Part shown: positions 1 through 64,000 of the stretch, one piece after another
Numbering within the stretch: position 1 is the first letter of the stretch
How the letters are laid out: every line of letters starts with the position of its first letter
Source: Kaiparowitsia implicata GSE-PSE-MK54-09C
Lineage (GTDB): Bacteria > Cyanobacteriota > Cyanobacteriia > Elainellales > Elainellaceae
Assembly: GCA_019359435.1 (NCBI GenBank)
Contig: JAHHHI010000092.1
Span: forward strand, 1-64,000
Length of the DNA: 64,000 bases
Direction: 5' to 3'
Position numbers and translations under genes: made by a program
Notes under the pieces: generated by a model
The model's database searches: none
What the model was told of the DNA's origin: nothing
Seen by the model: the letters and a program-made list of their open reading frames with translations, nothing else

Positions 1-352
1 ATTTAATTCTCTAGGTTCGGTTGGCCTCAGCTCGCCTCGCTTTCGCTTGGCTCCCCTTGACCGCTTTATCAATATAGCCCCCACTCCACTCATATGTCAA
101 TACCTCGGCTTTGGAAAAAATCGGGGCTTGGGCTTTATGTTGAAAGTTGCACCGGGTCGACAAACGCAAAGCCGAAAATGCTTTCTGAGTGAGGTGTTGG
201 GGTTTCTGCATTAGATGTGGTGTAGAGCTGGATTGAAGCTCTGTTGCCGCAATTTGAGCCTGAGCCATCAGATTTAGCGCAATTGAATTGAGCATCGGCT
301 CTGAATTTAAGCGAGAATTAGCTGGCTGAGTTGAGTCATTGGGAAGCCTTTA
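1..352. other. Left-edge spacer, no supported gene
   Basis: I see no convincing gene here. A 94-codon frame on the minus strand (11-295) has no recognisable motif and low-complexity composition, so it is left out. The last part must hold the promoter and leader of glyQ; no clear Shine-Dalgarno precedes its GTG start. Confidence 0.5.
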
Positions 353-1240
353 GTGAATTTTCAGTCTGTTATTGCAACGCTGCATCAGTTTTGGGGCGAT
401 CGCGGATGTCTCATTGTTCAGCCTTATGATACGGAAAAAGGGGCTGGCACAAAAAGTCCTCACACTTTTTTGCGTGCCATTGGGCCAGAACCCTGGTCAG
501 TTGCGTATGTAGAGCCGTGCCGCAGACCGGGAGATGGTCGATATGGCGAAAACCCAAACCGTGTTCAGCACTATTACCAATATCAAGTGTTGATCAAGCC
601 ATCACCAGACAACGTTTTGGAAGTCTATCTAGATTCACTGCGGGCCTTAGGCATTCGACCAGAAGACCACGACATTCGGTTTGTGGAGGATAACTGGGAG
701 GATGCGGCGGTAGGAGCTTGGGGAGTGGGTTGGGAAGTGTGGCTGGATGGCATGGAGGTGACGCAGTTCACCTATTTTCAGCAGTGTGGTGGAATTGATT
801 GTCGTCCGGTGTCTGTGGAGTTGACCTACGGATTGGAGCGACTGACTATGTATCTGCAGGGTATCAATTCTATTTTTGATATTCAGTGGAATGCGTCGCT
901 GACCTATGGGGACGTGCATTTTCAAGGTGAGGTGGAAGGCTCGGTTTATAACTTTGAAGCCTCTGATCCTGAAAAATTATTTTTGCTATTCGGATTATTT
1001 GAAGGAGAGGCTCAGCGATTGATCCAGCATGAGCTTGTGCTGCCTGCCTATGACCATGTGCTGAAGTGTTCTCATGTATTTAATTTGCTGGATGCTCGGG
1101 GCGTGATTTCGGTGACGGAGCGGACTCGGTATATTGGGCGGGTGCGATCGCTCGCCCGCTCAGTCGCTCAGTTGTATTTGCAACAGCGCGAATCGTTAGG
1201 TTTTCCGCTGTTGAAGGGGGAAAGAGAACCAGTCGCATAG
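353..1240 (+). CDS. glyQ: Glycyl-tRNA synthetase alpha subunit
   Basis: Catalytic alpha chain of the bacterial alpha2beta2 glycyl-tRNA synthetase, which activates glycine with ATP and charges tRNA-Gly in the cytoplasm. At 295 residues it is close to the usual length (about 300). The N-terminus [14 protein letters not shown] is typical, and the class II signatures [14 protein letters not shown] (about residues 57-70) and [10 protein letters not shown] (about 155-164) are visible. The start is GTG. The beta subunit (glyS) is not next to it, as usual in cyanobacteria where the two subunits are often unlinked; it must lie outside the window. It converges on the minus-strand ggt gene 110 bp downstream. 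Confidence 0.97.
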
Positions 1241-1349
1241 GCTTCCAAAAGAACTTAAGACTAAATATTGTCCTAGGCAAGGCAGCTTACGGCTTAGCAC
1301 CCTGACCCAACCTGTAGATATACGTTTCTGGGGCGATCGCCAATGATTG

Positions 1350-2912
1350 CTATGGATCAAGGACGGCGATCGCCCCATTGCGCCGCAAATCCCCAGCTCC
1401 TGTGAATACGCCAGGTTCTGTTTGCTGCACTGCGTGAACCCCGCCAAAGAACATATTTTGTTGCTCCCAGGCCATCCACTGCTGATCAAAGGGGAATTCT
1501 GCCTGCTCTAGCGGCGGCAGGGACAACCCTGGTTCTAGGTTAAAGACACCGTTTTCCCAATGGACTCTGGGGCTGGCGACTGCATCTCTCACAGGCATAT
1601 GAAAATCGATGAGGTTACTGATGACCTGGAGGATTGCGGTGCGGATTCGGTTAGACCCGCCTGACCCAAGCACTAGCTCAGGTTTGCCGTGGCGCAGCAC
1701 CAACGTGGGAGCCATCATTGATGAGATGCGGACGTTTTCCGTCCATGCGGAGAAGCCACTGGGATGGAGATCTGCCTCACCCAGCATGTTGTTCATCATC
1801 ACACCGGTGCCGGGAATGGTGTAAGCAGAACCTTCACCGTTGGAGGTGGTGACGCTGGCGGCATTGCCATCGCTGTCGATGCCGCTGATGTGGGTGGTGC
1901 TGCCCCATTTGTTGGCGATCGCCTTCAACGGGTCTGCATAGGGTTGACAGTGGGTGTCGGCTAAAAAGTGTTCAGCCACGCCAGGCTGGTAGAGGCGAGC
2001 ATCATAGCCATCAGCACGAGCCAGATTGGTTTGCCGCATTACCTCTGCTAGCAAGGTGAGGTGGGTCGTGGAACCAAAGGTTACTGAAGACAGATCTATA
2101 CCCGACAGAAGTTTGAGCGCGAAGGCAATTAGCGTGCCGCCCGAGCTAGGTGGAGGGTTTGTGACCAGGGTGTGACCACGATAGTTAGTAAGGAGGGGCG
2201 ATCGCTCTATGACCTGATAGTGAGCTAGGTCATCCAAGGTGAGATAGCCCCCCTGAGCCTGACTGTCGCGAACGAGCTGCTGCGCCAGTTCACCCACATA
2301 AAACAGGCGATCGCCCTCTTCCACAAATTGCATTAGAGTATCGGCTAACGCCGGCATTCGCAGCCAGTCACCAGGTTGAAGGAGCCGACCATGAGGTGCT
2401 ACAATCTGGCGCATCTCTGGACAAGCCAGCAAAATTGGTTCCAGAATTCTGAAGCAGTAGGCTTGAAACGTCCCCACCGTAAATCCAGTTTTTGCTAACT
2501 GAATGGCCGGTTCAGCGACCAACGCGAAGGGCAGTCGTCCAAGTTGCTGATGCACCTGCGTCATTCCTTTGACAGTTCCAGGCACAGCAACAGACCCTAA
2601 CCCGATGTGAAATTCTTGAGTCGTTATGCCAAAATCAACCTCCACTGGGTAAAAGCTAACTTGGTCGGGCGATCGCCGTTGACGAGGTGTTTGGGTAAAA
2701 AAGTCAAACAGAATATTCTGCTGATTCGCTGTGTGCGCTAGCAAGAAGCCGCCGCCGCCCAGCGACGTGAGGGTAGGTTCAACCACACAGGCTGCCAGCA
2801 CTGCCGCCACGACAGCATCAAAAATATTTCCGCCCTGCCGCAGCATCTCTAGCCCCGCTTCAGCCGTACTGGGGTTACCAGCGGCGATCGCCCCGTGTAA
2901 TTTGGCAGCCAT
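1350..2912 (-). CDS. ggt: Gamma-glutamyltransferase (glutathione hydrolase)
   Basis: N-terminal nucleophile hydrolase that cleaves or transfers the gamma-glutamyl group of glutathione and related peptides. The family precursor self-cleaves before a threonine; here that is T339 in the motif TTHISGIDSDGNAASVT, followed by the substrate-binding GSGGSNRIRT near the C-terminus. Length 520 residues is normal for the short bacterial form. No signal peptide precedes the conserved GAIAAGNPSTAEAGLEML start, so the protein looks cytoplasmic, unlike the periplasmic E. coli enzyme. It is a single gene, convergent with glyQ; upstream lies a long spacer with a mobile-element copy. Confidence 0.94.
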   Translation of the reverse strand: MAAKLHGAIAAGNPSTAEAGLEMLRQGGNIFDAVVAAVLAACVVEPTLTSLGGGGFLLAHTANQQNILFDFFTQTPRQRRSPDQVSFYPVEVDFGITTQEFHIGLGSVAVPGTVKGMTQVHQQLGRLPFALVAEPAIQLAKTGFTVGTFQAYCFRILEPILLACPEMRQIVAPHGRLLQPGDWLRMPALADTLMQFVEEGDRLFYVGELAQQLVRDSQAQGGYLTLDDLAHYQVIERSPLLTNYRGHTLVTNPPPSSGGTLIAFALKLLSGIDLSSVTFGSTTHLTLLAEVMRQTNLARADGYDARLYQPGVAEHFLADTHCQPYADPLKAIANKWGSTTHISGIDSDGNAASVTTSNGEGSAYTIPGTGVMMNNMLGEADLHPSGFSAWTENVRISSMMAPTLVLRHGKPELVLGSGGSNRIRTAILQVISNLIDFHMPVRDAVASPRVHWENGVFNLEPGLSLPPLEQAEFPFDQQWMAWEQQNMFFGGVHAVQQTEPGVFTGAGDLRRNGAIAVLDP

Positions 2913-3097
2913 ACAGTTTTACATAGCGTTTGTATAAGCCCTAAAAATAATATGTTTTGGGCTACTACAGTAACCTCTATGCCCTTAAGGTACGTGATTC
3001 AAGAAAGCCGGAAAGTTGAGCAACTTGCGATGAGGTAGCGAAAGCAGGAGATCAATCATGTGTTCTGAAGAGTTCTGAACCCACAGCAGAGCAGCCT

Positions 3098-3231
3098 TGC
3101 TTAACGTCAGTTCGGGTTAAGAGGGTTTTGGGGCATCGCGCGACGCGCGATGCCCCAAAACCCTTAATGTGCCGTGCGCGACGCGCACGGCACATTAAGG
3201 GTTTGAGCTTATCCCGAACTCAGGTTGCTTA
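3098..3231 (+). mobile_element. Full copy of 122-bp hairpin MITE, family A, with 6-bp target duplication
   Basis: The element spans 3104-3225 and is flanked on both sides by the direct repeat TGCTTA (3098-3103 and 3226-3231). Its ends are imperfect inverted repeats, ACGTCAGTTCGGGTTAAG and the inverse of ACCTGAGTTCGGGATAAG. Inside are two long perfect hairpins that share the bases CCC at their junction, each capped by a GAC loop. It has no coding capacity, so it would need a transposase supplied in trans. A second full copy in opposite orientation is at 36950-37071. Confidence 0.85.
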
Positions 3232-3269
3232 ACGTGAGCAGGGACAAACCACAGGAACGGCACATCTCA

Positions 3270-3523
3270 GCGGCCAAGGACGATCAAAGGGGTGAGTTCA
3301 TGCATTAGATGGGTTTATATACTTAGCGGTGTTTGACGGTGAAGTTTTATGACATAAGGGCTGTGTATGTTGATACACTTAGGTCTGGAATTTGATTCTG
3401 CCGTTGTGTGGAATTAAGTAGCCCCCTGCTGCATTGGGAACGCGCAGAGCGGGTTTCTTTCAACTACTTAAAGAAACGACGACTATAAGTTTAGGTAAGC
3501 TGGCCTCGCGGCCAGTTTTTTTT
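3270..3523 (+). ncRNA. Candidate small RNA ending in an orphan intrinsic terminator
   Basis: The plus-strand stem CTGGCC-TCGC-GGCCAG (3500-3515) is followed by eight T residues (3516-3523), a textbook Rho-independent terminator. No plus-strand gene lies between glyQ and this site. The preceding bases can fold: GTGTAT/ATACAC near 3365, and a larger stem closed by AAGTAG (about 3416) and CTACTT (about 3464) enclosing CCCCTGCTGC and GCAGAGCGGG. This points to a short structured transcript, but the 5' end is only guessed and no known RNA family was recognised. Confidence 0.4.
3500..3523 (+). terminator. Rho-independent terminator without an upstream gene
   Basis: Six-base-pair GC-rich stem with a 4-base loop and a run of eight T on the plus strand. 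There is no annotated plus-strand gene for more than 2 kb upstream. Confidence 0.75.
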
Positions 3524-3662
3524 GGCGATCGCCCCAGCGATGAATCGTCACGTCAGTATGGCTTTAGCGTTGTTTAACCCAGTCTTGGGGCATAGAACGT
3601 TAGGCCAAGCCCCATCCACTGGCTTTTCCCTTCGCTGTGGATGCTCTATACCCCTCTGCAAC

Positions 3663-3702
3663 AAACCCGAGAAGACGTTACTCGAAACATCTTCTCGGGT
3701 TT
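3663..3702. terminator. Hairpin terminator after the ferrochelatase-family gene
   Basis: Perfect 12-bp inverted repeat AAACCCGAGAAG / CTTCTCGGGTTT with a 16-base loop. It lies 25 bases beyond the stop of the minus-strand gene and probably ends its transcript. The T content is better on the plus strand, so it may act in both directions. Confidence 0.6.
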
Positions 3703-3727
3703 ATTTTGGCCTCTGTCGGTATCGTCT

Positions 3728-4924
3728 TTAGTGAGAGTGCCCGTGATGATGACCGTGGTCATGACCCGAGCTGTGCCCGTGATCGTGGCTATGGCCATGC
3801 CCATGATGCTCTGCATAGTGCTGAGCTTGGGCGATCGCCAACTGCGGGTTCACCACTAAAGCATCTTCTTCTAAAAGTGCGGCAACATGCTGTTCAGCCC
3901 AGGTCGCAGCCATCTTCAAAAATTCAGGATGGTCATTGACGCACGGCATCTGCACATACGTCACATGGGGATGCTTGCGACGTAGCCCTTGGATGATGTG
4001 ATCTACATCCAATAGCGTTTCGTGATTTTCAGTGGCAAAGCCAATGGGCATAAACACCAGCGCCGTGGCTCCCAAATCAATTAGGTTTTTGGCAGCTAGG
4101 TCAGCATTGGGCTGCGTCCAATCAATCAATGGGGTTTGATGGTTGAGCCAGCCGACAGAAATCAGTGGATAGCGATTGATGAGCCGCTCTCGTACCCGCT
4201 CATAGAGCGCTTGGCTTTCATCAATGCCAGAGGTAAATCCTTTAGCCTTGTGGGGGCAGCCATGGTTCATCAGCACGATGCCCGTTTGAGAGGGCAGGTG
4301 CGCCACTGCTAAATCCTGGCGGATTTTGGTTTCTACCATCTTTGCCATTAGGGCAATGTAGTCGGGCTCATTGAAGAAGGAGGGAATGTAGCGCATGCCT
4401 TTGACCCAATGCTCGACCCCGTCAAATTGCTGCGCTAGCGCCTGGTTCACTTGCTCTACCGCGATGCCGCTGGTGAAGATAGAATCCACGACTAGCAGAG
4501 GATAGATAAGAAGTTTGTCAAACCCTTCCGCCTTGATTTGCGCTAGGACTTGATCTGGCAAATGGGGTGCACAAAAGTTAAATGCTTTGAATACTTTAAT
4601 CCGCTCTCCCCAATGCGCTTGGAGTTGGGTTTCAATTCCCGCTCGCTGCTGCTCGAAAATAGCGTTGTGGGGTGAAATAAAATGATCATGTTGGTGCTGC
4701 CATTCATGCAGGTCAAACACAGCAAGCAGCTTTGCCAGAGGGGGATAGAGCCAGAGAGGCACAGGCGCAAACTTAGCAGTGAGGAGGTTTAGCGCTTGTT
4801 CGTTATAGTTGGCGAAATCATCGTAGCTTTCAACTTCGCCATAGCCCATCAGTAATACAGCAACGCGATCGCCCACGGAAGCTGCCGTTACTGAGTCTTG
4901 CCGTTGGTCAGGGGTTGCAACCAT
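3728..4924 (-). CDS. Ferrochelatase-family protein with histidine-rich C-terminal tail
   Basis: Chelatase-fold protein of the HemH superfamily. It shows VAVLLMGYGEVES near the start, FTSGIAVEQVN in the middle, MNHGCPHKAKGFTSG, and GFATENHETLLDVDH, which corresponds to the conserved glutamate region of ferrochelatases. The last 25 or so residues are almost all His, Gly, Ser and Asp, a likely Ni/Co/Zn/Cu-binding tail. The longer frame begins at a TTG at 5059, but the ATG at 4924 is preceded by GAGAG at good spacing and gives the natural N-terminus MVATPDQRQ, 398 residues. It lacks the C-terminal chlorophyll-binding-like helix of the main cyanobacterial HemH, so it is probably a paralogue of unknown metal or tetrapyrrole specificity. 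It lies 135 bp downstream of the aldo/keto reductase gene, possibly co-transcribed. Confidence 0.75.
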   Translation of the reverse strand: MVATPDQRQDSVTAASVGDRVAVLLMGYGEVESYDDFANYNEQALNLLTAKFAPVPLWLYPPLAKLLAVFDLHEWQHQHDHFISPHNAIFEQQRAGIETQLQAHWGERIKVFKAFNFCAPHLPDQVLAQIKAEGFDKLLIYPLLVVDSIFTSGIAVEQVNQALAQQFDGVEHWVKGMRYIPSFFNEPDYIALMAKMVETKIRQDLAVAHLPSQTGIVLMNHGCPHKAKGFTSGIDESQALYERVRERLINRYPLISVGWLNHQTPLIDWTQPNADLAAKNLIDLGATALVFMPIGFATENHETLLDVDHIIQGLRRKHPHVTYVQMPCVNDHPEFLKMAATWAEQHVAALLEEDALVVNPQLAIAQAQHYAEHHGHGHSHDHGHSSGHDHGHHHGHSH

Positions 4925-5059
4925 ATAAATAATGCTCTCGAAAAATTGCCTTGCTGATTTGTCGTGGTCTTGAATTACCAATCGTTTGACGCGTTTGCGC
5001 ACCTCTTTAGAGTAACATCCCCTCCAGGGGCAGGGCATGCACAATAGCAGACAATTCAA

Positions 5060-6184
5060 TTAGTCCTCCCACAGACGACGGCGAGTGTTGCCGCTCAGCC
5101 GATGATGGCTGTCGCGCAGCAGATCAGGGATATTAAGTTGCTCAGGGCAGCGGGGTAAGCAATCCCCGCAGTCAGTGCAGCGATCGCCCCGAGTTCCAGG
5201 AAACCAATGCCCCGCCTTCTCAAACATGGCATAGCGGTAGCGTCCGTAGGCCGTCATATCATGGGCGATCGCTAAATTTCGCAACCGCAGCACTTCGGGA
5301 ATATTGATGTCTACAGGACAGGGCAAACACTGAAAACATTGGCTACAGCGTTCAGTCCCCAGCGCCGCCAGCGACTGCTGTGCCAATCGACCAAACGCCT
5401 GATGTTCAGCATCGGTCAGGGGTTCTGCCGCATCCATAACTGAGTAAATGGCATCTAGTTCAGACGCCACTGCAGGCCCCACACTCAGGGTGGTGATGCG
5501 TGGATCGCTTAGCAAAAATCGATAGGTCAACTGCAACGGCTCAAAGGGCTGGCATGTCTGGCGCAGCGCCTCAGGCGGCGTATAGAGCAAGCCTCCCTTA
5601 TCAGCTGGGGAGATGATAAACAGGCCCATATCGCACGCCGCAGCGGCCTCAATCGCTGCCAAGTTTCGTTGGTTGAAGTAGTAGTAGTGCAGGTTGATGA
5701 AGGAAAATTGATCCGTGGCGATCGCCCCCAAAATCACCTCTAGCGGTCCGTGGGTTGAGAACCCCACATGGCGAATTCGCCCATCTGCAACCGCTTGATG
5801 CACCCCGTCTAGGCCACCAGCCCGCACCCACTCTAAATGCTCGACAGTGTTGAGTCCGTGGATAGCCAGGCAGTCTATATAGTCCACCCCCAATCGCGTC
5901 AGAGAATCGTCGAGGGTCTGAGCCATCGCCGCTGCATTGGGAGTAGGGGTCACTTTGGTCGTCAGGTAAACCGCCTCGCGGGGAATCGCGAGCGAGCGGA
6001 GGGCTGAGCCCAAAAACTGCTCACTCTGCCCATAACCCTGAGCCGTTTCCAGATGGTTGATCCCAAGGGCGATCGCCCGCTGCACCATGGCAGAAAACTC
6101 CTGCTCAGTTGCCAAACAGCGCATCGTCCCTAAAGAAAAGACTGAAAGAGGCAGATTGGTTTTACCAAAGCGACGATAGTGCAT
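5060..6184 (-). CDS. Aldo/keto reductase with C-terminal 4Fe-4S ferredoxin domain
   Basis: Cytoplasmic oxidoreductase with an N-terminal AKR TIM barrel (about 1-260) fused to a two-cluster ferredoxin-like domain. Barrel hallmarks are GINHLETAQGYGQSE (Y51), LTTKV (K77) and CLAIHGL (H109). The two cysteine motifs are C280-x2-C283-x2-C286-x2-C289 and C336-x2-C339-x2-C342-x3-C346, each followed by Pro and Glu/Ile residues as in bacterial 4Fe-4S proteins. Length 374 matches the 'predicted oxidoreductase with 4Fe-4S' subfamily. The substrate is unknown. The ATG start is unambiguous. The next gene downstream encodes the His-tailed chelatase, which hints at shared metal or tetrapyrrole redox roles, but this is inference only. 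Confidence 0.9.
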   Translation of the reverse strand: MHYRRFGKTNLPLSVFSLGTMRCLATEQEFSAMVQRAIALGINHLETAQGYGQSEQFLGSALRSLAIPREAVYLTTKVTPTPNAAAMAQTLDDSLTRLGVDYIDCLAIHGLNTVEHLEWVRAGGLDGVHQAVADGRIRHVGFSTHGPLEVILGAIATDQFSFINLHYYYFNQRNLAAIEAAAACDMGLFIISPADKGGLLYTPPEALRQTCQPFEPLQLTYRFLLSDPRITTLSVGPAVASELDAIYSVMDAAEPLTDAEHQAFGRLAQQSLAALGTERCSQCFQCLPCPVDINIPEVLRLRNLAIAHDMTAYGRYRYAMFEKAGHWFPGTRGDRCTDCGDCLPRCPEQLNIPDLLRDSHHRLSGNTRRRLWED

Positions 6185-6275
6185 TAGCCTGGGTTCTCAA
6201 AACAAAGGGAGGTTTCCACACCATCTACCCAGATCCTGCCATATTTGGTAAACCAATCAGACTTGATTAAACGGG

Positions 6276-6385
6276 GGGTTTGCATTGTTTCATCCCCGCA
6301 CGATGGGGCTGAAACAATGCAAACCCGCTCTGCCCGCGACGCGGGCAGAGCGGGTTTGGGGATTTACCGAGCTGAGGTTGAGTAA
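6276..6385. repeat. Double-hairpin element, diverged relative of family A
   Basis: Two perfect 17-bp inverted repeats are set head to tail: 6276-6292 with 6310-6326, and 6321-6337 with 6341-6357 (loop GAC). They share AAACCC, so only one can be fully paired at a time. The right flank GGGTTTGGGGATTTACCGAG resembles the right end of the family A element. It sits between the aldo/keto reductase gene and the end of the DUF151 gene and could also terminate the latter. Confidence 0.7.
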
Positions 6386-6405
6386 AGCTTTTGAATGTAT
6401 CTGCC

Positions 6406-6909
6406 CTAACTCTCGCTGCTTTTAGACTTGCCTCGCTGGGTAAAGTCTGATGGGCGAAGATCAGATAAGAAGTCGCGAAATGCCTGCTGCTCTGCCTCAT
6501 CTGCATCCCGATCAACGGGAATTGACGCATCAGCAATGACTTCTTCGACAACCCAAATAGAGCTGCGTGTTCTTAAAGCTAGGGCGATCGCATCACTAGG
6601 GCGCGCATCAATCTCTTTGAGTATCTCTCCCTGGCGCACGCTCAATACAGCATAAAAAGTACTGTCTTGCAACGAATGAATCACAATTCGCTCCAAAGTA
6701 GCCCCGATCTCATCCAAAATATTGACCATTAAATCATGGGTAAGTGGACGAGGCGGCGTCTGGTTCTCTAAAGCACTGATGATGGCTCTGGCTTGCTCTT
6801 GACCAATATAAATGGGCAGCTGTCGGCGCTCTGTGGAATCGCGCAAGAGTATTATAGGGCTGCGGCTTGCAGCCTCTAGGGCTATCCCGGCGACCTTCAT
6901 CTCAATCAT
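6406..6909 (-). CDS. Bifunctional nuclease family (DUF151) protein
   Basis: Small cytoplasmic protein of the DUF151/BFN family, described as having DNase/RNase activity in plants and found in most cyanobacteria. Conserved features are the start MIEMKVAGIALEAASRSPIILL, the stretch LPIYIGQEQARAI (about 32-44), and DARPSDAIALALR (about 101-113). Length 167 is typical. A short charged tail follows the core. It begins at an ATG with no clear Shine-Dalgarno; a 1.1-kb spacer lies upstream. Confidence 0.88.
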   Translation of the reverse strand: MIEMKVAGIALEAASRSPIILLRDSTERRQLPIYIGQEQARAIISALENQTPPRPLTHDLMVNILDEIGATLERIVIHSLQDSTFYAVLSVRQGEILKEIDARPSDAIALALRTRSSIWVVEEVIADASIPVDRDADEAEQQAFRDFLSDLRPSDFTQRGKSKSSES

Positions 6910-8036
6910 TGCTTAGCCTCAGAATCCGATGAGCGAACAGATGATGAACCCGTCAATGTAGTTTGTAGTGTACTGGAATCAAATTAGAAATTACGAATAG
7001 GATGCGACACTTTGAGCTGGGACATTTGCGTGACCCTGAGCAATGGGTAAGCGTATTTGCTTAAACTTCAGCACTGGGATCGATAGTCAGCAACCAGGAC
7101 ATAGCCTGTGTTGAGGCGTTGACTGATAAAGCCAGAAGTCTGCTACATCCCGCAGACTATTAAAAACGCCTACGGATAAGAACGCCTACAGAAAACGTAT
7201 CGATACTAGTCGGGCGCTACAGATCCTCTCCATCCTCCCACTAGTACATGATTTAGTACAGTCCTTGAGGCTGCTAGTATAGTCTAGGTTTCCCAGCTTT
7301 TACTTAGCTTACTTGCTTACTTTTTCTATAGCCCTCAGATTCTATAGCCCTCAGATCATGCTGCTATGTACAAACTCAACTCTTGAGAGTATGGGGAGAG
7401 CTAAATGCGATATGAACTCCAGTATGCCCTGAACTCAGGGTAATGCATCGAGAGAAATCTGAAGGTTTGCCTAAACGCAGTATCAAATTGATGAATTTCT
7501 GGAGAGTCCACCTCTTCTATGACGCAACTCAATAACGCAATAGTTCACGCCTCCAATATTCCGTTGAGGTAGCAAGCGCTCAGTGAAAAATCACTGGATT
7601 GGAATCAAGGGTTTAAGGAATTCCCCTCTTTAAATTTTAGACGGTACTCAGAAAATCGCTCTAGTTGAGTGTTGTTTCATAGATTCAGACCAGGTGTGGC
7701 GTCTCTCTGTCGGTGGTTTAGCGGTAGCGCCTGATCATGTGTATCAAACAATGGTTTCACTGTAGAAACTCACCTTGTCAGTTGGGAAGCTTTGCAATCA
7801 ACCCTTAAAAAGCGTCATACTTCACAACAAAGCCGGTGCCGACGCCAATCGCACCTATAGTGTGAGACGTCGATCAGGCGACGCTGGGTCTGCCCTTACA
7901 CTGATTGCAGCTATTGACGACGTTAGGACAAGTATTGTGCCGAAGCCTTGACCAAGCCAGGGTTGTAGCACAATATCAGGGCCAATCAGTGCTATGCCTC
8001 GTACATCAAATCGTTTAAGACGGCTATAGGTTTATT
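6910..8036. other. 1.1-kb spacer with degraded sequence, no supported gene
   Basis: No open frame of convincing quality is present. I see short direct repeats: TCTATAGCCCTCAGAT twice in tandem (7324-7355), and AACGCCTAC twice near 7165-7190. On the minus strand at about 7800-8010, short stretches read like protein but in different frames and with stops, so this may be a decayed gene. The 3' end must hold the ribE promoter and leader; I recognise no FMN riboswitch. Confidence 0.5.
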
Positions 8037-8753
8037 GTGTTTACTGGACTCATTCAAACCACGGGCTATGTTCGTCAGCTTGATGCCACCCGCCTCTTGG
8101 TGATCTGTAATCCCTCACGTCACTTACAGGGTTCATCCCTACTGGCTGACCTAGATTTGGGTGACAGTGTGGCGGTGGATGGTGTCTGCCTGACGGTCAC
8201 AGAATTGCGCCCTGATGGGTTTGTCGCAGATGTGTCACCAGAGACCCTACGCCGCACGACGCTGGAGCAGCGACTCGATACCATTCCCGTAAATCTGGAA
8301 CCTTCACTGCGGGTAGGGAGCAAGCTGGGAGGCCACTTTGTGACCGGGCATGTGGATGGCTTAGGATATTTGGCTGCCACCACACAGACCAAAACCTCCT
8401 GGGAAATGGACTTTGAGGTGGTGGACGCCCATGTGGCTCGATACCTCGTGCCCAAGGGTAGCATTGCGATCAATGGCATTAGCCTAACGGTAGCCGACTG
8501 CGCGGCAGATGGCAGTCGATTTATGGTGGCGGTAATTCCCTTAACCTATGCAGAGACGAACCTTAGTGCCCTGCAACTGGGTGGGTGCGTCAATCTAGAG
8601 GGGGATGTCTTGGGGAAGTATGTGGAACGGTTTATGGGGCTGGGGATGAATCAAGAGACAGGGGCGATCGCCGCATTTGGTGGGTTTATGGCGCACCCAT
8701 CCCACAGCAAGGTGGTTGATGCAGGGTTTCTGTCTGAGCATGGCTATGGATAA
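8037..8753 (+). CDS. ribE: Riboflavin synthase, alpha chain
   Basis: Catalyses dismutation of two 6,7-dimethyl-8-ribityllumazine molecules to riboflavin and a pyrimidinedione, the last step of vitamin B2 synthesis. The protein has the two tandem lumazine-binding repeats of the family: MFTGLIQTTG with SVAVDGVCLTV (first, about 1-97), and GGHFVTGHVDG with SIAINGISLTVA (second, about 98-200). The GTG start places MFTGLIQ at the N-terminus as in other members. At 238 residues it is about 20 longer than most, with a nonconserved tail after GKYVERFM. It is monocistronic and convergent with the M23 peptidase gene, with hairpins between them. Confidence 0.96.
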   Translation: MFTGLIQTTGYVRQLDATRLLVICNPSRHLQGSSLLADLDLGDSVAVDGVCLTVTELRPDGFVADVSPETLRRTTLEQRLDTIPVNLEPSLRVGSKLGGHFVTGHVDGLGYLAATTQTKTSWEMDFEVVDAHVARYLVPKGSIAINGISLTVADCAADGSRFMVAVIPLTYAETNLSALQLGGCVNLEGDVLGKYVERFMGLGMNQETGAIAAFGGFMAHPSHSKVVDAGFLSEHGYG

Positions 8754-8828
8754 TGGAGCGCTGACCCAGCAACGCTCCATACTTCAAAACAAACCGGAGA
8801 GGGCTGTACTTTCGATAGTGCAGCCCTC
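8753..8828. terminator. Two hairpins between convergent ribE and M23 peptidase genes
   Basis: The first hairpin is ATGGAGCG / CGCTCCAT (8753-8780). The second is AGGGCTGTAC / GTGCAGCCCT (8800-8828). No strong T run follows either, but the position between two converging stops fits a bidirectional terminator. Confidence 0.5.
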
Positions 8829-8860
8829 CTCTCCTTCGTAAGGTTCAACTCAAACCCACA

Positions 8861-10390
8861 CTATTCCACAGTGGCTTTGATGCGCACTTCTGGGAGGTCG
8901 TCCTCTATCTCGGCAGCTTCGACAACCTTGTCTCCTTGTGGTTGCAGCGCTGAAGTCGAATCAGATACCGTCTCTTCGCTTGCTTTAATTGCGGCGATCG
9001 CCCTTACGGGGGTGCTTCCTGGCGGGGCAATGCTCACCTCAGGCAGCACATCACTTGCAAGCTTGCCAAAATCCTGCAGACCAGTCACCGCAAACGAAAA
9101 CGGCATTTTGTCATTTAGCTCAAATTCGGGTAAGGGCAATTGAGCCAATCGGAAGCCATTGACCATTTGGGCTAGGGCTGCCTGCAAAGCTAGCCCAGGA
9201 TCTAACGCGACCCAGCCATCGGTCGTGCGCTCTCGGAACTCAAAGTGCAAGTGAGGGCCCGTGGAATTTCCGGTGCTGCCCACTCGACCAATCACCTCGC
9301 CTTGGTTAACTTGTTCGCCAGGGCGAACAAAGATTTCGGATAGGTGAGCATAAAGACTTTGCTCGCGCCCATCTTCGTGATGCACCACAACCGTGAGCCC
9401 ATAACCACCCAAGAAGCTAGCGATATCAACGCGTCCAGATTTTGCGGCTACTACTGGCGTACCGGTCGGTGCCGCTAGGTCAGTCCCGTAGTGAAAGCGG
9501 CGATCGCCCGAAATGGGATGAATGCGCCAGCCAAAAACCGACGAAATAGCAGCCGGAATAGACAACGGATACATGATATTGGCGTTGCCATTCCCTGCAA
9601 CGGCTAAGGGCCGTACAGTCCGGTTATAGAACGACTGAATTGAGAGGGGATTGGCGGCAGACCTGCTTTGTCCGTTGGCCGCTGTTGAGCTCGCTGCTGT
9701 AGACGCTGGAGCACCCGCAGCACCGCCCGTCGCTCCGGCCTGCTGCTGTTCGTTAGCAACCCGGGCTTGAATGGCACGGCAAATGCTGTCTGGCACAGCT
9801 TGCCCCGACTGCACTGACTGTTCACAACCCGTAGAACGCTCAGAGAATACGACAGTAGGCTGATCGCTACGCGTCGCACCTACGTCATATTGGGTGGGGT
9901 CAATATAATTTTCGCTAAAGTCCGTTAGAGCCCGCTGGCCGGGGTCTTCTGTAGAAGCCGGGGTTTCTGCTGTCTCCGCCGGAGCCACCGGAGCCTGATT
10001 TGGAACCACAACTGGTGACGGCGAAGAATTGGGCTGGGCGATCGCCGGAGCGGTTGTCTCAGCCTGGGTTGAGACTGGCGCAGGCGACGGTGCAGCCGAC
10101 TCAGCCACAGGGCTAGGCGCAGGCTCTTGGGGTGGACTCACCTCAGCGCTGGGGCGATTAAAGCGAGGGACTTCAGCTCGGGCAGGAGTAGAGGTTACTG
10201 GCGCCAACAAATCTTCAGCACTCGGAATAGCACCGACATCAGCTTCAGAAGCACGTGCGATAGTCAGTCCGCTCGCCAAAATGCCAGTGCTACCCATTAG
10301 GCTGAGCATCAGCAATGCAGTGAACCGACTGAATGCACTCTGACTGAATGCACCATGAGAATTATGAGCCTTGCTGCGTTTTTGCATCAT
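8861..10390 (-). CDS. M23-family murein endopeptidase (LytM domain), exported
   Basis: Probable secreted peptidoglycan hydrolase or EnvC/NlpD-like cell-wall protein. An N-terminal hydrophobic segment FTALLMLSLMGSTGILASG acts as signal or anchor. A long Ala/Pro/Ser/Thr/Glu-rich linker (about 60-250) follows, then the peptidase domain with FHYGTDLAAPTGTPVVA (zinc His and Asp) and GPHLHFEFRE (HxH), all key residues present. The C-terminal 120 residues are acidic and not recognised. The longest frame begins at GTG 10408; I chose the ATG at 10390, with another ATG immediately after. The domain architecture matches other cyanobacterial M23 proteins. It is a single gene. Confidence 0.9.
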   Translation of the reverse strand: MMQKRSKAHNSHGAFSQSAFSRFTALLMLSLMGSTGILASGLTIARASEADVGAIPSAEDLLAPVTSTPARAEVPRFNRPSAEVSPPQEPAPSPVAESAAPSPAPVSTQAETTAPAIAQPNSSPSPVVVPNQAPVAPAETAETPASTEDPGQRALTDFSENYIDPTQYDVGATRSDQPTVVFSERSTGCEQSVQSGQAVPDSICRAIQARVANEQQQAGATGGAAGAPASTAASSTAANGQSRSAANPLSIQSFYNRTVRPLAVAGNGNANIMYPLSIPAAISSVFGWRIHPISGDRRFHYGTDLAAPTGTPVVAAKSGRVDIASFLGGYGLTVVVHHEDGREQSLYAHLSEIFVRPGEQVNQGEVIGRVGSTGNSTGPHLHFEFRERTTDGWVALDPGLALQAALAQMVNGFRLAQLPLPEFELNDKMPFSFAVTGLQDFGKLASDVLPEVSIAPPGSTPVRAIAAIKASEETVSDSTSALQPQGDKVVEAAEIEDDLPEVRIKATVE

Positions 10391-11373
10391 CACCACTTGC
10401 TCGAGCACCTAACTGCATTAATTTATCTGGGCCACGATCTCAACCTAATTTGGCATATAGGATTGGTTTAGCCCTTTCTTCTATGACAAGACCCATTTGA
10501 GAGACGACCACTTCATTCATATGAGGGAGACAGTTCTACACAAAAAAGAATCCCTCACACCCTCTATCTAACGTTGGCTAGGACGCTGTTTTGGAAAAAC
10601 AACTCTGGCGATCGCTCATCGCATCTCCAAGCCAATTCAAGCGATGTAGCTCCCTTTCATTAGGGAATTTCATGAGCTATTTTGAGCTGTATTCCTCAGG
10701 CATTGTACTGGATTCTACAGAAAGTCGGAGGACATTTACGCTGGCTTTACTCCGATTTCACCCAGGTGGGGGATAACTTTGTAAAGCATATACAAACCGC
10801 CAGAAAATACTGAATATACCGAGATTTAGCTGATATCTAGGATAAGCCTAGGCTAGAGACGCTGCATAACCGCTCTCTCTGTTCCGTACGCCATCTCAGT
10901 ATTCCACGGCCATTGCCTAAGATTAGGAGTGAGGCCTAGAAATATAGAAGAAACAGTCGCAGCTCAAGAAATGAGTGCGGTTGCGTTCAACCACTTCGAT
11001 GCTCCGTCGTGTTTTACATTCTGTTTGTTCCCTAATCCGGGTAAATCGTCTTATCCACCCATCGCTAGCCTAATGCCCATCGATTTCGAGCAGCCGCACC
11101 TGTGGCATCGCTTGTCAAATATGGCTAGACCCCTGACCCGCATAAACACCACACAATCAACATGAGATTGAAAGATCACCCACAATCTCGGGGCCTCCCT
11201 TCCTTTCCAATTTCTCATCTTGCAGTTTGCCTCTTGTAACGTGTAAGTAGGCTGCACATGGCACCTCAAGTTAGTGGCAACTGATTAGCATGGCTTGGCA
11301 CATTAGGGTGGCGTCATGCTCGCCTGACAGAATTCAGATCTCAGGGTTCAAATCATAGGATTCAGATCGATTG
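10391..11373. other. Spacer of about 980 bp, nothing recognised
   Basis: Two short plus-strand frames (10591-10776 and 10929-11165) show no motif, ribosome site or biased composition and are judged spurious. I see no repeat element or clear terminator here. The promoters of the divergent M23 and PgeF genes must lie in it. Confidence 0.5.
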
Positions 11374-12279
11374 ATGAACACATCACCCTCAACTGCAATG
11401 CACACATGGCAATGGCAATCGTGGAATGGCGTGCCCTACCTCACCTGCCAGTTGCTGGCAGACTTTTCTCATGGTTTTTTTACGCAGCAGGCAGTGCTGC
11501 ACCCGCCTGAGGCTCTGACCGCAGCACTGTCGGCCCAGGCCACGCCCTATCGGGTAAAGCAGGTTCATGGCAATCGGGTACTCAGTTCGTCAGAAATTGC
11601 AGCGACGATAGCCGCAGCCCCGACTAATGCAGCAGTCTCGCAGGCTGGGCTGCTACCCGAAGCAGATGGGGTGGTGACCGATGGAGCGAACCACGCGGCG
11701 TGGGTCTGCACAGCCGACTGTGTGCCTGTGCTCATTGCGGATGGTCGCACAGGCCGGGTGGCGTCAGCCCATGCGGGGTGGCGCGGCACGGCTGCTGCCA
11801 TTGTGCCCAGGGCGATCGCCCGACTGCAGGCGCAGGGGAGTGCTCTGAGGGATCTGCGTGTGGTGCTGGGGCCAGCGATCGCCGGAGAAGTCTACCAAGT
11901 CTCTACCGCCGTTGCCGCTACCGTCGGCGCATCCATTGTGCCAGAGGCGGCACCCCAGGCTGCCCTTGTTCAAGCTGAGGCGAGTGCTGGAACGACACCG
12001 CTAGAACCGGTTAGTGTAGAGCGCTCAGGCAAAGTCATAGAGCTAATTCTAAACACGCTGCGGCACTTGCCCAACTCGCCGCTGCTCCCCGACCCACAAT
12101 TTCAGCGGGTGCGTCTGGATGTGCGCCGTGTCATTGCCCTACAGCTAGACCAGGTAGGGCTTGGAACTGAACAGGTGGCGATCGCCCCCTTTTGCACCTA
12201 TCAGATGCCGGAATATTTTTACTCCTATCGCCGTAACCCGCAGAAAAAAGTGCAGTGGTCGGGCATTGTTAGCCGTTGA
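11374..12279 (+). CDS. pgeF: Laccase-domain protein, PgeF/YfiH family
   Basis: Member of the YfiH/PgeF family, described variously as peptidoglycan editing factor, purine nucleoside-processing enzyme and polyphenol oxidase. Conserved motifs are HGFFTQQ (about 31-37), VKQVHGNRV, DGVVTD, CTADCVPVLIAD and SAHAGWRGTAAAIV, carrying the His/Cys zinc ligands, and the late APFCTY. Length about 301 is slightly above the usual 240-260 because of an insert of about 35 residues after VGASIVPEAAP. I use the ATG at 11374; a TTG sits just before it and another ATG is at 11398. A plausible role is editing cell-wall precursors; there is no operon partner. Confidence 0.9.
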   Translation: MNTSPSTAMHTWQWQSWNGVPYLTCQLLADFSHGFFTQQAVLHPPEALTAALSAQATPYRVKQVHGNRVLSSSEIAATIAAAPTNAAVSQAGLLPEADGVVTDGANHAAWVCTADCVPVLIADGRTGRVASAHAGWRGTAAAIVPRAIARLQAQGSALRDLRVVLGPAIAGEVYQVSTAVAATVGASIVPEAAPQAALVQAEASAGTTPLEPVSVERSGKVIELILNTLRHLPNSPLLPDPQFQRVRLDVRRVIALQLDQVGLGTEQVAIAPFCTYQMPEYFYSYRRNPQKKVQWSGIVSR

Positions 12280-12493
12280 GTTGGCCACTAACTCGGGCAA
12301 AGCAACAGGCTCTATCCGCTTGCTGCGATAGAACCAGACGGGTGTGATAGCTTTCTTCGCATTAGGCCGGTTGAATCTTTGTTTAAGCCCACAGGTCGGC
12401 TTCGAAGCTTTCATAGGAAAATAGTAGGTAGCCTGTAGCTATGCCGACGAGGCATTATTCCTGAGTTCCGTCCCTGTGTGGTTGCGATATGTC

Positions 12494-15400
12494 ATGCCCT
12501 CACCCACCCTGCTGACCCCTCAACATGTTCTGCGCTGGAGCGCAACCCTGCGGCAGCTCGGCGCTGAGGCGGTGTCTGCCGCAGCGGTGGTGGCAGCGGC
12601 AGCGCAGACGCTAGCGACCGCGCTGAATGACACTTCCCCTTTAAACAACGATGCCTTACTTGGCGATAAGTGCCGGTGTTGTGCAGCGCAGGGCCTGCTC
12701 TTGCCTGCATCAGACCCCACTACGGCCAACGCCGAGCCCTTAGAAATAAGCGTCACACCCGTGGGCGGCATCGGCGATCCGGCGCTCCTCCTTAGCCAAG
12801 TGATGCCGTTGCACCAGGTTCCAGCGTTGGTGCATGCGGCAATAGCATGGCTGGTGCTCGCCCTCGCATCATCCACGGAGAATACTGCGCAGCATGAGCG
12901 GCGAGTTGTGGCGTTGTGCTGCAGGCCAGACTTGGGCGCAACCCAGCTTTGGGGCATTCGCACAGCCTTGCCAGACGGCGGGTGGGGGCTGGTGCTGCTG
13001 TGGATGCAGGTGCCGCCTCAACCCAGGCTAGAGCAGTTGTTGCTGCCCCTGAGCCTGAGTTTAGAGATGGCGATCGCCCGCACTGCGTCCCACACCCACG
13101 CTCCAAACGCCCCGTTAGTCTTTCCAAATACAGCCCCAAACGGCGACCTACAGACAGCATTGCTCAACGCCTATGAAACCTTGGGCTCAATAGAGGGGGT
13201 ACAAGACCAGCCACCTGAACCTCGAGATCACCATCCGTCTAGCTGGTCGGCGGCAGCGACCGCGACCGCCGCAGGTGATTCCATCTTTGAAGCTATTTTC
13301 GATCAGGCTGCCGTGGGGATTATGCAATCCGACCTCAGCGGCTGCTACCTTCGAGTCAATCCCGCCTTTGCCAATATGGTGGGCTACTCCTATGCTGAAT
13401 TGCTGCACATGCGCTATCAGGACTTGACCTATCCTGACGACATGATTACGGATGTGAGCCTGAATCAGACCCTGCTAAACGGGCATCGCCATAGTCAGTT
13501 TTCAGAAAAGCGCTATGTCTGCAAAGATGGCAGCCTGATTTGGGCGAGCTTGTGCTTAACCCTAATCTGCGACGAAGAGGGCAACCCCCACTCCTATGCG
13601 GGGATCATTCAAAACATTCACGAACGCAAGCTGGCGCAGCAGCTTGTGCAAGACAATGAAGCTCGCCTGCGGCTAATTATTCAACGCATGCCCATCTTGC
13701 TCAATGCAGCCGATGAGCAGGGCAATCTTGTAGCCTGGAACGCGGAATGTGAACGGGTGACTGGCTATAGCGCCGATGAAATCATCCTCAATCCCCACGC
13801 GTGGGAGTTGCTATATCCCAATGCGGAATACCGGGCGCAGCAGCTAAACGAGATGGAAGAGCGGGGCCACAATTATCAAGATTGGGAGTGGGATCTTACC
13901 TGCAAAGACGGCAGCATGCGCACCATTGCCTGGTCGAACGTGAGCACTCATTCCCCTATCCCCAACTGGCAGGTATGGGGCGTTGGCGTTGACGTGACTG
14001 AGCGCAACCGCACGATGCAGCAATTGCAGCAGCTCGCACAGCAGCAGCGGGCGATCGCCCAGTTGGGTCAGCAAGCTCTAGCAGGTACAGAGCCTGTATC
14101 ACTGATGCAAGCAGCCGTAGCGTTGGTATCAGAGGCACTCAACGTCGAACATTGCAAAGCTTTTGAGCTAATGCCGGATGGCACCACGCTACTGCTGCGC
14201 GCCGTCACCGGATGGGATCACGCCTTGATCGACCACTTCACCCTGTCGGTGGATACAACGTCTTTTCCTGGCTATACCCTGACTCACTACCTGCGCCAGA
14301 CCGAGGCCGTTGCAGTGGAGGAGGGCGATCGCCCCGGTGCCCTCCCGATTTCGACCTTCCCCGGTAGCGTTGTCATGCACTACAGCCCTCAACACGATGG
14401 CACTGGGCTACACCCCTCGCTATTTCAATCCCCTCAGATCCGCAGCGGCATCAGCATTCCAATCGTTCATGCATCTACCGACGCCACTGCGCCACCAGTT
14501 GGCGTGATCACCGCTTGCACAATTCAGCCGCGTTCATTTACCCCAGAGGATGGGTTTTTCTTGCAGGCGATCGCCCGCATCTTATCAGACGCCGTTCAGC
14601 GCCACCGCGCCGAGGCAGGCTTGCGCCACCAGGCCGAAGTTCTACAGACTATCGTGGATCACATTCCGGTGATGCTGGTGTTTCAGTCAGCCAGTGGGCA
14701 AGTCGAGTTGGTGAACCCAGCCATGGAGCGCACCCTGGGATGGCAAAAAGAAGATTTTGAGCACGAGCCTGTTATAGAAAAATGCTATCCCAATCCTGCA
14801 GACTGCGAACGGGCCCAACACCACATCCTCAACGGCAATGGAACCTGGGAAGATTTTGAAGTTCGCACCCGAGATGGACGGCTGCTCAGCACAACCTGGG
14901 CCAATATTCGGCTAGACGATGGCCGCATATTAGGGATTGGACAAGATATCACCGAGCGCAAGCGAATTGAGCAAGAGATTCGCCATCTCAACGCAGACCT
15001 AGAGCGTCAAGTGGCAGAACGCACCGAAGAACTGCGCGCTATTTTTAATACTCTGCCCGACTACATTTTTGTGATTGACCGGGCCGACATGCGCATTCGC
15101 ATCTGCAATGCCCCCATGGCAAATGCATCAGGATTTGGCGATCGCCACCAACTCGAAGGCAAACCCGTGGTTGAGTGCTTTCCGCCTGAACAGGCTGCCT
15201 ACTTTATGGCCCAAAACCATCAGGTGTTTGAATCGGGGGAGACCCTGCGAACTCAAGAAACCCTAGATCTCCCCATTGGCACGCTGCACCTTGACACCTT
15301 CAAAATTCCGGTGAAGCGCCCCAACGGCGAGGTGTATGGATTAGTGGGGTCTTCTCGCGATATTACAGAGCTGGTGCAAGCCCGTCAGGCGTTGGCAGAA

Positions 15401-16120
15401 CGAACCCGCCAACTTGAGGCCATTAATCAAGAGCTAGAGTCGTTTTCCTACTCGGTGTCTCATGATCTGCGAGCGCCATTGCGACATATTAGCGGCTTTG
15501 TAGCAGCGCTAGGGCAGCAGCTCACTGGCACCGATGCCGCCACCAACCCCAAGGTGCTGCACTATCTATCCGTAATTCAGCACAGTAGCCAAAAGATGGG
15601 AAAGCTGATCGATGGGTTGCTAACGCTGTCGCGGTTAGGACGGCGGCAGATGCAGATGCAGCCAGTACCGCTGCGACCGTTGGTAGAACGGGCGATCGCC
15701 ATCACCTTACCAGCCTCGTCCACCCCTACCGCCACACCCCAGATTTCTGTAGGCGAATTGCCCACGATTCTAGGCGACGAAAACCTGCTGCAACAGGTCT
15801 TTTCTAACCTATTAGACAATGCGTTTAAATTTAGCCAAGGCGCTAACCCACCTCGGATCGACGTAGGCACCCGGCCCGATGGCACCCTCTTTGTCCGGGA
15901 TAACGGGCTAGGATTTGAGATGAAGTATGTGGATGTGATGTTTGGCGCATTTCAACGGCTACATTCTCAACCTGAGCTAGACGGTCACGGCATTGGGCTA
16001 GCCATTGTGCAGCGAATTGTTCACCGACATGGCGGTGAGATCTGGGCTGAAAGCACGCCAGGGCAAGGCGCTTGCTTTTACCTCACGTTTCCGTCAGCGG
16101 CAGCCAAGCCAGACAGTTAA
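12494..16120 (+). CDS. Multi-PAS/GAF hybrid-free sensor histidine kinase
   Basis: Large soluble-looking sensor kinase of about 1,210 residues. Order, in rough residues: an unrecognised Ala-rich N-terminal region (1-250), PAS-PAC (about 265-385), PAS-PAC (about 390-510), GAF (about 530-700), PAS-PAC (about 710-830), a coiled coil ending in VAERTEELRAIF, PAS (about 845-970), HisKA with YSVSHDLRAPLRHISGF (His near 990), and HATPase with DNAFKFS (N box), DNGLGF (G1) and GHGIGLAIVQRIV (G2). There are no transmembrane segments and no receiver domain. The HisKA sequence is of the type seen in phytochrome-like kinases, but I see no phytochrome chromophore-binding motif in the GAF. A GTG at 12476 is an alternative start; neither has a clear ribosome site. 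No response regulator gene is adjacent. Confidence 0.93.
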   Translation: MPSPTLLTPQHVLRWSATLRQLGAEAVSAAAVVAAAAQTLATALNDTSPLNNDALLGDKCRCCAAQGLLLPASDPTTANAEPLEISVTPVGGIGDPALLLSQVMPLHQVPALVHAAIAWLVLALASSTENTAQHERRVVALCCRPDLGATQLWGIRTALPDGGWGLVLLWMQVPPQPRLEQLLLPLSLSLEMAIARTASHTHAPNAPLVFPNTAPNGDLQTALLNAYETLGSIEGVQDQPPEPRDHHPSSWSAAATATAAGDSIFEAIFDQAAVGIMQSDLSGCYLRVNPAFANMVGYSYAELLHMRYQDLTYPDDMITDVSLNQTLLNGHRHSQFSEKRYVCKDGSLIWASLCLTLICDEEGNPHSYAGIIQNIHERKLAQQLVQDNEARLRLIIQRMPILLNAADEQGNLVAWNAECERVTGYSADEIILNPHAWELLYPNAEYRAQQLNEMEERGHNYQDWEWDLTCKDGSMRTIAWSNVSTHSPIPNWQVWGVGVDVTERNRTMQQLQQLAQQQRAIAQLGQQALAGTEPVSLMQAAVALVSEALNVEHCKAFELMPDGTTLLLRAVTGWDHALIDHFTLSVDTTSFPGYTLTHYLRQTEAVAVEEGDRPGALPISTFPGSVVMHYSPQHDGTGLHPSLFQSPQIRSGISIPIVHASTDATAPPVGVITACTIQPRSFTPEDGFFLQAIARILSDAVQRHRAEAGLRHQAEVLQTIVDHIPVMLVFQSASGQVELVNPAMERTLGWQKEDFEHEPVIEKCYPNPADCERAQHHILNGNGTWEDFEVRTRDGRLLSTTWANIRLDDGRILGIGQDITERKRIEQEIRHLNADLERQVAERTEELRAIFNTLPDYIFVIDRADMRIRICNAPMANASGFGDRHQLEGKPVVECFPPEQAAYFMAQNHQVFESGETLRTQETLDLPIGTLHLDTFKIPVKRPNGEVYGLVGSSRDITELVQARQALAERTRQLEAINQELESFSYSVSHDLRAPLRHISGFVAALGQQLTGTDAATNPKVLHYLSVIQHSSQKMGKLIDGLLTLSRLGRRQMQMQPVPLRPLVERAIAITLPASSTPTATPQISVGELPTILGDENLLQQVFSNLLDNAFKFSQGANPPRIDVGTRPDGTLFVRDNGLGFEMKYVDVMFGAFQRLHSQPELDGHGIGLAIVQRIVHRHGGEIWAESTPGQGACFYLTFPSAAAKPDS

Positions 16121-16503
16121 TCTAATATCAACTCTCTAAATCAGAACGACGGATTGTTTGAGGAGGGGGTGGGGAACTGCGTTCCCCACAAGGGGGCTTT
16201 GCCCCCTTGCCCCCCATTTGCAGCCCAAATTTTCGGAACTGATATAACTGAACCCGCTGAGCAACAGGTAAACAGCATGGTTTTAGGCATTTGCCGACCT
16301 AACGTTGTGCCAGATTTCCACAGGAAGATACATCTCTCCAACAGCCAAAACTCTCTCAATACAAAGCAGCAGCCCAAAACGAGCTGCTGCAGGCATGAGG
16401 AGTGACTTCTTTAGATTAAGGCGATCGCCCTGCTAAACCGACAGGGTTTCGTTTTTTGATACGGCGATTCGATACGGCGATCGCAGAAGCCAATGGGAGT
16501 GAC
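16121..16503. repeat. Spacer with two adjacent GC-rich hairpins
   Basis: About 50 bases after the kinase stop are two back-to-back perfect hairpins: GTGGGGAAC / GTTCCCCAC (16169-16189, loop TGC) and AAGGGGGC / GCCCCCTT (16190-16208, loop TTT). They may end the kinase transcript, though no T run follows. The rest of the spacer shows nothing recognisable. Confidence 0.6.
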
Positions 16504-16611
16504 CTAGTCGCGGCTGGTGAAAAAAGTGGTGAACATCATTAAAAATCCACCAATGAAGATGGCGATCGCCAAACCGCCAATTACGGCATTCATCGGGTCG
16601 AGGGTTTCCAT
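16504..16611 (-). CDS. Small single-span membrane protein, 35 residues
   Basis: A 35-codon frame starts at an ATG preceded by GGAG at 8-bp spacing and overlaps the end of the upstream membrane-protein gene by 22 bases in another frame, an arrangement typical of translational coupling. The protein is METLDPMNAV, then a hydrophobic helix of about 22 residues with GG motifs, then a short FFTSRD tail. The size and layout resemble the single-helix subunits of photosynthetic and NDH complexes, but it does not match PsbI/J/K/L/M/T/X/Y/30, PetG/L/M/N or PsaI/J/M as I know them. Function unknown. Confidence 0.6.
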   Translation of the reverse strand: METLDPMNAVIGGLAIAIFIGGFLMMFTTFFTSRD

Positions 16612-17036
16612 AGGGAATGCTCCAGTCTGTGGGCAAGGGAGTGGGCGATCGCCCCAAACGGCTGACTAATACGCTGCAGCAAGGCGACAAGGCTAGATGG
16701 ATGAGCGATCGCCCAGCTATTTAAGCTTAAGCAAGTGAGCGCCAGCCCAGTCAGCACGAAGGTAGGCCCCGCCACAACGCCAATCATGAACCAAGTGGCA
16801 ACATGCCCCAGCATGACCAAGGCATAGAGGCCAGATACTCCCACCATCAGCCGAATCTGGGATGCCGAACGATGTAGCCCAACCCAAATCAGGGTTTGCA
16901 GCGTCGCCAGCAAATTAGCCGGAACCAGAAACGCGCAAATGCCAATGCAGTGAGCGCGAGAAAACTCGAATAGCGAAGCCGCGTTCACACCAGTAAAACT
17001 ATTGAAGAGATCGCCAGATAAATAAAGTAGAGTCAT
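16590..17036 (-). CDS. Conserved-looking four-helix membrane protein
   Basis: 148-residue protein with about four hydrophobic segments: around FLVPANLLATLQTLIWVGL, LMVGVSGLYALVMLGHVATW, MIGVVAGPTFVLTGLALTCL, and a weaker amphipathic stretch near the C-terminus. It begins MTLLYLSGDLFNSFTG and contains a His-rich spot (SRAHCIGICAF). I do not recognise the family. Its end overlaps the 35-residue small-protein gene, so the two are probably co-translated and might work together in a membrane complex. This pairing is inference. Confidence 0.7.
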   Translation of the reverse strand: MTLLYLSGDLFNSFTGVNAASLFEFSRAHCIGICAFLVPANLLATLQTLIWVGLHRSASQIRLMVGVSGLYALVMLGHVATWFMIGVVAGPTFVLTGLALTCLSLNSWAIAHPSSLVALLQRISQPFGAIAHSLAHRLEHSLWKPSTR

Positions 17037-17271
17037 CTTAAATCAACCAGAGTGCAGGTAGAAACCAGCAGGTTTGAAGCTGTTGATCGGGAAGTTCCAC
17101 GATTGGGGTTTTGGTCTCCAATCTACGGTTTTTGTAGAACTTAGGGGTAGGAACAGCGGCCTTGCTGGGGAGCTTGTTGTGGCGTATCAGGGCCTCTGCC
17201 CCATACCGCTCTCTCCCTCAGTCTAGCTTCGCTACCTATTCTGCCCCGACGTTGGCCTAAATTGAGCAGCC

Positions 17272-17589
17272 TTACGTTCCACTGTAATAGAAAGCAATTT
17301 CTTTCGGCTTTAACCCAGCGAAGCCTGCCGCAATCAGCTGTTGGTTCAGCTCATCTTGAGGGATATGCTTAGCCCCAATTCGAACAATGCGCGATCGCAT
17401 AGTATTGCTAACGCCGCTGCGCTGACGCCCCGCTTCCAATGCCATAACCTGCTGATAAAGCGTCAGCTTTTCAGACGGGATGGGGGTGCCGTCGAGGTCA
17501 AGCCCTTGGGCGATCGCCGTATCGACCTCATCTGCACCCTTCGCGACATCCATACCTGCCGCCGAGTTAGCCCCTGAATTTGTCACCAT
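17272..17589 (-). CDS. Cyanobacterial conserved hypothetical protein
   Basis: About 105-residue soluble protein. The ATG at 17589 follows GGGAG at 8-bp spacing and is preferred over a GTG at 17628. The N-terminal 35 residues are Ala/Gly/Asp-rich. The C-terminal part is ordered: LTLYQQVMALEAGRQRSGV, then MRSRIVRIGAKHIPQDELNQ and LKPKEIAFYYSGT. It reads like a protein conserved across cyanobacteria, but I do not know a function. It stands alone with spacers on both sides. Confidence 0.7.
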   Translation of the reverse strand: MVTNSGANSAAGMDVAKGADEVDTAIAQGLDLDGTPIPSEKLTLYQQVMALEAGRQRSGVSNTMRSRIVRIGAKHIPQDELNQQLIAAGFAGLKPKEIAFYYSGT

Positions 17590-17998
17590 TTTGCTACTCC
17601 CAATACTATGAGCGCCATTGTATAGCACCTGGGTATCGCAACCCTGGCAACCCTTAGCAAGGTTAAATACATTCCGGTTTTCTCTCCCATCTGACTTTGT
17701 GGCGGTGCTCAGCTCACTCTCTTATCGCTCTTTACTTGTTCCCGGATTTAAAGTGCCAAAACCTCGAGAGTGGGTTGGGCGCTGAGTACAACAATTAACG
17801 TATATGCGCGGGTTCATTTAGTTCTCTGCCCACAGTCAATGAAAAGCGTTATGTCAATTCTCTAAATGCCAGCTATACAAAGAGCATCCACAATTCCATT
17901 CCATTGGGTGAGCGATTGGATCCACTGAGAGGTTCTGGATCTGGTGTCTGAAAAGAATTTGAGTCCGAAATTATCTCAGAATTATCTCAGAGTCACGT
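17590..17998. other. Spacer of about 400 bp
   Basis: No gene, strong hairpin or known repeat was seen. It holds the promoter of the 17272-17589 gene and the downstream end of the glycosyltransferase operon. Confidence 0.4.
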
Positions 17999-18931
17999 TT
18001 AATTAAGTGGCCCAGGCGCATTGACAGCACTTGTCGTAGGACGCGGGGTGGATATTTCGGCCATAATTAATTGCACCCGTTCCCAACCGCGCACATAGCG
18101 AATATTTAGCGCTGCCCAAGTAGCCTTGAGCCGATGGGGCCATGATTTGAATGAGGGGTGCAGCATCACAGAGGCTAAAAAGGCAAAGGGAATGAGGGAT
18201 TCGGCGATCGCCGCTAGGAAAAACTTTTGGCGAGAATACACGCCACGCTGCATCAGTCCATAATGCCCTCGCACCACTCGGCGATGTTTTTTCCTCAGCT
18301 CTGCCAAGGTGGTGCGCCCTGGGTGGTGAATGATGGCATCTTCTGCAAATACGAGGGGGTAGCCCAGTTTGTAGATTCGGGTGCCCCACTCATAATCCCC
18401 ACCTGACTTCAGGTCTGCATCAAATAGCCCTACTGCCTCAAACATGGCCTTATAGGTGAACAGGTTAGCGGTAATGGCAAACTTGTAGCGCTCCACAAAC
18501 AGCCGCTGGGGCAAACCCGAGACGCTGTCAAACAGCTCAGCGGCGGTGGGATGATCGGGATTTTGAAAGAACATGTTCACCTCGCCTGCCACGAGTCCAC
18601 AGTCTGGATGAGCTACCAAACTGTCTACACCTTTTTCTAGCCATTGAGGCGCAGGGATGCAGTCGGCATCTGTAAAAGCCAAGACTGTCCCGTTGGCATG
18701 CTGAATTCCGGCGTTGCGGGCCGCATAGGAACCTTGTCGGTGCTCCACAATCGCTGTGGCATGGGGAAAGTCTGCGAGTCGCTGCGTCAGGTCATAGGAG
18801 GAGCTGTTGTCTATGGCAATCACGTCATATCGATCAGCGGGATAGGTTTGCTGCTCTAGCGCACTAAGGCAGAGCTTAAGGCTATCAAAGTCGTTGTAGG
18901 TGGGAATGATGACGGTGACGTGAGGGTGCAT
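17999..18931 (-). CDS. Glycosyltransferase family 2
   Basis: Inverting GT-A glycosyltransferase that transfers a sugar from a nucleotide donor, probably to a cell-surface polysaccharide or lipid. The N-terminus VTVIIPTYNDFDSLKLCL, the IDNSSS motif, and the metal-binding FTDADCIPAP (DxD-like) are clear. A C-terminal amphipathic/hydrophobic stretch (FFLAAIAESLIPFAFLASVM) may hold it at the membrane. The ATG at 18931 has GGAG at 8-bp spacing and begins right at the conserved domain, so the longer frame from 19042 is rejected. Length 310. It follows the GT4 gene by 118 bp on the same strand, likely one operon. Confidence 0.9.
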   Translation of the reverse strand: MHPHVTVIIPTYNDFDSLKLCLSALEQQTYPADRYDVIAIDNSSSYDLTQRLADFPHATAIVEHRQGSYAARNAGIQHANGTVLAFTDADCIPAPQWLEKGVDSLVAHPDCGLVAGEVNMFFQNPDHPTAAELFDSVSGLPQRLFVERYKFAITANLFTYKAMFEAVGLFDADLKSGGDYEWGTRIYKLGYPLVFAEDAIIHHPGRTTLAELRKKHRRVVRGHYGLMQRGVYSRQKFFLAAIAESLIPFAFLASVMLHPSFKSWPHRLKATWAALNIRYVRGWERVQLIMAEISTPRPTTSAVNAPGPLN

Positions 18932-19048
18932 GACGAGTCTCCAGAAGATAGTAGGTGCGTGAACTGCGGGCTGGCCTGACGTTGGGGGCGAGCAGCGGTG
19001 AATGAATCTGCTGAAGAATGAATCTATCGGGCTAAAACACACTTGATG

Positions 19049-20083
19049 CTAACGAGAGACGATCGCCCCATACGCCTCGAGCGTTTGCTGGGCGATCGCC
19101 CCTTGATTGAGCGGGTCTAACGGCGGCGATTGGGCGCGGGGAGCGTGACGTGCCCAATCCATTGCATGAGCCAGCGCTGTTGGCGTTAGGTCATCGGTGT
19201 AGGTGTGAACCCAGTCGGCTCCGGCGACGCGCTGCAACTCGCCGAGCGAACCCGCCATTGGCACCAGCACAGGACAGTCAAAGGAAAGGGCGAGCACCGC
19301 ACTGCCCGAGTTGAGAATTTCGCGGTAGGGCAGAACGACTAGATCCGCCGCCCGCAAATAGAGCTGCATTTTGTCGGGGGGGATAAAGTCGAGATGCAAC
19401 TGCACTCGCGCATCGGCGGCAGCGGCGGCTTCGATTTCGGCACGAATGTCTTCAAACTCGGGGCTGCCGACGATATAGAGGCGGCTATGCGTGTCGGGCA
19501 GTTGGCGGAAGCTGTGGATCAACTGGGGCGCGTTTTTGTAGCGACGCAGTCGGCCAATTAGCAGCGCCACAGAGTCATCGTCAGGAATATTCAGGTATTG
19601 CCTCGCTTGCTCACGGGTCAGGGTATCGGGATATTCCCCTCGGTAGTGGGCGTGGGGCACCACAAACCCCGGCAGGTGGGCGATCGCCGGAAACCGTTTC
19701 TGCGCAACGTCTAACCCCACCTGGCTCAGGCTGATATAGCCCGACAGCTGGCGTGTAAACACAGCCCAAAACCACGACTCTAGCTGAGGATAAAACCGTT
19801 CGTGGGAACCTAGGTTATGCACCGTCCACACGGTTTGGATGCCGCGCAGTCGGGCGATCGCCATGAGCAACAGCATGATGACGGTTTTGGCGATCGCCCG
19901 TAGCCAATGGGGATCATTTAGGGTGCGCTCTGGCCAATGAAAATGCCACACCGCATACTGACCTCGCACCACGCCAGCAACTGAAAAATGGTCGACCGTA
20001 TGACCCAACTCGCGAATGCTGCCATACAGCGATTCGATGTAGGGATTCTCCCTGCTATACGCAGGTGATGCCATAATTTGCAT
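19049..20083 (-). CDS. Glycosyltransferase family 4-like
   Basis: GT-B fold glycosyltransferase of 344 residues. It has an N-terminal acceptor domain with WHFHWPERT and TVWTVHNLGSHE, and a C-terminal Rossmann domain with VALLIGRLRRYKN (the usual GR..K region), LYIVGSPEFE and the donor-binding ADLVVLPYREILNSGSAVLALSFDCPVL (E-x7-E-like). No signal or membrane span is evident. The substrate is unknown; it pairs with the downstream GT2 gene in what is probably an exopolysaccharide or cell-envelope glycan operon. The MQIMASPAY start lies in a tandem-repeat region that extends upstream. Confidence 0.88.
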   Translation of the reverse strand: MQIMASPAYSRENPYIESLYGSIRELGHTVDHFSVAGVVRGQYAVWHFHWPERTLNDPHWLRAIAKTVIMLLLMAIARLRGIQTVWTVHNLGSHERFYPQLESWFWAVFTRQLSGYISLSQVGLDVAQKRFPAIAHLPGFVVPHAHYRGEYPDTLTREQARQYLNIPDDDSVALLIGRLRRYKNAPQLIHSFRQLPDTHSRLYIVGSPEFEDIRAEIEAAAAADARVQLHLDFIPPDKMQLYLRAADLVVLPYREILNSGSAVLALSFDCPVLVPMAGSLGELQRVAGADWVHTYTDDLTPTALAHAMDWARHAPRAQSPPLDPLNQGAIAQQTLEAYGAIVSR

Positions 20084-20214
20084 GCCAAACTCTCATAGAC
20101 TTTCAGGAACTCCAGCACTCAATCTCAACCCCATAACCGCTAGGGTTTGCATGCTCAAACTCTCATAGACTTTCAGGAACTCCAGCACTCAATTCCAACT
20201 CCATAACCGCTAGG
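20077..20214. repeat. 70-bp unit in direct tandem duplication
   Basis: Two adjacent copies with a period of 70 bases, beginning at the start codon region of the GT4 gene (20077-20145) and repeated at 20146-20214. They share CTCATAGACTTTCAGGAACT, CCAGCACTCAAT and CATAACCGCTAGGG. A few substitutions separate them. The duplication moves the original upstream sequence of the GT4 operon 70 bases further away. Confidence 0.85.
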
Positions 20215-20705
20215 GCTGGACGTGGGCTACGTAAAATCACGATGGAACCTAGCTTTTCTTAAGCAGGATGATCAATGATGCTGAAGAAACGTTAACCGTT
20301 ATTGGTATTCTGCTTTGATGAACTGCCAGTCGCCGTCTCATAGATCACAGTCCAAAAGCAGGGCCTGAATTGCCGAAAGCAAGACTGGATATAGGTTTCA
20401 GAACCTAGCTATATTAACGCAGCGAATTATATAGATTCAGTATGGAAGCAGGGTAGGTTTTATGAAGTGTTTGTGTGGACAGAGCTTGGGTGGCTTTCTA
20501 CACTAAACATTTGGTAATGAGCTGTAAAAAACTGCTGATCGGGTCGCCTATAGATCTCGAAAACCCGCTTGGTGCAAGGGGGAAACGGCTTTCCTCTAGG
20601 GTTCAGCACTATCTTGCGTGATTCTACTGAAACACCCTCCTGAGCCACATCAGCACTTGGGTAGAGAGTGGGTTACTTCTTATAGGAAAAACGTCTTGAC
20701 AGCCC
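20215..20705. other. Spacer of about 490 bp
   Basis: Nothing beyond A/T-rich promoter-like sequence was identified. Two short frames at 20460-20887 overlap gluconokinase or lack any motif and are ignored. Confidence 0.4.
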
Positions 20706-21191
20706 TTAAAGAGTCAAGCCTGTGCGGATGTCTTGCACAATTGCTTGGGGAGCTTGGTCAACATCCACGGATAGGGCATTCGTCGGTTCTTCTAGCGTTT
20801 GGAGCTGGCTCGCAAGCAACGCGGCAGGCATGTAGTGGTTTTGCCGCTGCTGCAATCGTTCCTGAATCAAATCGTAGGAGCCTCTAAGAAAGACTAATTT
20901 AGTGCGATCGCCATCCACCACTAGATACTGCCGATAGCTAGCCCGTAAGGCAGAACAGGCCAGCACCACATTTTTCTCATCTTGGTTCCACTGCCGGAGG
21001 GCCGTTTGCAATGCCTCTAGCCAAGGCAATCGGTCGGCTTCGTCGAGGGGAATCCCCCGCTGCATTTTGCTGACGTTGGCCTCGGGGTGAAACGCATCGG
21101 CATCTACAAATTCCCACCCCAACTCGCGCGCCAACAGCTTGCCCACGGTGGTTTTGCCCGAGCCCGATACTCCCATGACAATGATGATCAT
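20706..21191 (-). CDS. gntK: Gluconokinase
   Basis: Phosphorylates D-gluconate to 6-phosphogluconate with ATP, feeding the pentose phosphate or Entner-Doudoroff route. The P-loop MGVSGSGKTTVGKLLA is at residues 5-20, followed by FVDADAFHPEANVSKM (gluconate-binding region), PLDEADRLPWL, CSALRASYRQYL and FLRGSYDLIQERL, all family hallmarks. I chose the ATG at 21191 (MIIIVMGVSG) with GGGG just before it; length 161 fits the family (160-175), whereas the longer frame adds a nonconserved leader. Single gene. Confidence 0.95.
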   Translation of the reverse strand: MIIIVMGVSGSGKTTVGKLLARELGWEFVDADAFHPEANVSKMQRGIPLDEADRLPWLEALQTALRQWNQDEKNVVLACSALRASYRQYLVVDGDRTKLVFLRGSYDLIQERLQQRQNHYMPAALLASQLQTLEEPTNALSVDVDQAPQAIVQDIRTGLTL

Positions 21192-21323
21192 TACCCCTTT
21201 GTCCTTGATTTCTGCTGCATCAGCTAGGTATGGAGACCCCGGCTTTTCGGGGCATTCCAACCACCGCATAGGCTCAACTAACTCCAGCAGAATAGCCGCA
21301 AGACCACATTATGTCTATTTCAA

Positions 21324-21390
21324 GACTGACGCACTTCGTGCGATGTCCTGAGAGTGTTAGACGATTTCCCCAACATCGTCTAACTGCACA
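21324..21390 (-). mobile_element. MITE-like element, family B, copy 1
   Basis: The left end GACTGACGCACTTCGTGCG and the right part CATCGTCTAACTGCAC match the ends of three other elements in this window (near 27946, 32148 and 59319). Inside is an inverted repeat GTTAGACGAT / ATCGTCTAAC around CCCCAA. It has no coding capacity. The orientation is inverse to copies 3 and 4. Confidence 0.65.
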
Positions 21391-21546
21391 AACCCTATAT
21401 TTCATGTCGTGTTTTCTATCGTTTGCGTCACCGGATTGCTCAAGCCATCTGTCTGAATAGCCGTCGCTTACCTAGAGAACCTGGTGATCCCCAGTCGGTT
21501 TGTTTACGCTCGGCGGTGCTGGGTGTGAAGCGAGGTGGGTTTCGTA

Positions 21547-22512
21547 CTATCCGCGATTGGCATAGGCTCGCAGGGGTTCTTTGATGAAGCGAATGTAGAG
21601 GTGTCGGAAAGTGGATTTGATGACGCGCGGGAGGCCGAAATCGATGGGCACGAGATGGGCGGGCAGCTTCCAATCGAGGATGCGCAGGTCGTGGGGCGAT
21701 CGCCCCGGAAACTGAATCTCTTCTATGGCGGGGCAAAGCCCCAACTCCTGCGCAGCGGCAACGGTGGGAATGCTTGCGGGGTCGGCATTTAGAATATCGA
21801 CTAGGGCGCGGTCTAGCGCAAACACATGGTCAGACGCCGCCAAGACGCCCAAAAACTTGGGATCGCCGCCGCTAGGTCCCTTGCCGTCATGCCCAATAAT
21901 GCCGTCAGCGATGGTGAGGCTGGGGGCGATCGCCCGTGCCGTTTCTACCAACATTCGCCCAAAGCGCATCCGGTCTTTGCCAGCTTCCATATGCCACCAG
22001 GCTTTCATCTTGCCAGGGACGCAGCCAAACAGGTTTTTTACCCCCATCGTCAGCGTGAGCTGCACATGGGATTTTACCTTTGGGAGATTGATCACCACAT
22101 CGGCGTCCATTGCCTCTTTTGACAGCAACAGGTGGTTGAGTTCGGCACTGGCGGTTTCGTAGCGGCAGCCGCTAAATTCCACCACCGGGATCTGCAACTC
22201 GTCGAGCAACGGCTGATATCCGTTGGCGATCGCCACCCCGCGAGCGCTGCCAAAGGCTGGACTGTCGCCCAAAAACGGCTTGCCGCCTGCTTCTATTACC
22301 AATTGCGCTACCACGTATACCAGTTCATGCCGGGTGGTGCATTCCTTGGTGGGCCGCGATCCTGTTAGCAGATTGGGTTTAAGCAACACGCGATCGCCCG
22401 GTTTGACAAACGCTGCCATGCTGCCCAGCGGCTTTAGCAGTTCGGTAACGGCGGCGCGCAGGTCCTGATGTTCGTAGGAGGTGGCGCGGATTAAACTAAC
22501 CGTTGGGTTCAT
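21547..22512 (-). CDS. DUF362 domain protein
   Basis: About 320-residue cytoplasmic protein of the DUF362 family. Landmarks are VKPGDRVLLKPNLLTGSRPTK, PFLGDSPAFGSARGVA, INLPKVKSHVQLTLTMGVKNLFGCVPG and DGIIGHDGKGPSGGDPK. These are the conserved core; the separate 4Fe-4S domain found in some members is absent. The biochemical function of the family is not established as far as I know. Start at ATG 22512 (MNPTVSLIRA) is preferred over 22554 by the position of the conserved strand; no ribosome site supports either. It lies 90 bp downstream of aspA on the same strand and may be co-transcribed. Confidence 0.87.
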   Translation of the reverse strand: MNPTVSLIRATSYEHQDLRAAVTELLKPLGSMAAFVKPGDRVLLKPNLLTGSRPTKECTTRHELVYVVAQLVIEAGGKPFLGDSPAFGSARGVAIANGYQPLLDELQIPVVEFSGCRYETASAELNHLLLSKEAMDADVVINLPKVKSHVQLTLTMGVKNLFGCVPGKMKAWWHMEAGKDRMRFGRMLVETARAIAPSLTIADGIIGHDGKGPSGGDPKFLGVLAASDHVFALDRALVDILNADPASIPTVAAAQELGLCPAIEEIQFPGRSPHDLRILDWKLPAHLVPIDFGLPRVIKSTFRHLYIRFIKEPLRAYANRG

Positions 22513-22602
22513 GAGTTTGGCGGTGTAAAACAGAGCATTCAACAAATGGAGCATTGCGCGAACGTGCGCAAATCAGAATCGTATTCCAGACTTGTGCCAG
22601 AT

Positions 22603-24009
22603 CTATTGCAGCGGTGGCAGGGTGCTCATCTGATCAAGATCGAGAACCGTGGCAAGGTCAGCCTCGCTCATCAACCCCTTGTTTAACACGATTTGACGGA
22701 GCGATCGCCCCGTTTCTAGAGATTCCTTGGCGACGGCGGCAGCGTTGAGATAGCCAATGTGGGGGTTGAGCGCCGTCACCAGGGCAAGACTGCCTTCGGC
22801 ATAGGCATGGCAGCGCTCAGCATTGGCGGTGATGCCCTTCAACCCTTTATCGGTCAGGGCGGTGAGGGTATTGCCCAATAGCTCAATGCTGTGGATCAAG
22901 TTGTAGGCGATTAGCGGCATCATCACGTTTAGTTCTAACTGCCCTGCCTGTGCAGCAAGGGCGATCGCCCCGTCATACCCCATCACCTGAAAGCACACCA
23001 TTGAGGTCATCTCAGCCATCACAGGGTTGTACTTGCCCGGCATGATGGAGGAACCCGGCTGCACAGGCGGCAGCTGAATTTCTTTAAAGCCAGTTTTGGG
23101 GCCAGAGTCGAGCAGGCGCAGATCGTGAGACACCTTGACAAGATCTTGGGCCAGGTTACGCAACGCCCCCGATACATTTACAAACGGAGCCATGCTCTGC
23201 ATTGCAGCCATCAGATGAGGTGCAGGCTTTAGCGGCTTTTGCAGCAGCTCAGACAGCACGGCGACCACCCGCTGCCGATAGTCGGGATGGGTGTTGAGCC
23301 CGGTGCCTGCGGCGCTGCCCCCGATGCCCAACACCATGAGATCAAAGGAGGCGGTTTCAATTCGCACGAGGTGATCAGCCAGAATTTGCGCCCACGCGCG
23401 AAAGGTTTCGCCTAGCCGCACGGGTACGGCATCCTGCAAATGGGTGCGACCAGAGCGCACGATGGTCTGATATTCGTCGGCTTTGGTATCGAGGGTGGAT
23501 ATAGCTTGGGCGATCGCCGGGAGCAGCGTATGCTCGAGCGCCAGCAGCCCCCCTAGCCGAATCGCCGTGGGGATCACGTCGTTGGTTGATTGCCCATAGT
23601 TCACGTGGTCGTTGGGATTAACATGGTGATAGTCGCCCTTGGCATGCCCCAATAGCTCTAGCGCCCGGTTAGCCAACACCTCATTCACATTCATATGGTG
23701 AGAGGTGCCTGCGCCCGCCTGATACACATCCACGACAAACTGATCCCGCCAGTTCCCTTGCAGCACTTCGTCTGCCGCCTGCACAATCGCCTGACTCAGC
23801 TCAGGGGAAATGCAGCCGAGTTCACCATTGGCGATCGCCGTGGCTTTTTTCAGCAACATGCAGGCATCAATGTAAATGGGCAGAGGCTTTAGCCCGCTGA
23901 TGGGAAAGTTTTCTACCGCACGTAGGGTTTGAATGCCGTAGTACACATCATCGGGAAGTTGCCGCTCCCCCATTGAGTCTCGTTCGGTGCGCATGGGGCG
24001 ATCGCTCAT
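22603..24009 (-). CDS. aspA: Aspartate ammonia-lyase
   Basis: Reversibly deaminates L-aspartate to fumarate and ammonia; a homotetramer of the fumarase/aspartase superfamily. Diagnostic features: DDVYYGIQTLRAVENFPISG near the start, GAGTSHHMNVNEVLANRA, STNDVIPTAIR, SGRTHLQDAVPVRLGE and the loop GSSIMPGKYNPVMAEM (catalytic Ser; aspartases usually have PGKVNP, so the Tyr is a small variation). The aspartase rather than fumarase assignment rests on the N-terminal motif and GSxxMPGK context. Start at ATG 24009 (MSDRPMRTERD) gives 468 residues, the usual length; the longer frame from 24108 adds a hydrophobic leader not seen in the family. Confidence 0.93.
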   Translation of the reverse strand: MSDRPMRTERDSMGERQLPDDVYYGIQTLRAVENFPISGLKPLPIYIDACMLLKKATAIANGELGCISPELSQAIVQAADEVLQGNWRDQFVVDVYQAGAGTSHHMNVNEVLANRALELLGHAKGDYHHVNPNDHVNYGQSTNDVIPTAIRLGGLLALEHTLLPAIAQAISTLDTKADEYQTIVRSGRTHLQDAVPVRLGETFRAWAQILADHLVRIETASFDLMVLGIGGSAAGTGLNTHPDYRQRVVAVLSELLQKPLKPAPHLMAAMQSMAPFVNVSGALRNLAQDLVKVSHDLRLLDSGPKTGFKEIQLPPVQPGSSIMPGKYNPVMAEMTSMVCFQVMGYDGAIALAAQAGQLELNVMMPLIAYNLIHSIELLGNTLTALTDKGLKGITANAERCHAYAEGSLALVTALNPHIGYLNAAAVAKESLETGRSLRQIVLNKGLMSEADLATVLDLDQMSTLPPLQ

Positions 24010-24812
24010 AGGTTTTTCTAGTCTTTCTAGACGATGTAAATAGAAAATAAATAGGAAGTATTTGAGAATGATGGGAGGGGATTGTCCGGGTAGTATAGCA
24101 ACCGCCATTACCTTAGAGCCAGAGGAACGAGGCAGCGCTTCTGTAGTCTATCTGTAGTCTAAAGGTTGCCCTAACCCAAATTGTTCGGTTCCATCAGTTC
24201 AACCTCACTCACGAATAGACAGATTATCCGTAATGTTACGAACAGTTGGGAAGACTACTGAGATGGGAATACTCAGTAAATAGTCTATACATAGCTCCCA
24301 CACGATCGGTCGTGTTGTAGACATGTGGATGATAATTCTGAATGCCCTAAGCCTTAGGCAGTTTAGCAACCCTGACCACAGGTCTAGAACATCACCCCCA
24401 CACGATCCAACGTTTACCCTAGTAGCCGCCTCTACTCACCCCAGTCTCGCTTGCTGAATGCAGCAGCTTGCGCGGGTGTGGAGGGTTGAACCGCTTTTAT
24501 CTTGGCCCCTAACTGCCCTCCCTTAAAATACGGATTCTCACGGTCTCTAGAGCACTCGCATGGGTATCGATCTGCTGGCTTAAGCCGGGGATCAGGTGGT
24601 GTAGGGCGATCGCTCTCCTAGGCCCTCCTAAAATCCTTACTAAAAGAATTTAGGAATTTTATCCGCTCATCGTGTGGAATTGTATAAGCTCAGATTAGAG
24701 CTGGCTTGTATGCAGTGTTCGATGGCGATCGCACGCAGGTTTGCATTCCGGCACTATCCCCCGCATCAGATGATGCATCTTGGTTGTGTGGAACAGTTGC
24801 TCATTTTGAAAC
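24010..24812. other. 800-bp spacer between divergent aspA and TPR genes
   Basis: Holds copy 1 of the 85-bp repeat (24308-24392) and the promoters of two divergent genes. No coding frame is supported. An 11-bp motif (TGTAGTCTATC / TGTAGTCTAAA) is doubled near 24140. Confidence 0.5.
24308..24392 (+). repeat. 85-bp repeat, copy 1
   Basis: Matches 54906-54990 over 85 bases with five differences. Both copies contain a small stem-loop (here CCTAA-GCC-TTAGG) followed by CAGTTTAGCAACCCTGACCA and CCTGACCACAGG. One stem pair differs by a compensating change between copies (C:G here, T:A in the other). Same orientation as the other copy. Confidence 0.8.
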
Positions 24813-25691
24813 ATGGTTGTCATGGCTAACGTAATTGCGGCAAGTTCCGGCTCTATCCTGAATCGTCAAGAGTCTATGAATTCGGAAAGTGACATCTATA
24901 CCTGGTTGAGTCAGGGAACAGCGCTGTTTGTCATTGGGCGCTATCAAGGCGCAGTGACGCGGTTTGACAAGCTATTGAAGGTGCAGCCCGGTCATGTCGA
25001 GGCCTGGAGCAAGCGCGGCTATGCGCTGCATGAAATGGCGATGTATGAGGAGGCGATCGCCAGTTTTGATCAGGCGCTCAAGCTTGATTCTAAATATGGA
25101 CTGGCGTGGCATGGTAAAGGGATTGCCTCGGCCAAGTTGGAGCGGTATGAAACGGCGATCGCCAGCTTTGATCAGGCACTTAAGATCAACCCGGCTGACA
25201 GCAAGCTCTGGTATAACAAGGGCTATGCTTATAACTGCCTGTTTCGCTATCGCGAAGCGGTAGAGTGCTTTGATCGGGTAGTTGATATCCGTCCCGAAAA
25301 CTATCGCGCCTGGTATAACCGGGGCTACGCTCTAGCCTCGATGCGCCGCTATGATGAAGCCCTGAGCAGTTTGGATACGGCGATCGCCATCAAGCGTAAT
25401 TGCTACTATGCGTGGAACTATCGGGGTATTGTGCTGACTAAACTTAGCCGCTACGACGAGAGTATTAGCAGCTTTGAGAAGTCTCTAAAATGTAAAGAAG
25501 ACAATCCTGAAGCTTGGTATGGCAAGGCCTGCGTCCACGGCATGCAGGGCAATGTGGAGCAAGCCATTAAGAGCTTGCACCGCGCTATCGTCCTAAGCCC
25601 CAACCTATACCGTGTCATGGCGCAGACTGATATGTCATTTGACGAGATCCGCCATCGGCAAGAATTCACCCTGCTGGTTGAGCCTGGGTAA
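24813..25691 (+). CDS. Tetratricopeptide repeat protein
   Basis: About 290-residue soluble protein built from six to seven tandem TPR units of 34 residues, running from about residue 28 to 270. Repeated consensus such as YEEAIASFDQALKLDSKYGLAW and YETAIASFDQALKINPADSK is plain. TPR arrays are protein-protein scaffolds; in cyanobacteria many act in photosystem assembly or regulation, but nothing here indicates the partner. Three in-frame ATG codons are possible (24813, 24822 and 24876); I kept the first. Two HIP1 sites sit at equivalent places in adjacent repeats. Confidence 0.9.
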   Translation: MVVMANVIAASSGSILNRQESMNSESDIYTWLSQGTALFVIGRYQGAVTRFDKLLKVQPGHVEAWSKRGYALHEMAMYEEAIASFDQALKLDSKYGLAWHGKGIASAKLERYETAIASFDQALKINPADSKLWYNKGYAYNCLFRYREAVECFDRVVDIRPENYRAWYNRGYALASMRRYDEALSSLDTAIAIKRNCYYAWNYRGIVLTKLSRYDESISSFEKSLKCKEDNPEAWYGKACVHGMQGNVEQAIKSLHRAIVLSPNLYRVMAQTDMSFDEIRHRQEFTLLVEPG

Positions 25692-25794
25692 GCGATGCCC
25701 TAACCCGGTGGCTTCCTAAGAAGAGGTGGGCCGATTGTAGGCTACTGGATACGCTAAGGCTGTGTTAACCCTCTCCTCAGTGCGGCAAATGCCC

Positions 25795-25870
25795 AAAACC
25801 GTGCCGTTCGCGAGGCGAACGGCACGGTTTTGCCTTGGTTTAGCCCCACGACGCAGGGCTGAAACACTGC
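25795..25870. repeat. Long hairpin plus short hairpin, element family C
   Basis: Perfect 17-bp inverted repeat (25795-25811 / 25815-25831) with a GAG loop, followed by TTTAGCCC...GGGCTGAAAC, a second stem like the one at 6276-6326 (GTTTCA...CTGAAAC). The two modules are in the opposite order to the element at 6276. It lies between the convergent ends of the TPR and sir genes and could serve as a terminator. Confidence 0.65.
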
Positions 25871-25903
25871 TATGGAACCTCGATTTGGATCACGACAGGG
25901 AGC

Positions 25904-27823
25904 TTATTCTTCTTGTTTGAGGTATGCGTCGATGGCTTGGGTGGCGATGTCGGTCATAGAGAGGCCCTTCTGAGCGGCGATCGCCTTCAGCCGGGTATAC
26001 ACTGCATCTCGCACGCCAATGCGGTATTTTGCCTTGCCCGAGGGTGCAGCCGCAGGCACCGCATCCATCGAAAATTGGCGCAGCGCATCAAACCCAACCC
26101 GATTACAGAAGTCCCCAAAGCTCTCGCCCTGCTTACGGTTCTGCCGAAAGTTGACAAACAGCGGGGTCAGCACCGTATCCAAATCATTCACATGAACCCG
26201 GTCGGCAAAGGGTTGCGCTAAGCGAGTTTGATGTGGGTCAGCCCCTAGCCAAATTTGATAAGCCTCGGGCGACTGCCCGACAAAGCCCAGCTCTGCTAAG
26301 TAAGGGCGGGCACAGCCATTGGGGCAACCTGTCATGCGAATCACAAACTGCTCGTCGGGCAAGCCTACGGTTTTTAGCAGAGTGCGGATGCGAGTCAAAA
26401 TGCTAGGCAAGACGCGCTCTGATTCAGTGACAGCTAGGCCACAGGTGGGCAATGCGGGGCAGGCCATCGATAGCCGCTCTAGCGGATCTAGCATCTCTAC
26501 CGATGCAACGCCGTGATCAGACAGAATGGTTTGGATTACTAATTTTTGAGCAGGCGCAATGTCGTAAAGCAGCACATTTTGATGGGGCGTAATGCGCATG
26601 GGCAGTTGATACTGCTCCACAATGTGACGTAATGCCGTTTTCAAGCGAAAATTTCCGTCGTCCTTCACGCGCCCATTCTGGACTGAGATGCCCAGAAATA
26701 GCTGCCCATCTCCTTGCTCATGCCAGCCTAAGAAGTCTTCGTAGCGAAACGGCGGCAAGGGCTTGAGTGGCTGAAGGGTTTTGCCAAAATAGCTTTCTAC
26801 CGTGGTGCGAAACTTTTCAACGCCCCAGTCGTGGATGAGGTATTTCATGCGGGCGTGGCGTCGATTGGCGCGATCGCCATAATCACGCTGAGTCGCCACA
26901 ATTGCCTTCACCAAATCGTAAATATCGGCCTGATCCACATAGCCAATGGCATCTGCTACGCGGGCAAAGGTTTCTTCCTTATTATGGGTGCGCCCCAAAC
27001 CGCCGCCTGCATAGACGTTAAAACCCTGAAGTTCGCCGTTGTCGTCGGTGATTACAACCAACCCGACATCTTGAGAAAATAAGTCGACCGAGTTGTCTCC
27101 GGGGACGGTGACCGCACACTTAAACTTTCGCGGCATGTAGTGGGTGCCATAGAGCGGCTCTTCAGGATGCGAAATCACCGCGCTATTTTGCGTGCCGTTG
27201 CCGTTAGTTGACTGGCGCGCGGCAACCACATCGGGATGCTCTTCCCCAGAAATCACCTTCTCGCCATCTAGCCAAATTTCGTAGTAGGCCCCAGTTTGGG
27301 GGGTGAGCAAGTCGGCAATTCGGTCTGCATAGTCCCAAGCATAAGCGTAGTCTTTGCGGTTGCGATAGGGCGCAGGCGGAGCCATGACGTTGCGGTTCAG
27401 GTCGCCGCAGGCCCCTAAGGTAGAGCCTAGATTTTTAACAATGGCGGCAATGACTGTTTTGAGGTTCTTCTTCAGCACACCATGAAGCTGAAACCCTTGA
27501 CGAGTGGTGGCGCGCAGAGTACCGCTGCCGTACTGATCTGCAAGGTCATCCAGCGTGATGTAGAGCTGCGGGGGAATAAACCCGCCCGGATTTCGCGTGC
27601 GCAGCATGAAGGAGTAGTCTTTTTCCTGCCCTTTGATCCGATTGTCGCGGTTGTCTTGCTGGTAAGAGCCGTGAAATTTGAGGATTTGAGTGCTGTCTTC
27701 GGTGAAGTGGGTGGTATCTTGCAGAAGCTCAGTGGCAACTGGCTCACGCAGTTGGTGGCTTTGTTCTTTGAGCCGCTCAACTTTTGAAGGCTTGGTGGTG
27801 GGGAGCGCAGAGGTAGGAGACAT
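25904..27823 (-). CDS. sir: Ferredoxin-sulfite reductase with RHH-like C-terminal tail
   Basis: Reduces sulfite to sulfide with six electrons from ferredoxin, using siroheme and a 4Fe-4S cluster. Ferredoxin-like half-domains and siroheme regions are recognisable ([27 protein letters not shown]). The cluster ligands are in [11 protein letters not shown] and [12 protein letters not shown] (C-x5-C ... C-x3-C). Residues 1-585 form the enzyme. Residues 586-639 are an extra tail: an Ala/Pro linker, then [19 protein letters not shown] and [19 protein letters not shown], with the beta-helix-helix pattern of ribbon-helix-helix DNA-binding proteins. Start at 27823 is ATG. Single gene. Confidence 0.93.
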
Positions 27824-27945
27824 AGGATGTGACAGTGGCTGTGCTTCGTTGGATTCGGGGTGAATTTGGAGAATAACACTATCCCTATCGGGATTTAGGG
27901 AATTTTTTCACCATTTTATCATTTTTATCATTCAAGATTGAGCAG

Positions 27946-28021
27946 GCCTTATGCACTTCGTACAGCGGCTGGGGAATTTTGGGCGATTTTTCTCCCCAAA
28001 ATTGTCCAACTGCGTCAGTCC
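27946..28021 (-). mobile_element. MITE-like element, family B, copy 2
   Basis: Right end CCAACTGCGTCAGTCC is the inverse of GGACTGACGCAGTTGG, shared with copy 3. The left end ATGCACTTCGTAC is a worn version of the GACGCACTTCGTGCG end of copy 1. Internal stem AATTTTGGG...CCCCAAAATT. Confidence 0.6.
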
Positions 28022-28215
28022 TGTTGAGGTAGAACCGCAGTTCAACGGGGTTCTGCTAGGGCTGTCTCAGGTTGGGACGCTCAACCTTTTCAATTCCAAT
28101 TCTATGGTAAGTCCTATTCTCTAACTGTTCAGGCTTACCTACGCGATGAGTCGGGGCTGATGGCCTATCCCAAGCCGCTGCAGCCAATGCCGTAAGTAGG
28201 TAGCGCAAATAAGTA

Positions 28216-28298
28216 GCCTGAGTTCGGGATAAGCTCAAACCCTCAACGTGCCGTGCGCATCGCGCAGAGCCCCACAACCCTGTTACCCCAGACTAGGG
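28216..28298 (-). mobile_element. Decayed, internally deleted copy of family A element
   Basis: Begins GCCTGAGTTCGGGATAAGC, nearly identical to one end of the 122-bp element, continues into the first half of the hairpin (GTGCCGTGCGC) and then jumps to the far side of the second hairpin (ATCGCGCAGAGCCCC). Both palindromes have been lost by deletion across their centres. Confidence 0.65.
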
Positions 28299-28598
28299 GC
28301 TGTCATCAATTAGCCTCTGATATCTCAGAAATCAACGGTCACAGCCCTAGCCTGGTTTTTGGGTCGGGCGTGGCAACGCTCATAGCATCAGGCGTTTGGT
28401 TGGAATTGATAACATGCTCTAGCGGTAAACAAAAAAAGAGAAGGGCGATCGCCCTCCTCTGTATAGATTCTCCAGAATTAGCTGTATTTAGACCAAATCA
28501 GTCATATTGACTCACCCTTAGCGAGTTGCTGAAGCCTAGCTTTGCCGCTAGCTAAGGGATTGCTATCCAACATTGGACTCAGACATTGGACTCAGACA

Positions 28599-29108
28599 TT
28601 AGAAGCGGAGACCAGCACCCACTTGCAGGCTGACAGCAGCATCGTTGCGGCCCTGGAATGCGTCGAACCCGACCTTGGCATCACCAAAGATTACTAAGTT
28701 CTCTAGCACACCTGTTTCTACGCCAGCGGTTAGCACGGGGGAGTTTTTGTCGCCTAGTGGGGTAGAGCGGCCTTCATTGGTGACAAAGGAGTAGCCACCG
28801 CCCACGTATAGGTTGGTGCTCGGAGCGATCGCAGCGTCGTAGGTTACGGTCGGAATCAGCGCCGCGGAGTTGCCGCCAAACAAGGCTGCACCACGTACCG
28901 ATACAGGGGCCAAAGGCACGTCGAAGCGGCCTTGAACACCCACGCCCGTGTTGCTGTCATTGCTGACCCCAGCAGACACACCTACACCGATGTAGTTGCC
29001 ATTCATGCCAGGAAGCAGAGATTGCGCGGATGCCGAGTTTGCGGTTAGCAGCAGAGGTGCCGCAGCCAAACCAATCAAAGCAGCAATTGAAGTTAAAGAG
29101 AGTTTCAT
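28599..29108 (-). CDS. Exported beta-barrel-like protein
   Basis: 169-residue protein with a clear signal peptide (MKLSLTSIAALIGLAAAPLL, cleavage after SASA-Q). The mature part is rich in Gly and alternating hydrophobic strands (YIGVGVSAGVSND, VGVQGRFDVPL, LYVGGGYSFVTNEG, AVSLQVGAGLRF) and ends in Phe, the usual C-terminal signal of outer-membrane beta-barrels. Eight short strands can be counted, so a small OmpA/OmpW-like barrel is possible. The ATG at 29108 follows AAGGA, a strong ribosome site. Function unknown. Confidence 0.8.
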   Translation of the reverse strand: MKLSLTSIAALIGLAAAPLLLTANSASAQSLLPGMNGNYIGVGVSAGVSNDSNTGVGVQGRFDVPLAPVSVRGAALFGGNSAALIPTVTYDAAIAPSTNLYVGGGYSFVTNEGRSTPLGDKNSPVLTAGVETGVLENLVIFGDAKVGFDAFQGRNDAAVSLQVGAGLRF

Positions 29109-30010
29109 GGTTGTTCCTTCCATCAAAAAATCACAGGTTGTTACTCGCTGTCCTTGATTTATGCTGCGGCAAAGTCATAGTTAGAATGGGCAATGCGCTA
29201 GCTCAATGCAAGGAATTTAACTGTTGCAAACAACGTTGCAAACTATTAAGTTAAACGATGGGTTTTGGGTGAGAGATGTTCCTCGATTGCGGAGTCATTT
29301 CATCTCTTTCCTCGCCCTTATTTAAGTTATATTCTGTCAATGATGGTGTGGGGATTGGTAGCGTTCTCTTTCTCAACTGGCACATATCCAAAAGGTGCCT
29401 AACCCGATGGCACAGAAGTGATAGCCCAGTTTTAGTCGCTCGTTCAATTGATTAGAGATGCGCTAAGTGAATCGAGATTTTTTTATTAAAAGGGACGCAT
29501 TTAGCAAGGAAATGTTCCTTGTTTCCCCTGCTAAGTCAAGTGGCTTCTTTGAAGGTTTTTTATGGCAATGGCTGCTCTGATTTCGCTCTTAGAATTGCTT
29601 TTTGAATAGAACGGTTTAGCTGCGCGCACAATGTCGAATCGTTGCGTTTTTCTTGCGGCAACCGTTTCTTGCGAGAGGCTTTATCTTACGTAACATCACT
29701 CAACTGCCGCAGGTTTATGGGCCTCTGTTGCCAAGATTGCGGCCATCATACCCACTCACGGACTGGGATGTTTATCCGATGGGGTGAAGGTTTTCTCGGG
29801 AAACCACATCAACCTATGGCTGTAGCTGTAGGTTGGTCGCTATTAGCGTCTTGTGCGCGTGTGCACAAGGGTTTGACGCGTCCTACACGGTGGTTTGTAG
29901 AATTTTGCAGACAGGTGGCTCGCGCCGAAATGTAAAGGGGCGATCGCCCCTTCTATCCGTCAATGCAGCTTCTATCGTTGAACTTGTGTAAAGTACCAAG
30001 CTCTGTGGAC
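29109..30010. other. 900-bp spacer, no supported gene
   Basis: No reliable coding frame; a 97-codon frame at 29642-29935 has Cys/Trp/Arg-rich random-looking composition. A perfect palindrome AAGGGGCGATCGCCCCTT at about 29936-29953, carrying HIP1, lies just past the end of the next minus-strand gene and may serve as its terminator. Confidence 0.5.
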
Positions 30011-31042
30011 TCAGTTCCGTTCTGGCGACGGCTCAGCTTTTAGGAAGTCAAGAAACTCTACCAGTTCAGTTTCATCGAGTTCTTGGCGCGATCGCTTGCC
30101 ATAGGTGCGCTTGAGGTGCTCTCGGCCTTTACTATTACTCCATCCTAGCCGTTTTAATTCCACCGTGGTTTCAGCGATGATGGTGGAGAGATCGACCACT
30201 GCTGCAGGGGGAGTGGGCTGTGTGGATGCGTCCGTGAGTTCGGGTACCTCGGGTTCAGGTGCATTGAGTGCGGGTGTGCTGCTGGAATCAGCCACCGCTG
30301 GCTCTTTGGGCGGGGGTGGGGCGGTCGTCTTTTTGCCGCTGCCTGGGGCCAAATCACTGGCGCGTTTCAGGTTTGCGCTAATGGTGAGTTCTTCAACGGA
30401 TTGAGTAGGGCTTAAGTTCTGCTCGTCGGGGTCTGCACTGGCGAGGTGGCTGTAGAAGTCCGCCACAATAGGTGCGTCTGGGGACGCGTCTGGCTCGTCG
30501 GGCAGCGTCTGCCCATCGGTAAGGGCATCTGGTTCGCGAGGCGGCAGCGGCTCGCTCGGTGCGTCTGCGCGATCTGAAGGAGGCACGCTGTCTGAGGGGG
30601 CAGCAGGTGCTGCAGTCTCTACGGAATCTGATTCGAACGAGCCTTGAGCGATGGAGGCTGGGCTAACGACCGGATTGGGGGGATTAGAGGATGGAAGGGC
30701 GATCGCCCTTGAACGTTCCCCTTGCGCCCAGTTGTTGGGGTCTGTTGCTGTGGGAGCATATGTTACTTCGGGGGCATACGTCGCGTCGGGAGCATAGTGA
30801 GTGGCACCGTTGGCTCCATGCATCAGCGCGTTAAAGGCATCCAGCGCGCGAACTTTGGCATGGTCTTCAGCGGCTTCTACGGTGGGTTTAGCCGCCATCC
30901 CCGTTGACAGGGCTACGGCGCCTACCAACACCTGAGCCCGCACCACATACTGCTGGTCGTGAACGGTTGCTAAATCGGTCAGCACGCACCCGGTGGGATG
31001 GCGGCTGTGAAATTGTGCCAACAATATCTGAAGTGACGCCAT
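30011..31042 (-). CDS. Unrecognised protein with ordered ends and proline-rich middle
   Basis: About 343 residues. Residues 1-75 are ordered: MASLQILLAQFHSRHPTGCV, then VVRAQVLVGAVALSTGMAA and a tail RALDAFNAL. These resemble the N-terminal folds of Rad52/DdrA-like or lipid-binding proteins only weakly. Residues 80-280 are Pro/Ser/Asp/Glu-rich and probably disordered. The last 55 residues form a helical module (ETTVELKRLGWSNSKGREHL, YGKRSRQELDETELVEFLDFL) similar to the small C-terminal helical domain seen in some Rad52/ERF-type recombination proteins and in cyanobacterial hypotheticals. The ATG at 31042 is preferred to a TTG at 31090. Function not assigned. Confidence 0.7.
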   Translation of the reverse strand: MASLQILLAQFHSRHPTGCVLTDLATVHDQQYVVRAQVLVGAVALSTGMAAKPTVEAAEDHAKVRALDAFNALMHGANGATHYAPDATYAPEVTYAPTATDPNNWAQGERSRAIALPSSNPPNPVVSPASIAQGSFESDSVETAAPAAPSDSVPPSDRADAPSEPLPPREPDALTDGQTLPDEPDASPDAPIVADFYSHLASADPDEQNLSPTQSVEELTISANLKRASDLAPGSGKKTTAPPPPKEPAVADSSSTPALNAPEPEVPELTDASTQPTPPAAVVDLSTIIAETTVELKRLGWSNSKGREHLKRTYGKRSRQELDETELVEFLDFLKAEPSPERN

Positions 31043-31177
31043 AGCCGCAGGTCGCTCTCTCCCGAGAAGCCGGGTTGCAAAACTGTACAAGCATTACACG
31101 TTAAAGTGATTGAAAGGAATTTGCAAGCTACTGGCCATCATGCCAGAGGCCGTTCACGTTAGAGAGTTCACTGATTC

Positions 31178-32083
31178 ATGTTGGATGCATTGCTAGAGTG
31201 GTCTCCCAATTTTGGGATGGATACGGTGCTGCTGTTGCCGGTGTTGATTGCCCTAGAGGCCGTGCTGTCGGCTGATAACGCGATCGCCCTGGCGGCGATC
31301 GCCCGAGGCTTGGGCACCGCCGAAATGCAGCGGCAAGCGCTCAATGTGGGGCTCGTCGCTGCATTTGTGCTGCGGGTGGTGCTGATTTTTACCGCTACTT
31401 GGGTGGTGCGCTATTGGCAGTTTGAGCTGGCAGGGGCGCTGTATCTGCTATGGCTTGTGTTTCAATACTTCACGTCAGGCAAAGACGGTGAGGATCAAGA
31501 GGGTGAACCCACTCACCACGGCCCCCGCTTTGCGTCGTTGTGGCAGGCAGTTCCAGTCATCGCGTTTACGGATCTGGCTTTTTCCTTGGATAGCGTCACG
31601 ACGGCGATCGCCCTTTCAGATGAGCTATGGCTGATTTTGACGGGCGGGGCGATCGGCATTATTGCGCTGCGGCTGATGGCGGGGCTGTTCATCCGCTGGC
31701 TCAAGGTTTATACCCATTTAGAAGATGCAGGATATGTGACGGTGGCGCTTGTGGGCGTGCGGCTGCTGATGCGCGTGGGGCTGCCCGACTATGTGCCACC
31801 CGACTGGATGATGGTCAGTGCGATCGCCATCTTGTTTACCTGGGGATTTTCTAAGCAGAACGAACCACACCTCGCGGCCACCGCCGATGCCACCACTGGA
31901 GCGAGTGAGCCTCAGGCCACACCTCAGGCAATAGATGAACCCACAGATGAACCCACGGATGGCGAGGAGGCTGAGACACCGTCGAACGAGCACGCGCCCC
32001 TTGCAAATGGGTCTGCACCCAACGGTGTTTCTGCACCAGAAATCGCTGATATTAAAGAAACTCAGGAAACCCCAGCAGATTGA
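31178..32083 (+). CDS. TerC-family integral membrane protein
   Basis: Seven to eight membrane helices with the TerC signatures LIALEAVLSADNAIALAAIA (residues about 24-43) and AFTDLAFSLDSVTTAIALS, the two Asp-containing motifs thought to bind metal. TerC proteins are linked to tellurite resistance and to manganese export or loading; plant TerC is needed for thylakoid biogenesis. Core length is about 230 residues, followed by a tail of about 70 residues rich in Thr, Glu, Pro and Ala that looks disordered. The ATG start is clear. It is divergent from the 30011-31042 gene and monocistronic. Confidence 0.9.
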   Translation: MLDALLEWSPNFGMDTVLLLPVLIALEAVLSADNAIALAAIARGLGTAEMQRQALNVGLVAAFVLRVVLIFTATWVVRYWQFELAGALYLLWLVFQYFTSGKDGEDQEGEPTHHGPRFASLWQAVPVIAFTDLAFSLDSVTTAIALSDELWLILTGGAIGIIALRLMAGLFIRWLKVYTHLEDAGYVTVALVGVRLLMRVGLPDYVPPDWMMVSAIAILFTWGFSKQNEPHLAATADATTGASEPQATPQAIDEPTDEPTDGEEAETPSNEHAPLANGSAPNGVSAPEIADIKETQETPAD

Positions 32084-32147
32084 GCCGCTTCGGTTCTGCG
32101 TTAGAGCGTTGGCTAAATCAAATTTTATTCTCTAGGACTAATCTCTA

Positions 32148-32280
32148 GAACTGACGCAGTTGGACGATTTTTGGGAAGATTAGCCTGCCTAAAGTCGTTC
32201 AATATTTCTTAGGACGCCGCATAGAGTGCGTCAGTCCGATTCGCCAATCTACTCTAGGACGCCGCATGGAGAGCATCAGT
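32148..32280 (+). mobile_element. MITE-like element, family B, copy 3, with partial repeat of one end
   Basis: The element spans 32148-32237 (90 bp): left end GAACTGACGCAGTTGGACGA, right end GAGTGCGTCAGTCC, which are inverted repeats of each other. About 35 bases of the right end (TAGGACGCCGCAT...CAGTCCGATTC) are then repeated directly at about 32254-32289. It lies between the TerC gene and the end of the glycosyltransferase operon. Confidence 0.7.
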
Positions 32281-32293
32281 CCGATTCACTCAT

Positions 32294-34195
32294 CTACCCC
32301 TCGCGCTCCCGAACCACAGTGCGGATGGTGTAGACCGGGGAAGGTGTGGGCATCTCGCGGGCGGCGTTGACGCTGAGTGTAATGGACATTTCGTAAGCGC
32401 CGGTGTTTCTGGGAAACCGAATATCGCCAACGGCCTGGGCAATGTCGCCCCTTTCGGGGTTTCCCGAGACGTAGAGGAGTTGTGGTTCGCGAATGGGTTG
32501 GTCGGGGGTATTCGGTCGGGCAAATTCAACGGTGGCGATCGCCATTCCCCAGCCTAGTCCTGTTTCATAACCAAACCAGGGCACCTCGCCTGTGTTTTGA
32601 ACGGTGATCGTCATCGGCACCTGCTGATTTGAAAGTGCCACCACGCGATCGCCCACCACTCGGCTGCCCACCTGATCGACAGAGCGCACTGTGCCCTCAA
32701 ACCCCCGGAGGTAGTTGGTGTGACTGGGGATGGCGTCAATCATTTCGTAATACACGTGGCGGGCATGGCGACCCACCTGGGTATCGCGCCATTGCCAGAT
32801 GCGCTGCGGCTGCGAATTGGGGATGCCGTCCCAGTTGTTGGAGCCAAACGCGCCCACCACTTGGGGAAACACCGACAGCACCATCAACAGAATCAATGTA
32901 ATGGAGAGCGATCGCCCCACCCATTCCGCCCACTGATCCCAGTGCGCCAGAGTATAGTCCAACGCATAGGGAATCAGCAGCCCAATCACCGGCAATAGAT
33001 CGGTCATGTAGCGGGGGCCATAGCACCAACCCCCAGCCCACACCGTAAAAAAGCAATACTGAATGAACAGCAGCAGCGCGGCCGCCAGCATAAACAGCAG
33101 CAGCGTTTCATCTCGGCGCGATCGCCGCTGCGCTAGCACCCATGCCCCCGGCACCGACAGCAGCACAATCGGAGAAAACACCAGCAGCCCCCGATTTGGA
33201 CTCACCAGATGGCCTAAAAACGCAGTCCGAAACTGCTGCCACGTCAGCGCATAGTATTGCTGCGTAAAGGAATCGCCCTGGTTGGCAAAGCGCGAATAGC
33301 CGCCTACAAACAAATACTTTAGGTCGAATCCAAAAAAGTAAAAATTCCAGCTCGCGCTAATCAGCAGCGACGGCAGACCCAGCAGCAGGTAGAGCGCTTC
33401 CCAGCGGAAGGCGTAGAGACAATAGGCGATCGCCGCCAGCCCATACACCATGCTCGTGGGGCGAATTCCCGGCAGAAGCCCACACAGCACGCCCACCACC
33501 ACCAGCAACCGCCGCCGCCGCCCCGTCCCTACCACATTGGCCTTTAGCAAACTGAGGATAATTGCCAGCACCACCAGATTAGACGTGCCGTGCTGCCATA
33601 GCCCCTGCGACCCCGTCATCCAGGTATTGGTGCAAAAGGCAAAAATAAACGCCGACAGCAGCGACACTCCCGGCGAAAACTTGAGTCGTGTCGCGAGATA
33701 AAACAGCACCACGCTAAGCGATGCCACAAAAATTGACACCAGCTTTTGCATGTTATAGATACCTGCCCGGGCCGACTCTTCAATCACGTTGAAGGTTTCT
33801 ATCGGCGACCCTAGCAGCGCGCTACCTGCCTCCACCCCCTTCATGATCAACCATGCCGCTAGATACAAGGGAAACGTAACAATCGCCGTGCCGATGGGAT
33901 AGGTCGAGGTCAGATGCCCGTTGGGTGCTTCCACAAAAAAGTAGGGAATCGTCTCACCCCCATTTTCGTAGAAATAGGAATTGCGCAGCGCATCAAAATG
34001 CAAGACGCCATTCTCAAGCCAGTTCAGCGCCAAAATGGCATTGGGCACATTGTCGTTGGATGAAATGGTGCGCTCGTTGAGGAAATAGACTAGGCTGCAC
34101 AGCACAAACAGCACGGTGCAGATTGTGGCTTGCGATCGCCCTGCCCATAGGCTAACCAGCGCATCCGATACAGATTTGGAAGATAAACGTGCCAT
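32294..34195 (-). CDS. GT39/ArnT-like integral membrane glycosyltransferase
   Basis: 633-residue polytopic protein with about 11-12 hydrophobic helices and an extracytoplasmic C-terminal domain of about 130 residues. The family features present are an acidic residue pair after the first helix region (SSNDNVPNAILALNWLENG) and the conserved luminal WAGGWCYGPRYMTDLLPV. Such enzymes use polyprenyl-phosphate sugars to glycosylate proteins or lipids at the outer face of the membrane. It is the third gene of an apparent operon with a SAM methyltransferase and a DPM1-like GT2 that could make the lipid-linked sugar donor. Confidence 0.85.
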   Translation of the reverse strand: MARLSSKSVSDALVSLWAGRSQATICTVLFVLCSLVYFLNERTISSNDNVPNAILALNWLENGVLHFDALRNSYFYENGGETIPYFFVEAPNGHLTSTYPIGTAIVTFPLYLAAWLIMKGVEAGSALLGSPIETFNVIEESARAGIYNMQKLVSIFVASLSVVLFYLATRLKFSPGVSLLSAFIFAFCTNTWMTGSQGLWQHGTSNLVVLAIILSLLKANVVGTGRRRRLLVVVGVLCGLLPGIRPTSMVYGLAAIAYCLYAFRWEALYLLLGLPSLLISASWNFYFFGFDLKYLFVGGYSRFANQGDSFTQQYYALTWQQFRTAFLGHLVSPNRGLLVFSPIVLLSVPGAWVLAQRRSRRDETLLLFMLAAALLLFIQYCFFTVWAGGWCYGPRYMTDLLPVIGLLIPYALDYTLAHWDQWAEWVGRSLSITLILLMVLSVFPQVVGAFGSNNWDGIPNSQPQRIWQWRDTQVGRHARHVYYEMIDAIPSHTNYLRGFEGTVRSVDQVGSRVVGDRVVALSNQQVPMTITVQNTGEVPWFGYETGLGWGMAIATVEFARPNTPDQPIREPQLLYVSGNPERGDIAQAVGDIRFPRNTGAYEMSITLSVNAAREMPTPSPVYTIRTVVREREG

Positions 34196-34310
34196 TTCTG
34201 TTCAAGGGATAAGCGATGAGGATATGTAGGTTAGCAGAAAAACGGGTGAAGCAGGTGTGGAATCCTCCAAAATCCCCAGCCAAAACTCTCTGACCCCCAA
34301 CCTCTAGCCC

Positions 34311-35009
34311 CTACTGGCGCACTCCATAAAATGCCAAGTTTGACACTGGCCCCAGCAGCCGAAAGGGTCGATAGGTCAGCGTCATCTCGGGTGGAAACAT
34401 CAGCTGTAGTTCATCACGGCTGAGCAGATTAAGGTTGTCTTCTTCTGCCCAAAAGTCTTTACCTAGCCACCGCAGCACCCTCCGGAAGGTGGACGGCGGC
34501 AGCCAGTGCAGCAGCGGCAGAATCGTGTGAAACTCCACAGGATACCAGCGGTTAGGGGTGGTGACGTAGCAGGTGCGTCCGACGCGGCACAGTTCCTGAA
34601 TAAAGGCCTGTTGTCGTTGGCGATCGCCCACATGTTCCACCACGGCAAAACTAACCACCAGGTCAAAGCTGTTGTCGGCAAAGGGCAGTCGCAGCCCGTC
34701 CCCCTGCACAAAGGTAACGCCGGGATACTGCCGCTCTAGAAACGACGCATCTTCCAGCCCCAACGCGGTCACGCGATGGCGATGCGGATACAGCTTTTCA
34801 AAAAAGTTAGAATCTTCCCGCTGATCGCAGGTCACGCCCACATCGAGCACCGTCGTCGCCTCACTGGGCTGCGCCACCGCCATCAAAGCCGCCAGCATTT
34901 TCTGACGGGCATAGAGCGAGACCTTGCTCACCAATCCACCCACGTTGGGCTGCACATAATCGCTGCTCTGGTGGGGCTCTGGGGACGCGAAATTGGCTCT
35001 ATTGCTCAT
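34311..35009 (-). CDS. Class I SAM-dependent methyltransferase
   Basis: 232-residue soluble enzyme with a Rossmann fold. Motif I is TTVLDVGVTCD, motif II GLEDASFLERQYP, and the region FVQGDGLRLPFADNSFDLVVSFAVVEHVGD is the typical post-motif IV of methyltransferase type 11. The substrate is unknown; the setting between two glycosyltransferase genes suggests modification of a glycan or glycolipid. The spacing to its neighbours is 42 bp upstream and about 115 bp downstream. Confidence 0.9.
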   Translation of the reverse strand: MSNRANFASPEPHQSSDYVQPNVGGLVSKVSLYARQKMLAALMAVAQPSEATTVLDVGVTCDQREDSNFFEKLYPHRHRVTALGLEDASFLERQYPGVTFVQGDGLRLPFADNSFDLVVSFAVVEHVGDRQRQQAFIQELCRVGRTCYVTTPNRWYPVEFHTILPLLHWLPPSTFRRVLRWLGKDFWAEEDNLNLLSRDELQLMFPPEMTLTYRPFRLLGPVSNLAFYGVRQ

Positions 35010-35051
35010 GAGGGTTGAGGGGGGCTGCTCGCAGCCGTCGAAACGTTGAAA

Positions 35052-36251
35052 CTATTGGGGGTAATGCTGCTCATAGGGCTCTACACGCTTCATTGACATG
35101 GCAGAGATAAACAGCGATGAAAATACCGTGCCAAACCCCATAATAATCAACGTTGCCGCAAACGAACTCCATTCAGGATGGGCCAGCGGCATTAGGCCAG
35201 CCCGCAACCATTCAGCAATTTGCACCGCCAAAATTAGCGCACCCATCAGAATTAGGGCCGAGCCACCCAGCAGCCCAGTTTCTACGGTAAACACCTGGTA
35301 AAAGCGGCGGAGCAGGCGATTATCGCGGTCGAAGCGGCGGCTCCAAGAATAGGTTTTGGTGTGCAGCCCCAGGCTGATGATTTCAAAGCCAACCACGCTA
35401 AAGATGGTGGCAAATACGCCCGTCACCGCACCAAGCGATCGCCCCTGCAACTGCACTAGGCCCAACAGCACCACGAGGTGAGTCAGCAACCCCAGCCCTA
35501 GTAACCCTGTCCCTGGCACTAAAAAGACTTTATTGGGACAATAGAGCATCATCATTCGCAGGCTGCGCCAGCCGTCCCGCAGGGTACGCAGCTTTGATTC
35601 GCCCTTGCGCGGCGCTAGCTGAATTGGCAGTTCGGCAACCTTTAGCCGCGCCAGGCCAGCGTTAATTGCCAGTTCCAGATTATATTCCATCCCCGAACTG
35701 ACGGGTGCGATCCTGTCATACGCCTCGCGAGTAAAGCCGCGAAAGCCGCAGTAAACATCGGTATAGCGGGTGCCAAATAAGAAGTTGAGCAGCCGCGTCA
35801 ACATGGGATTGCCAAACACGCGATGCAGCAGCACGATTTCGCCATGCCCCCCCTCTAGATAGCGACTGCCCGTTATAAAGTCATAGCCGCGCTCTAGCAG
35901 TTCTATAAATTGCGGAATTTGGGTGAAATCGTAGGTGTCGTCGGCATCGCCCATGATGAGGTATTGCCCGCGCGCTTGGGTAAAGCCCATGATGTAAGCA
36001 TTGCCATAGCCCCGCTCTGTCTGGTGCACGACCCGCGCTCCCATGCGCTCCGCGATTTCGACCGAGCGATCGCTCGACCCATTATCGCAGACCACCACCT
36101 CACCCGAGAGGTTTGCCTGGGCAAAGGTCTCCTGAATTTTTTGGATGCACGCCCCAATCGCCGCTTCCTCATTTAAACAGGGCATCACTACTGATACTAG
36201 AGGGCGGGTACTTGCCCCTATACCCTGCCGATGCACCGACGTTTCTACCAT
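35052..36251 (-). CDS. GT2 family polyprenyl-phosphate glycosyltransferase (DPM1-like)
   Basis: 399 residues. The GT-A domain (1-240) shows VSVVMPCLNEEAAIGACI, VVCDNGSSDRS and MGDADDTYDF (DxD). Two to four C-terminal membrane helices (about 250-385) follow, as in dolichol- or undecaprenyl-phosphate sugar synthases. It would load a sugar onto a lipid carrier at the cytoplasmic face, which the GT39-like enzyme two genes downstream could use. It is the first gene of the three-gene minus-strand cluster. Confidence 0.88.
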   Translation of the reverse strand: MVETSVHRQGIGASTRPLVSVVMPCLNEEAAIGACIQKIQETFAQANLSGEVVVCDNGSSDRSVEIAERMGARVVHQTERGYGNAYIMGFTQARGQYLIMGDADDTYDFTQIPQFIELLERGYDFITGSRYLEGGHGEIVLLHRVFGNPMLTRLLNFLFGTRYTDVYCGFRGFTREAYDRIAPVSSGMEYNLELAINAGLARLKVAELPIQLAPRKGESKLRTLRDGWRSLRMMMLYCPNKVFLVPGTGLLGLGLLTHLVVLLGLVQLQGRSLGAVTGVFATIFSVVGFEIISLGLHTKTYSWSRRFDRDNRLLRRFYQVFTVETGLLGGSALILMGALILAVQIAEWLRAGLMPLAHPEWSSFAATLIIMGFGTVFSSLFISAMSMKRVEPYEQHYPQ

Positions 36252-36430
36252 GATTCCCGCACACCCAACGCTGCAAATGGGGAAACTATACCATGTTGGG
36301 CAGTAGAGGATGGCGATCGACAGCTCTCTACCTGGAGATAGCTGAGAGGCGTTTTGAGATCGAAAATACCGAAAATAAGGGCTGGCACTCCCAGTCTCAC
36401 ACTCTACCCTTCACGTCTAACACGCATCCT

Positions 36431-36703
36431 ATGCTTGACTCTGATACCATTCGCCGCGCTATTTTGCAGAAGGTGGGCGATCGCGGCTACGGAAAGAGCA
36501 TTTGCCCATCAGAAGTAGCGCGAGAGTTGGGCGGTGAGAACTGGCGATCGCTCATGCCGACAATCCGCCAGATTGCTGCGTCGTTAGCAGAGTCTGGGGA
36601 TATACTGGCAACTCAACGGGGCAATCCGGTGCATCCGCTCACTGCAATAGGGCCAATTCGGCTCACCTTGCCGATAATGCGGCAAGTCTCTGAGGAGGAT
36701 TGA
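36431..36703 (+). CDS. DUF3253 winged-helix-like protein
   Basis: 90-residue small protein of the DUF3253 family, with IRRAILQKVGDRGYGKSICP, EVARELGGENWRSLMPTIRQ and a C-terminal IGPIRLTLP strand. The pattern resembles a winged-helix domain, but a DNA-binding role has not been shown to my knowledge. The ATG at 36431 begins at the conserved region; the longer frame (36293) adds 46 unrelated residues. Single gene, divergent from the glycan cluster. Confidence 0.8.
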   Translation: MLDSDTIRRAILQKVGDRGYGKSICPSEVARELGGENWRSLMPTIRQIAASLAESGDILATQRGNPVHPLTAIGPIRLTLPIMRQVSEED

Positions 36704-37116
36704 ATATCCATGACTTTAATTAAAAGGTTGCAGGATACGCACTGCCTGTGTGTCATGATTACAACTCCAATGTTTCTGTATTAAAAAGCACATTCAAGCC
36801 TCAGTAGACGGCTGAGAATGGATTTCGTGCTTGTTCGATTTTCCACAGCACTTGCCATGGCTCGACATTGGGAACAATGAATGAGGCATTCGTGAGCGAC
36901 AGAGTGATTAAACCTATCCCCCATGTCTATAGTTCAAGACCCCTATTCAACCTGAGTTCGGGATAAGCTCAAGCCCTTAATGTGCCGTGCGCGACGGGCA
37001 TGGCACATTAAGGGTTTTGGGGCATCGCGCGACGCGCGATGCCCCAAAACCCTCTTAACCCGAACTGACGTTATTCACCCACGTTTAAACCATCATCCGT
37101 TCAGAGGATCTCTCCG
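36704..37116. other. Spacer ahead of the CodB-type permease gene
   Basis: Holds the second full family A element (36950-37071), which ends 45 bases before the permease start and so likely interrupts or supplies its promoter region. No other feature was recognised. GAGG of a weak ribosome site follows the element. Confidence 0.6.
36944..37077 (-). mobile_element. Full copy of 122-bp hairpin MITE, family A, with 6-bp target duplication
   Basis: Inverse copy of the element at 3104-3225, spanning 36950-37071 and flanked by direct repeats TATTCA (36944-36949 and 37072-37077). One of its two palindromes has lost perfection (GCGCGACGGGCATGG), the other is intact. Both full copies have different 6-bp duplications, which fixes the element ends precisely. 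Confidence 0.85.
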
Positions 37117-38406
37117 ATGAGTGTTACATCTAGCTCACAGGTCGTCGATCGCTCGCAAGCGTCCGAAGACTATCCCCTAACTCCAGTGCCCCTCGATGCT
37201 CGTAAGCCGCTGTGGTCGTTGGCCCCGCTGCTGATGGGCTTTGCGCTCACTTCGACAACCCTATTTGCCGGGGGGGCGATTGGGCCCGCGTTTCGATTTA
37301 GCGACATGATATGGATTGTGCTAATCGGGAACCTGTTGCTGGGGGCCTATTGCGCCGCACTCGGCTTTATTGCTCAGAAAACAGGGCTGCCAACCGTGCT
37401 CATGGCGCGCTTTAGTTTTGGCAACTATGGCTCTCGCTGGGTTGATTTTATTTTGGGCTTTACCCAAATTGGCTGGTATGCCGTTACCAATGCGTTTATT
37501 GCTGGGGCTTTAACCCAACTTCTGGGGCTGCCAAGCTGGTTTACCACCGTGGGCACTGTCTTTTTTACCTATGCGTTTTGCATCACGGCCTATTTTGGAT
37601 ACAAAGCTATGGACTGGCTCAGTCGAATTGCTGTGCCAGCTATGTTGGTGCTCATCGCAGTTAGCTTGTTCATTGGGTTCCGCGATGCAGGCGATTTAGG
37701 AGCGCTAGAACCGACGAATCCGATACCGTTCACCCAAGCGCTCGCGGTCGTAATTGGAACCTTTATCTCTGGTGGCACCCAGTCTACAAATTGGAGCCGC
37801 TTTGGTGATACCAGCAAAAATGCCGTTTGGGGAACGCTGCTGGCATTCTTTGCAATCAATGGGTTGCTCGTGTTCACGGGAGCCTTTTGCACCCTGGTCT
37901 ATGGCAGCGAAGATTTGATTCAGGCCATGGCGACTCAGGGCATTTTGCTGGGTGGGTTAATCTTGCTGATTTTGAACGTGTGGACCACGCAAGACAACAC
38001 AATTTATAGCTTTTCTCTAGCGGGCACTAACTTTTTGCGGACGACCAAGCGTCACTTGTTTGTGCTGGGTGGGGCCACGCTCGCGCTAGTGATGGCGCTC
38101 AGCGGCATCGCCGACAATATCATCCCGTATCTGCTTCTCTTGGGGACGGTGATCCCACCTGTAGGCGGCATCATCATGGCGGATTTCTGGCTGCATCGGG
38201 GGGGCGCGTTGCCATCCCTCGATAGCAATATCCCGGCGTTCAATTGGGCCGGGGTGATTTCGTACATTGCGGCGGCGCTAATCGCTTACTTTACGGGGAA
38301 TGCTGGCTTGGGCGTTGGCCCTGTAAATGGCATTGTGGCGGCAGCCATCCTGTATGTGGTGCTGGCAAAGTTGATTCCACAGCCGATTGCGAACACAACA
38401 CTGTGA
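37117..38406 (+). CDS. codB: NCS1-family cytosine/purine permease (CodB-like)
   Basis: 429-residue transporter with 12 predicted helices, in the cytosine-permease branch of NCS1. Visible features are FAGGAIGPAFRFSDMIW, GLPTVLMARFSFGNYGSRW (helices 2-3), GGTQSTNWSRFGDTSKNA (helix 6 region, substrate-site side) and VWTTQDNTIYSFSLAGTNFLR (helix 8). It likely imports cytosine or a related base with a cation. No cytosine deaminase gene is next to it. A strong terminator follows, and a mobile element sits immediately upstream. Confidence 0.88.
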   Translation: MSVTSSSQVVDRSQASEDYPLTPVPLDARKPLWSLAPLLMGFALTSTTLFAGGAIGPAFRFSDMIWIVLIGNLLLGAYCAALGFIAQKTGLPTVLMARFSFGNYGSRWVDFILGFTQIGWYAVTNAFIAGALTQLLGLPSWFTTVGTVFFTYAFCITAYFGYKAMDWLSRIAVPAMLVLIAVSLFIGFRDAGDLGALEPTNPIPFTQALAVVIGTFISGGTQSTNWSRFGDTSKNAVWGTLLAFFAINGLLVFTGAFCTLVYGSEDLIQAMATQGILLGGLILLILNVWTTQDNTIYSFSLAGTNFLRTTKRHLFVLGGATLALVMALSGIADNIIPYLLLLGTVIPPVGGIIMADFWLHRGGALPSLDSNIPAFNWAGVISYIAAALIAYFTGNAGLGVGPVNGIVAAAILYVVLAKLIPQPIANTTL

Positions 38407-38557
38407 TGCTATGTGGCGTCATCTTGGAGCGATCGCCCAATTGGTTTTAGTCATCACAGTAAAGGACTCTGCGTTAAACAGATTTTTCTTAAAATCGAAT
38501 TGACCGGAGGACTAAAACCAAAATCTACCGTCATTCTGTAGTCAACAGTTCTGGATC

Positions 38558-38604
38558 AACCCCCTCGATTAGCTATAAAAAAGCTGGCCGAGGGGGTTGT
38601 TTTT
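38558..38604 (+). terminator. Rho-independent terminator after the permease gene
   Basis: Stem CCCCCTCG / CGAGGGGG (38560-38567 and 38589-38596) extended by AA/TT, followed by GTTTTT on the plus strand. It is 150 bases past the permease stop and well placed to end that transcript. Confidence 0.8.
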
Positions 38605-38679
38605 GTGAGAATGCGGCTGCATTGCCACGGTTGCATTGCTTTAGAGCAATTAGCGTTGTGGAACCCGCTCGCTGCAAGG

Positions 38680-39639
38680 CTAAAACAGCCAGAGCCATAG
38701 AGGCAGGGTAAGCAGCAGTCCGACAGTTGTAGTTACAATGCTGCTGGCAATCAGATCGCGATCTAAGTCATATTCTTCTGCCAAAATCAGCCCAGCAAAT
38801 GCCGTGGGCATCCCTGACATGAGCACAAGAGCTAACTGTGGGCTGGCGGCGATGCCAAGCCATCGAGCCATAACGCTGACTACTAGAGGGAGGGCTAGAA
38901 TCTTGATGCTGGCAGGCGCCAAGGCGCGGCGAAGGCTCTGCCAACCCTGCAACTGCCGAAGTCGGATGCCCATGAGCAGTAGCGCTGCCGGAATGACCAT
39001 CCATAGCGCCAGCTTTAAGCTTTCATCAATCCACTGCGGCGCGGCCCACCGCTGACTTGCAAATCCTAAGCCAAACGCCCACAGAGAGGGGACGGTGGCA
39101 ATGTCCCGCAGGGTAATCCACGGGTTAGTTTGGCGCGATCGCCCAAAATGGCTGGCTAGCAGCACCCCAAATCCATAGGTACCCACAACGTTATGGGTGA
39201 CGCTATAACAGACAACCCAGCCCAAATGCGCTGGGTCAATCAGGGTAGGGGCGATCGCTAATCCAACGAATCCTGTATTTCCCAGCATTGATGACAGAAT
39301 AAAGCTGCCTTGGGCTGCAGGGTTACTCCAGGGGTTTTCGGTGCCGTCCTCTGCCGCAGAGAGAGAACGCTGAGTGAACCACCGGGCGATCGCCACAGCA
39401 ATGGCAGCCATCACAAATCCAGATGCCAGCGCTGCCACGACAATGTAGGGAACCAGTTCGACTTGTTCAGAGACTTGTAGGTTGCGGGCCAAGGCAAAGA
39501 TTTGAACGGGTACCCCAACCCAATACAGTCCTCGTCCAAGCCAGCGCGGAAAGGAGGCAGGCAAAAACCGAAATAGGATTAGCCCCAGCCCTGTCCAGAG
39601 AAGCAGCGGTTCATAGGCATGAAGCAACGTATCTGCCAT
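38680..39639 (-). CDS. AEC-family (auxin efflux carrier-like) transporter
   Basis: 319-residue polytopic membrane protein with about ten helices arranged as two fivefold repeats. Landmarks: LGNTGFVGLAIAPTLIDP in helix 4, VVCYSVTHNVVGTYGFGVLLASHF, and the late MSGMPTAFAGLILAEEYDLD with helix 10. The family exports organic anions such as malate or auxin-like compounds; the substrate here is unknown. Single gene, on the minus strand against the CodB-type gene (convergent ends). Confidence 0.87.
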   Translation of the reverse strand: MADTLLHAYEPLLLWTGLGLILFRFLPASFPRWLGRGLYWVGVPVQIFALARNLQVSEQVELVPYIVVAALASGFVMAAIAVAIARWFTQRSLSAAEDGTENPWSNPAAQGSFILSSMLGNTGFVGLAIAPTLIDPAHLGWVVCYSVTHNVVGTYGFGVLLASHFGRSRQTNPWITLRDIATVPSLWAFGLGFASQRWAAPQWIDESLKLALWMVIPAALLLMGIRLRQLQGWQSLRRALAPASIKILALPLVVSVMARWLGIAASPQLALVLMSGMPTAFAGLILAEEYDLDRDLIASSIVTTTVGLLLTLPLWLWLF

Positions 39640-40039
39640 AGCGTTCTAATTCGGGTCTGGCTCTATTACAACTGTCGAGTTGGTTAGGGCAGTGGGTAAT
39701 GTGGAACTTCCGTTGTGCGAGAGTTCCACATTATTTAATACATCAGCCCGCGCTTCAAGCGCCTAAAACCGTGTTGGTTCACGTCGCGGGCAACAATGGC
39801 TTTATAAATTTCCCAACCTAACGCTGAGCTAGGGCTGGGTAGCATTTGGGCAAGATCGATCAGCATAATCATTGCTTAAACTAAACAATGGGAGAGGAAG
39901 GCAGCGTTCCACCCTCCTCTCCCATTGTTTTTGTGTCACTGTAGCGTGTTGCAGGGAGAAAGACTAACCTACCCGTTAGAGGCCGAGACCGTTCTGATTT
40001 CTCCTCAAGTTCAAGGCGTCGTTAGTCGTCAGCCCGCCA
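39640..40039. other. Spacer after the psbEFLJ operon, with hairpins
   Basis: Two strong inverted repeats are present: AATGTGGAACT / AGTTCCACATT (39698-39732) and the long ACAATGGGAGAGGA...TCCTCTCCCATTGT (about 39885-39928). No coding frame is supported. Confidence 0.6.
39882..39934. terminator. Likely terminator of the psbEFLJ transcript
   Basis: Inverted repeat AACAATGGGAGAGG with CCTCTCCCATTGTT, flanked by T-rich sequence on the plus strand (TTTTT) and by TTTAGTTT on the minus. It is about 110 bp past the psbJ stop and probably works in both directions. Confidence 0.65.
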
Positions 40040-40162
40040 TTAAATCGAGGAGCCAACGCCAGCGTAAGCTCCGTAGAAAAACAAACCAAGGATAGCAATG
40101 GCGCCTAAACCAGCGACCGTTGCGACAACCCACAGGGGAATTCGTCCGCTTCCAGACAACAT
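40040..40162 (-). CDS. psbJ: Photosystem II reaction-centre protein J
   Basis: 40-residue single-helix thylakoid subunit of photosystem II. The translation begins [15 protein letters not shown] and ends [12 protein letters not shown], as in other cyanobacteria. It affects electron flow at the acceptor side and assembly. It is the last gene of psbEFLJ. Confidence 0.97.
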
Positions 40163-40256
40163 ACAACAACACTCCTAACGACTAAATCACAGCAGAAACA
40201 AGGCATCTGAGAATCGAAAACCGCGACAGGCATGGTTTGAATACTGAACTGAGGCC

Positions 40257-40379
40257 TTAGTTAAAGAAGTAGCTAGAGAACAAAATTCCGAGGGTGAAAA
40301 CCATCAGCAAGCCCAGATAGAGTGAGGTTCTATTAAGCTCAACGGGCTGCTTGTTGGGGTTGGGGGTACGAGTTGGCAT
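40257..40379 (-). CDS. psbL: Photosystem II reaction-centre protein L
   Basis: 40-residue subunit with the expected N-terminus [20 protein letters not shown] and a single helix ending FSSYFFN. PsbL is needed for the acceptor side of photosystem II and for stable dimers. It sits 9 bp after psbF. Confidence 0.97.
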
Positions 40380-40388
40380 GATAGCCTC

Positions 40389-40523
40389 CTAACGTTGAAT
40401 GAACTGCATTGAGGCGATCGCTCCTAAGAAGAAAATCGTAGGAACAGCTAGCGTGTGAACGGCTAACCAGCGAACCGTAAAAATGGGATACGAAACAGGT
40501 TGATTGGGATTGTTGCTTGTCAT
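40389..40523 (-). CDS. psbF: Cytochrome b559 beta subunit
   Basis: 44-residue single-helix protein. The translation reads [34 protein letters not shown], ending in FIQR. The His in RWLAVH is the axial heme ligand shared with PsbE. Confidence 0.97.
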
Positions 40524-40574
40524 AACAAATTAATTGCGCGTCAGTAGCGTCATATCTAAGGTGTCCAAAGAGCG

Positions 40575-40823
40575 TTATTTGCCCAAGAAATCGTCAATTT
40601 GATTTTTTGAGTCAAAGCGATCATTCACGATGGGCACTTCTTGCCGCTCCTGCGAGAAGTACTCGTTGGGGCGGGGTGTACCAAACACATCGTAGGCTAG
40701 ACCTGTACTCACAAACAGCCAGCCTGCAATAAACAGAGCCGGGATGGTGATGCTGTGAATCACCCAATACCGAACGCTTGTAATAATGTCAGAGAAGGGA
40801 CGTTCTCCAGTAGTACCAGCCAT
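40575..40823 (-). CDS. psbE: Cytochrome b559 alpha subunit
   Basis: 82-residue photosystem II subunit with [31 protein letters not shown], whose His in YWVIHS ligates the heme, and the usual C-terminus with [13 protein letters not shown]-type sequence. It is the first of the four photosystem II genes and lies 115 bp after ycf48, the standard cyanobacterial order. Confidence 0.98.
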
Positions 40824-40937
40824 GCAGGTTCCTCCAGTAACGAAAACTTAAGTCCTTTTAATCTCTATGATAAGTGAGTGGGGAGACACTCACAAGCTGT
40901 GCGTTCAGAGTATTTGTCTAAACGCAACTCAGTAACG

Positions 40938-41951
40938 CTAAGCGTTATCACCGCTATACCGCAGCAAAGTGCCACCCTGCCCCAAGATGAACCCTTTGTT
41001 GGGGTTGACGAACACAATTTTATAAAAATTGGACGGGACATCTTCAACGGCACGATCTTTCTGCCAGGTTTCTCCACCATCATCGCTATAGAGCAGGTTG
41101 CCACCGCCGCCCGCGAGCCAAATTTCATTGGGTGTCCGGTAAGCCAGGTCAAGGAGCCCCCAGCTTGTGGAAAATTCTGGCACGATAGGTTCGCCCCAAG
41201 CATCTGGCTCAGTGGGGTCGCTCAACTGCACCATGCCGCCTCTCGCCAGAAGCCACAGGTTGCCATCTGGGCTATAGCCCATGCTCTGCAGGCGACGAGA
41301 ACTTGTGCGATTGTGCTGTTCCCAGGCGTCTTGGCCCGGCTCCCAAGTGGAGTAGAAGTTTCCCCGAGCAGAAACGGCAATGTATTTGCCATCGGGCGAT
41401 CGCGCAATATTTCGCAATACACCCACGGCCTCTTGCACCATGGCCTGCCAAGTGCGTCCGCCATCCTTGGTTTGGTAGATAGCGCCAATATCGGTGGTCA
41501 TCTCTGCCTGGTCTTTGCCCAGCGCCAAGATCGTGTTGGGGGAACCCGGCAGCTTTTCACTTAAGGGAATCCTCGACCAAGAGCGACCCCCATCAGTCGT
41601 ATGAAGCATAATGTTGGGCTGACCCGCTACCCAGCCTTCTGAACCAGAAAAGCTAACCGATGTGAAAGTATAGAGCTGCTGATCATCTAACTCAACGGCT
41701 CGAAGTTCCCAGGTTTTTCCGCCATCTTCAGTTTCCAGTAGAGCGGCGTCTTTACCCACTAACCAACCGTGGTTGGGATCATCGGTAAACGCCACATCCG
41801 ATAGGGTTGCTTCGGTAGGCAGCGACACCACTTCCCAGGGGTGACTGCTGGTGTTTCCCAGAAAGGCTTTGGTACATCCACTGGCTAAGACAATCGCAAC
41901 CAAACCGATGATGAGGGGTTTAAGAAATTGAAAACGTGTGTGCATGGGCAT
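40938..41951 (-). CDS. ycf48: Photosystem II assembly factor Ycf48 (HCF136 homologue)
   Basis: 337-residue lipoprotein-type assembly factor that binds the D1 precursor and helps build the reaction-centre complex in the thylakoid lumen. A signal peptide with lipobox LASGC (about 22-26) comes first. The mature protein is a seven-bladed beta-propeller with repeated [40 protein letters not shown] and similar blades. A second ATG two codons in is an equally possible start. It lies between rubA and psbE. Confidence 0.97.
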
Positions 41952-42056
41952 TCAGTCGAGAAGGATGGGTTAACCGCAGAGAAATAGAATGATTGAGCAA
42001 GTATGAGGAGCGGGGCGATCGCCCCACTCTAAACCAAGTTTAAATTTAGGAAACCG

Positions 42057-42392
42057 TCACTGTAGCCCATACAGGCTGAGAAAAAACAAAACACCTAGAG
42101 CGAGAGCCCCAAAAATTAGAATATTTTTTTGCCCTGGCGTGAGGGTATTCACCCCCAAGCCATAGCCCAAATTTTCCTTGAACCCAGACGGGTTGCCGAC
42201 GGGCCCCACATTGCTAAACCGAGGTTTGCGCGCTCCACAGACGGGACAGCGCCAGTCTTGAGGCAGATCGTCAAACGCTGTCCCCCCTGCAATTTCACTG
42301 GTGTTGTCACCCTTAGCAGGCTCATACATATAGCCGCAGCCCGCACATTCGTATCGATCTAATGTCTTTGGATCGATGGCTTCAGTACTCAT
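42057..42392 (-). CDS. rubA: Membrane-anchored rubredoxin
   Basis: 111 residues. The rubredoxin domain has C-x2-C pairs in [12 protein letters not shown] and [13 protein letters not shown], which bind one iron. A C-terminal membrane helix ([20 protein letters not shown]) anchors it. RubA is required for photosystem I or II assembly in oxygenic phototrophs. Upstream of ycf48 and psbE in the conserved order. Confidence 0.96.
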
Positions 42393-42490
42393 TGCTTGAG
42401 GTATCCAATGATAAATGAGAGCAAAATAATGAGGGGAATCAAGATGAGAATTGTTGTAACCAATTATGACATGAAGTGCGAATCAACAGA

Positions 42491-42970
42491 CTAATTGTTT
42501 CGTCCATTACCATTCTCGATTCTGGGGCTGACGAGGGTGGCAATTAGCAGGGAAATAATTCCCACATTAATGAACACGTCTGCAAAATTAAAAATAGGAA
42601 AATTGATTAAGCGGAAATCCAAAAAGTCGACGACTTCTCCTGCTTGAAAGCGGTCGATGCCATTGCCCAACGCGCCCGCTAGGATGAAGCCATAGCCGAC
42701 CTGCTCCCAGCGGGAGAAGCGCGTGAACACCCCCAAGGCCATGAGCCCCAGACTCACGGCTAACGAGAGCCACCGCAGCCACTCAGCTCCGTTGCTAAAG
42801 AGGCTGAAGGCTGCGCCCGAATTGGTGATGTAGGTCAAATGGAACACCCCGGGCCAGAGCGGCAGGCTTTCTAACAGCTCAAAGTTTCTGACCACGAGCT
42901 GTTTGGTGATTTGATCGGCCAGCAGGCCAATCAAGGCCACAACCCAGAAGGAGAGGTTTCTAATCCGCAT
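42491..42970 (-). CDS. lspA: Lipoprotein signal peptidase (signal peptidase II)
   Basis: Polytopic inner-membrane aspartic protease that cleaves diacylglyceryl-modified prolipoproteins. The catalytic Asp pair is in GALGNGIDRFQAGEVVDFLD and FNFADVFINVG, and the early DQITKQLV and NSGAAFSLF motifs are present. The ATG at 42970 (MRIRNLSFW) gives 159 residues, the usual size. A GTG at 43018 with AAGGA directly abutting it would extend the N-terminus. It is downstream of bioY on the same strand and probably co-transcribed. Confidence 0.95.
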   Translation of the reverse strand: MRIRNLSFWVVALIGLLADQITKQLVVRNFELLESLPLWPGVFHLTYITNSGAAFSLFSNGAEWLRWLSLAVSLGLMALGVFTRFSRWEQVGYGFILAGALGNGIDRFQAGEVVDFLDFRLINFPIFNFADVFINVGIISLLIATLVSPRIENGNGRNN

Positions 42971-43021
42971 AGGTTTTGGTGAACGGGAGGTAATGTCGCT
43001 GGCTGGGTGCGCCTGCACTCC

Positions 43022-43606
43022 TTAGTAAAACATGAGATAGCGCATGACATACGCCACCACTGTCACTGCACAGAGAATCACCATCTGTCCAGGCAGCATG
43101 CCGAGAGAATAGGTGCGAATTAGAGACCACAGCGGTGGGGTGGGAGTGTGGAGCCAGTTGAGCGCGTGGGCGATCGCCAGATACAGCAATCCCACGCTAT
43201 GAATCATCAGCAGGCCACACAGTCCGCTAAATGCCAGCGCTTCTAGCTTAAGCCGCACTCGAAACGCCAGCGCACCACACACCCAAGCCGCTGGCACAAA
43301 CCCTAGCAAATAGCCAAACTCAGGCCGTTGCACATAGCCCACCCCACCGCCTTGAGAAAAAATGTTGAACCAGAGTAGCCCCAATAGTAAATAGGCCACT
43401 TGTGACATGGTGGCAGCATTTTTGCCGCCAATGCAGGCAATCAGCAACACGGCTCCGACTTGATAGGAGACCCCCAGTGATTGCGTTACCAAACCGTCCT
43501 GGGCCCATGCCCAGGGTGGATTGGTGACAGAAGCGGGTAAGAACGTGCCACTGATGGTCAGGATGAGACCAACCAATGCCCACATTAAATCTGTGGAGGC
43601 AATCAT
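43022..43606 (-). CDS. bioY: Biotin transporter BioY
   Basis: S-component of an ECF-type biotin uptake system, a six-helix membrane protein. Family features: SYQVGAVLLIACIGGKNAATMSQVAYLLLGLLWF and GYLLGFVPAAWVCGAL. The ATG at 43606 (MIASTDLMW) gives 194 residues as expected; the longer frame from a TTG at 43684 adds a Pro-rich leader. Energy-coupling partners BioMN are not in the window. A striking 13-bp palindrome sits just upstream (43689-43720). Confidence 0.92.
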   Translation of the reverse strand: MIASTDLMWALVGLILTISGTFLPASVTNPPWAWAQDGLVTQSLGVSYQVGAVLLIACIGGKNAATMSQVAYLLLGLLWFNIFSQGGGVGYVQRPEFGYLLGFVPAAWVCGALAFRVRLKLEALAFSGLCGLLMIHSVGLLYLAIAHALNWLHTPTPPLWSLIRTYSLGMLPGQMVILCAVTVVAYVMRYLMFY

Positions 43607-43688
43607 GGGAAATCGGAGGAATCGAGGGGAGCCAGGAACAATGGGTAAAGATAACGGCACGGCGTTTAGATCAAACGAGGTCAACCAT

Positions 43689-43720
43689 TCAGATCTGAAT
43701 CAGATCCGATTCAGATCTGA
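43689..43720. promoter_or_regulatory. Perfect palindrome upstream of bioY, candidate operator
   Basis: TCAGATCTGAATC, spacer AGATCC, GATTCAGATCTGA: two perfect 13-bp half-sites. It lies between cobL and bioY, 83-114 bases before the preferred bioY start, with no T run as a terminator would have. It could bind a dimeric repressor or fold as a leader hairpin. Confidence 0.55.
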
Positions 43721-43777
43721 CTAAACCGAGGCTCGGCTGAGTGAAGACGAGTTGAATGAGCCGCTTAGAAGCTTATC

Positions 43778-45061
43778 TTACATTTTGCGGTTTGCTTCAT
43801 CTGGATGGCGCGACTGGGTGACGACCCATTGGGTGATCGGGGCCAGTGCCTTCCACCCGAGAAATTTGCCGATGGGGGCAGTGCGGTGAATGGCAATGCG
43901 GGTGAGGGTACCCCCCAGTTCTTGGTGGGCTTGGAAGAGTCGTTGCTCGCTCTCAAGGGTGACGGCATTGGCAACCAAGCGTCCGCCTGGGAGAAGCGAT
44001 CGCCAACAGGTTTCTAAAACGCCAGGAACGGTGAGACCGCCGCCAATGAAGATGGCGTGGGGCTGCGGCAAATCTACCAGGGCCTCGGGCGCAGTGCCGT
44101 GGATTAGCTCTAAGGTCGGCGTGCCAAGAGTGGCGGCATTGTAGGCGATATGCTGGCAGCGATCGCCCTGGGGTTCAATGGCGATCGCCCGACAGCGCGC
44201 ATGGCTCCGCAGCCACTCAATGCTGATAGAGCCACAGCCTGCGCCCACATCCCACAGGAGTTGGCCGGGCAGAGGGGCGAGTGCCGCTAAGGTGATGGCG
44301 CGCACTTCGCACTTGGTGATCTGCCCGTCGTGGCGATAGGCGTCATCGGGCAGACCCGCAAGGCGCGATCGCCCGGTTGCGTAGCCAGATGAGGAGGCGT
44401 ATTCGAGTGTGTTTGCTGGCAACTCATCATCGAACTCACAGACTATGGCGAGCGTGTTTAGGTCAGCACCGGGGGGAATCTTCCAGGTGGCAGCCCTACC
44501 GTCAAATCGCTGCTCGTGATCACCACCCATGCGCTCTAATACAGTGAGCTGGCTGTTGCCGTAGCCTTGCTGAGTCAGCTGTTGCGCGACGTGGGCTGGC
44601 GTGTGGCGATCGCTGCTCAGAACCAAAATTTGAGCCCCGGGATATAGCACCGCGTTGAGCAACGCCGGATCGCGTCCGCACAGACTGAGGGTTTCGACCT
44701 CTGGGTAGGCCCAGCCTAAGCGCGCACACGCCAGACTAAAGGCGGAAAGGGCTGGCACTAGCGTCATTTCAGCCAGGGGAATATGGCGCAGCAACGTTGC
44801 ACCAATGCCGTAGCAGAGCGGGTCTCCGCTGGCGAGAACGCACACCGCTTCCCCCCGCCGCTGCAGGATCTCTGCAATGGATTGGTGAATGGGCCGTTGC
44901 CACAGCAGTTGCTCTTGGGTGGAGTGGGAGGGCAGCATGGCAAGGTGTCGCGTCCCTCCTACTACTACGGCGGCCTGAGTTAGGAGCGATCGCCCGACAG
45001 GGCTGAGCCCAGCTAGGCCGTCTTCCCCAATGCCAACAACAGAAAGCCACGGAGTGATCAT
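43778..45061 (-). CDS. cobL: Precorrin-6Y C5,15-methyltransferase (decarboxylating), CbiE-CbiT fusion
   Basis: Cobalamin pathway enzyme of 427 residues. The N-terminal CbiE part (about 1-210) has LSVVGIGEDGLAGL, VVGGTRHLAML and CVLASGDPLCYGIG. The C-terminal CbiT methyltransferase (about 245-427) has LLWDVGAGCGSISIEWL as SAM motif I and AIFIGGGLTVPGVLETCW. It methylates C5 and C15 and removes the acetate carboxyl. Single gene upstream of bioY, whose distinct spacer suggests separate control. Confidence 0.95.
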   Translation of the reverse strand: MITPWLSVVGIGEDGLAGLSPVGRSLLTQAAVVVGGTRHLAMLPSHSTQEQLLWQRPIHQSIAEILQRRGEAVCVLASGDPLCYGIGATLLRHIPLAEMTLVPALSAFSLACARLGWAYPEVETLSLCGRDPALLNAVLYPGAQILVLSSDRHTPAHVAQQLTQQGYGNSQLTVLERMGGDHEQRFDGRAATWKIPPGADLNTLAIVCEFDDELPANTLEYASSSGYATGRSRLAGLPDDAYRHDGQITKCEVRAITLAALAPLPGQLLWDVGAGCGSISIEWLRSHARCRAIAIEPQGDRCQHIAYNAATLGTPTLELIHGTAPEALVDLPQPHAIFIGGGLTVPGVLETCWRSLLPGGRLVANAVTLESEQRLFQAHQELGGTLTRIAIHRTAPIGKFLGWKALAPITQWVVTQSRHPDEANRKM

Positions 45062-45106
45062 AGCAGCACTATAGCAACGGTTACGTCGATAGAACTAGCT
45101 CTGCCA

Positions 45107-45547
45107 TTAGCTGACTTGAACCAGCACCGCATCACCCTCGATTTGCGCGGTCAAAGGCTCCAAGCCACTGGTCGCGGGCCCCTGCGTTACATCGCCAGAG
45201 GCCGCAAATTGTGAATTGTGACAGGGGCAGACAAACATTTCTGACTCAGCCTGCCAGTCAACAGCGCAGCCCGCATGGGGGCACACCGCATCCAGCGCAA
45301 TTAGCTGATCCGGCTGGTTGGGATCGCGGATCACAATCACCTGCCGGCCCTCTATCTCCGCCTGAATTGCGCCCTGATCTAGCTCAGACACTGCCCCCAC
45401 TTCCACGAGCCCACTGGCTCCGGGCGCTGCGCTCGTGTCTGTGCCTGTCTCTGCGTCTGTGTTCGATGCCGATTGACGACAGGCCGCTAGCACTACAGAC
45501 ATCACCCAACTTAAACCCGCCCATTGCACAAAGGATCGACGATTCAT
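45107..45547 (-). CDS. Rieske 2Fe-2S lipoprotein
   Basis: 146-residue protein with a Tat-like start (MNRRSFVQWAGL), a lipobox VLAAC at about 19-23, a Thr/Ala/Asp linker, and a Rieske domain. Cluster ligands are in CPHAGCAVDW and CPCHNSQFAASG (C-x-H-x16-C-x2-H type). It is not the petC Rieske of cytochrome b6f: the size, the lipobox and the lack of a long membrane helix differ. A peripheral redox role in the periplasm or thylakoid lumen is likely but the partner is unknown. Confidence 0.88.
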   Translation of the reverse strand: MNRRSFVQWAGLSWVMSVVLAACRQSASNTDAETGTDTSAAPGASGLVEVGAVSELDQGAIQAEIEGRQVIVIRDPNQPDQLIALDAVCPHAGCAVDWQAESEMFVCPCHNSQFAASGDVTQGPATSGLEPLTAQIEGDAVLVQVS

Positions 45548-45895
45548 AACTCAATAGCAATAGAAACAAACCCTCCCAACGTAGCAAATTCGTTTCTCGA
45601 AGTGCTCCAACTTTAGGTGGATTCGCAATTTCCCGCATTCGGACTGATGTCATGTCTAGCTGAAGTTGAGGTAAAGCATCCAAACAGCGACTCTAAAAGG
45701 GCTCTAGTTTTGTTCTGTGATTGTTTTATGGTTGTTTTTTGGGGAAACTTGGCATCGACCCGTTTGGGGTTGCAGCAGCCTGTCTAAATCCGATCTAAGT
45801 TCACGTCTGTTAACCCAAATCGGCGTTATGGCTGTAAACCCAACGCCCTTCATCTCTCCCGCTATGCTGAAGGGGTTCCCTACCTTCAACACATC
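45548..45895. other. Spacer of about 350 bp
   Basis: Between divergent Rieske and CIA30 genes. Two short overlapping frames (45704-45904) show no motif. It should hold both promoters; none is clear. Confidence 0.4.
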
Positions 45896-46609
45896 ATGAC
45901 TCAACCGCGCAGCCCCTGGTGGGATCCGGGACGCTTTGTCAAAACGCTGTCATTCTTTGGCGCAGTGCCCTTTCTCAGCGAACAAGAATGGTTTCAAACA
46001 CTGATGGGCAGCCGCCCTCACCCTACTGTGGCTCTTGCCAACCGTCCTCAGCCCAATCGTCAATCTATGCACAACTCACCCTTTCTGTTAGTTGACTTTG
46101 CAAATCCAACCCCGGAGATTGCCGAGATGTGGGGCGCGTTGGATGATGTGGTGATGGGGGGCGTTAGCGAGAGCAGCTTGCGTTTGGTGGATGGGACTGG
46201 GGTTTTTGGAGGGGTCGTCTCTACGGCCAATTCGGGTGGGTTTGCCTCGGTGCGATCGCGCAATATTCAGCCCCCGCTTGACCTGTCAGGCTACACCGGC
46301 ATGGAGCTGCGGCTTAAGGGTGACGGGCAACGCTACAAGTTTTTTGTGCGCACCGAAACCCAGTGGGATGGCCTTGCTCACTGCTATTCCTTTGATACCA
46401 CCGCGGATGAATGGATGACGATTCAAATGCCGTTTTGTGACTTTGTGGCCGTGTTTCGCGCCCGCACCGTGAGCGATCGCCCTATTAATCCAAGCCATGT
46501 GGTCGCCTTTCAACTGATGCTCAGCAAATTTGAGTATGATGGGGCGTTGAATCCCCATTTTGCACCCGGTGCATTTCACCTGCACATTGCAGCGATTGGC
46601 GTGTACTAG
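45896..46609 (+). CDS. CIA30 family protein (complex I intermediate-associated)
   Basis: 237-residue soluble protein of the CIA30 family, named from mitochondrial NADH dehydrogenase assembly and related to plastid homologues. The diagnostic motif WGALDDVVMGGVSESSLRL (about 80-98) and SGGFASVRSR are clear, followed by LDLSGYTGMELRLKGDG and a C-terminal beta-sandwich. In cyanobacteria it is presumed to help assemble a membrane complex, but this is inference. The start is ATG. Single gene, followed by a small membrane protein gene 41 bp on. Confidence 0.93.
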   Translation: MTQPRSPWWDPGRFVKTLSFFGAVPFLSEQEWFQTLMGSRPHPTVALANRPQPNRQSMHNSPFLLVDFANPTPEIAEMWGALDDVVMGGVSESSLRLVDGTGVFGGVVSTANSGGFASVRSRNIQPPLDLSGYTGMELRLKGDGQRYKFFVRTETQWDGLAHCYSFDTTADEWMTIQMPFCDFVAVFRARTVSDRPINPSHVVAFQLMLSKFEYDGALNPHFAPGAFHLHIAAIGVY

Positions 46610-46650
46610 CGTGATGTAGAGTTGCTGCTGTTGCCTCTCGGTTTGAGCTC

Positions 46651-46866
46651 ATGAACCCGATTTTGTTTGTCGCCGCTCTAATTATCACCTTCTTGGTTTT
46701 TGGCTGGCTGGTACGTGTCGCGCGAGCCACGCTGAGCTTGGCGATCACCGTTGCAATTCTCGTATTTCTACTTCAGATTCTACTAGGAATAGGACCTGGA
46801 GAGGTGTGGCAACAAGTGTTGGGATTTTGGAATGGCATCTTAAATTTTCTCCAAGGTATTTTTTAA
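46651..46866 (+). CDS. Small membrane protein of unknown function
   Basis: 71-residue protein with two hydrophobic helices: FVAALIITFLVFGWLV and LSLAITVAILVFLLQILLGI, then an amphipathic tail WQQVLGFWNGILNFLQGIF. It reads like a short conserved cyanobacterial membrane protein. It follows the CIA30 gene by 41 bp on the same strand and may be co-transcribed with it. I do not recognise the family. Confidence 0.7.
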   Translation: MNPILFVAALIITFLVFGWLVRVARATLSLAITVAILVFLLQILLGIGPGEVWQQVLGFWNGILNFLQGIF

Positions 46867-47014
46867 TCTGTTCGCTGTAGGTCTGAGCACCCTTCTCTGC
46901 CTGCGTTTGGTATAGCATCAGCATCGTGGCAATCGGCACAATCGGCGTTGCGTGTAGCCAGTCCGCAACGTCCCAATGGGTTGCCCGTCTACCTAACTTC
47001 TAACCCTTACCCCT

Positions 47015-48205
47015 ATGCCCCCCTACGATTGGATTGTTGTCGGCGCAGGCTTAGCAGGCACCGCTGTGAGTTATGAGCTAGCCAAGGCTGGATTCTCTGT
47101 CCTACTGCTCGATCAATCAGCAGATCCCCCCAATGCCACGCGCTGTAGCTATGCGGGCATTGCCTATTGGTCAGGCAAAACGCCGCTCAACCAAACCCTA
47201 TGCCGTGAGACCAAAGCGCTTTATCCGACCTTGGCAGACGAACTGGGACAGGCGATTGAATTTCGCGAGCTAGACTTGCTCATGGCGATCGCCCCAGATC
47301 AAGATCCGCAGGCGATCGCCCCAGCGTACGCCGATTGTCTCGACATCCCCCACCTCATCAGCGCCGAGGCCGCAGCAGACCTAGAGCCCTTGCTGGATCA
47401 AGGGGCGATCGCCGCAGCCCTTCAGGTTAAGCACGGGCATGTCAATCCAGCCCTTCTCGTCAACGCCTACCGTCAGGCCTTTCTACGGCAGGGCGGCACC
47501 TGGCAAACAGGCTGCATGACTGGAGTAGTGACGGCACCGGATAGGGATGCTCACATTACCGGCATCACCACCGCCACAGACACCTACAGCGCAGCCCACG
47601 TGTTAATTGCAGCCGGAGGGTGGAGCCGTCCCCTGCTCAAAACCGTCGGCATCTCTGTTCCGGTTTACTTCACCCAGGCAGAGCTAATCGAAACACCGCC
47701 CTTAGAAGACATCGCTCTTCAAACCCTCGTCATGCCTGCGGTTCTTCAGCGCTTTCAAATGGAGTCAACCGCTGCTGATCCCACCCATGCGCCTCTATGG
47801 GATAGCCCTGCCCAAGAGGTAATGGAGCCAATTTTGGATATAGGGGCAGTTCAGTTCCACAATGGACAGATCCGCATCGGGCAAATTAGCCGCACCAGCA
47901 GCAGCCTTAATCCACCGGTTGATGCAGCCACCAGCGAAGCCAAACTGCGGGCAACCGTAGGGCACTATCTGCCCCGTCTAGCACACGTACCCGGTCAGTG
48001 GTGCTGCTGCCCCGTCGCCTTCAGCGGCGACGCTCTCCCGCTGGTTGGCCCTGTTCCCGGCACAACAGGGCTGCAGCTTTTTTCTGGGTTCAGCAACCCC
48101 TTTGTGCTGTTGCCGCCCATCGCTCGCCGCTTTGCTGCTGCCCAGACCGGCAAGCCAGACGATCTGCTGTCCCAAATGGCCGCTGCACGGTTCGCCGAGT
48201 CTTGA
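47015..48205 (+). CDS. FAD-dependent oxidoreductase (DAO family)
   Basis: 396-residue flavoprotein of the D-amino acid oxidase/glycine oxidase superfamily. The N-terminal FAD-binding DWIVVGAGLAGTAVSYELA (GxGxxG) is followed by LLLDQS, and the C-terminal LPLVGPVPGTTGLQLFSGFS closes the flavin site. It would oxidise an amine or amino acid. It converges with the amidase gene. The specific substrate cannot be inferred. Confidence 0.9.
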   Translation: MPPYDWIVVGAGLAGTAVSYELAKAGFSVLLLDQSADPPNATRCSYAGIAYWSGKTPLNQTLCRETKALYPTLADELGQAIEFRELDLLMAIAPDQDPQAIAPAYADCLDIPHLISAEAAADLEPLLDQGAIAAALQVKHGHVNPALLVNAYRQAFLRQGGTWQTGCMTGVVTAPDRDAHITGITTATDTYSAAHVLIAAGGWSRPLLKTVGISVPVYFTQAELIETPPLEDIALQTLVMPAVLQRFQMESTAADPTHAPLWDSPAQEVMEPILDIGAVQFHNGQIRIGQISRTSSSLNPPVDAATSEAKLRATVGHYLPRLAHVPGQWCCCPVAFSGDALPLVGPVPGTTGLQLFSGFSNPFVLLPPIARRFAAAQTGKPDDLLSQMAAARFAES

Positions 48206-48253
48206 GTTGCCGCCTAGTAGCGAGATTTCTGCCAGACAGTGCCAGACCCCAAA

Positions 48254-49669
48254 TTACCGCAAGAGTTCCCGCTTAACGCCAACGACTCCTGCAGCTTCCA
48301 ATGCTGCCGCCGCCCGCAGGATGGTCGCTTCTTGATAGGGCGCAGCAATCAGCTGCACTCCCACGGGCAATCCATTTGGCTGTTGCACAGGCACCGAGAG
48401 AATCGGCAACCCGATGAAGGACAGAGGCTGCGTGTACAGTCCTAAATTTGGGCGCATTAGCACCTTAGCTCCATCAATGTCCATCGTTTGTTGACCTAAG
48501 AGCGGAGCCACGCAGGGCAATGTCGGTGCGAGAATGAGATCGACAGTTTCAAACAGCGATCGCACCTGATCGCGATACCATCGGCGAAACCGCTGAGCTT
48601 GCACATACCAAGACGACGGGATCAGCGCCCCCGAGAGAAAGCGATCGCGCGTAGCCGGGTCAAAATCTTGAGGACGCCGCTTCAGGTTTTCTAAATGCAA
48701 ATTGCTGCCCTCGCTGTTGGTGATGACATAGGCCGCAGCACGGGCCCGATGCGCTTCGGGAATAGTCACCGTTTGCGAAGCCCCCAACGCCTTCGCCACC
48801 TGTTCCACCGCGGCAAACACCTCCGGCTGACCGCCCGTTGCAAAGTGCCCATCCGCCACGGCAATCCGCAACCCCTCACTCCCCAGCGCCAATAGAGGCG
48901 TGCAGGGCTCCGGCAGCCGCTGAGTGCATACCGGATCACGAGGATCATAGCCCTGCATGGCATCGAAGCTGAGGGTAATATCTCGCACAGAGCGCGCAAA
49001 CGGCCCCACATGATCGAAACTGGCAGCAAACAGCGCCGCCCCGGCTCGCGACAGCCGCCCATAGGTGGGCTTTAGCCCAAAGATGCCGCACATCGAAGCA
49101 GGCACTCGAATTGATCCATTCGTATCTGACCCCAGCGTTAGCGGCACCAAGCCGCCTGCGACTGCTGCCGCTGAGCCGCCTGACGACCCACCTGCCATAC
49201 GGGTCAAATCATGCGGGTTGTGCGTATCCCCATAGTGGCTATTTTCTGTCACAAAGCCATAGGCATACTCATCCATGTTGAGCGCCCCTATCAAAATAGC
49301 TCCTGCCTGTTTTAAGGCCGCGACCCCTGCCGCATCTTGCCGCGCGGGTGAGTTTTCCCGATTGATTTTGGAGCCTGCGAGCGTGACGACGCCGTCAATA
49401 TCAAATAGGTTTTTAACCGCAAAGGGCACCCCCGCTAGTGGGCCAGACTGTTCTCCGGCGGCGATCGCCCCATCCACTGCCGCCGCATCCACCAGTGCCC
49501 GCTCTGCCAGCACCTCAGTAAACGCATTGAGCCGAGAATCTTGCGTCTTGATTCGCTCTAGGGCTGCGGCAACCACAGCTTGAGCTGTGGTTTGCTGAGT
49601 GCTCACAGCTTGGGCGATCGCCCAAGCCTCGGCGGCGGCATCCAATGGGGTCACAGAGTCAACGGTCAT
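48254..49669 (-). CDS. AtzE-family amidase (amidase signature hydrolase)
   Basis: 471-residue amidase-signature enzyme with the Ser-cisSer-Lys triad: K86 in [10 protein letters not shown], the cis-Ser in [10 protein letters not shown] (162-163), and the nucleophile S186 in [11 protein letters not shown] (N replaces the usual first Gly of DTGGS). It resembles AtzE-type hydrolases, which with AtzG hydrolyse 1-carboxybiuret in the triazine/biuret route, and GatA more distantly. The ATG at 49669 is preferred to TTG 49714. The gene just upstream encodes a DUF4089/AtzG-like protein. True substrate in this organism unknown. Confidence 0.87.
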
Positions 49670-49745
49670 AGGGGTTGCAAAACTAAATGGAACGAACGAG
49701 GTGGACTGCGGCAAGTTCAGGCAGGCCTAAAATAGGCGAGATCAG

Positions 49746-50006
49746 CTACGGCTCAAACACCGGAGCCGCTTCAATCTCTGGAGGAATAGAAAACTCTAGC
49801 ACCAACTGGGCAATTGCCGCTGTCCGCTGCATATTCGCGACGACTTCATCGCGATAGGCGGGCGCGATCGCCAGCCCAATCATGGCGGCTGTCTGATCGA
49901 CATAGACCCCATAATCGACAGACAGTTCTTGTGGTGTGGTATTGGGATTGTGGTTAGGGGCGATCGCCCTCTGCGGCTGGTCTGATGGCTTTTCTACTGG
50001 CGTCAT
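49746..50006 (-). CDS. DUF4089 (AtzG-like) small subunit
   Basis: 86-residue protein. After a disordered N-terminus comes a helical domain: VDYGVYVDQTAAMIGLAIAP, YRDEVVANMQRTAAIAQLVL, and a C-terminal PPEIEAAPVFEP that matches the DUF4089 end pattern. In Pseudomonas, AtzG forms a complex with AtzE and is needed for its activity, as GatC is for GatA. It precedes the amidase gene by 76 bp, so they are probably one operon. Confidence 0.8.
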   Translation of the reverse strand: MTPVEKPSDQPQRAIAPNHNPNTTPQELSVDYGVYVDQTAAMIGLAIAPAYRDEVVANMQRTAAIAQLVLEFSIPPEIEAAPVFEP

Positions 50007-50427
50007 ACGGCGAACCCCTTATGCTTTATCTGTTCTGGCGATCGCGCCAGTTAAAACGCCCCAAGTGTATAACCCTCAAACCCCCAACGCAACTGTCTCA
50101 GCTAAATTCGTAAATTCGCCAACCCTCTCTACACACACTCATTCAGCCAAGGCAGCCAACTATTGACGCCAATTAACCCTGACCAACAGGCCAGTCATTT
50201 TCCGGGCAAGCGCTAACAACTTTTGAGATCTCGTGCGTGGTGGAGGGCTGAAACCCGCAGCCGACCGTTGCCGATTAACAACTGTTTGGAGTAATACTCG
50301 GAGTGTTGCTACGAAGAACCATCCCAAAACTTGAGAGATTGTTACTAATTAGACTTCTTAGAGCGTAGCTAGAGTAGGATTTGCTCGTAGAGGAAAAAAT
50401 TACTGAGTAGTATTCAGGAATGAGCTT
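50007..50427. other. Spacer of about 420 bp
   Basis: Divergent promoters of the AtzG-like gene and the membrane protein gene must be here. A short minus-strand frame at 50275-50523 overlaps the latter and is rejected. No repeat was seen. Confidence 0.4.
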
Positions 50428-51105
50428 ATGTACTCCAGACCACAGAACATAGACGCGCTGATTAACCAGGGCTACGCCGTAGATATGGGCAAATATCTCA
50501 GCCGTGGATGGGAGCTTTTCCAAAAGAATATAGGCGGCTTTATTGGGTTTGCCCTAGTTCTTGCTGCCTTGGTTATTGTTGTTGGGGTATTGCCTGAGCG
50601 CTTAGACTTTTTAGGAACCCTAGCTTCGGTAGTGCTTACTGGGCCTCTTGCCGCAGGCTGGTACTACGTCACATTTAGACTGATGAAGCAGCAAGTCCCC
50701 ACATTCAACGACTTCTTTTTAGGGTTTAACAACTTCCTCCCTCTGTTTTTAGCAAACTTATTAGTAAATATTTTTGTAGGTATTGGGATGGTGTTCCTAC
50801 TTTTGCCGGGGATTTTTCTAGCCGTGGCCTATATATTTACGGTTCCCCTCATTGTGGAGCGCCGATTTGATTTTTGGGCTGCCATGGAAACAAGCCGCAA
50901 GCTGATTACTAAGCAATGGTTTGCAATATTCGTTTTTGTGCTTGTGCTTGTATTAATCAACATTTTAGGAGCGCTGCTTCTGGGTGTAGGCCTCTTAGTT
51001 ACCATTCCTTTGACTTCCTGTGCCGTTGCTGCCGCTTATGAAGACATTGTGGGGCTATCAACGGGTGGTTTAGCTGGTGAGATGCCGGTGAGCGATCGCA
51101 TCTAG
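50428..51105 (+). CDS. Multi-pass membrane protein of unknown function
   Basis: 225 residues with an N-terminal amphipathic region (VDMGKYLSRGWELFQKN), then about five to six hydrophobic helices: GFIGFALVLAALVIVVGVL, LGTLASVVLTGPLAAGWYYV, FLPLFLANLLVNIFVGIGMV, LLPGIFLAVAYIFTVPLIV and WFAIFVFVLVLVLINILGAL. The DFWAAMETSRKLITKQW segment and overall layout resemble DUF975 or glycerophosphodiesterase-membrane-domain families. Function not assigned. ATG start with GGAATG-type sequence upstream but no firm ribosome site. Confidence 0.75.
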   Translation: MYSRPQNIDALINQGYAVDMGKYLSRGWELFQKNIGGFIGFALVLAALVIVVGVLPERLDFLGTLASVVLTGPLAAGWYYVTFRLMKQQVPTFNDFFLGFNNFLPLFLANLLVNIFVGIGMVFLLLPGIFLAVAYIFTVPLIVERRFDFWAAMETSRKLITKQWFAIFVFVLVLVLINILGALLLGVGLLVTIPLTSCAVAAAYEDIVGLSTGGLAGEMPVSDRI

Positions 51106-51238
51106 GTGCATCCCCAAGACCAAGACTCCCAATACGCTTTAAACTATAGAGTGGGTGACGCTAGCTAATGGCACAAGGCGATCGCCCTCTTTGTTTCATT
51201 GATGTTTCATCGATGTCTGGGTCAGTGTAGGGTTGCCA

Positions 51239-51427
51239 ATGCGGTCAAAACGCGTCTATGTCTTGCTAAGCCTGATCATCATCAGCGCGTTATATAGTGC
51301 TAGCTATGCCACGCTAGACTCCCAATTTCTGCTCAAAAGCTTGACCGTACTGCTCCCCATACAGGTCGGGGCCTGCATTTATTTGGTCTATGCCTATTGG
51401 ACAGGTAAGCTAACCCGTAAGAATTAG
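51239..51427 (+). CDS. Small two-helix membrane protein
   Basis: 62 residues from an ATG with AGGG at 5-8 bases before it (the longer frame begins at TTG 51233). There are two hydrophobic stretches, [16 protein letters not shown] and [17 protein letters not shown], and a basic tail KLTRKN. It lies alone between two larger genes. Not recognised. Confidence 0.55.
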
Positions 51428-51554
51428 GAGTTGGGGCTTTAGGAAACTCGCACAAAATCCAGTAACCCATTTTTTTAGAAGCCTTCTCTATCTAGCCTCA
51501 CCCTGCAATCCGCTACAACTCTTCTCGTCTGAGTCAACTTATCCTCACGCTTCA

Positions 51555-53996
51555 ATGACCCTTAGCCCCGACGCCACGCAATCTTCACCGTCAAACCAAT
51601 CCTCCCCGTCACAAGCTCCCGACACCATCACTCTCGACGTTAGCGGCATGAAGTGTGCAGGCTGTGTGCGGGCAGTAGAAACGCAGTTGTTAAAGCAGCC
51701 CGGCGTGAAATCTGCCACGGTGAATTTGATGACTGAGGCTGCACTGGTAGAGATGGAGGCGGCTTCGCTCGATGCAGAAAATCTGGCGATCGCCCTGACT
51801 GACATTGGCTTTCCGTCTCAGCCGCGTTGGGTTCCGGGAGAGGGCAGCGCGGCAGACGCAAAGCGAGTTAGCCTCGCAGAACGACAGCAACAGGAAACCC
51901 AGCGGCGACAACGGCAACTGGCGATCGCCATCCTGCTTCTGGTCTTTTCTGCCGTTGGGCACCTCAGTTTATTTGGGTTAGTGATCCCCGGCTTGAGCAA
52001 CATCTGGGTGCATGGGGCGTTGGCCACGTTAACGCTGCTGTTCCCCGGTCGCAGCATCATTGTAGATGGCACCCGAGGGCTGCTGCGCGGCATGCCCAAT
52101 ATGAACACGCTGGTGGGGCTGGGCACCGTCACTGCCTATGCCACCAGCGTCGTAGCGCTGCTCGTACCCCGTTTGGGCTGGGAGTGCTTTTTTGACGAGC
52201 CCGTAATGCTAATCAGCTTCATTTTGCTAGGTCGCACCTTAGAGCAGCAGGCGCGCAGCCGAGCGATCGCCTCTCTGCAATCGCTCGTCGCCCTGCAGCC
52301 GACCCTGGCCCAGCTGATTGCCAAGCCATCTGCCGATCAGACTGGGGTGGAAATTCCGGCAGAGCGCGTCAAAGTTGGGGAATGGCTGCGCGTGCTGCCC
52401 GGCGAAAAAATTCCGGTTGACGGTGAGGTGGTCGATGGCCAAACCACTGTTGATGAATCGATGCTGACGGGCGAGTCGACTCCAGTGCTGAAGCAGCCAG
52501 GCGATATCGTGGCTGCAGGAACGCTCAATCAATCCGGTGCGATCGCCCTCAAAGCCACGCGCACCGGGCAAGACACGACCCTCTCCCATATCATCGCGCT
52601 GGTCGAAACCGCGCAAACCCGCAAAGCCCCAATCCAGGGCATTGCCGACGCCATTGCCGGATACTTCACCTATGGCATGATGGCGATCGCCCTACTCACG
52701 TTTCTCTTTTGGTACTTGATCGGCCTGCCCCTCTGGCATGAGGCCATCGCCGCTCACTTGGTCAGTCATGCGAGCGCAGCCACAAGCCATCATCACGGCA
52801 TGACTGGAATGCCAGCCTCTGCCGCAGAGAGCCTGCTCCAGAGCCCCCTAGTGTTGAGTTTGAAGCTGGCGATCGCCACCCTGGTTGTGGCGTGCCCCTG
52901 TGCGCTGGGTTTGGCGACACCCACGGCACTGCTGGTCGGCTCTAGTCTGGGTGCAGAGCAAGGCTTGCTGATTCGCGGTGGCGACGTGCTCGAAACGATG
53001 CACCGCGTCGACATGGTTGTGTTTGATAAAACCGGAACCCTAACCAGCGGACACCCCACCGTCATGGAGGTGCAGTCGCTGACCGCCCTCTCGTCCGACG
53101 CGCTCCTGCAGTTTGCCGCTAGTGTTGAAAGCGGAACTCAACATCCCCTTGCTCAAGCCATCCGCAGTGCTGCTATCCTGCGATCGCTCGATCTCTTGCC
53201 CGCGCAACAGTTCCATACCGAGGCGGGGCAGGGCGTATCTGCGCTGATTCAGGGGCAGCGGGTGCGCGTCGGCACCGAAGGCTGGCTGACTCAGCAGGGT
53301 GTCTCCATTTCTGCAGAAACGCAGAGTCAGGCAACGGCGATCGCCCAATCTGGCAGCACCGTCATCTATGTGTCTATAGATCACGAACTGGTGGGGTTGC
53401 TTGCCATCGTCGATGCGCTCCGCCCCGATGCGGCTGCTACCATGACGGCCTTACGAGAGATGAACTTGACGGTGCAGGTGTTGACGGGCGATCGCCCCAC
53501 CAGCGCAACGGCGATCGCCCAGCAGTTAGGGCTATCCCCTGACCAAGTGCAGGCCAGCATGACCCCCAAAGGCAAAGTCGACGCGATCGCCCAACTGCAG
53601 CAGCAAGGACACCGGGTCGTGATGGTGGGGGATGGCATTAACGACGCGCCAGCCTTGGCTCAAGCCGATGCCAGCATCGCGCTGCACTCCGGCACTGATG
53701 CCGCGATGGATGCTTCCGATATTGTGCTGATGGGCGATCGCCTCTCCGATACGGTCAAAGCCATCCGCCTGAGCCGCGCCACCTTCAACAAAATTCGCCA
53801 AAATCTATTCTGGGCTTTAGCCTACAATGTGGTCAGCCTACCTATCGCGGCAGGCGTGCTGCTGCCAGCATTTGGCATGATGCTCAGCCCCTCCAGCGCC
53901 GGAGCGCTGATGGCATTGAGTTCCGTCAGTGTTGTATCAAATTCGCTACTATTGCGTAAAACTGCTGCCAACTTGGGCATAGTAAACCAGGGTTAG
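51555..53996 (+). CDS. P1B-type copper-transporting ATPase
   Basis: 813-residue heavy-metal P-type ATPase. In order: an N-terminal HMA domain with GMKCAGC (C34, C37); the A domain with the TGES motif near 309; the CPC metal motif in helix 6 (447-449); the phosphorylated D491 in [14 protein letters not shown] (HP locus); and [10 protein letters not shown]. This fits Cu(I) pumps such as PacS or CtaA, which import copper to the thylakoid and cytosol compartments. A His-rich loop ([16 protein letters not shown], about 399-414) between helices is an unusual extra. No CopY/CsoR regulator gene is next to it. Confidence 0.95.
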
Positions 53997-54393
53997 TGGC
54001 TCAGGGTGCATCTGCTCAGTGTAGGCGTATTCTGTGTGGTGCGGTTGCGATAAGCAATTGATCGATGCGATCGCCCTCGTTAGGCATGTGTCGGATATTC
54101 ACCCAATACGGACGCAGAGGTCTCTTAAACCGCTAAACTAGCGAAGGGTCTTTTGCAATCCCTAAATGCCTGTTTGTGCCAGGTTCGTAGTCACTAAGCT
54201 GTGACACCCACTCGCAAGTTAGCGCTTCAAGTCCGTCTGCGCCCAAGCCATGCCCAGCCAACGCCGGAACTGGCAGCCTCCAGCCAAAGCATTGAAGAAG
54301 GTTTTCCTGACTGTTGATCACATAGCCTTCTCAGACTGTTTCTCGTCACTGCTGTTTACACTGACCTGTTTGTAATTCTGGGTTAACTGACGA
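53997..54393. other. Spacer of about 400 bp
   Basis: Between the copper ATPase and FHA genes, both plus strand. A 62-codon minus frame (54133-54321) has no support. Nothing else was recognised. Confidence 0.45.
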
Positions 54394-54900
54394 ATGACAG
54401 AACCTCGTCACCATCATTTACTCATCGTGGAAGACAACAAAGGCCGCCGAGAATACATTCTTGACAGCCCTGTTTATTCCATTGGCAGAGACCCAAAATG
54501 CGATATTCGCTTAGTATCTCAATTTGTATCGCGCCGACATGCCACGTTAGTGCAGTTGCCCCATGAAGACGGCAGCTACTACTACCGTATTGTGGACGGC
54601 AACCTCAAAGGCAAGCCCAGCGCTAACGGATTGCTGATTAACGGGCGTAAGCTGCAAGCCCACGATTTGCAAGACGAAGACAAAATTGTGTTTGGCCCCC
54701 AAGTCTACGCGGTCTACTACTTGCTGAAGCGCGACGCTATTTCTACTGTGCCGCCTGACGAATTCGACATCACCCTGATCAGCCCGAATATGGTGGGCGA
54801 TCCCGAGGATGAAGACGATGACGATGACGATGACGACCCAGACAATCCCCGCCCTACGAAGCTGGCAGGCCCCACTCACGGAGAGGCCGAGGACTATTAG
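54394..54900 (+). CDS. FHA domain protein
   Basis: 168 residues. A forkhead-associated domain (about 5-115) with the phosphothreonine-binding signatures VYSIGRDPKCDIRL, FVSRRHATL and SANGLLINGRKL, so it would recognise phospho-Thr partners of Ser/Thr kinases. The C-terminal tail is very acidic, with a run of eight Asp around residue 145. It stands alone; the 85-bp repeat begins five bases past its stop codon. Confidence 0.92.
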   Translation: MTEPRHHHLLIVEDNKGRREYILDSPVYSIGRDPKCDIRLVSQFVSRRHATLVQLPHEDGSYYYRIVDGNLKGKPSANGLLINGRKLQAHDLQDEDKIVFGPQVYAVYYLLKRDAISTVPPDEFDITLISPNMVGDPEDEDDDDDDDDPDNPRPTKLAGPTHGEAEDY

Positions 54901-54905
54901 GAAAT

Positions 54906-54990
54906 GGTCGTGTTGTAGACATGTGGATGACAATTCTGATTGCTCTAAGCTTTAGACAGTTTAGCAACCCTGACCACAGGTCTAGAACAT
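54906..54990 (+). repeat. 85-bp repeat, copy 2
   Basis: Same orientation as copy 1 at 24308-24392 with five differences. The stem here is TCTAA-GCT-TTAGA: the outer pair is T:A where copy 1 has C:G. It starts 6 bases after the FHA stop and is followed within 8 bases by a truncated family A element, so the two repeat types meet here. Confidence 0.8.
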
Positions 54991-54997
54991 TACCTTA

Positions 54998-55050
54998 ACG
55001 TCAGTTCGGGTTAAGAGGGTTTTGGGGCAACGTCCCAGGCTGTTGCCCCG
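54998..55050 (+). mobile_element. Truncated family A element
   Basis: Starts ACGTCAGTTCGGGTTAAGAG, identical to the left end of the full element, continues GGGTTTTGGGGCAAC...GTTGCCCC (a hairpin with a different stem) and then stops matching. The right half is missing. Confidence 0.65.
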
Positions 55051-55128
55051 CTGTCCCACCTTGAAACGCTGGCCGTGCACCCCTACAAAAAATATTGATG
55101 CTTGAATTCATTTGGATTCAGCAACACC

Positions 55129-55176
55129 AAAAAACCTGCTAAAGGATGCACACTTGTGCCCTCCAGCAGGTTTTTT
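55129..55176. terminator. Bidirectional intrinsic terminator
   Basis: Perfect inverted repeat AAAAAACCTGCT / AGCAGGTTTTTT with 24 bases between. It has a T run on each strand and sits between the FHA gene (plus) and the DUF4079 gene (minus), so it can end both. Confidence 0.85.
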
Positions 55177-55198
55177 AAGGCTGCGTATCAATTAGTGG

Positions 55199-55681
55199 CT
55201 AAGCAATTCCCCTAATTTGGTCTACAATTCGCTGGACAATTTGCATACCTGTTAGCGCTTGCCAGCCAAACAGCCCAACCAATGCAATATTTAGACTAAT
55301 GTGAGCATAGCGAGCCCAGGTGTTGCCTTTCTGCATATATGGGGTCAGAGACGCAGACGTCGCAATCAACCCTGTCATCCCCAACCCCGCAAGCAAGTGT
55401 GACCCAAAAAACAGCTTGCCATTATTGATGTAAGTCACCGCCATACCGCCCAAAGTGCCAAGCACCATCGTCGCCAGCAAAATAGATCCCATTTGGTGAT
55501 GGCGGACGTTGAATCGCCCTTTGATCAGTTCTTTTTTGAGATCTCCCTCGGCAGAGCGCACGCGACGAATCTGAATGCCAAGGTAAAGCGCATAAAGCGT
55601 AATGCCAAACAACACCCACATCAGTACAGGGTGGAAAAACTGACTCCATACCTTAACGGATTCGGGAATCTCAAAACTCAT
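55199..55681 (-). CDS. DUF4079 membrane protein
   Basis: 160 residues of the cyanobacterial/plastid DUF4079 family, with four hydrophobic helices: FFHPVLMWVLFGITLYALYLG, LLATMVLGTLGGMAVTYI, SHLLAGLGMTGLIATSA and YAHISLNIALVGLFGWQALTG. Four His residues on the helices (FFHP, RHHQ, SHLL, YAHIS) could bind heme, as in cytochrome b561-like folds. Start at ATG 55681 follows GAGAGG with good spacing. Function unknown. Confidence 0.85.
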   Translation of the reverse strand: MSFEIPESVKVWSQFFHPVLMWVLFGITLYALYLGIQIRRVRSAEGDLKKELIKGRFNVRHHQMGSILLATMVLGTLGGMAVTYINNGKLFFGSHLLAGLGMTGLIATSASLTPYMQKGNTWARYAHISLNIALVGLFGWQALTGMQIVQRIVDQIRGIA

Positions 55682-55862
55682 AGCGCCTCTCAGGATCCAT
55701 AGGACAATCTGCAACTTCATAAAAGTTAGCATAAAGTCTCAGCCAGCGGGAGGGGTTGAGCCCGGGGTGGCAAAGCGTGAAGAGAGTCACGCGGCGAGGC
55801 GTTTCTCCTACGCTTTGCTGCACTATCGATGCTGTTTCACCCAGACTCAGAGCCGCTTAGGC

Positions 55863-56183
55863 TTAAGCGCCGGGCGCGAGGGGATCAATCCCTCCGGTGG
55901 TGACGGTGGCTTGATTTTGCTGGGGTTGCACAATCAGCGGTGGCTCGGTAATGAGCCCAACCAGGCGATCGCTCGGAAAACACAAAATTGCCTTGCCGTC
56001 TTTGACAGGAATCTGGAAAATGCGCTGACTGCGCTCTTCAGTGCGACTGATGACAGTCTCATAAAGCTGCTGCAGCAAGGGATTGTTGGGCTGAACCGTA
56101 AAGGTATGCTGTAGCCCACCTTCGAGCAGAACTGTGAGGGAGACCTCTGCGGGAAGCCCCGCTTGGGGTGCATCTGATGCCAT
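55863..56183 (-). CDS. Cyanobacterial conserved hypothetical protein
   Basis: 106-residue soluble protein. The core VSLTVLLEGGLQHTFTVQPNNPLLQQLYETVISR, then RSQRIFQIPVKDGKAILCFP and a Pro/Gln-rich tail. It looks like an established cyanobacterial hypothetical, with a secondary-structure pattern of a small alpha/beta fold. No function recognised. Single gene, ATG start, between DUF4079 and purH. Confidence 0.7.
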   Translation of the reverse strand: MASDAPQAGLPAEVSLTVLLEGGLQHTFTVQPNNPLLQQLYETVISRTEERSQRIFQIPVKDGKAILCFPSDRLVGLITEPPLIVQPQQNQATVTTGGIDPLAPGA

Positions 56184-56295
56184 GAAGTTAACCTTTTAGA
56201 GATGTGCCGTGTGTGCAATTGGGCAATGCGAAGGAGATTCGATCAAGGCGATCGCTCCTGCCATTGATTCCAGTCGTCTTCTAATTAATCCTCTA

Positions 56296-56327
56296 ATAAC
56301 AGCAGGTCTAATGGAGCCTGCTGTTAT
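56296..56327. terminator. Hairpin after purH
   Basis: ATAACAGCAGG / CCTGCTGTTAT, 11 perfect pairs with a 10-base loop, about 70 bases past the purH stop. No strong T run follows, so its role as terminator is moderate. Confidence 0.55.
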
Positions 56328-56397
56328 AGGGCCTGCTGCCGTCCACAGCAGCAAGCCCCGACTACCACCAATAGCTCCAATCGAATGAAAACGGGTA

Positions 56398-57951
56398 TCA
56401 GTGCAAAAAGTGACGCATGCCCGTGAAGATCATAGCCAATCCTAGTTCGTTTGCTGCGTCAATTGAATCTTGGTCGCGGAGGCTACCGCCAGGCTGGGCG
56501 ATCGCCGCAATCCCCGCTGCTGCCGCCTGCCGCACAGAATCATCAAAAGGGAAGAAGCCATCGCTAGCCAAAATTGCCCCCTGAGCCGCGTCGCCTGCCT
56601 GCGCCAGAGCCAGGTTAACTGACCCGACTCGGTTCATCTGCCCCGCCCCAATGCCCAAGGTGGTGCGATCGCCCGTGACAACAATCGCGTTGGATTTAAC
56701 ATGCTTGCACACCCTCCAGGCAAAAGCTAACTCCGCTAGCTGATCCGCAGTGGGCTGCGTTTGGGTCGGCACCGTCCAGGTCATAGGGTCAATCACCTCA
56801 TCATCTGCCGTCTGCATCAATAGCCCCCCAGCGATCGCCTTTACAGTGTGGGGCTCTCCTGACCGCATCGTCGGCAGCACCAGCACCCGCACCTTCGACT
56901 TAGCCTGAAGAATGGCGGCAGCCTCTGGCTCACAGTCAGGCGCAACCACACATTCCAAAAAGGTTTGGGTCAGCGCTGTAGCCGTCTCTGCATCAATCGG
57001 GCGGTTTAGCGCCACAATGCCGCCAAACGCCGATGTTGAATCGGCATCAAACGCACGCTGATACGCTGTTGCCAGGCGATCGCCCAACGCCACCCCGCAA
57101 GGATTGGTGTGCTTGACCACCACCGCTGCAGGTTCAGCCTCAAATTCTGCAATGATCCGCCGAGCGGCTTCCAAATCCACCAAATTGTTGTAGCTCAGGT
57201 CTTTGCCTTGCAGCTTCGTCGCCCCCGTCCACCCCGTCGCCGCTGCCCCCGTTTGGTACCAAGCCGCAAGCTGATGGGGATTTTCGCCATAGCGCAGCGT
57301 TTGGATCTGCGTGCCTGTCAGGGAAACAGTAGCAGGCATGGCAATGGAATCAGTGCTCGCAGCAGATGGGTCAGCCAGGTAAGCGGCGATCGCCCGATCA
57401 TAGGCAGCCGTATGCTGAAACCCCTGCAACGCTGCGGCTTGCCGAAACGGCAGCGACACATCACCCCCGCTCATTCGCAACTCCGCCAAGTAATCGTCAT
57501 ACATCACCGGATTGCACAGCACCGTGACATGGGCAAAATTTTTGGCGGCAGCGCGCAACATCGCCGGGCCGCCAATATCGATTTGTTCGACAGCCTCTGG
57601 CAGGGTGGCACCCGGCATCGCGATCGTTTGCTCAAACGGATAGAGGTTAACAACAACCAAATCAATCGGTCGAATTTGACTGTCCTCTAAATCGCTCACA
57701 TCCTGAGGCACATCTCGCCGGGCTAAAATGCCCCCATGAACTTTGGGATGCAGCGTTTTAACACGGCCACCCAAAATTTCGGGCGATCCCGTATAGTCTG
57801 CGACCTTCATAACTGGAATGCCCGCTTGTTTGAGGGCTTGTGCCGTACCGCCGCTGCTGACAAACTCAAACTCAAACTCATCGACCAGCGTGCGGGCAAA
57901 CTCCACCAATCCACTCTTATCGGAAACGCTGAATAGTGCCAAACGTGCCAT
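56398..57951 (-). CDS. purH: Bifunctional AICAR transformylase / IMP cyclohydrolase
   Basis: Catalyses the last two steps of de novo purine synthesis to IMP. The N-terminal MGS-like cyclohydrolase domain (about 1-195) has LALFSVSDKSGLVEFA, VSSGGTAQAL and GGRVKTLHPKVHGG. The C-terminal transformylase domain has RYGENPHQ, VVVKHTNPCGVA (K and H catalytic) and SDGFFPFDDSV. The ATG at 57951 follows AAGGAAAG and gives 517 residues as usual; the longer frame from 58005 is rejected. Confidence 0.96.
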   Translation of the reverse strand: MARLALFSVSDKSGLVEFARTLVDEFEFEFVSSGGTAQALKQAGIPVMKVADYTGSPEILGGRVKTLHPKVHGGILARRDVPQDVSDLEDSQIRPIDLVVVNLYPFEQTIAMPGATLPEAVEQIDIGGPAMLRAAAKNFAHVTVLCNPVMYDDYLAELRMSGGDVSLPFRQAAALQGFQHTAAYDRAIAAYLADPSAASTDSIAMPATVSLTGTQIQTLRYGENPHQLAAWYQTGAAATGWTGATKLQGKDLSYNNLVDLEAARRIIAEFEAEPAAVVVKHTNPCGVALGDRLATAYQRAFDADSTSAFGGIVALNRPIDAETATALTQTFLECVVAPDCEPEAAAILQAKSKVRVLVLPTMRSGEPHTVKAIAGGLLMQTADDEVIDPMTWTVPTQTQPTADQLAELAFAWRVCKHVKSNAIVVTGDRTTLGIGAGQMNRVGSVNLALAQAGDAAQGAILASDGFFPFDDSVRQAAAAGIAAIAQPGGSLRDQDSIDAANELGLAMIFTGMRHFLH

Positions 57952-58190
57952 AGTCTTTCCTTTTCGCGGTTCCCTCAATGCCACCCTAGAATACGGCAAA
58001 GCCACGCATCAAAACCTTCAGAAACCTTAGAATTTTGGCAACTGGCTCAACACCCGTTAACCGCATCGTCTGCCTTCAGCCCGTCCACCCCACCCGCAAC
58101 TCAAAAATTAGGGTAGACCTGAGCGAAGACCGGCAGTTAAGACAGTTGCTCCCCTAAAATAAGTAGCGTCTAAACGAGCGAGGCACCAGT

Positions 58191-58859
58191 TTGTCCCTTA
58201 CTGCAATCTCTATTCCGCCCAGTTCGGGGCGATCGCCCCAAACCCTTCTGGTCATGCTGCATGGCTGGGGTGCCAACGCCCAAGATGTCGCAGCCCTGTC
58301 ACCCTTTTTGCACCTGCCCGACACCCAATTGCTCTGCCCCAATGCCCCCTTTCTCCATGACTATTCTGCACAGGGGCGCGCCTGGTATGACCTGCCTGCC
58401 ACCTATCAATTTGGGCAGCCGCCTGACCCCGCAATTCAGGCTCAACTCCACCAGAGCCGCACCCAGCTGCGCGACTGGCTGCACAAGCTGCCGACCCAAA
58501 CAGGCGTGCCGCTAACCCACACTATCCTGGCAGGATTCTCCCAGGGCGGAGCCATGACATTAGACGTGGGACTCTCCCTGCCGCTGGCTGGGTTGATGGT
58601 GCTCAGCGGCTATCTTCATCCGCCCTCTGACGAACCCACCCTCGAACTGACACAGCGCCCAGTCTTGCTAGTGCATGGGCTGCAAGATTCGGTAGTGCCG
58701 CTGGCGGCAGCGCACGCCTGTCGAGCAACCCTCACCCAATTAGGGCTGCCAGTGAGCTACCACGAGCTCACAATGAGGCACGAAATTACGCCCCAGGTAC
58801 TTGACATTATGCAAAACTTTACAGAGAAATTAGGCTATTCCAGTGAGAATACCCTTTAG
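58191..58859 (+). CDS. Carboxylesterase/phospholipase-type alpha/beta hydrolase
   Basis: 222 residues with the serine hydrolase triad: Ser in GFSQGGAMTLD, Asp in HGLQDSVVPL and His in MRHEITPQ. The oxyanion region LLVMLHGWGANAQDV is near the start. It belongs to the bacterial carboxylesterase group (E. coli YpfH-like). TTG start with GAGG 7 bases before it. A tRNA-like fragment begins right after its stop. Confidence 0.88.
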   Translation: MSLTAISIPPSSGRSPQTLLVMLHGWGANAQDVAALSPFLHLPDTQLLCPNAPFLHDYSAQGRAWYDLPATYQFGQPPDPAIQAQLHQSRTQLRDWLHKLPTQTGVPLTHTILAGFSQGGAMTLDVGLSLPLAGLMVLSGYLHPPSDEPTLELTQRPVLLVHGLQDSVVPLAAAHACRATLTQLGLPVSYHELTMRHEITPQVLDIMQNFTEKLGYSSENTL

Positions 58860-58861
58860 GA

Positions 58862-58885
58862 TGGAAAGGAGGGACTTGAACCTGC
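58862..58885 (-). other. tRNA 3'-end-like fragment
   Basis: Read on the minus strand, GCAGGTTCAAGTCCCTCCTTTCC matches the T arm and 3' acceptor half of a tRNA, closest in form to cyanobacterial tRNA-Leu ends (GGTTCAAGTCCCTCC). The upstream arm and the matching 5' GGAAAG are missing, so it is not a working tRNA. Possible relic or attachment site. Confidence 0.5.
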
Positions 58886-59040
58886 AAGTTCTAAGCTGAT
58901 AGAATGAACGATGCCTCAATTTAGGGTGCAATCAAGGGATAATCACAAATGCTTTGATGGGTAGTGTGAATTGAGGGCTTAAATTGCAATCAATCGCTCA
59001 CCAGTTATCAGCCGTAGTTTGCCAAGGGGAGGGCAACGAT

Positions 59041-59253
59041 ATGCAGACACTATGCTTTTCAGAACAAGACATTGCCAAAATGTCGCTACAAGATGTGGAA
59101 CAGTTGGCAGATCGGCTGGAACGTGATGAATATGCCACTGCATTCGATAGCTTGCAGGACTGGCACCTGCTGCGGGCGATCGCCTTTCAGCGGCCAGAAC
59201 TCGCAGAACCTTACTACTACCTACTAGATTTAGAAGCCTACGATGAATCGTGA
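59041..59253 (+). CDS. Small conserved cyanobacterial protein
   Basis: 70 residues from an ATG with GGAGG 9 bases upstream (a longer frame starts at 58984). Sequence: MQTLCFSEQDIAKMSLQDVEQ, then ERDEYATAFDSLQDWHLL and ELAEPYYYLLDLEAYDES. Acidic, all-helical appearance. I recognise the pattern as a cyanobacterial hypothetical, with no function assigned. Confidence 0.7.
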   Translation: MQTLCFSEQDIAKMSLQDVEQLADRLERDEYATAFDSLQDWHLLRAIAFQRPELAEPYYYLLDLEAYDES

Positions 59254-59318
59254 TGGCGTTATGGCATCCGCCTAGATTTAGGCTCAAAATAATAGGATCA
59301 ACAGACCCAAAACGGATG

Positions 59319-59407
59319 AGACTTCCGCAGTTAGACAATTTTTGGGGAAGCTAAACCTCTCCAGATTATCCGAAACGACTAGGCCGCCGCATCACGTGCG
59401 TCAGCCC
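59319..59407 (+). mobile_element. MITE-like element, family B, copy 4
   Basis: Left end GACTTCCGCAGTTAGACAA and right end CACGTGCGTCAGCCC match the ends of copies 1-3, in the same orientation as copy 3. The interior (TTTTTGGGGAAG) also matches. No coding capacity. Confidence 0.65.
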
Positions 59408-59522
59408 TTGCGGAGTGAGATTGTGTGTAACATAATTTCACTCCGTTTTTCATTGCGTGCGTGCTGCATGCGTTTCCATAGGAGCGACCAATAGGTTGTG
59501 TATCACCCTAAGTTGGCTGGCC

Positions 59523-60974
59523 CTAATCATTAGACTGCTGCGCCGCCTCTGCTCGGGCCTCTAGGCGAAGCAAAATCTCAGCATGTTTTTCCCGAGTAAT
59601 GGGATAAAAATAGGCCAGAATCACCCCAATGATCAGCACCACAGCAGGCACTGGCCCCACCATAAGCCGAATCATAAACAGAGCCGAATCAGGTTGTACA
59701 GGTGCAGGCTGGCCTGCCGTGGTTTTCAAAAATCCCGATATCTCCAGCGCCTGCCCCACCAAAAACAGCCCCAGCGCCAGCGCTACTTTTTGCAGCAGCA
59801 CCATAAAGCCATAAAACACACCTTCTCGCCGCTGCCCTGTTTCCAATTCATCCAGTTCAATTACATCAGGGATCATTGACCACGGAATGAGATAAGCGGT
59901 CGAGACGCCAAAACCCGCAAGCACCGCCATGGCATACATAAACCCGATCTGCCCTGGCTGCACCATAAATAGCCCAATCTGGGCAATGATCCAAAGGCTC
60001 ATGCCCATGCAGTAGACGGCTTTTTTGCCGATGCGGGCGCAAACGCGGCTCCAGACAAACAGCATCACTAGCCCCGTCACCTGCACCGCAATAACAGTCA
60101 AGGTAAAGTCTTGGTCGGTTAGCCCCATCCAGTTTTTAACGAAATAAGGAATGACCGAGACGGTGTTTTGCACGGCCAGCCAAGAGCAAAGATAGATGCC
60201 AATGACAAATAGAAAGGGCCGATTAGAGAAGACAATTTTGAGCTGTTGTAAGTAAGGGAGAGAGGGCACCACAGGTACAGAGAGGCGATCGCTCTCCAAT
60301 TGCATCACCCGCCGCCGCACCCCCAGCACACACCAGTACACCGGCAGCACCCCCACCACCGCGCAGATTCCTCCAATCCACAAGTACTGCTGAAGGGGAT
60401 CACCCGGCACCACCGAGAAGATGACCAGCGCTAGCGCCAGCGAGAGAATGCTGCCGCCAATGGAAAAAGCAAACCGAAAGCTGTTGAGGCTTGTGCGTTC
60501 GTCGTAATCTCGGGTGAGTTCAGGCGTGAGGGCGGTGTAGGGCAGATTCACCATGGTGTAGCACACCTGAAACATAATCCCCACTACAACGTAGTACCAA
60601 AACAGGCTCCATTGGTTGACGCTGGGGTTATCGCTAAAGCGAGGCACAATCCACTGCAAAAAGAAGGTAATGCCAAACGGCACCGCCGCCCAAATCATCC
60701 ACGGCAGCCGACGCCCTAATTTGTGCTTGGTGCGATCGCTCAATAGCCCAATCATGGGATCGTTAAACGCATCCCAGATTTTGCCAATCAGCAAAATACT
60801 GCCCGCTAAGCCCGGATCAATCCCTGCCACATTGGTGAAAAAGATCAGCAAAAACACCACCATGATGTTTGCAGTCACTGCCGTGCCCAAATCTCCTGCG
60901 CCAAACGCCAGCTTGGTTGAAAGACTGAGCTTATTCGAGGTGATGCTAGAAGGTGTTGCAGAATTGGAAGCCAT
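59523..60974 (-). CDS. GPH-family sugar:cation symporter (MelB-like MFS)
   Basis: 483-residue, 12-helix transporter of the glycoside-pentoside-hexuronide family. Landmarks: LAFGAGDLGTAVTANIMVVFLL, the helix 2-3 loop WDAFNDPMIGLLSDRTKHKLGRRLPW (D and R residues), and TALTPELTRDYDERTSLNSFRF. It imports a glycoside with Na+ or H+; the sugar is unknown. The ATG at 60974 (MASNS) is preferred over a TTG three codons earlier. An inverted repeat that could be an operator lies about 90 bp upstream. Single gene. Confidence 0.9.
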   Translation of the reverse strand: MASNSATPSSITSNKLSLSTKLAFGAGDLGTAVTANIMVVFLLIFFTNVAGIDPGLAGSILLIGKIWDAFNDPMIGLLSDRTKHKLGRRLPWMIWAAVPFGITFFLQWIVPRFSDNPSVNQWSLFWYYVVVGIMFQVCYTMVNLPYTALTPELTRDYDERTSLNSFRFAFSIGGSILSLALALVIFSVVPGDPLQQYLWIGGICAVVGVLPVYWCVLGVRRRVMQLESDRLSVPVVPSLPYLQQLKIVFSNRPFLFVIGIYLCSWLAVQNTVSVIPYFVKNWMGLTDQDFTLTVIAVQVTGLVMLFVWSRVCARIGKKAVYCMGMSLWIIAQIGLFMVQPGQIGFMYAMAVLAGFGVSTAYLIPWSMIPDVIELDELETGQRREGVFYGFMVLLQKVALALGLFLVGQALEISGFLKTTAGQPAPVQPDSALFMIRLMVGPVPAVVLIIGVILAYFYPITREKHAEILLRLEARAEAAQQSND

Positions 60975-61391
60975 AATTGCCCACAAGCCGTAAAAATAAT
61001 GGTGCGTTTAATGCAATGGGTCAGCGCTGACGCCCTACATGCGGCGATCTGAGAGCTTTGGATAGTTTGGCGTAGTCACTGAACCAAACTATCTAATTGC
61101 ATCAGGTCTGATCATGCGTCTGCAGGCCTGCGAAAATTTTGGCTCTACAGAAATGAGTTCTACAGTTGTATCATTTTCATCATCTAATTACGGATAAGAC
61201 AGCATTATCGCGTCACCTTGAACGAACAGATCCTGGCACCCATGCCATAGTGCGGAATGCAAAAATGCAGAGTGCAAAGCTCTCCATCCTTCTGTGCGCG
61301 GATGGGGAGATCCCCACTCAACGCGTATAAACCGCATCGAGCCTGAACTCATCACTGTATCTACTCATCTACCCCTCGCGTCCCCAGAAAA
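60975..61391. other. Spacer between divergent symporter and phosphoribosyltransferase genes
   Basis: Contains the inverted repeat GATAGTTTGG / CCAAACTATC (61061-61070 and 61084-61093). No coding frame is supported. Confidence 0.5.
61061..61093. promoter_or_regulatory. Inverted repeat upstream of the GPH symporter gene
   Basis: Perfect 10-bp half-sites with a 13-base spacer, in the divergent intergenic region about 90 bp before the symporter start. It may be an operator or leader hairpin. Confidence 0.4.
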
Positions 61392-61931
61392 ATGCCAGCT
61401 ATGTCAGATTTATATGTGTCCTGGGATGACTACCATCAGACGATTGAAGCCCTTGCCGTCAAGATTTATCAATCACAATGGGAATTTAACCAAATTGTAT
61501 GCCTTGCCAAGGGAGGGTTGCGAGTGGGCGATGTGCTCGCCCGCATTTTTGATGTTCCGCTGGCGGTGCTGTCAACCGCGTCCTATGGCGGTAGCGGAAA
61601 TCGCACCCGAGGCTCAATCGTGTTTTCTCAAGACTTGTCAAAAACAACGTTGAATTTAGGCAGCCACGTGCTGTTGGTGGATGATTTGGTCGATTCTGGC
61701 GTAACGCTAGATCGCGCCACGCCGTGGCTGATGCAGAAGTACGGCTTTTATGTGGATGAAGTGCGGACAGCGGTGCTCTGGTACAAAGCCTGTTCCATCG
61801 TCAAGCCAGACTATTTTGTTGATTATTTGGCAGATAATCCCTGGATTCATCAACCGTTTGAGAAGTATGAAGACATGACCATTGAGCAACTGGCAGAGGC
61901 TGCAGAAAAACAGCCCACGTCTACCCCGTGA
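61392..61931 (+). CDS. Purine-type phosphoribosyltransferase
   Basis: 179 residues of the type I PRTase family. The PRPP-binding motif HVLLVDDLVDSGVTLDRA (about 95-112) and the N-terminal IVCLAKGGLRVGDVLARIF are clear. It resembles xanthine/hypoxanthine phosphoribosyltransferases that salvage purines to nucleotides. The ATG at 61392 or 61401 may be the start. It overlaps the next gene by the sequence GTGA, a coupled arrangement. Confidence 0.87.
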   Translation: MPAMSDLYVSWDDYHQTIEALAVKIYQSQWEFNQIVCLAKGGLRVGDVLARIFDVPLAVLSTASYGGSGNRTRGSIVFSQDLSKTTLNLGSHVLLVDDLVDSGVTLDRATPWLMQKYGFYVDEVRTAVLWYKACSIVKPDYFVDYLADNPWIHQPFEKYEDMTIEQLAEAAEKQPTSTP

Positions 61932-62956
61932 CGAATTCTTCTCTCAACCCATCTACGCCGAACAAAACAGCGTCTGGCAAGACAGAGTTTGGCAAAGCAG
62001 TCCCAGACACGCCAGCTCCAGACATGACAGTTCCAGCGTCAGTGATGTCAGCCCCAGCGATGCCAGGCAAAACACTGCTGATTACGGGCATGAGTGGGTT
62101 GCTGGGATGGAACCTAGCTCACCTGACTCGGGACACCTAGCAGGTGGTCGGCACCTATGGGGCGCATTCGGTGCAGGTCAGTCAGACGACTGCGTTTCAT
62201 CTCGACCTCACCGATGCAGCAGCCTTGCAAGATGCCATGGAATCCGTTAAGCCAGATGCGGTGATGCATCTGGCAGCGCTCTCAAAGCCCAATCTCTGCG
62301 AAACAGACCCAGACCTATCCCACAGGGTTAACGTCGTCGCGACAGAATATCTGGCAACGCTGTGTGCAGAAGTCCATATCCCCTTTGTGTTTACGTCGAG
62401 CGATATGGTGTTTGACGGTAAGCACGCGCCGTATGGCGAGCAGGATTGGGTCGCTCCGGTAAACCGCTATGGCGAGCATAAGGCAGAGGCAGAGCGTCGG
62501 GTTCTGGTGCGGCATCCTCACGCGACGGTGTGCCGAATGCCGCTGATGTATGGGCGATCGCCCGCTGAACCTAATTTTTTGCAGCAGTTTCTGCGCACCC
62601 TGCACCGAGGCGAGCCACTGCGGCTATTTGTGGATGAGTTTCGCACCCCTGTGAGTGGGCAAGATGGGGCCGCGGGGCTGCTGCTAGCGCTAGAGTCTGC
62701 CACCACCGGACTTCTGCATCTTGGCGGACGGGAGCGGCTGTCTCGCTACGACTTTGGGGTGATTATGGCGCAGGTATTGTCGCTACCGCCGGAGCAACTA
62801 CACCCTTGCTCTCAGGCAGATGTGCCCATGGCGGCAGCGCGTCCGTCTGATGTGTCACTCACGAGCGATCGCGCCCGCGCCTTGGGATATCATCCTCGCT
62901 TAGTCGCGGCAGCCTTGGCAGAGATGCGATCGCCCCATCTTGAAGCCCCATCTTGA
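61928..62956 (+). pseudogene. RmlD-like SDR reductase split by an in-frame TAG
   Basis: One NAD(P)-binding reductase of the dTDP-4-dehydrorhamnose reductase family read in a single frame, interrupted by TAG at 62138-62140. Before it lie a low-complexity leader and the Rossmann start KTLLITGMSGLLGWNLAHL. After it come VVGTYGAHSVQ, the TSSDMVFDG motif, the catalytic-type NRYGEHKAEAE (YxxxK), and a C-terminal domain to GYHPRLVAAALAEM. Nothing else is damaged, so this is a recent nonsense mutation, a readthrough stop or a sequencing error; CAG to TAG is one base. GTG start overlaps the phosphoribosyltransferase stop; ATG 62072 could restart just before the Rossmann motif. Confidence 0.8.
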
Positions 62957-63180
62957 AGCCCCATCTTGAGGCCCCGTCTTAAATTCAAAGACTAATGCAG
63001 ATCCACTTCCCTGAACCCGCCTAAAGCTAAGGAGATTTCTAGAAAGAAGATACCAGCTTTGGCCCAGCGGTTATAGCCGATGTAGGGTGGGCAGTGCCCA
63101 CCCTTTAGGAAACTGATCAAATTCTGAAAGATTCTGAAGGCTTGGATTCTAGTCACCCCATCCCGCATCCGCACGCCAGC

Positions 63181-63762
63181 CTAGTGGGCAACCCTGCCCC
63201 CCAAAGCCGCATAGCGAAAACAATCCACCGTATGGTCATTCACCAACCCACAGGCCTGCATCAGCGCGTAGCAGATGGTTGGCCCCACAAACTTGCAGCC
63301 CCGCTGCTTTAAATCGCGGCTCATCGCGCGCGACTCTGCCGTTTCTGCAGGCAGGTCTGCCAACGTTGGCCAAGCGTTGATGATCGGTTGACCCTTCACA
63401 AACTGCCACAGATACACATCCAGACTGCTCCATTCGCGGCGAATTTCAAGCACAGCCTGCGCATTCAGCACAGCCGCCTGCACCTTGAGCCGATTTCGCA
63501 CAATACCAGGATTGGTCAGCAGCGTCACAATTTTGTCATCGTCATAGCGAGCAACCCGCTCCACATCAAACCCATCAAACGCCTCACGATAGCCCTCCCG
63601 TTTTTTGAGGATAGTAGACCAGCTCAATCCCGCCTGGGCACCTTCCAGAATTAAAAACTCAAACAGTCGCTGATCGTCGTGCTGAGGCACCCCCCATTCG
63701 TGATCGTGGTAGGCCAACTCTAGCGGTTCATCTTTGGCCCAGGCGCAGCGGATAAGAGTCAT
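63181..63762 (-). CDS. tag: DNA-3-methyladenine glycosylase I
   Basis: Removes 3-methyladenine from alkylated DNA in base-excision repair. The N-terminus MTLIRCAWAKDEPLELAYHDHEWGVPQHDDQRLFEFLILEGAQAGLSW matches the Tag family, including the zinc-binding Cys and two His (HDHEWG and the late CGLVNDHTVDCF). The helix-hairpin-helix glycosylase core is present. The ATG at 63762 gives 193 residues, the family length; the frame from 63921 adds an unrelated leader. Single gene. Confidence 0.95.
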   Translation of the reverse strand: MTLIRCAWAKDEPLELAYHDHEWGVPQHDDQRLFEFLILEGAQAGLSWSTILKKREGYREAFDGFDVERVARYDDDKIVTLLTNPGIVRNRLKVQAAVLNAQAVLEIRREWSSLDVYLWQFVKGQPIINAWPTLADLPAETAESRAMSRDLKQRGCKFVGPTICYALMQACGLVNDHTVDCFRYAALGGRVAH

Positions 63763-64000
63763 AGGGGGCAAGGGGTAGAGGTGGATTGTGCATAGAGTGC
63801 AAGGGTATATGGGCGATGCCATCCACAGGGGAGCACCTGCAACCAACACCCGCAACCGATACCTGTAACCGATACCTGTAACCGAGAGAAGAGGGTGAGA
63901 ATTGCAACATACTTCAAACAAACGTACTATTAACGCCCCCTCTGATCAAGCATGTGGGGTTAGTCCTACGGAGTGAATAAACCGAGCGTCAAGGAAACGC
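63763..64000. other. Right-edge spacer with short direct repeats
   Basis: No supported gene. The 13-base unit CCGATACCTGTAA is repeated twice in tandem near 63857-63882, followed by a third partial unit. Only 240 bases before the window edge. Confidence 0.5.

Follow-up and report, generated by a model that had tools for sequence, protein, structure and literature searches.

The 122-bp element at positions 3104-3225 of the window (the whole stretch of 64,000 nucleotides that was analyzed, here also called the 64-kb window) is a MITE: it is short, lacks a transposase, possesses terminal inverted repeats, and occurs in high copy number with target duplications at dispersed sites. Its interior consists of two overlapping palindromes, and in four cyanobacterial genomes the arms of these palindromes were found to change together and their loops to invert. 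We consider it likely that the element is a non-autonomous member of the IS982 family whose palindromes are rewritten, and probably were also created, by template switching during replication.

Structure of the 122-bp element

The initial annotation had described an element bounded by TGCTTA direct repeats at 3104-3225, and rereading of the window letters agreed with it to the single base. The element starts with ACGTCAGTTCGGGTTAAG and finishes with CTTATCCCGAACTCAGGT. The inverted ends, described earlier as imperfect, were indeed imperfect termini of 18 bp, and the two hairpins, said to have junction bases in common and GAC loops, overlapped on AAACCCT and carried GAC in both loops. The features of the element and of its further copies in the window are as follows.

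3098-3103, left target-site duplication TGCTTA, read from the window letters
3104-3121, plus strand, left end ACGTCAGTTCGGGTTAAG, 18 of 18 bp shared with one terminus of the 979-bp IS982 elements
3122-3164, hairpin H1, arms of 20 bp, loop GAC at 3142-3144
3158-3164, junction tract AAACCCT, part of the 3' arm of H1 and of the 5' arm of H2
3158-3204, hairpin H2, arms of 22 bp, loop GAC at 3180-3182
3208-3225, minus strand, right end, reading ACCTGAGTTCGGGATAAG on that strand, one base different from the other IS982 end
3226-3231, right target-site duplication TGCTTA
28216-28292, plus strand, decayed relic retaining the right end and some of the stem sequence
36950-37071, minus strand, second full copy, duplication TGAATA
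54998-55051, plus strand, decayed relic with the left part only

The complement of the junction tract AAACCCT recurs at the outer foot of H1 and of H2. The centers of the hairpins lie at element bases 40 (H1) and 78 (H2), and the H2 loop, GAC in the copy at 3104-3225, is GTC in most copies. The 122 bp are made up of ends and hairpins only; a transposase gene is absent. Folding of the 134-base stretch as single-stranded DNA yielded -56.5 kcal/mol, compared with -21.8 ± 2.7 kcal/mol for shuffled sequences (z = -12.95). We agree with the initial annotation that this layout is unusual for a MITE, and comparison of copies additionally revealed the co-variation of the arms and the inversion of loops that are treated below. 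The element sits between a gamma-glutamyltranspeptidase gene (1350-2912, minus strand) and a ferrochelatase-like gene (3728-5059, minus strand). On the plus strand, positions 3497-3518 form a terminator-like stem that runs into a stretch of T.

Copy number and insertion sites

The genome of the organism (6.72 Mb in 109 contigs) contained at least 40 full-length copies of 95-100% identity, several of them mutually identical at separate sites. The end pattern ACNNNAGTTCGGG occurred 264 times, compared with 23 occurrences of the reversed control. Given this number of copies and the excess of the end pattern, the element is not a product of chance. Sixty non-redundant copies were read, taken from individual loci and from 1.46 Mb of contig sequence of the same genome. 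The initial annotation had named a lack of duplications at other copies, or constant presence at one orthologous site, as arguments against a transposed element. Instead, the copies occupied many sites, and inspection of their flanks revealed exact duplications of 6-8 bp, at differing sites, for 42 of the 60. When left and right flanks were shuffled among copies, a mean of 1.5 and a maximum of 6 duplications were obtained. The first base of the duplications was T in 41 of 42 cases, and the last base was A in equally many.

One copy (L046) interrupts a dispersed repeat of ~113 bp. Its joined flanks aligned without gaps to uninterrupted repeats, which carry TCAATTA once. Within 1.46 Mb of the genome, this dispersed repeat was matched 52 times. 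The window itself holds one copy of it at 28293-28404 (CTAGGGGCTGTCATCAATTAGC...GTTTGGTTGGA), immediately 3' of the decayed 122-bp relic at 28216-28292. A third intergenic repeat is composed of a palindrome, AAACCGTGCTGCC...GGCAGCACGGTTT, and a subsequent GCAACAACGCGATCGC-like part (L041 674-909, C55:187507, and C64:19150); one copy of the 122-bp element was found inserted in it.

Relationship to the IS982 family

The mobilizing family had been left open by the initial annotation. A check for insertion sequences with the same ends led to IS982-family copies in the same genome. Two elements of 979 bp (C1:383-1361 and C35:19239-20217) have the ends ACGTCAGTTCGGGTTAAG / ACGTGAGTTCGGGATAAG, and the 122-bp element is identical to them in 18 of 18 bp at one end and in 17 of 18 bp at the other. 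The transposase-like reading frame inside the 979-bp elements matched PF13612 and the NCBIfam model transpos_IS982 (NF033520; 149 and 213 bits at a cut-off of 130), each above its cut-off. Ends of the same kind were present in older IS982 copies of the genome on contigs C7 and C90. In the IS982 family, the ends start with AC in 57 of 69 members and the direct repeats are of variable length, amounting to 6 bp for ISNsp1 of Nostoc (PMC7335449). Both ends of the 122-bp element start with AC. When compared with the conserved IS982 positions AC(N)6T(N)5TT, the element displayed AC, T9, and T15; base 16 was A where T is expected. The element shares AC ends and variable direct repeats with IS982 insertion sequences but differs from these ~1-kb parents, which encode a DDE transposase, in lacking a transposase and in consisting mostly of two palindromes. 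A handful of IS982 copies stood against the 60 MITE copies read in the genome.

Intact frames were not found among the IS982 copies read in this genome, all of which contained stops or were cut off, and a search of two genomes of the same family (G013 and G003) failed to bring up an intact IS982 carrying these exact ends. Because every IS982 copy read was broken, it is from the shared ends that we deduce mobilization by IS982. Contigs C36 and C84 end inside IS982, as happens with repeats that cannot be assembled, and a working copy may therefore be absent from the assembly; an intact matching IS982 may lie hidden where contigs end. An intact IS982 of the more distant genome G085 (303-amino acid frame; L279 1192-2199 and L283) was considered as the matching parent and rejected. 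Its inner ends, ACGTGAGTTCGACGG, differ, so that it belongs to a subfamily sister to that with TTCGGG and is not the parent. In genome G114 (L280), GTTGTCCCCACGCTCGTGGGGGTGAGCCG repeats with spacers were observed to the right of an IS982 copy, apparently a CRISPR array that directly adjoins it.

On these grounds, an IS982 transposase would recognize the ends of the MITE in trans. The MITE would then be inserted at T...A-type target sites 6-8 bp long, predominantly in intergenic regions, with duplication of the site.

Relatives in other cyanobacteria and deletion forms

Relatives were sampled from 117 related genomes, and 386 genomes of the phylum were searched with a covariance model under strict filters. 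Two of the 117, G013 (34 copies read) and G003 (32 copies read), which belong to other genera of the same family, contained many 122-bp copies. Their hairpin centers likewise lie at bases 40 and 78, and the letters of their stems differ. Beyond the organism's own genome, the covariance model search returned only G085 and 101-bp relatives. The one-contig genome G085 belongs to a different family; 31 two-hairpin copies, mostly of 145 bp, were read from it. Its stems bear no evident likeness to those of the other versions, and yet the plan is the same, with a tract GGGCTTT, the complement at the common junction, and the tract again. Two-hairpin versions are therefore known as 122-bp elements from three genera of one family and as 145-bp elements from another family.

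IS982-type MITEs of 101 bp occur in other families (G037, G088, G114, G199, G434, and G243). They have the same ends as the 122-bp element and similar duplications but no double hairpin. These shorter MITEs were seen at loci L064, L066, L077, L080, L087, and L221-L226, with several copies each in some families. The outer right arm of H2 resembled the right interior of the 101-bp elements beyond the level of shuffled sequences (0, 1, and 0 of 300 shuffles reached the likeness). No significant similarity to the 101-bp elements was detected for the outer left arm of H1, and derivation of this arm from them was rejected for that reason. Thus, the model of an origin from a 101-bp-like element is half supported.

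Shortened forms were also encountered. Mini forms of 46 bp comprise little beyond the two ends (L035 544-589, L037 572-617, L038 523-568, and L040 552-597), and some of them carry target duplications. Judged by their sequence, they appear to be deletions between the GGGTTT direct repeats that flank both hairpins. They may be either self-moving or deletions that arose in place within 122-bp copies. A form of 84 bp with fused hairpin tips (L036 594-677, duplication TAATCT) corresponds to a deletion between the two tips, both of which contain GCGCGACGCGC. Both forms are consistent with replication slippage at palindromes.

Covariation of hairpin arms and inversion of loops

Changes on one side of a stem were frequently matched by complementary changes on the other. 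Observed and expected numbers of complementary doubles were 28 and 0.66 for the organism's own genome, 33 and 1.7 for G013, 11 and 0.5 for G003, and 37 and 2.2 for G085; the expectation is that of independent mutation of the arms, and the observed numbers count copies rather than events and are inflated by shared ancestry. An alignment of 37 copies showed co-variation on both sides for 19 of 35 stem pairs as opposed to 0 of 15 pairs of the end repeats, and the stem signal was lost when the partners were slid by 1-3 columns. The end repeats, which are 86 bases apart, exhibited 0 complementary doubles and 100 single changes; they serve as a control for copying between neighbors and not for selection, because either end could be conserved independently.

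Coordinated changes extended to three bases, one in each of the three occurrences of the junction tract. Three-way changes were observed at element bases 22/58/98, 20/60/96, and 24/56/100 (copies L046, L178, L184, and L186) and, in G085, at 29/67/111 (copies L248, L265, L270, L274, and L275). In six of the eight 3-base loops, no alternative was more frequent than the reverse complement. Flips that alter all three bases were GTT/AAC and TTT/AAA in G003 and TAC/GTA in G085, and in the latter genome every combination of orientations of the two loops was present. For several loop changes that involve a single base (GAC/GTC), point mutation is a possible explanation. None of these footprints, i.e. 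the complementary excess, the three-way changes, and the loop inversions, was found in the end repeats.

Template switching as the probable cause of the footprints

In yeast, template switching between short inverted repeats homogenized the arms and inverted the spacers (PMC8604942), and for RNA genes it has been put forward as a means by which hairpins are maintained (PMC8794818). For the MITE, the nascent strand would fold or switch onto the other arm during replication, copy it, and switch back. Such a switch would rewrite a mutated arm after its partner, giving rise to coordinated double and triple changes, and would sometimes invert the 3-base loop. We deduce that template switching caused the footprints and keeps the palindromes intact. 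It may also have made them, the probable starting point being a less elaborate element that resembled the 101-bp IS982-type MITEs.

Selection would be the classical explanation for stems of this kind: folded DNA would be needed for transposition or replication, and only palindromic source copies would spread. The two-hairpin layout is common to four genomes of two families despite their different stems, and stem divergence was slightly lower than that of the remainder of the element, both as selection would have it. We nevertheless regard it as fairly unlikely. Complementary doubles private to one copy were common (27 distinct ones in the organism's own genome, G013, and G003), and selection of source copies had little chance to act on these. 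A junction base belongs to both hairpins and has one pairing partner at any time, so that the three-way changes involve bases that are unable to pair simultaneously. Loop flips confer no gain in pairing. Three-way changes and loop flips thus point to copying over selection. Furthermore, the 46-bp and 84-bp deletion forms occur with duplications, and the 101-bp relatives with the same ends are numerous and do without a double hairpin. The hairpins appear dispensable for transposition.

A more far-reaching idea assigns the working role to the palindromic interior itself. Its hairpins would stall or redirect replication and thereby drive the spread of the element, template switching would proofread the dispersed copies while the sequence of the stems was free to drift, and the arrangement would have arisen more than once in cyanobacteria. 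We offer this as speculation and think it unlikely to hold.

Conservation of the hairpins as RNA, be it as terminators or as structures that stabilize mRNA, was judged very unlikely. The stems are very stable and, as would suit such a role, none of the 33 copies on long contigs (1.46 Mb) fell within predicted reading frames of at least 120 codons, where 72% of random sites did, and 14 of the 33 lay between convergent genes, the expectation being 16% of intergenic sites (p = 4e-4); these placement figures are approximate, as genes were called by the simple rule of 120 codons or more. Avoidance of genes, however, is expected for any harmful insertion. No T run follows the stems, and the scan that was applied found neither a terminator at the element nor a promoter nearby. 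Comparison with Rfam brought all families out below threshold, with nothing near a gathering score. Lone stem changes led to G.T in 44 cases and to A.C in 42, and wobble was therefore not preferred as tolerance in an RNA would lead one to expect.

REP/BIME palindromes that depend on a REP-associated tyrosine transposase for their movement, or a single-strand element of the IS200/IS605 type, would agree with paired palindromes, intergenic sites, and high copy number but can hardly apply, as they are contradicted by the clean 6-8 bp target duplications and the terminal inverted repeats, neither of which IS200/IS605 and REP elements are known to make, and as the ends match an IS982-family DDE transposon.

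Comparison with known systems and implications

MITEs, including comparable ones derived from IS982, have been described before, and so has template switching. According to the part of its description considered here, MITECca01 of Cardinium, which stems from ISCca4 of the IS982 family, is likewise non-autonomous, of high copy number, and equipped with the ends of its parent; it differs in its length of ~240 bp and in residing in an endosymbiont, and that part of the text mentions no internal double hairpin (PMC9769881). The Nezha MITE (cited in PMC10969869) is also small, non-autonomous, and cyanobacterial. Homogenized arms and inverted spacers are shared with quasipalindromes that undergo template switching, as described for yeast, RNA genes, and Escherichia coli (PMC8604942, PMC8794818, and PMC7202029). 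Those cases concern single loci, whereas the present footprints run through an entire mobile family that is dispersed in several genomes. Searches of the openly licensed literature revealed neither a double-palindrome IS982 MITE nor a mobile family with footprints of template switching, which in itself does not prove novelty.

Co-varying stems are usually taken as proof of structural selection. For the MITE described here, a mutational process, probably template switching, explains them better, and three-way changes together with loop inversions are the tell-tale marks of such an origin. Covariation in intergenic palindromic repeats should thus not, on its own, be read as a sign of a functional RNA. 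Each of at least four cyanobacterial genomes carries dozens of copies, and the family therefore provides many natural replicates from which to measure the rate at which short palindromes are rewritten by template switching.
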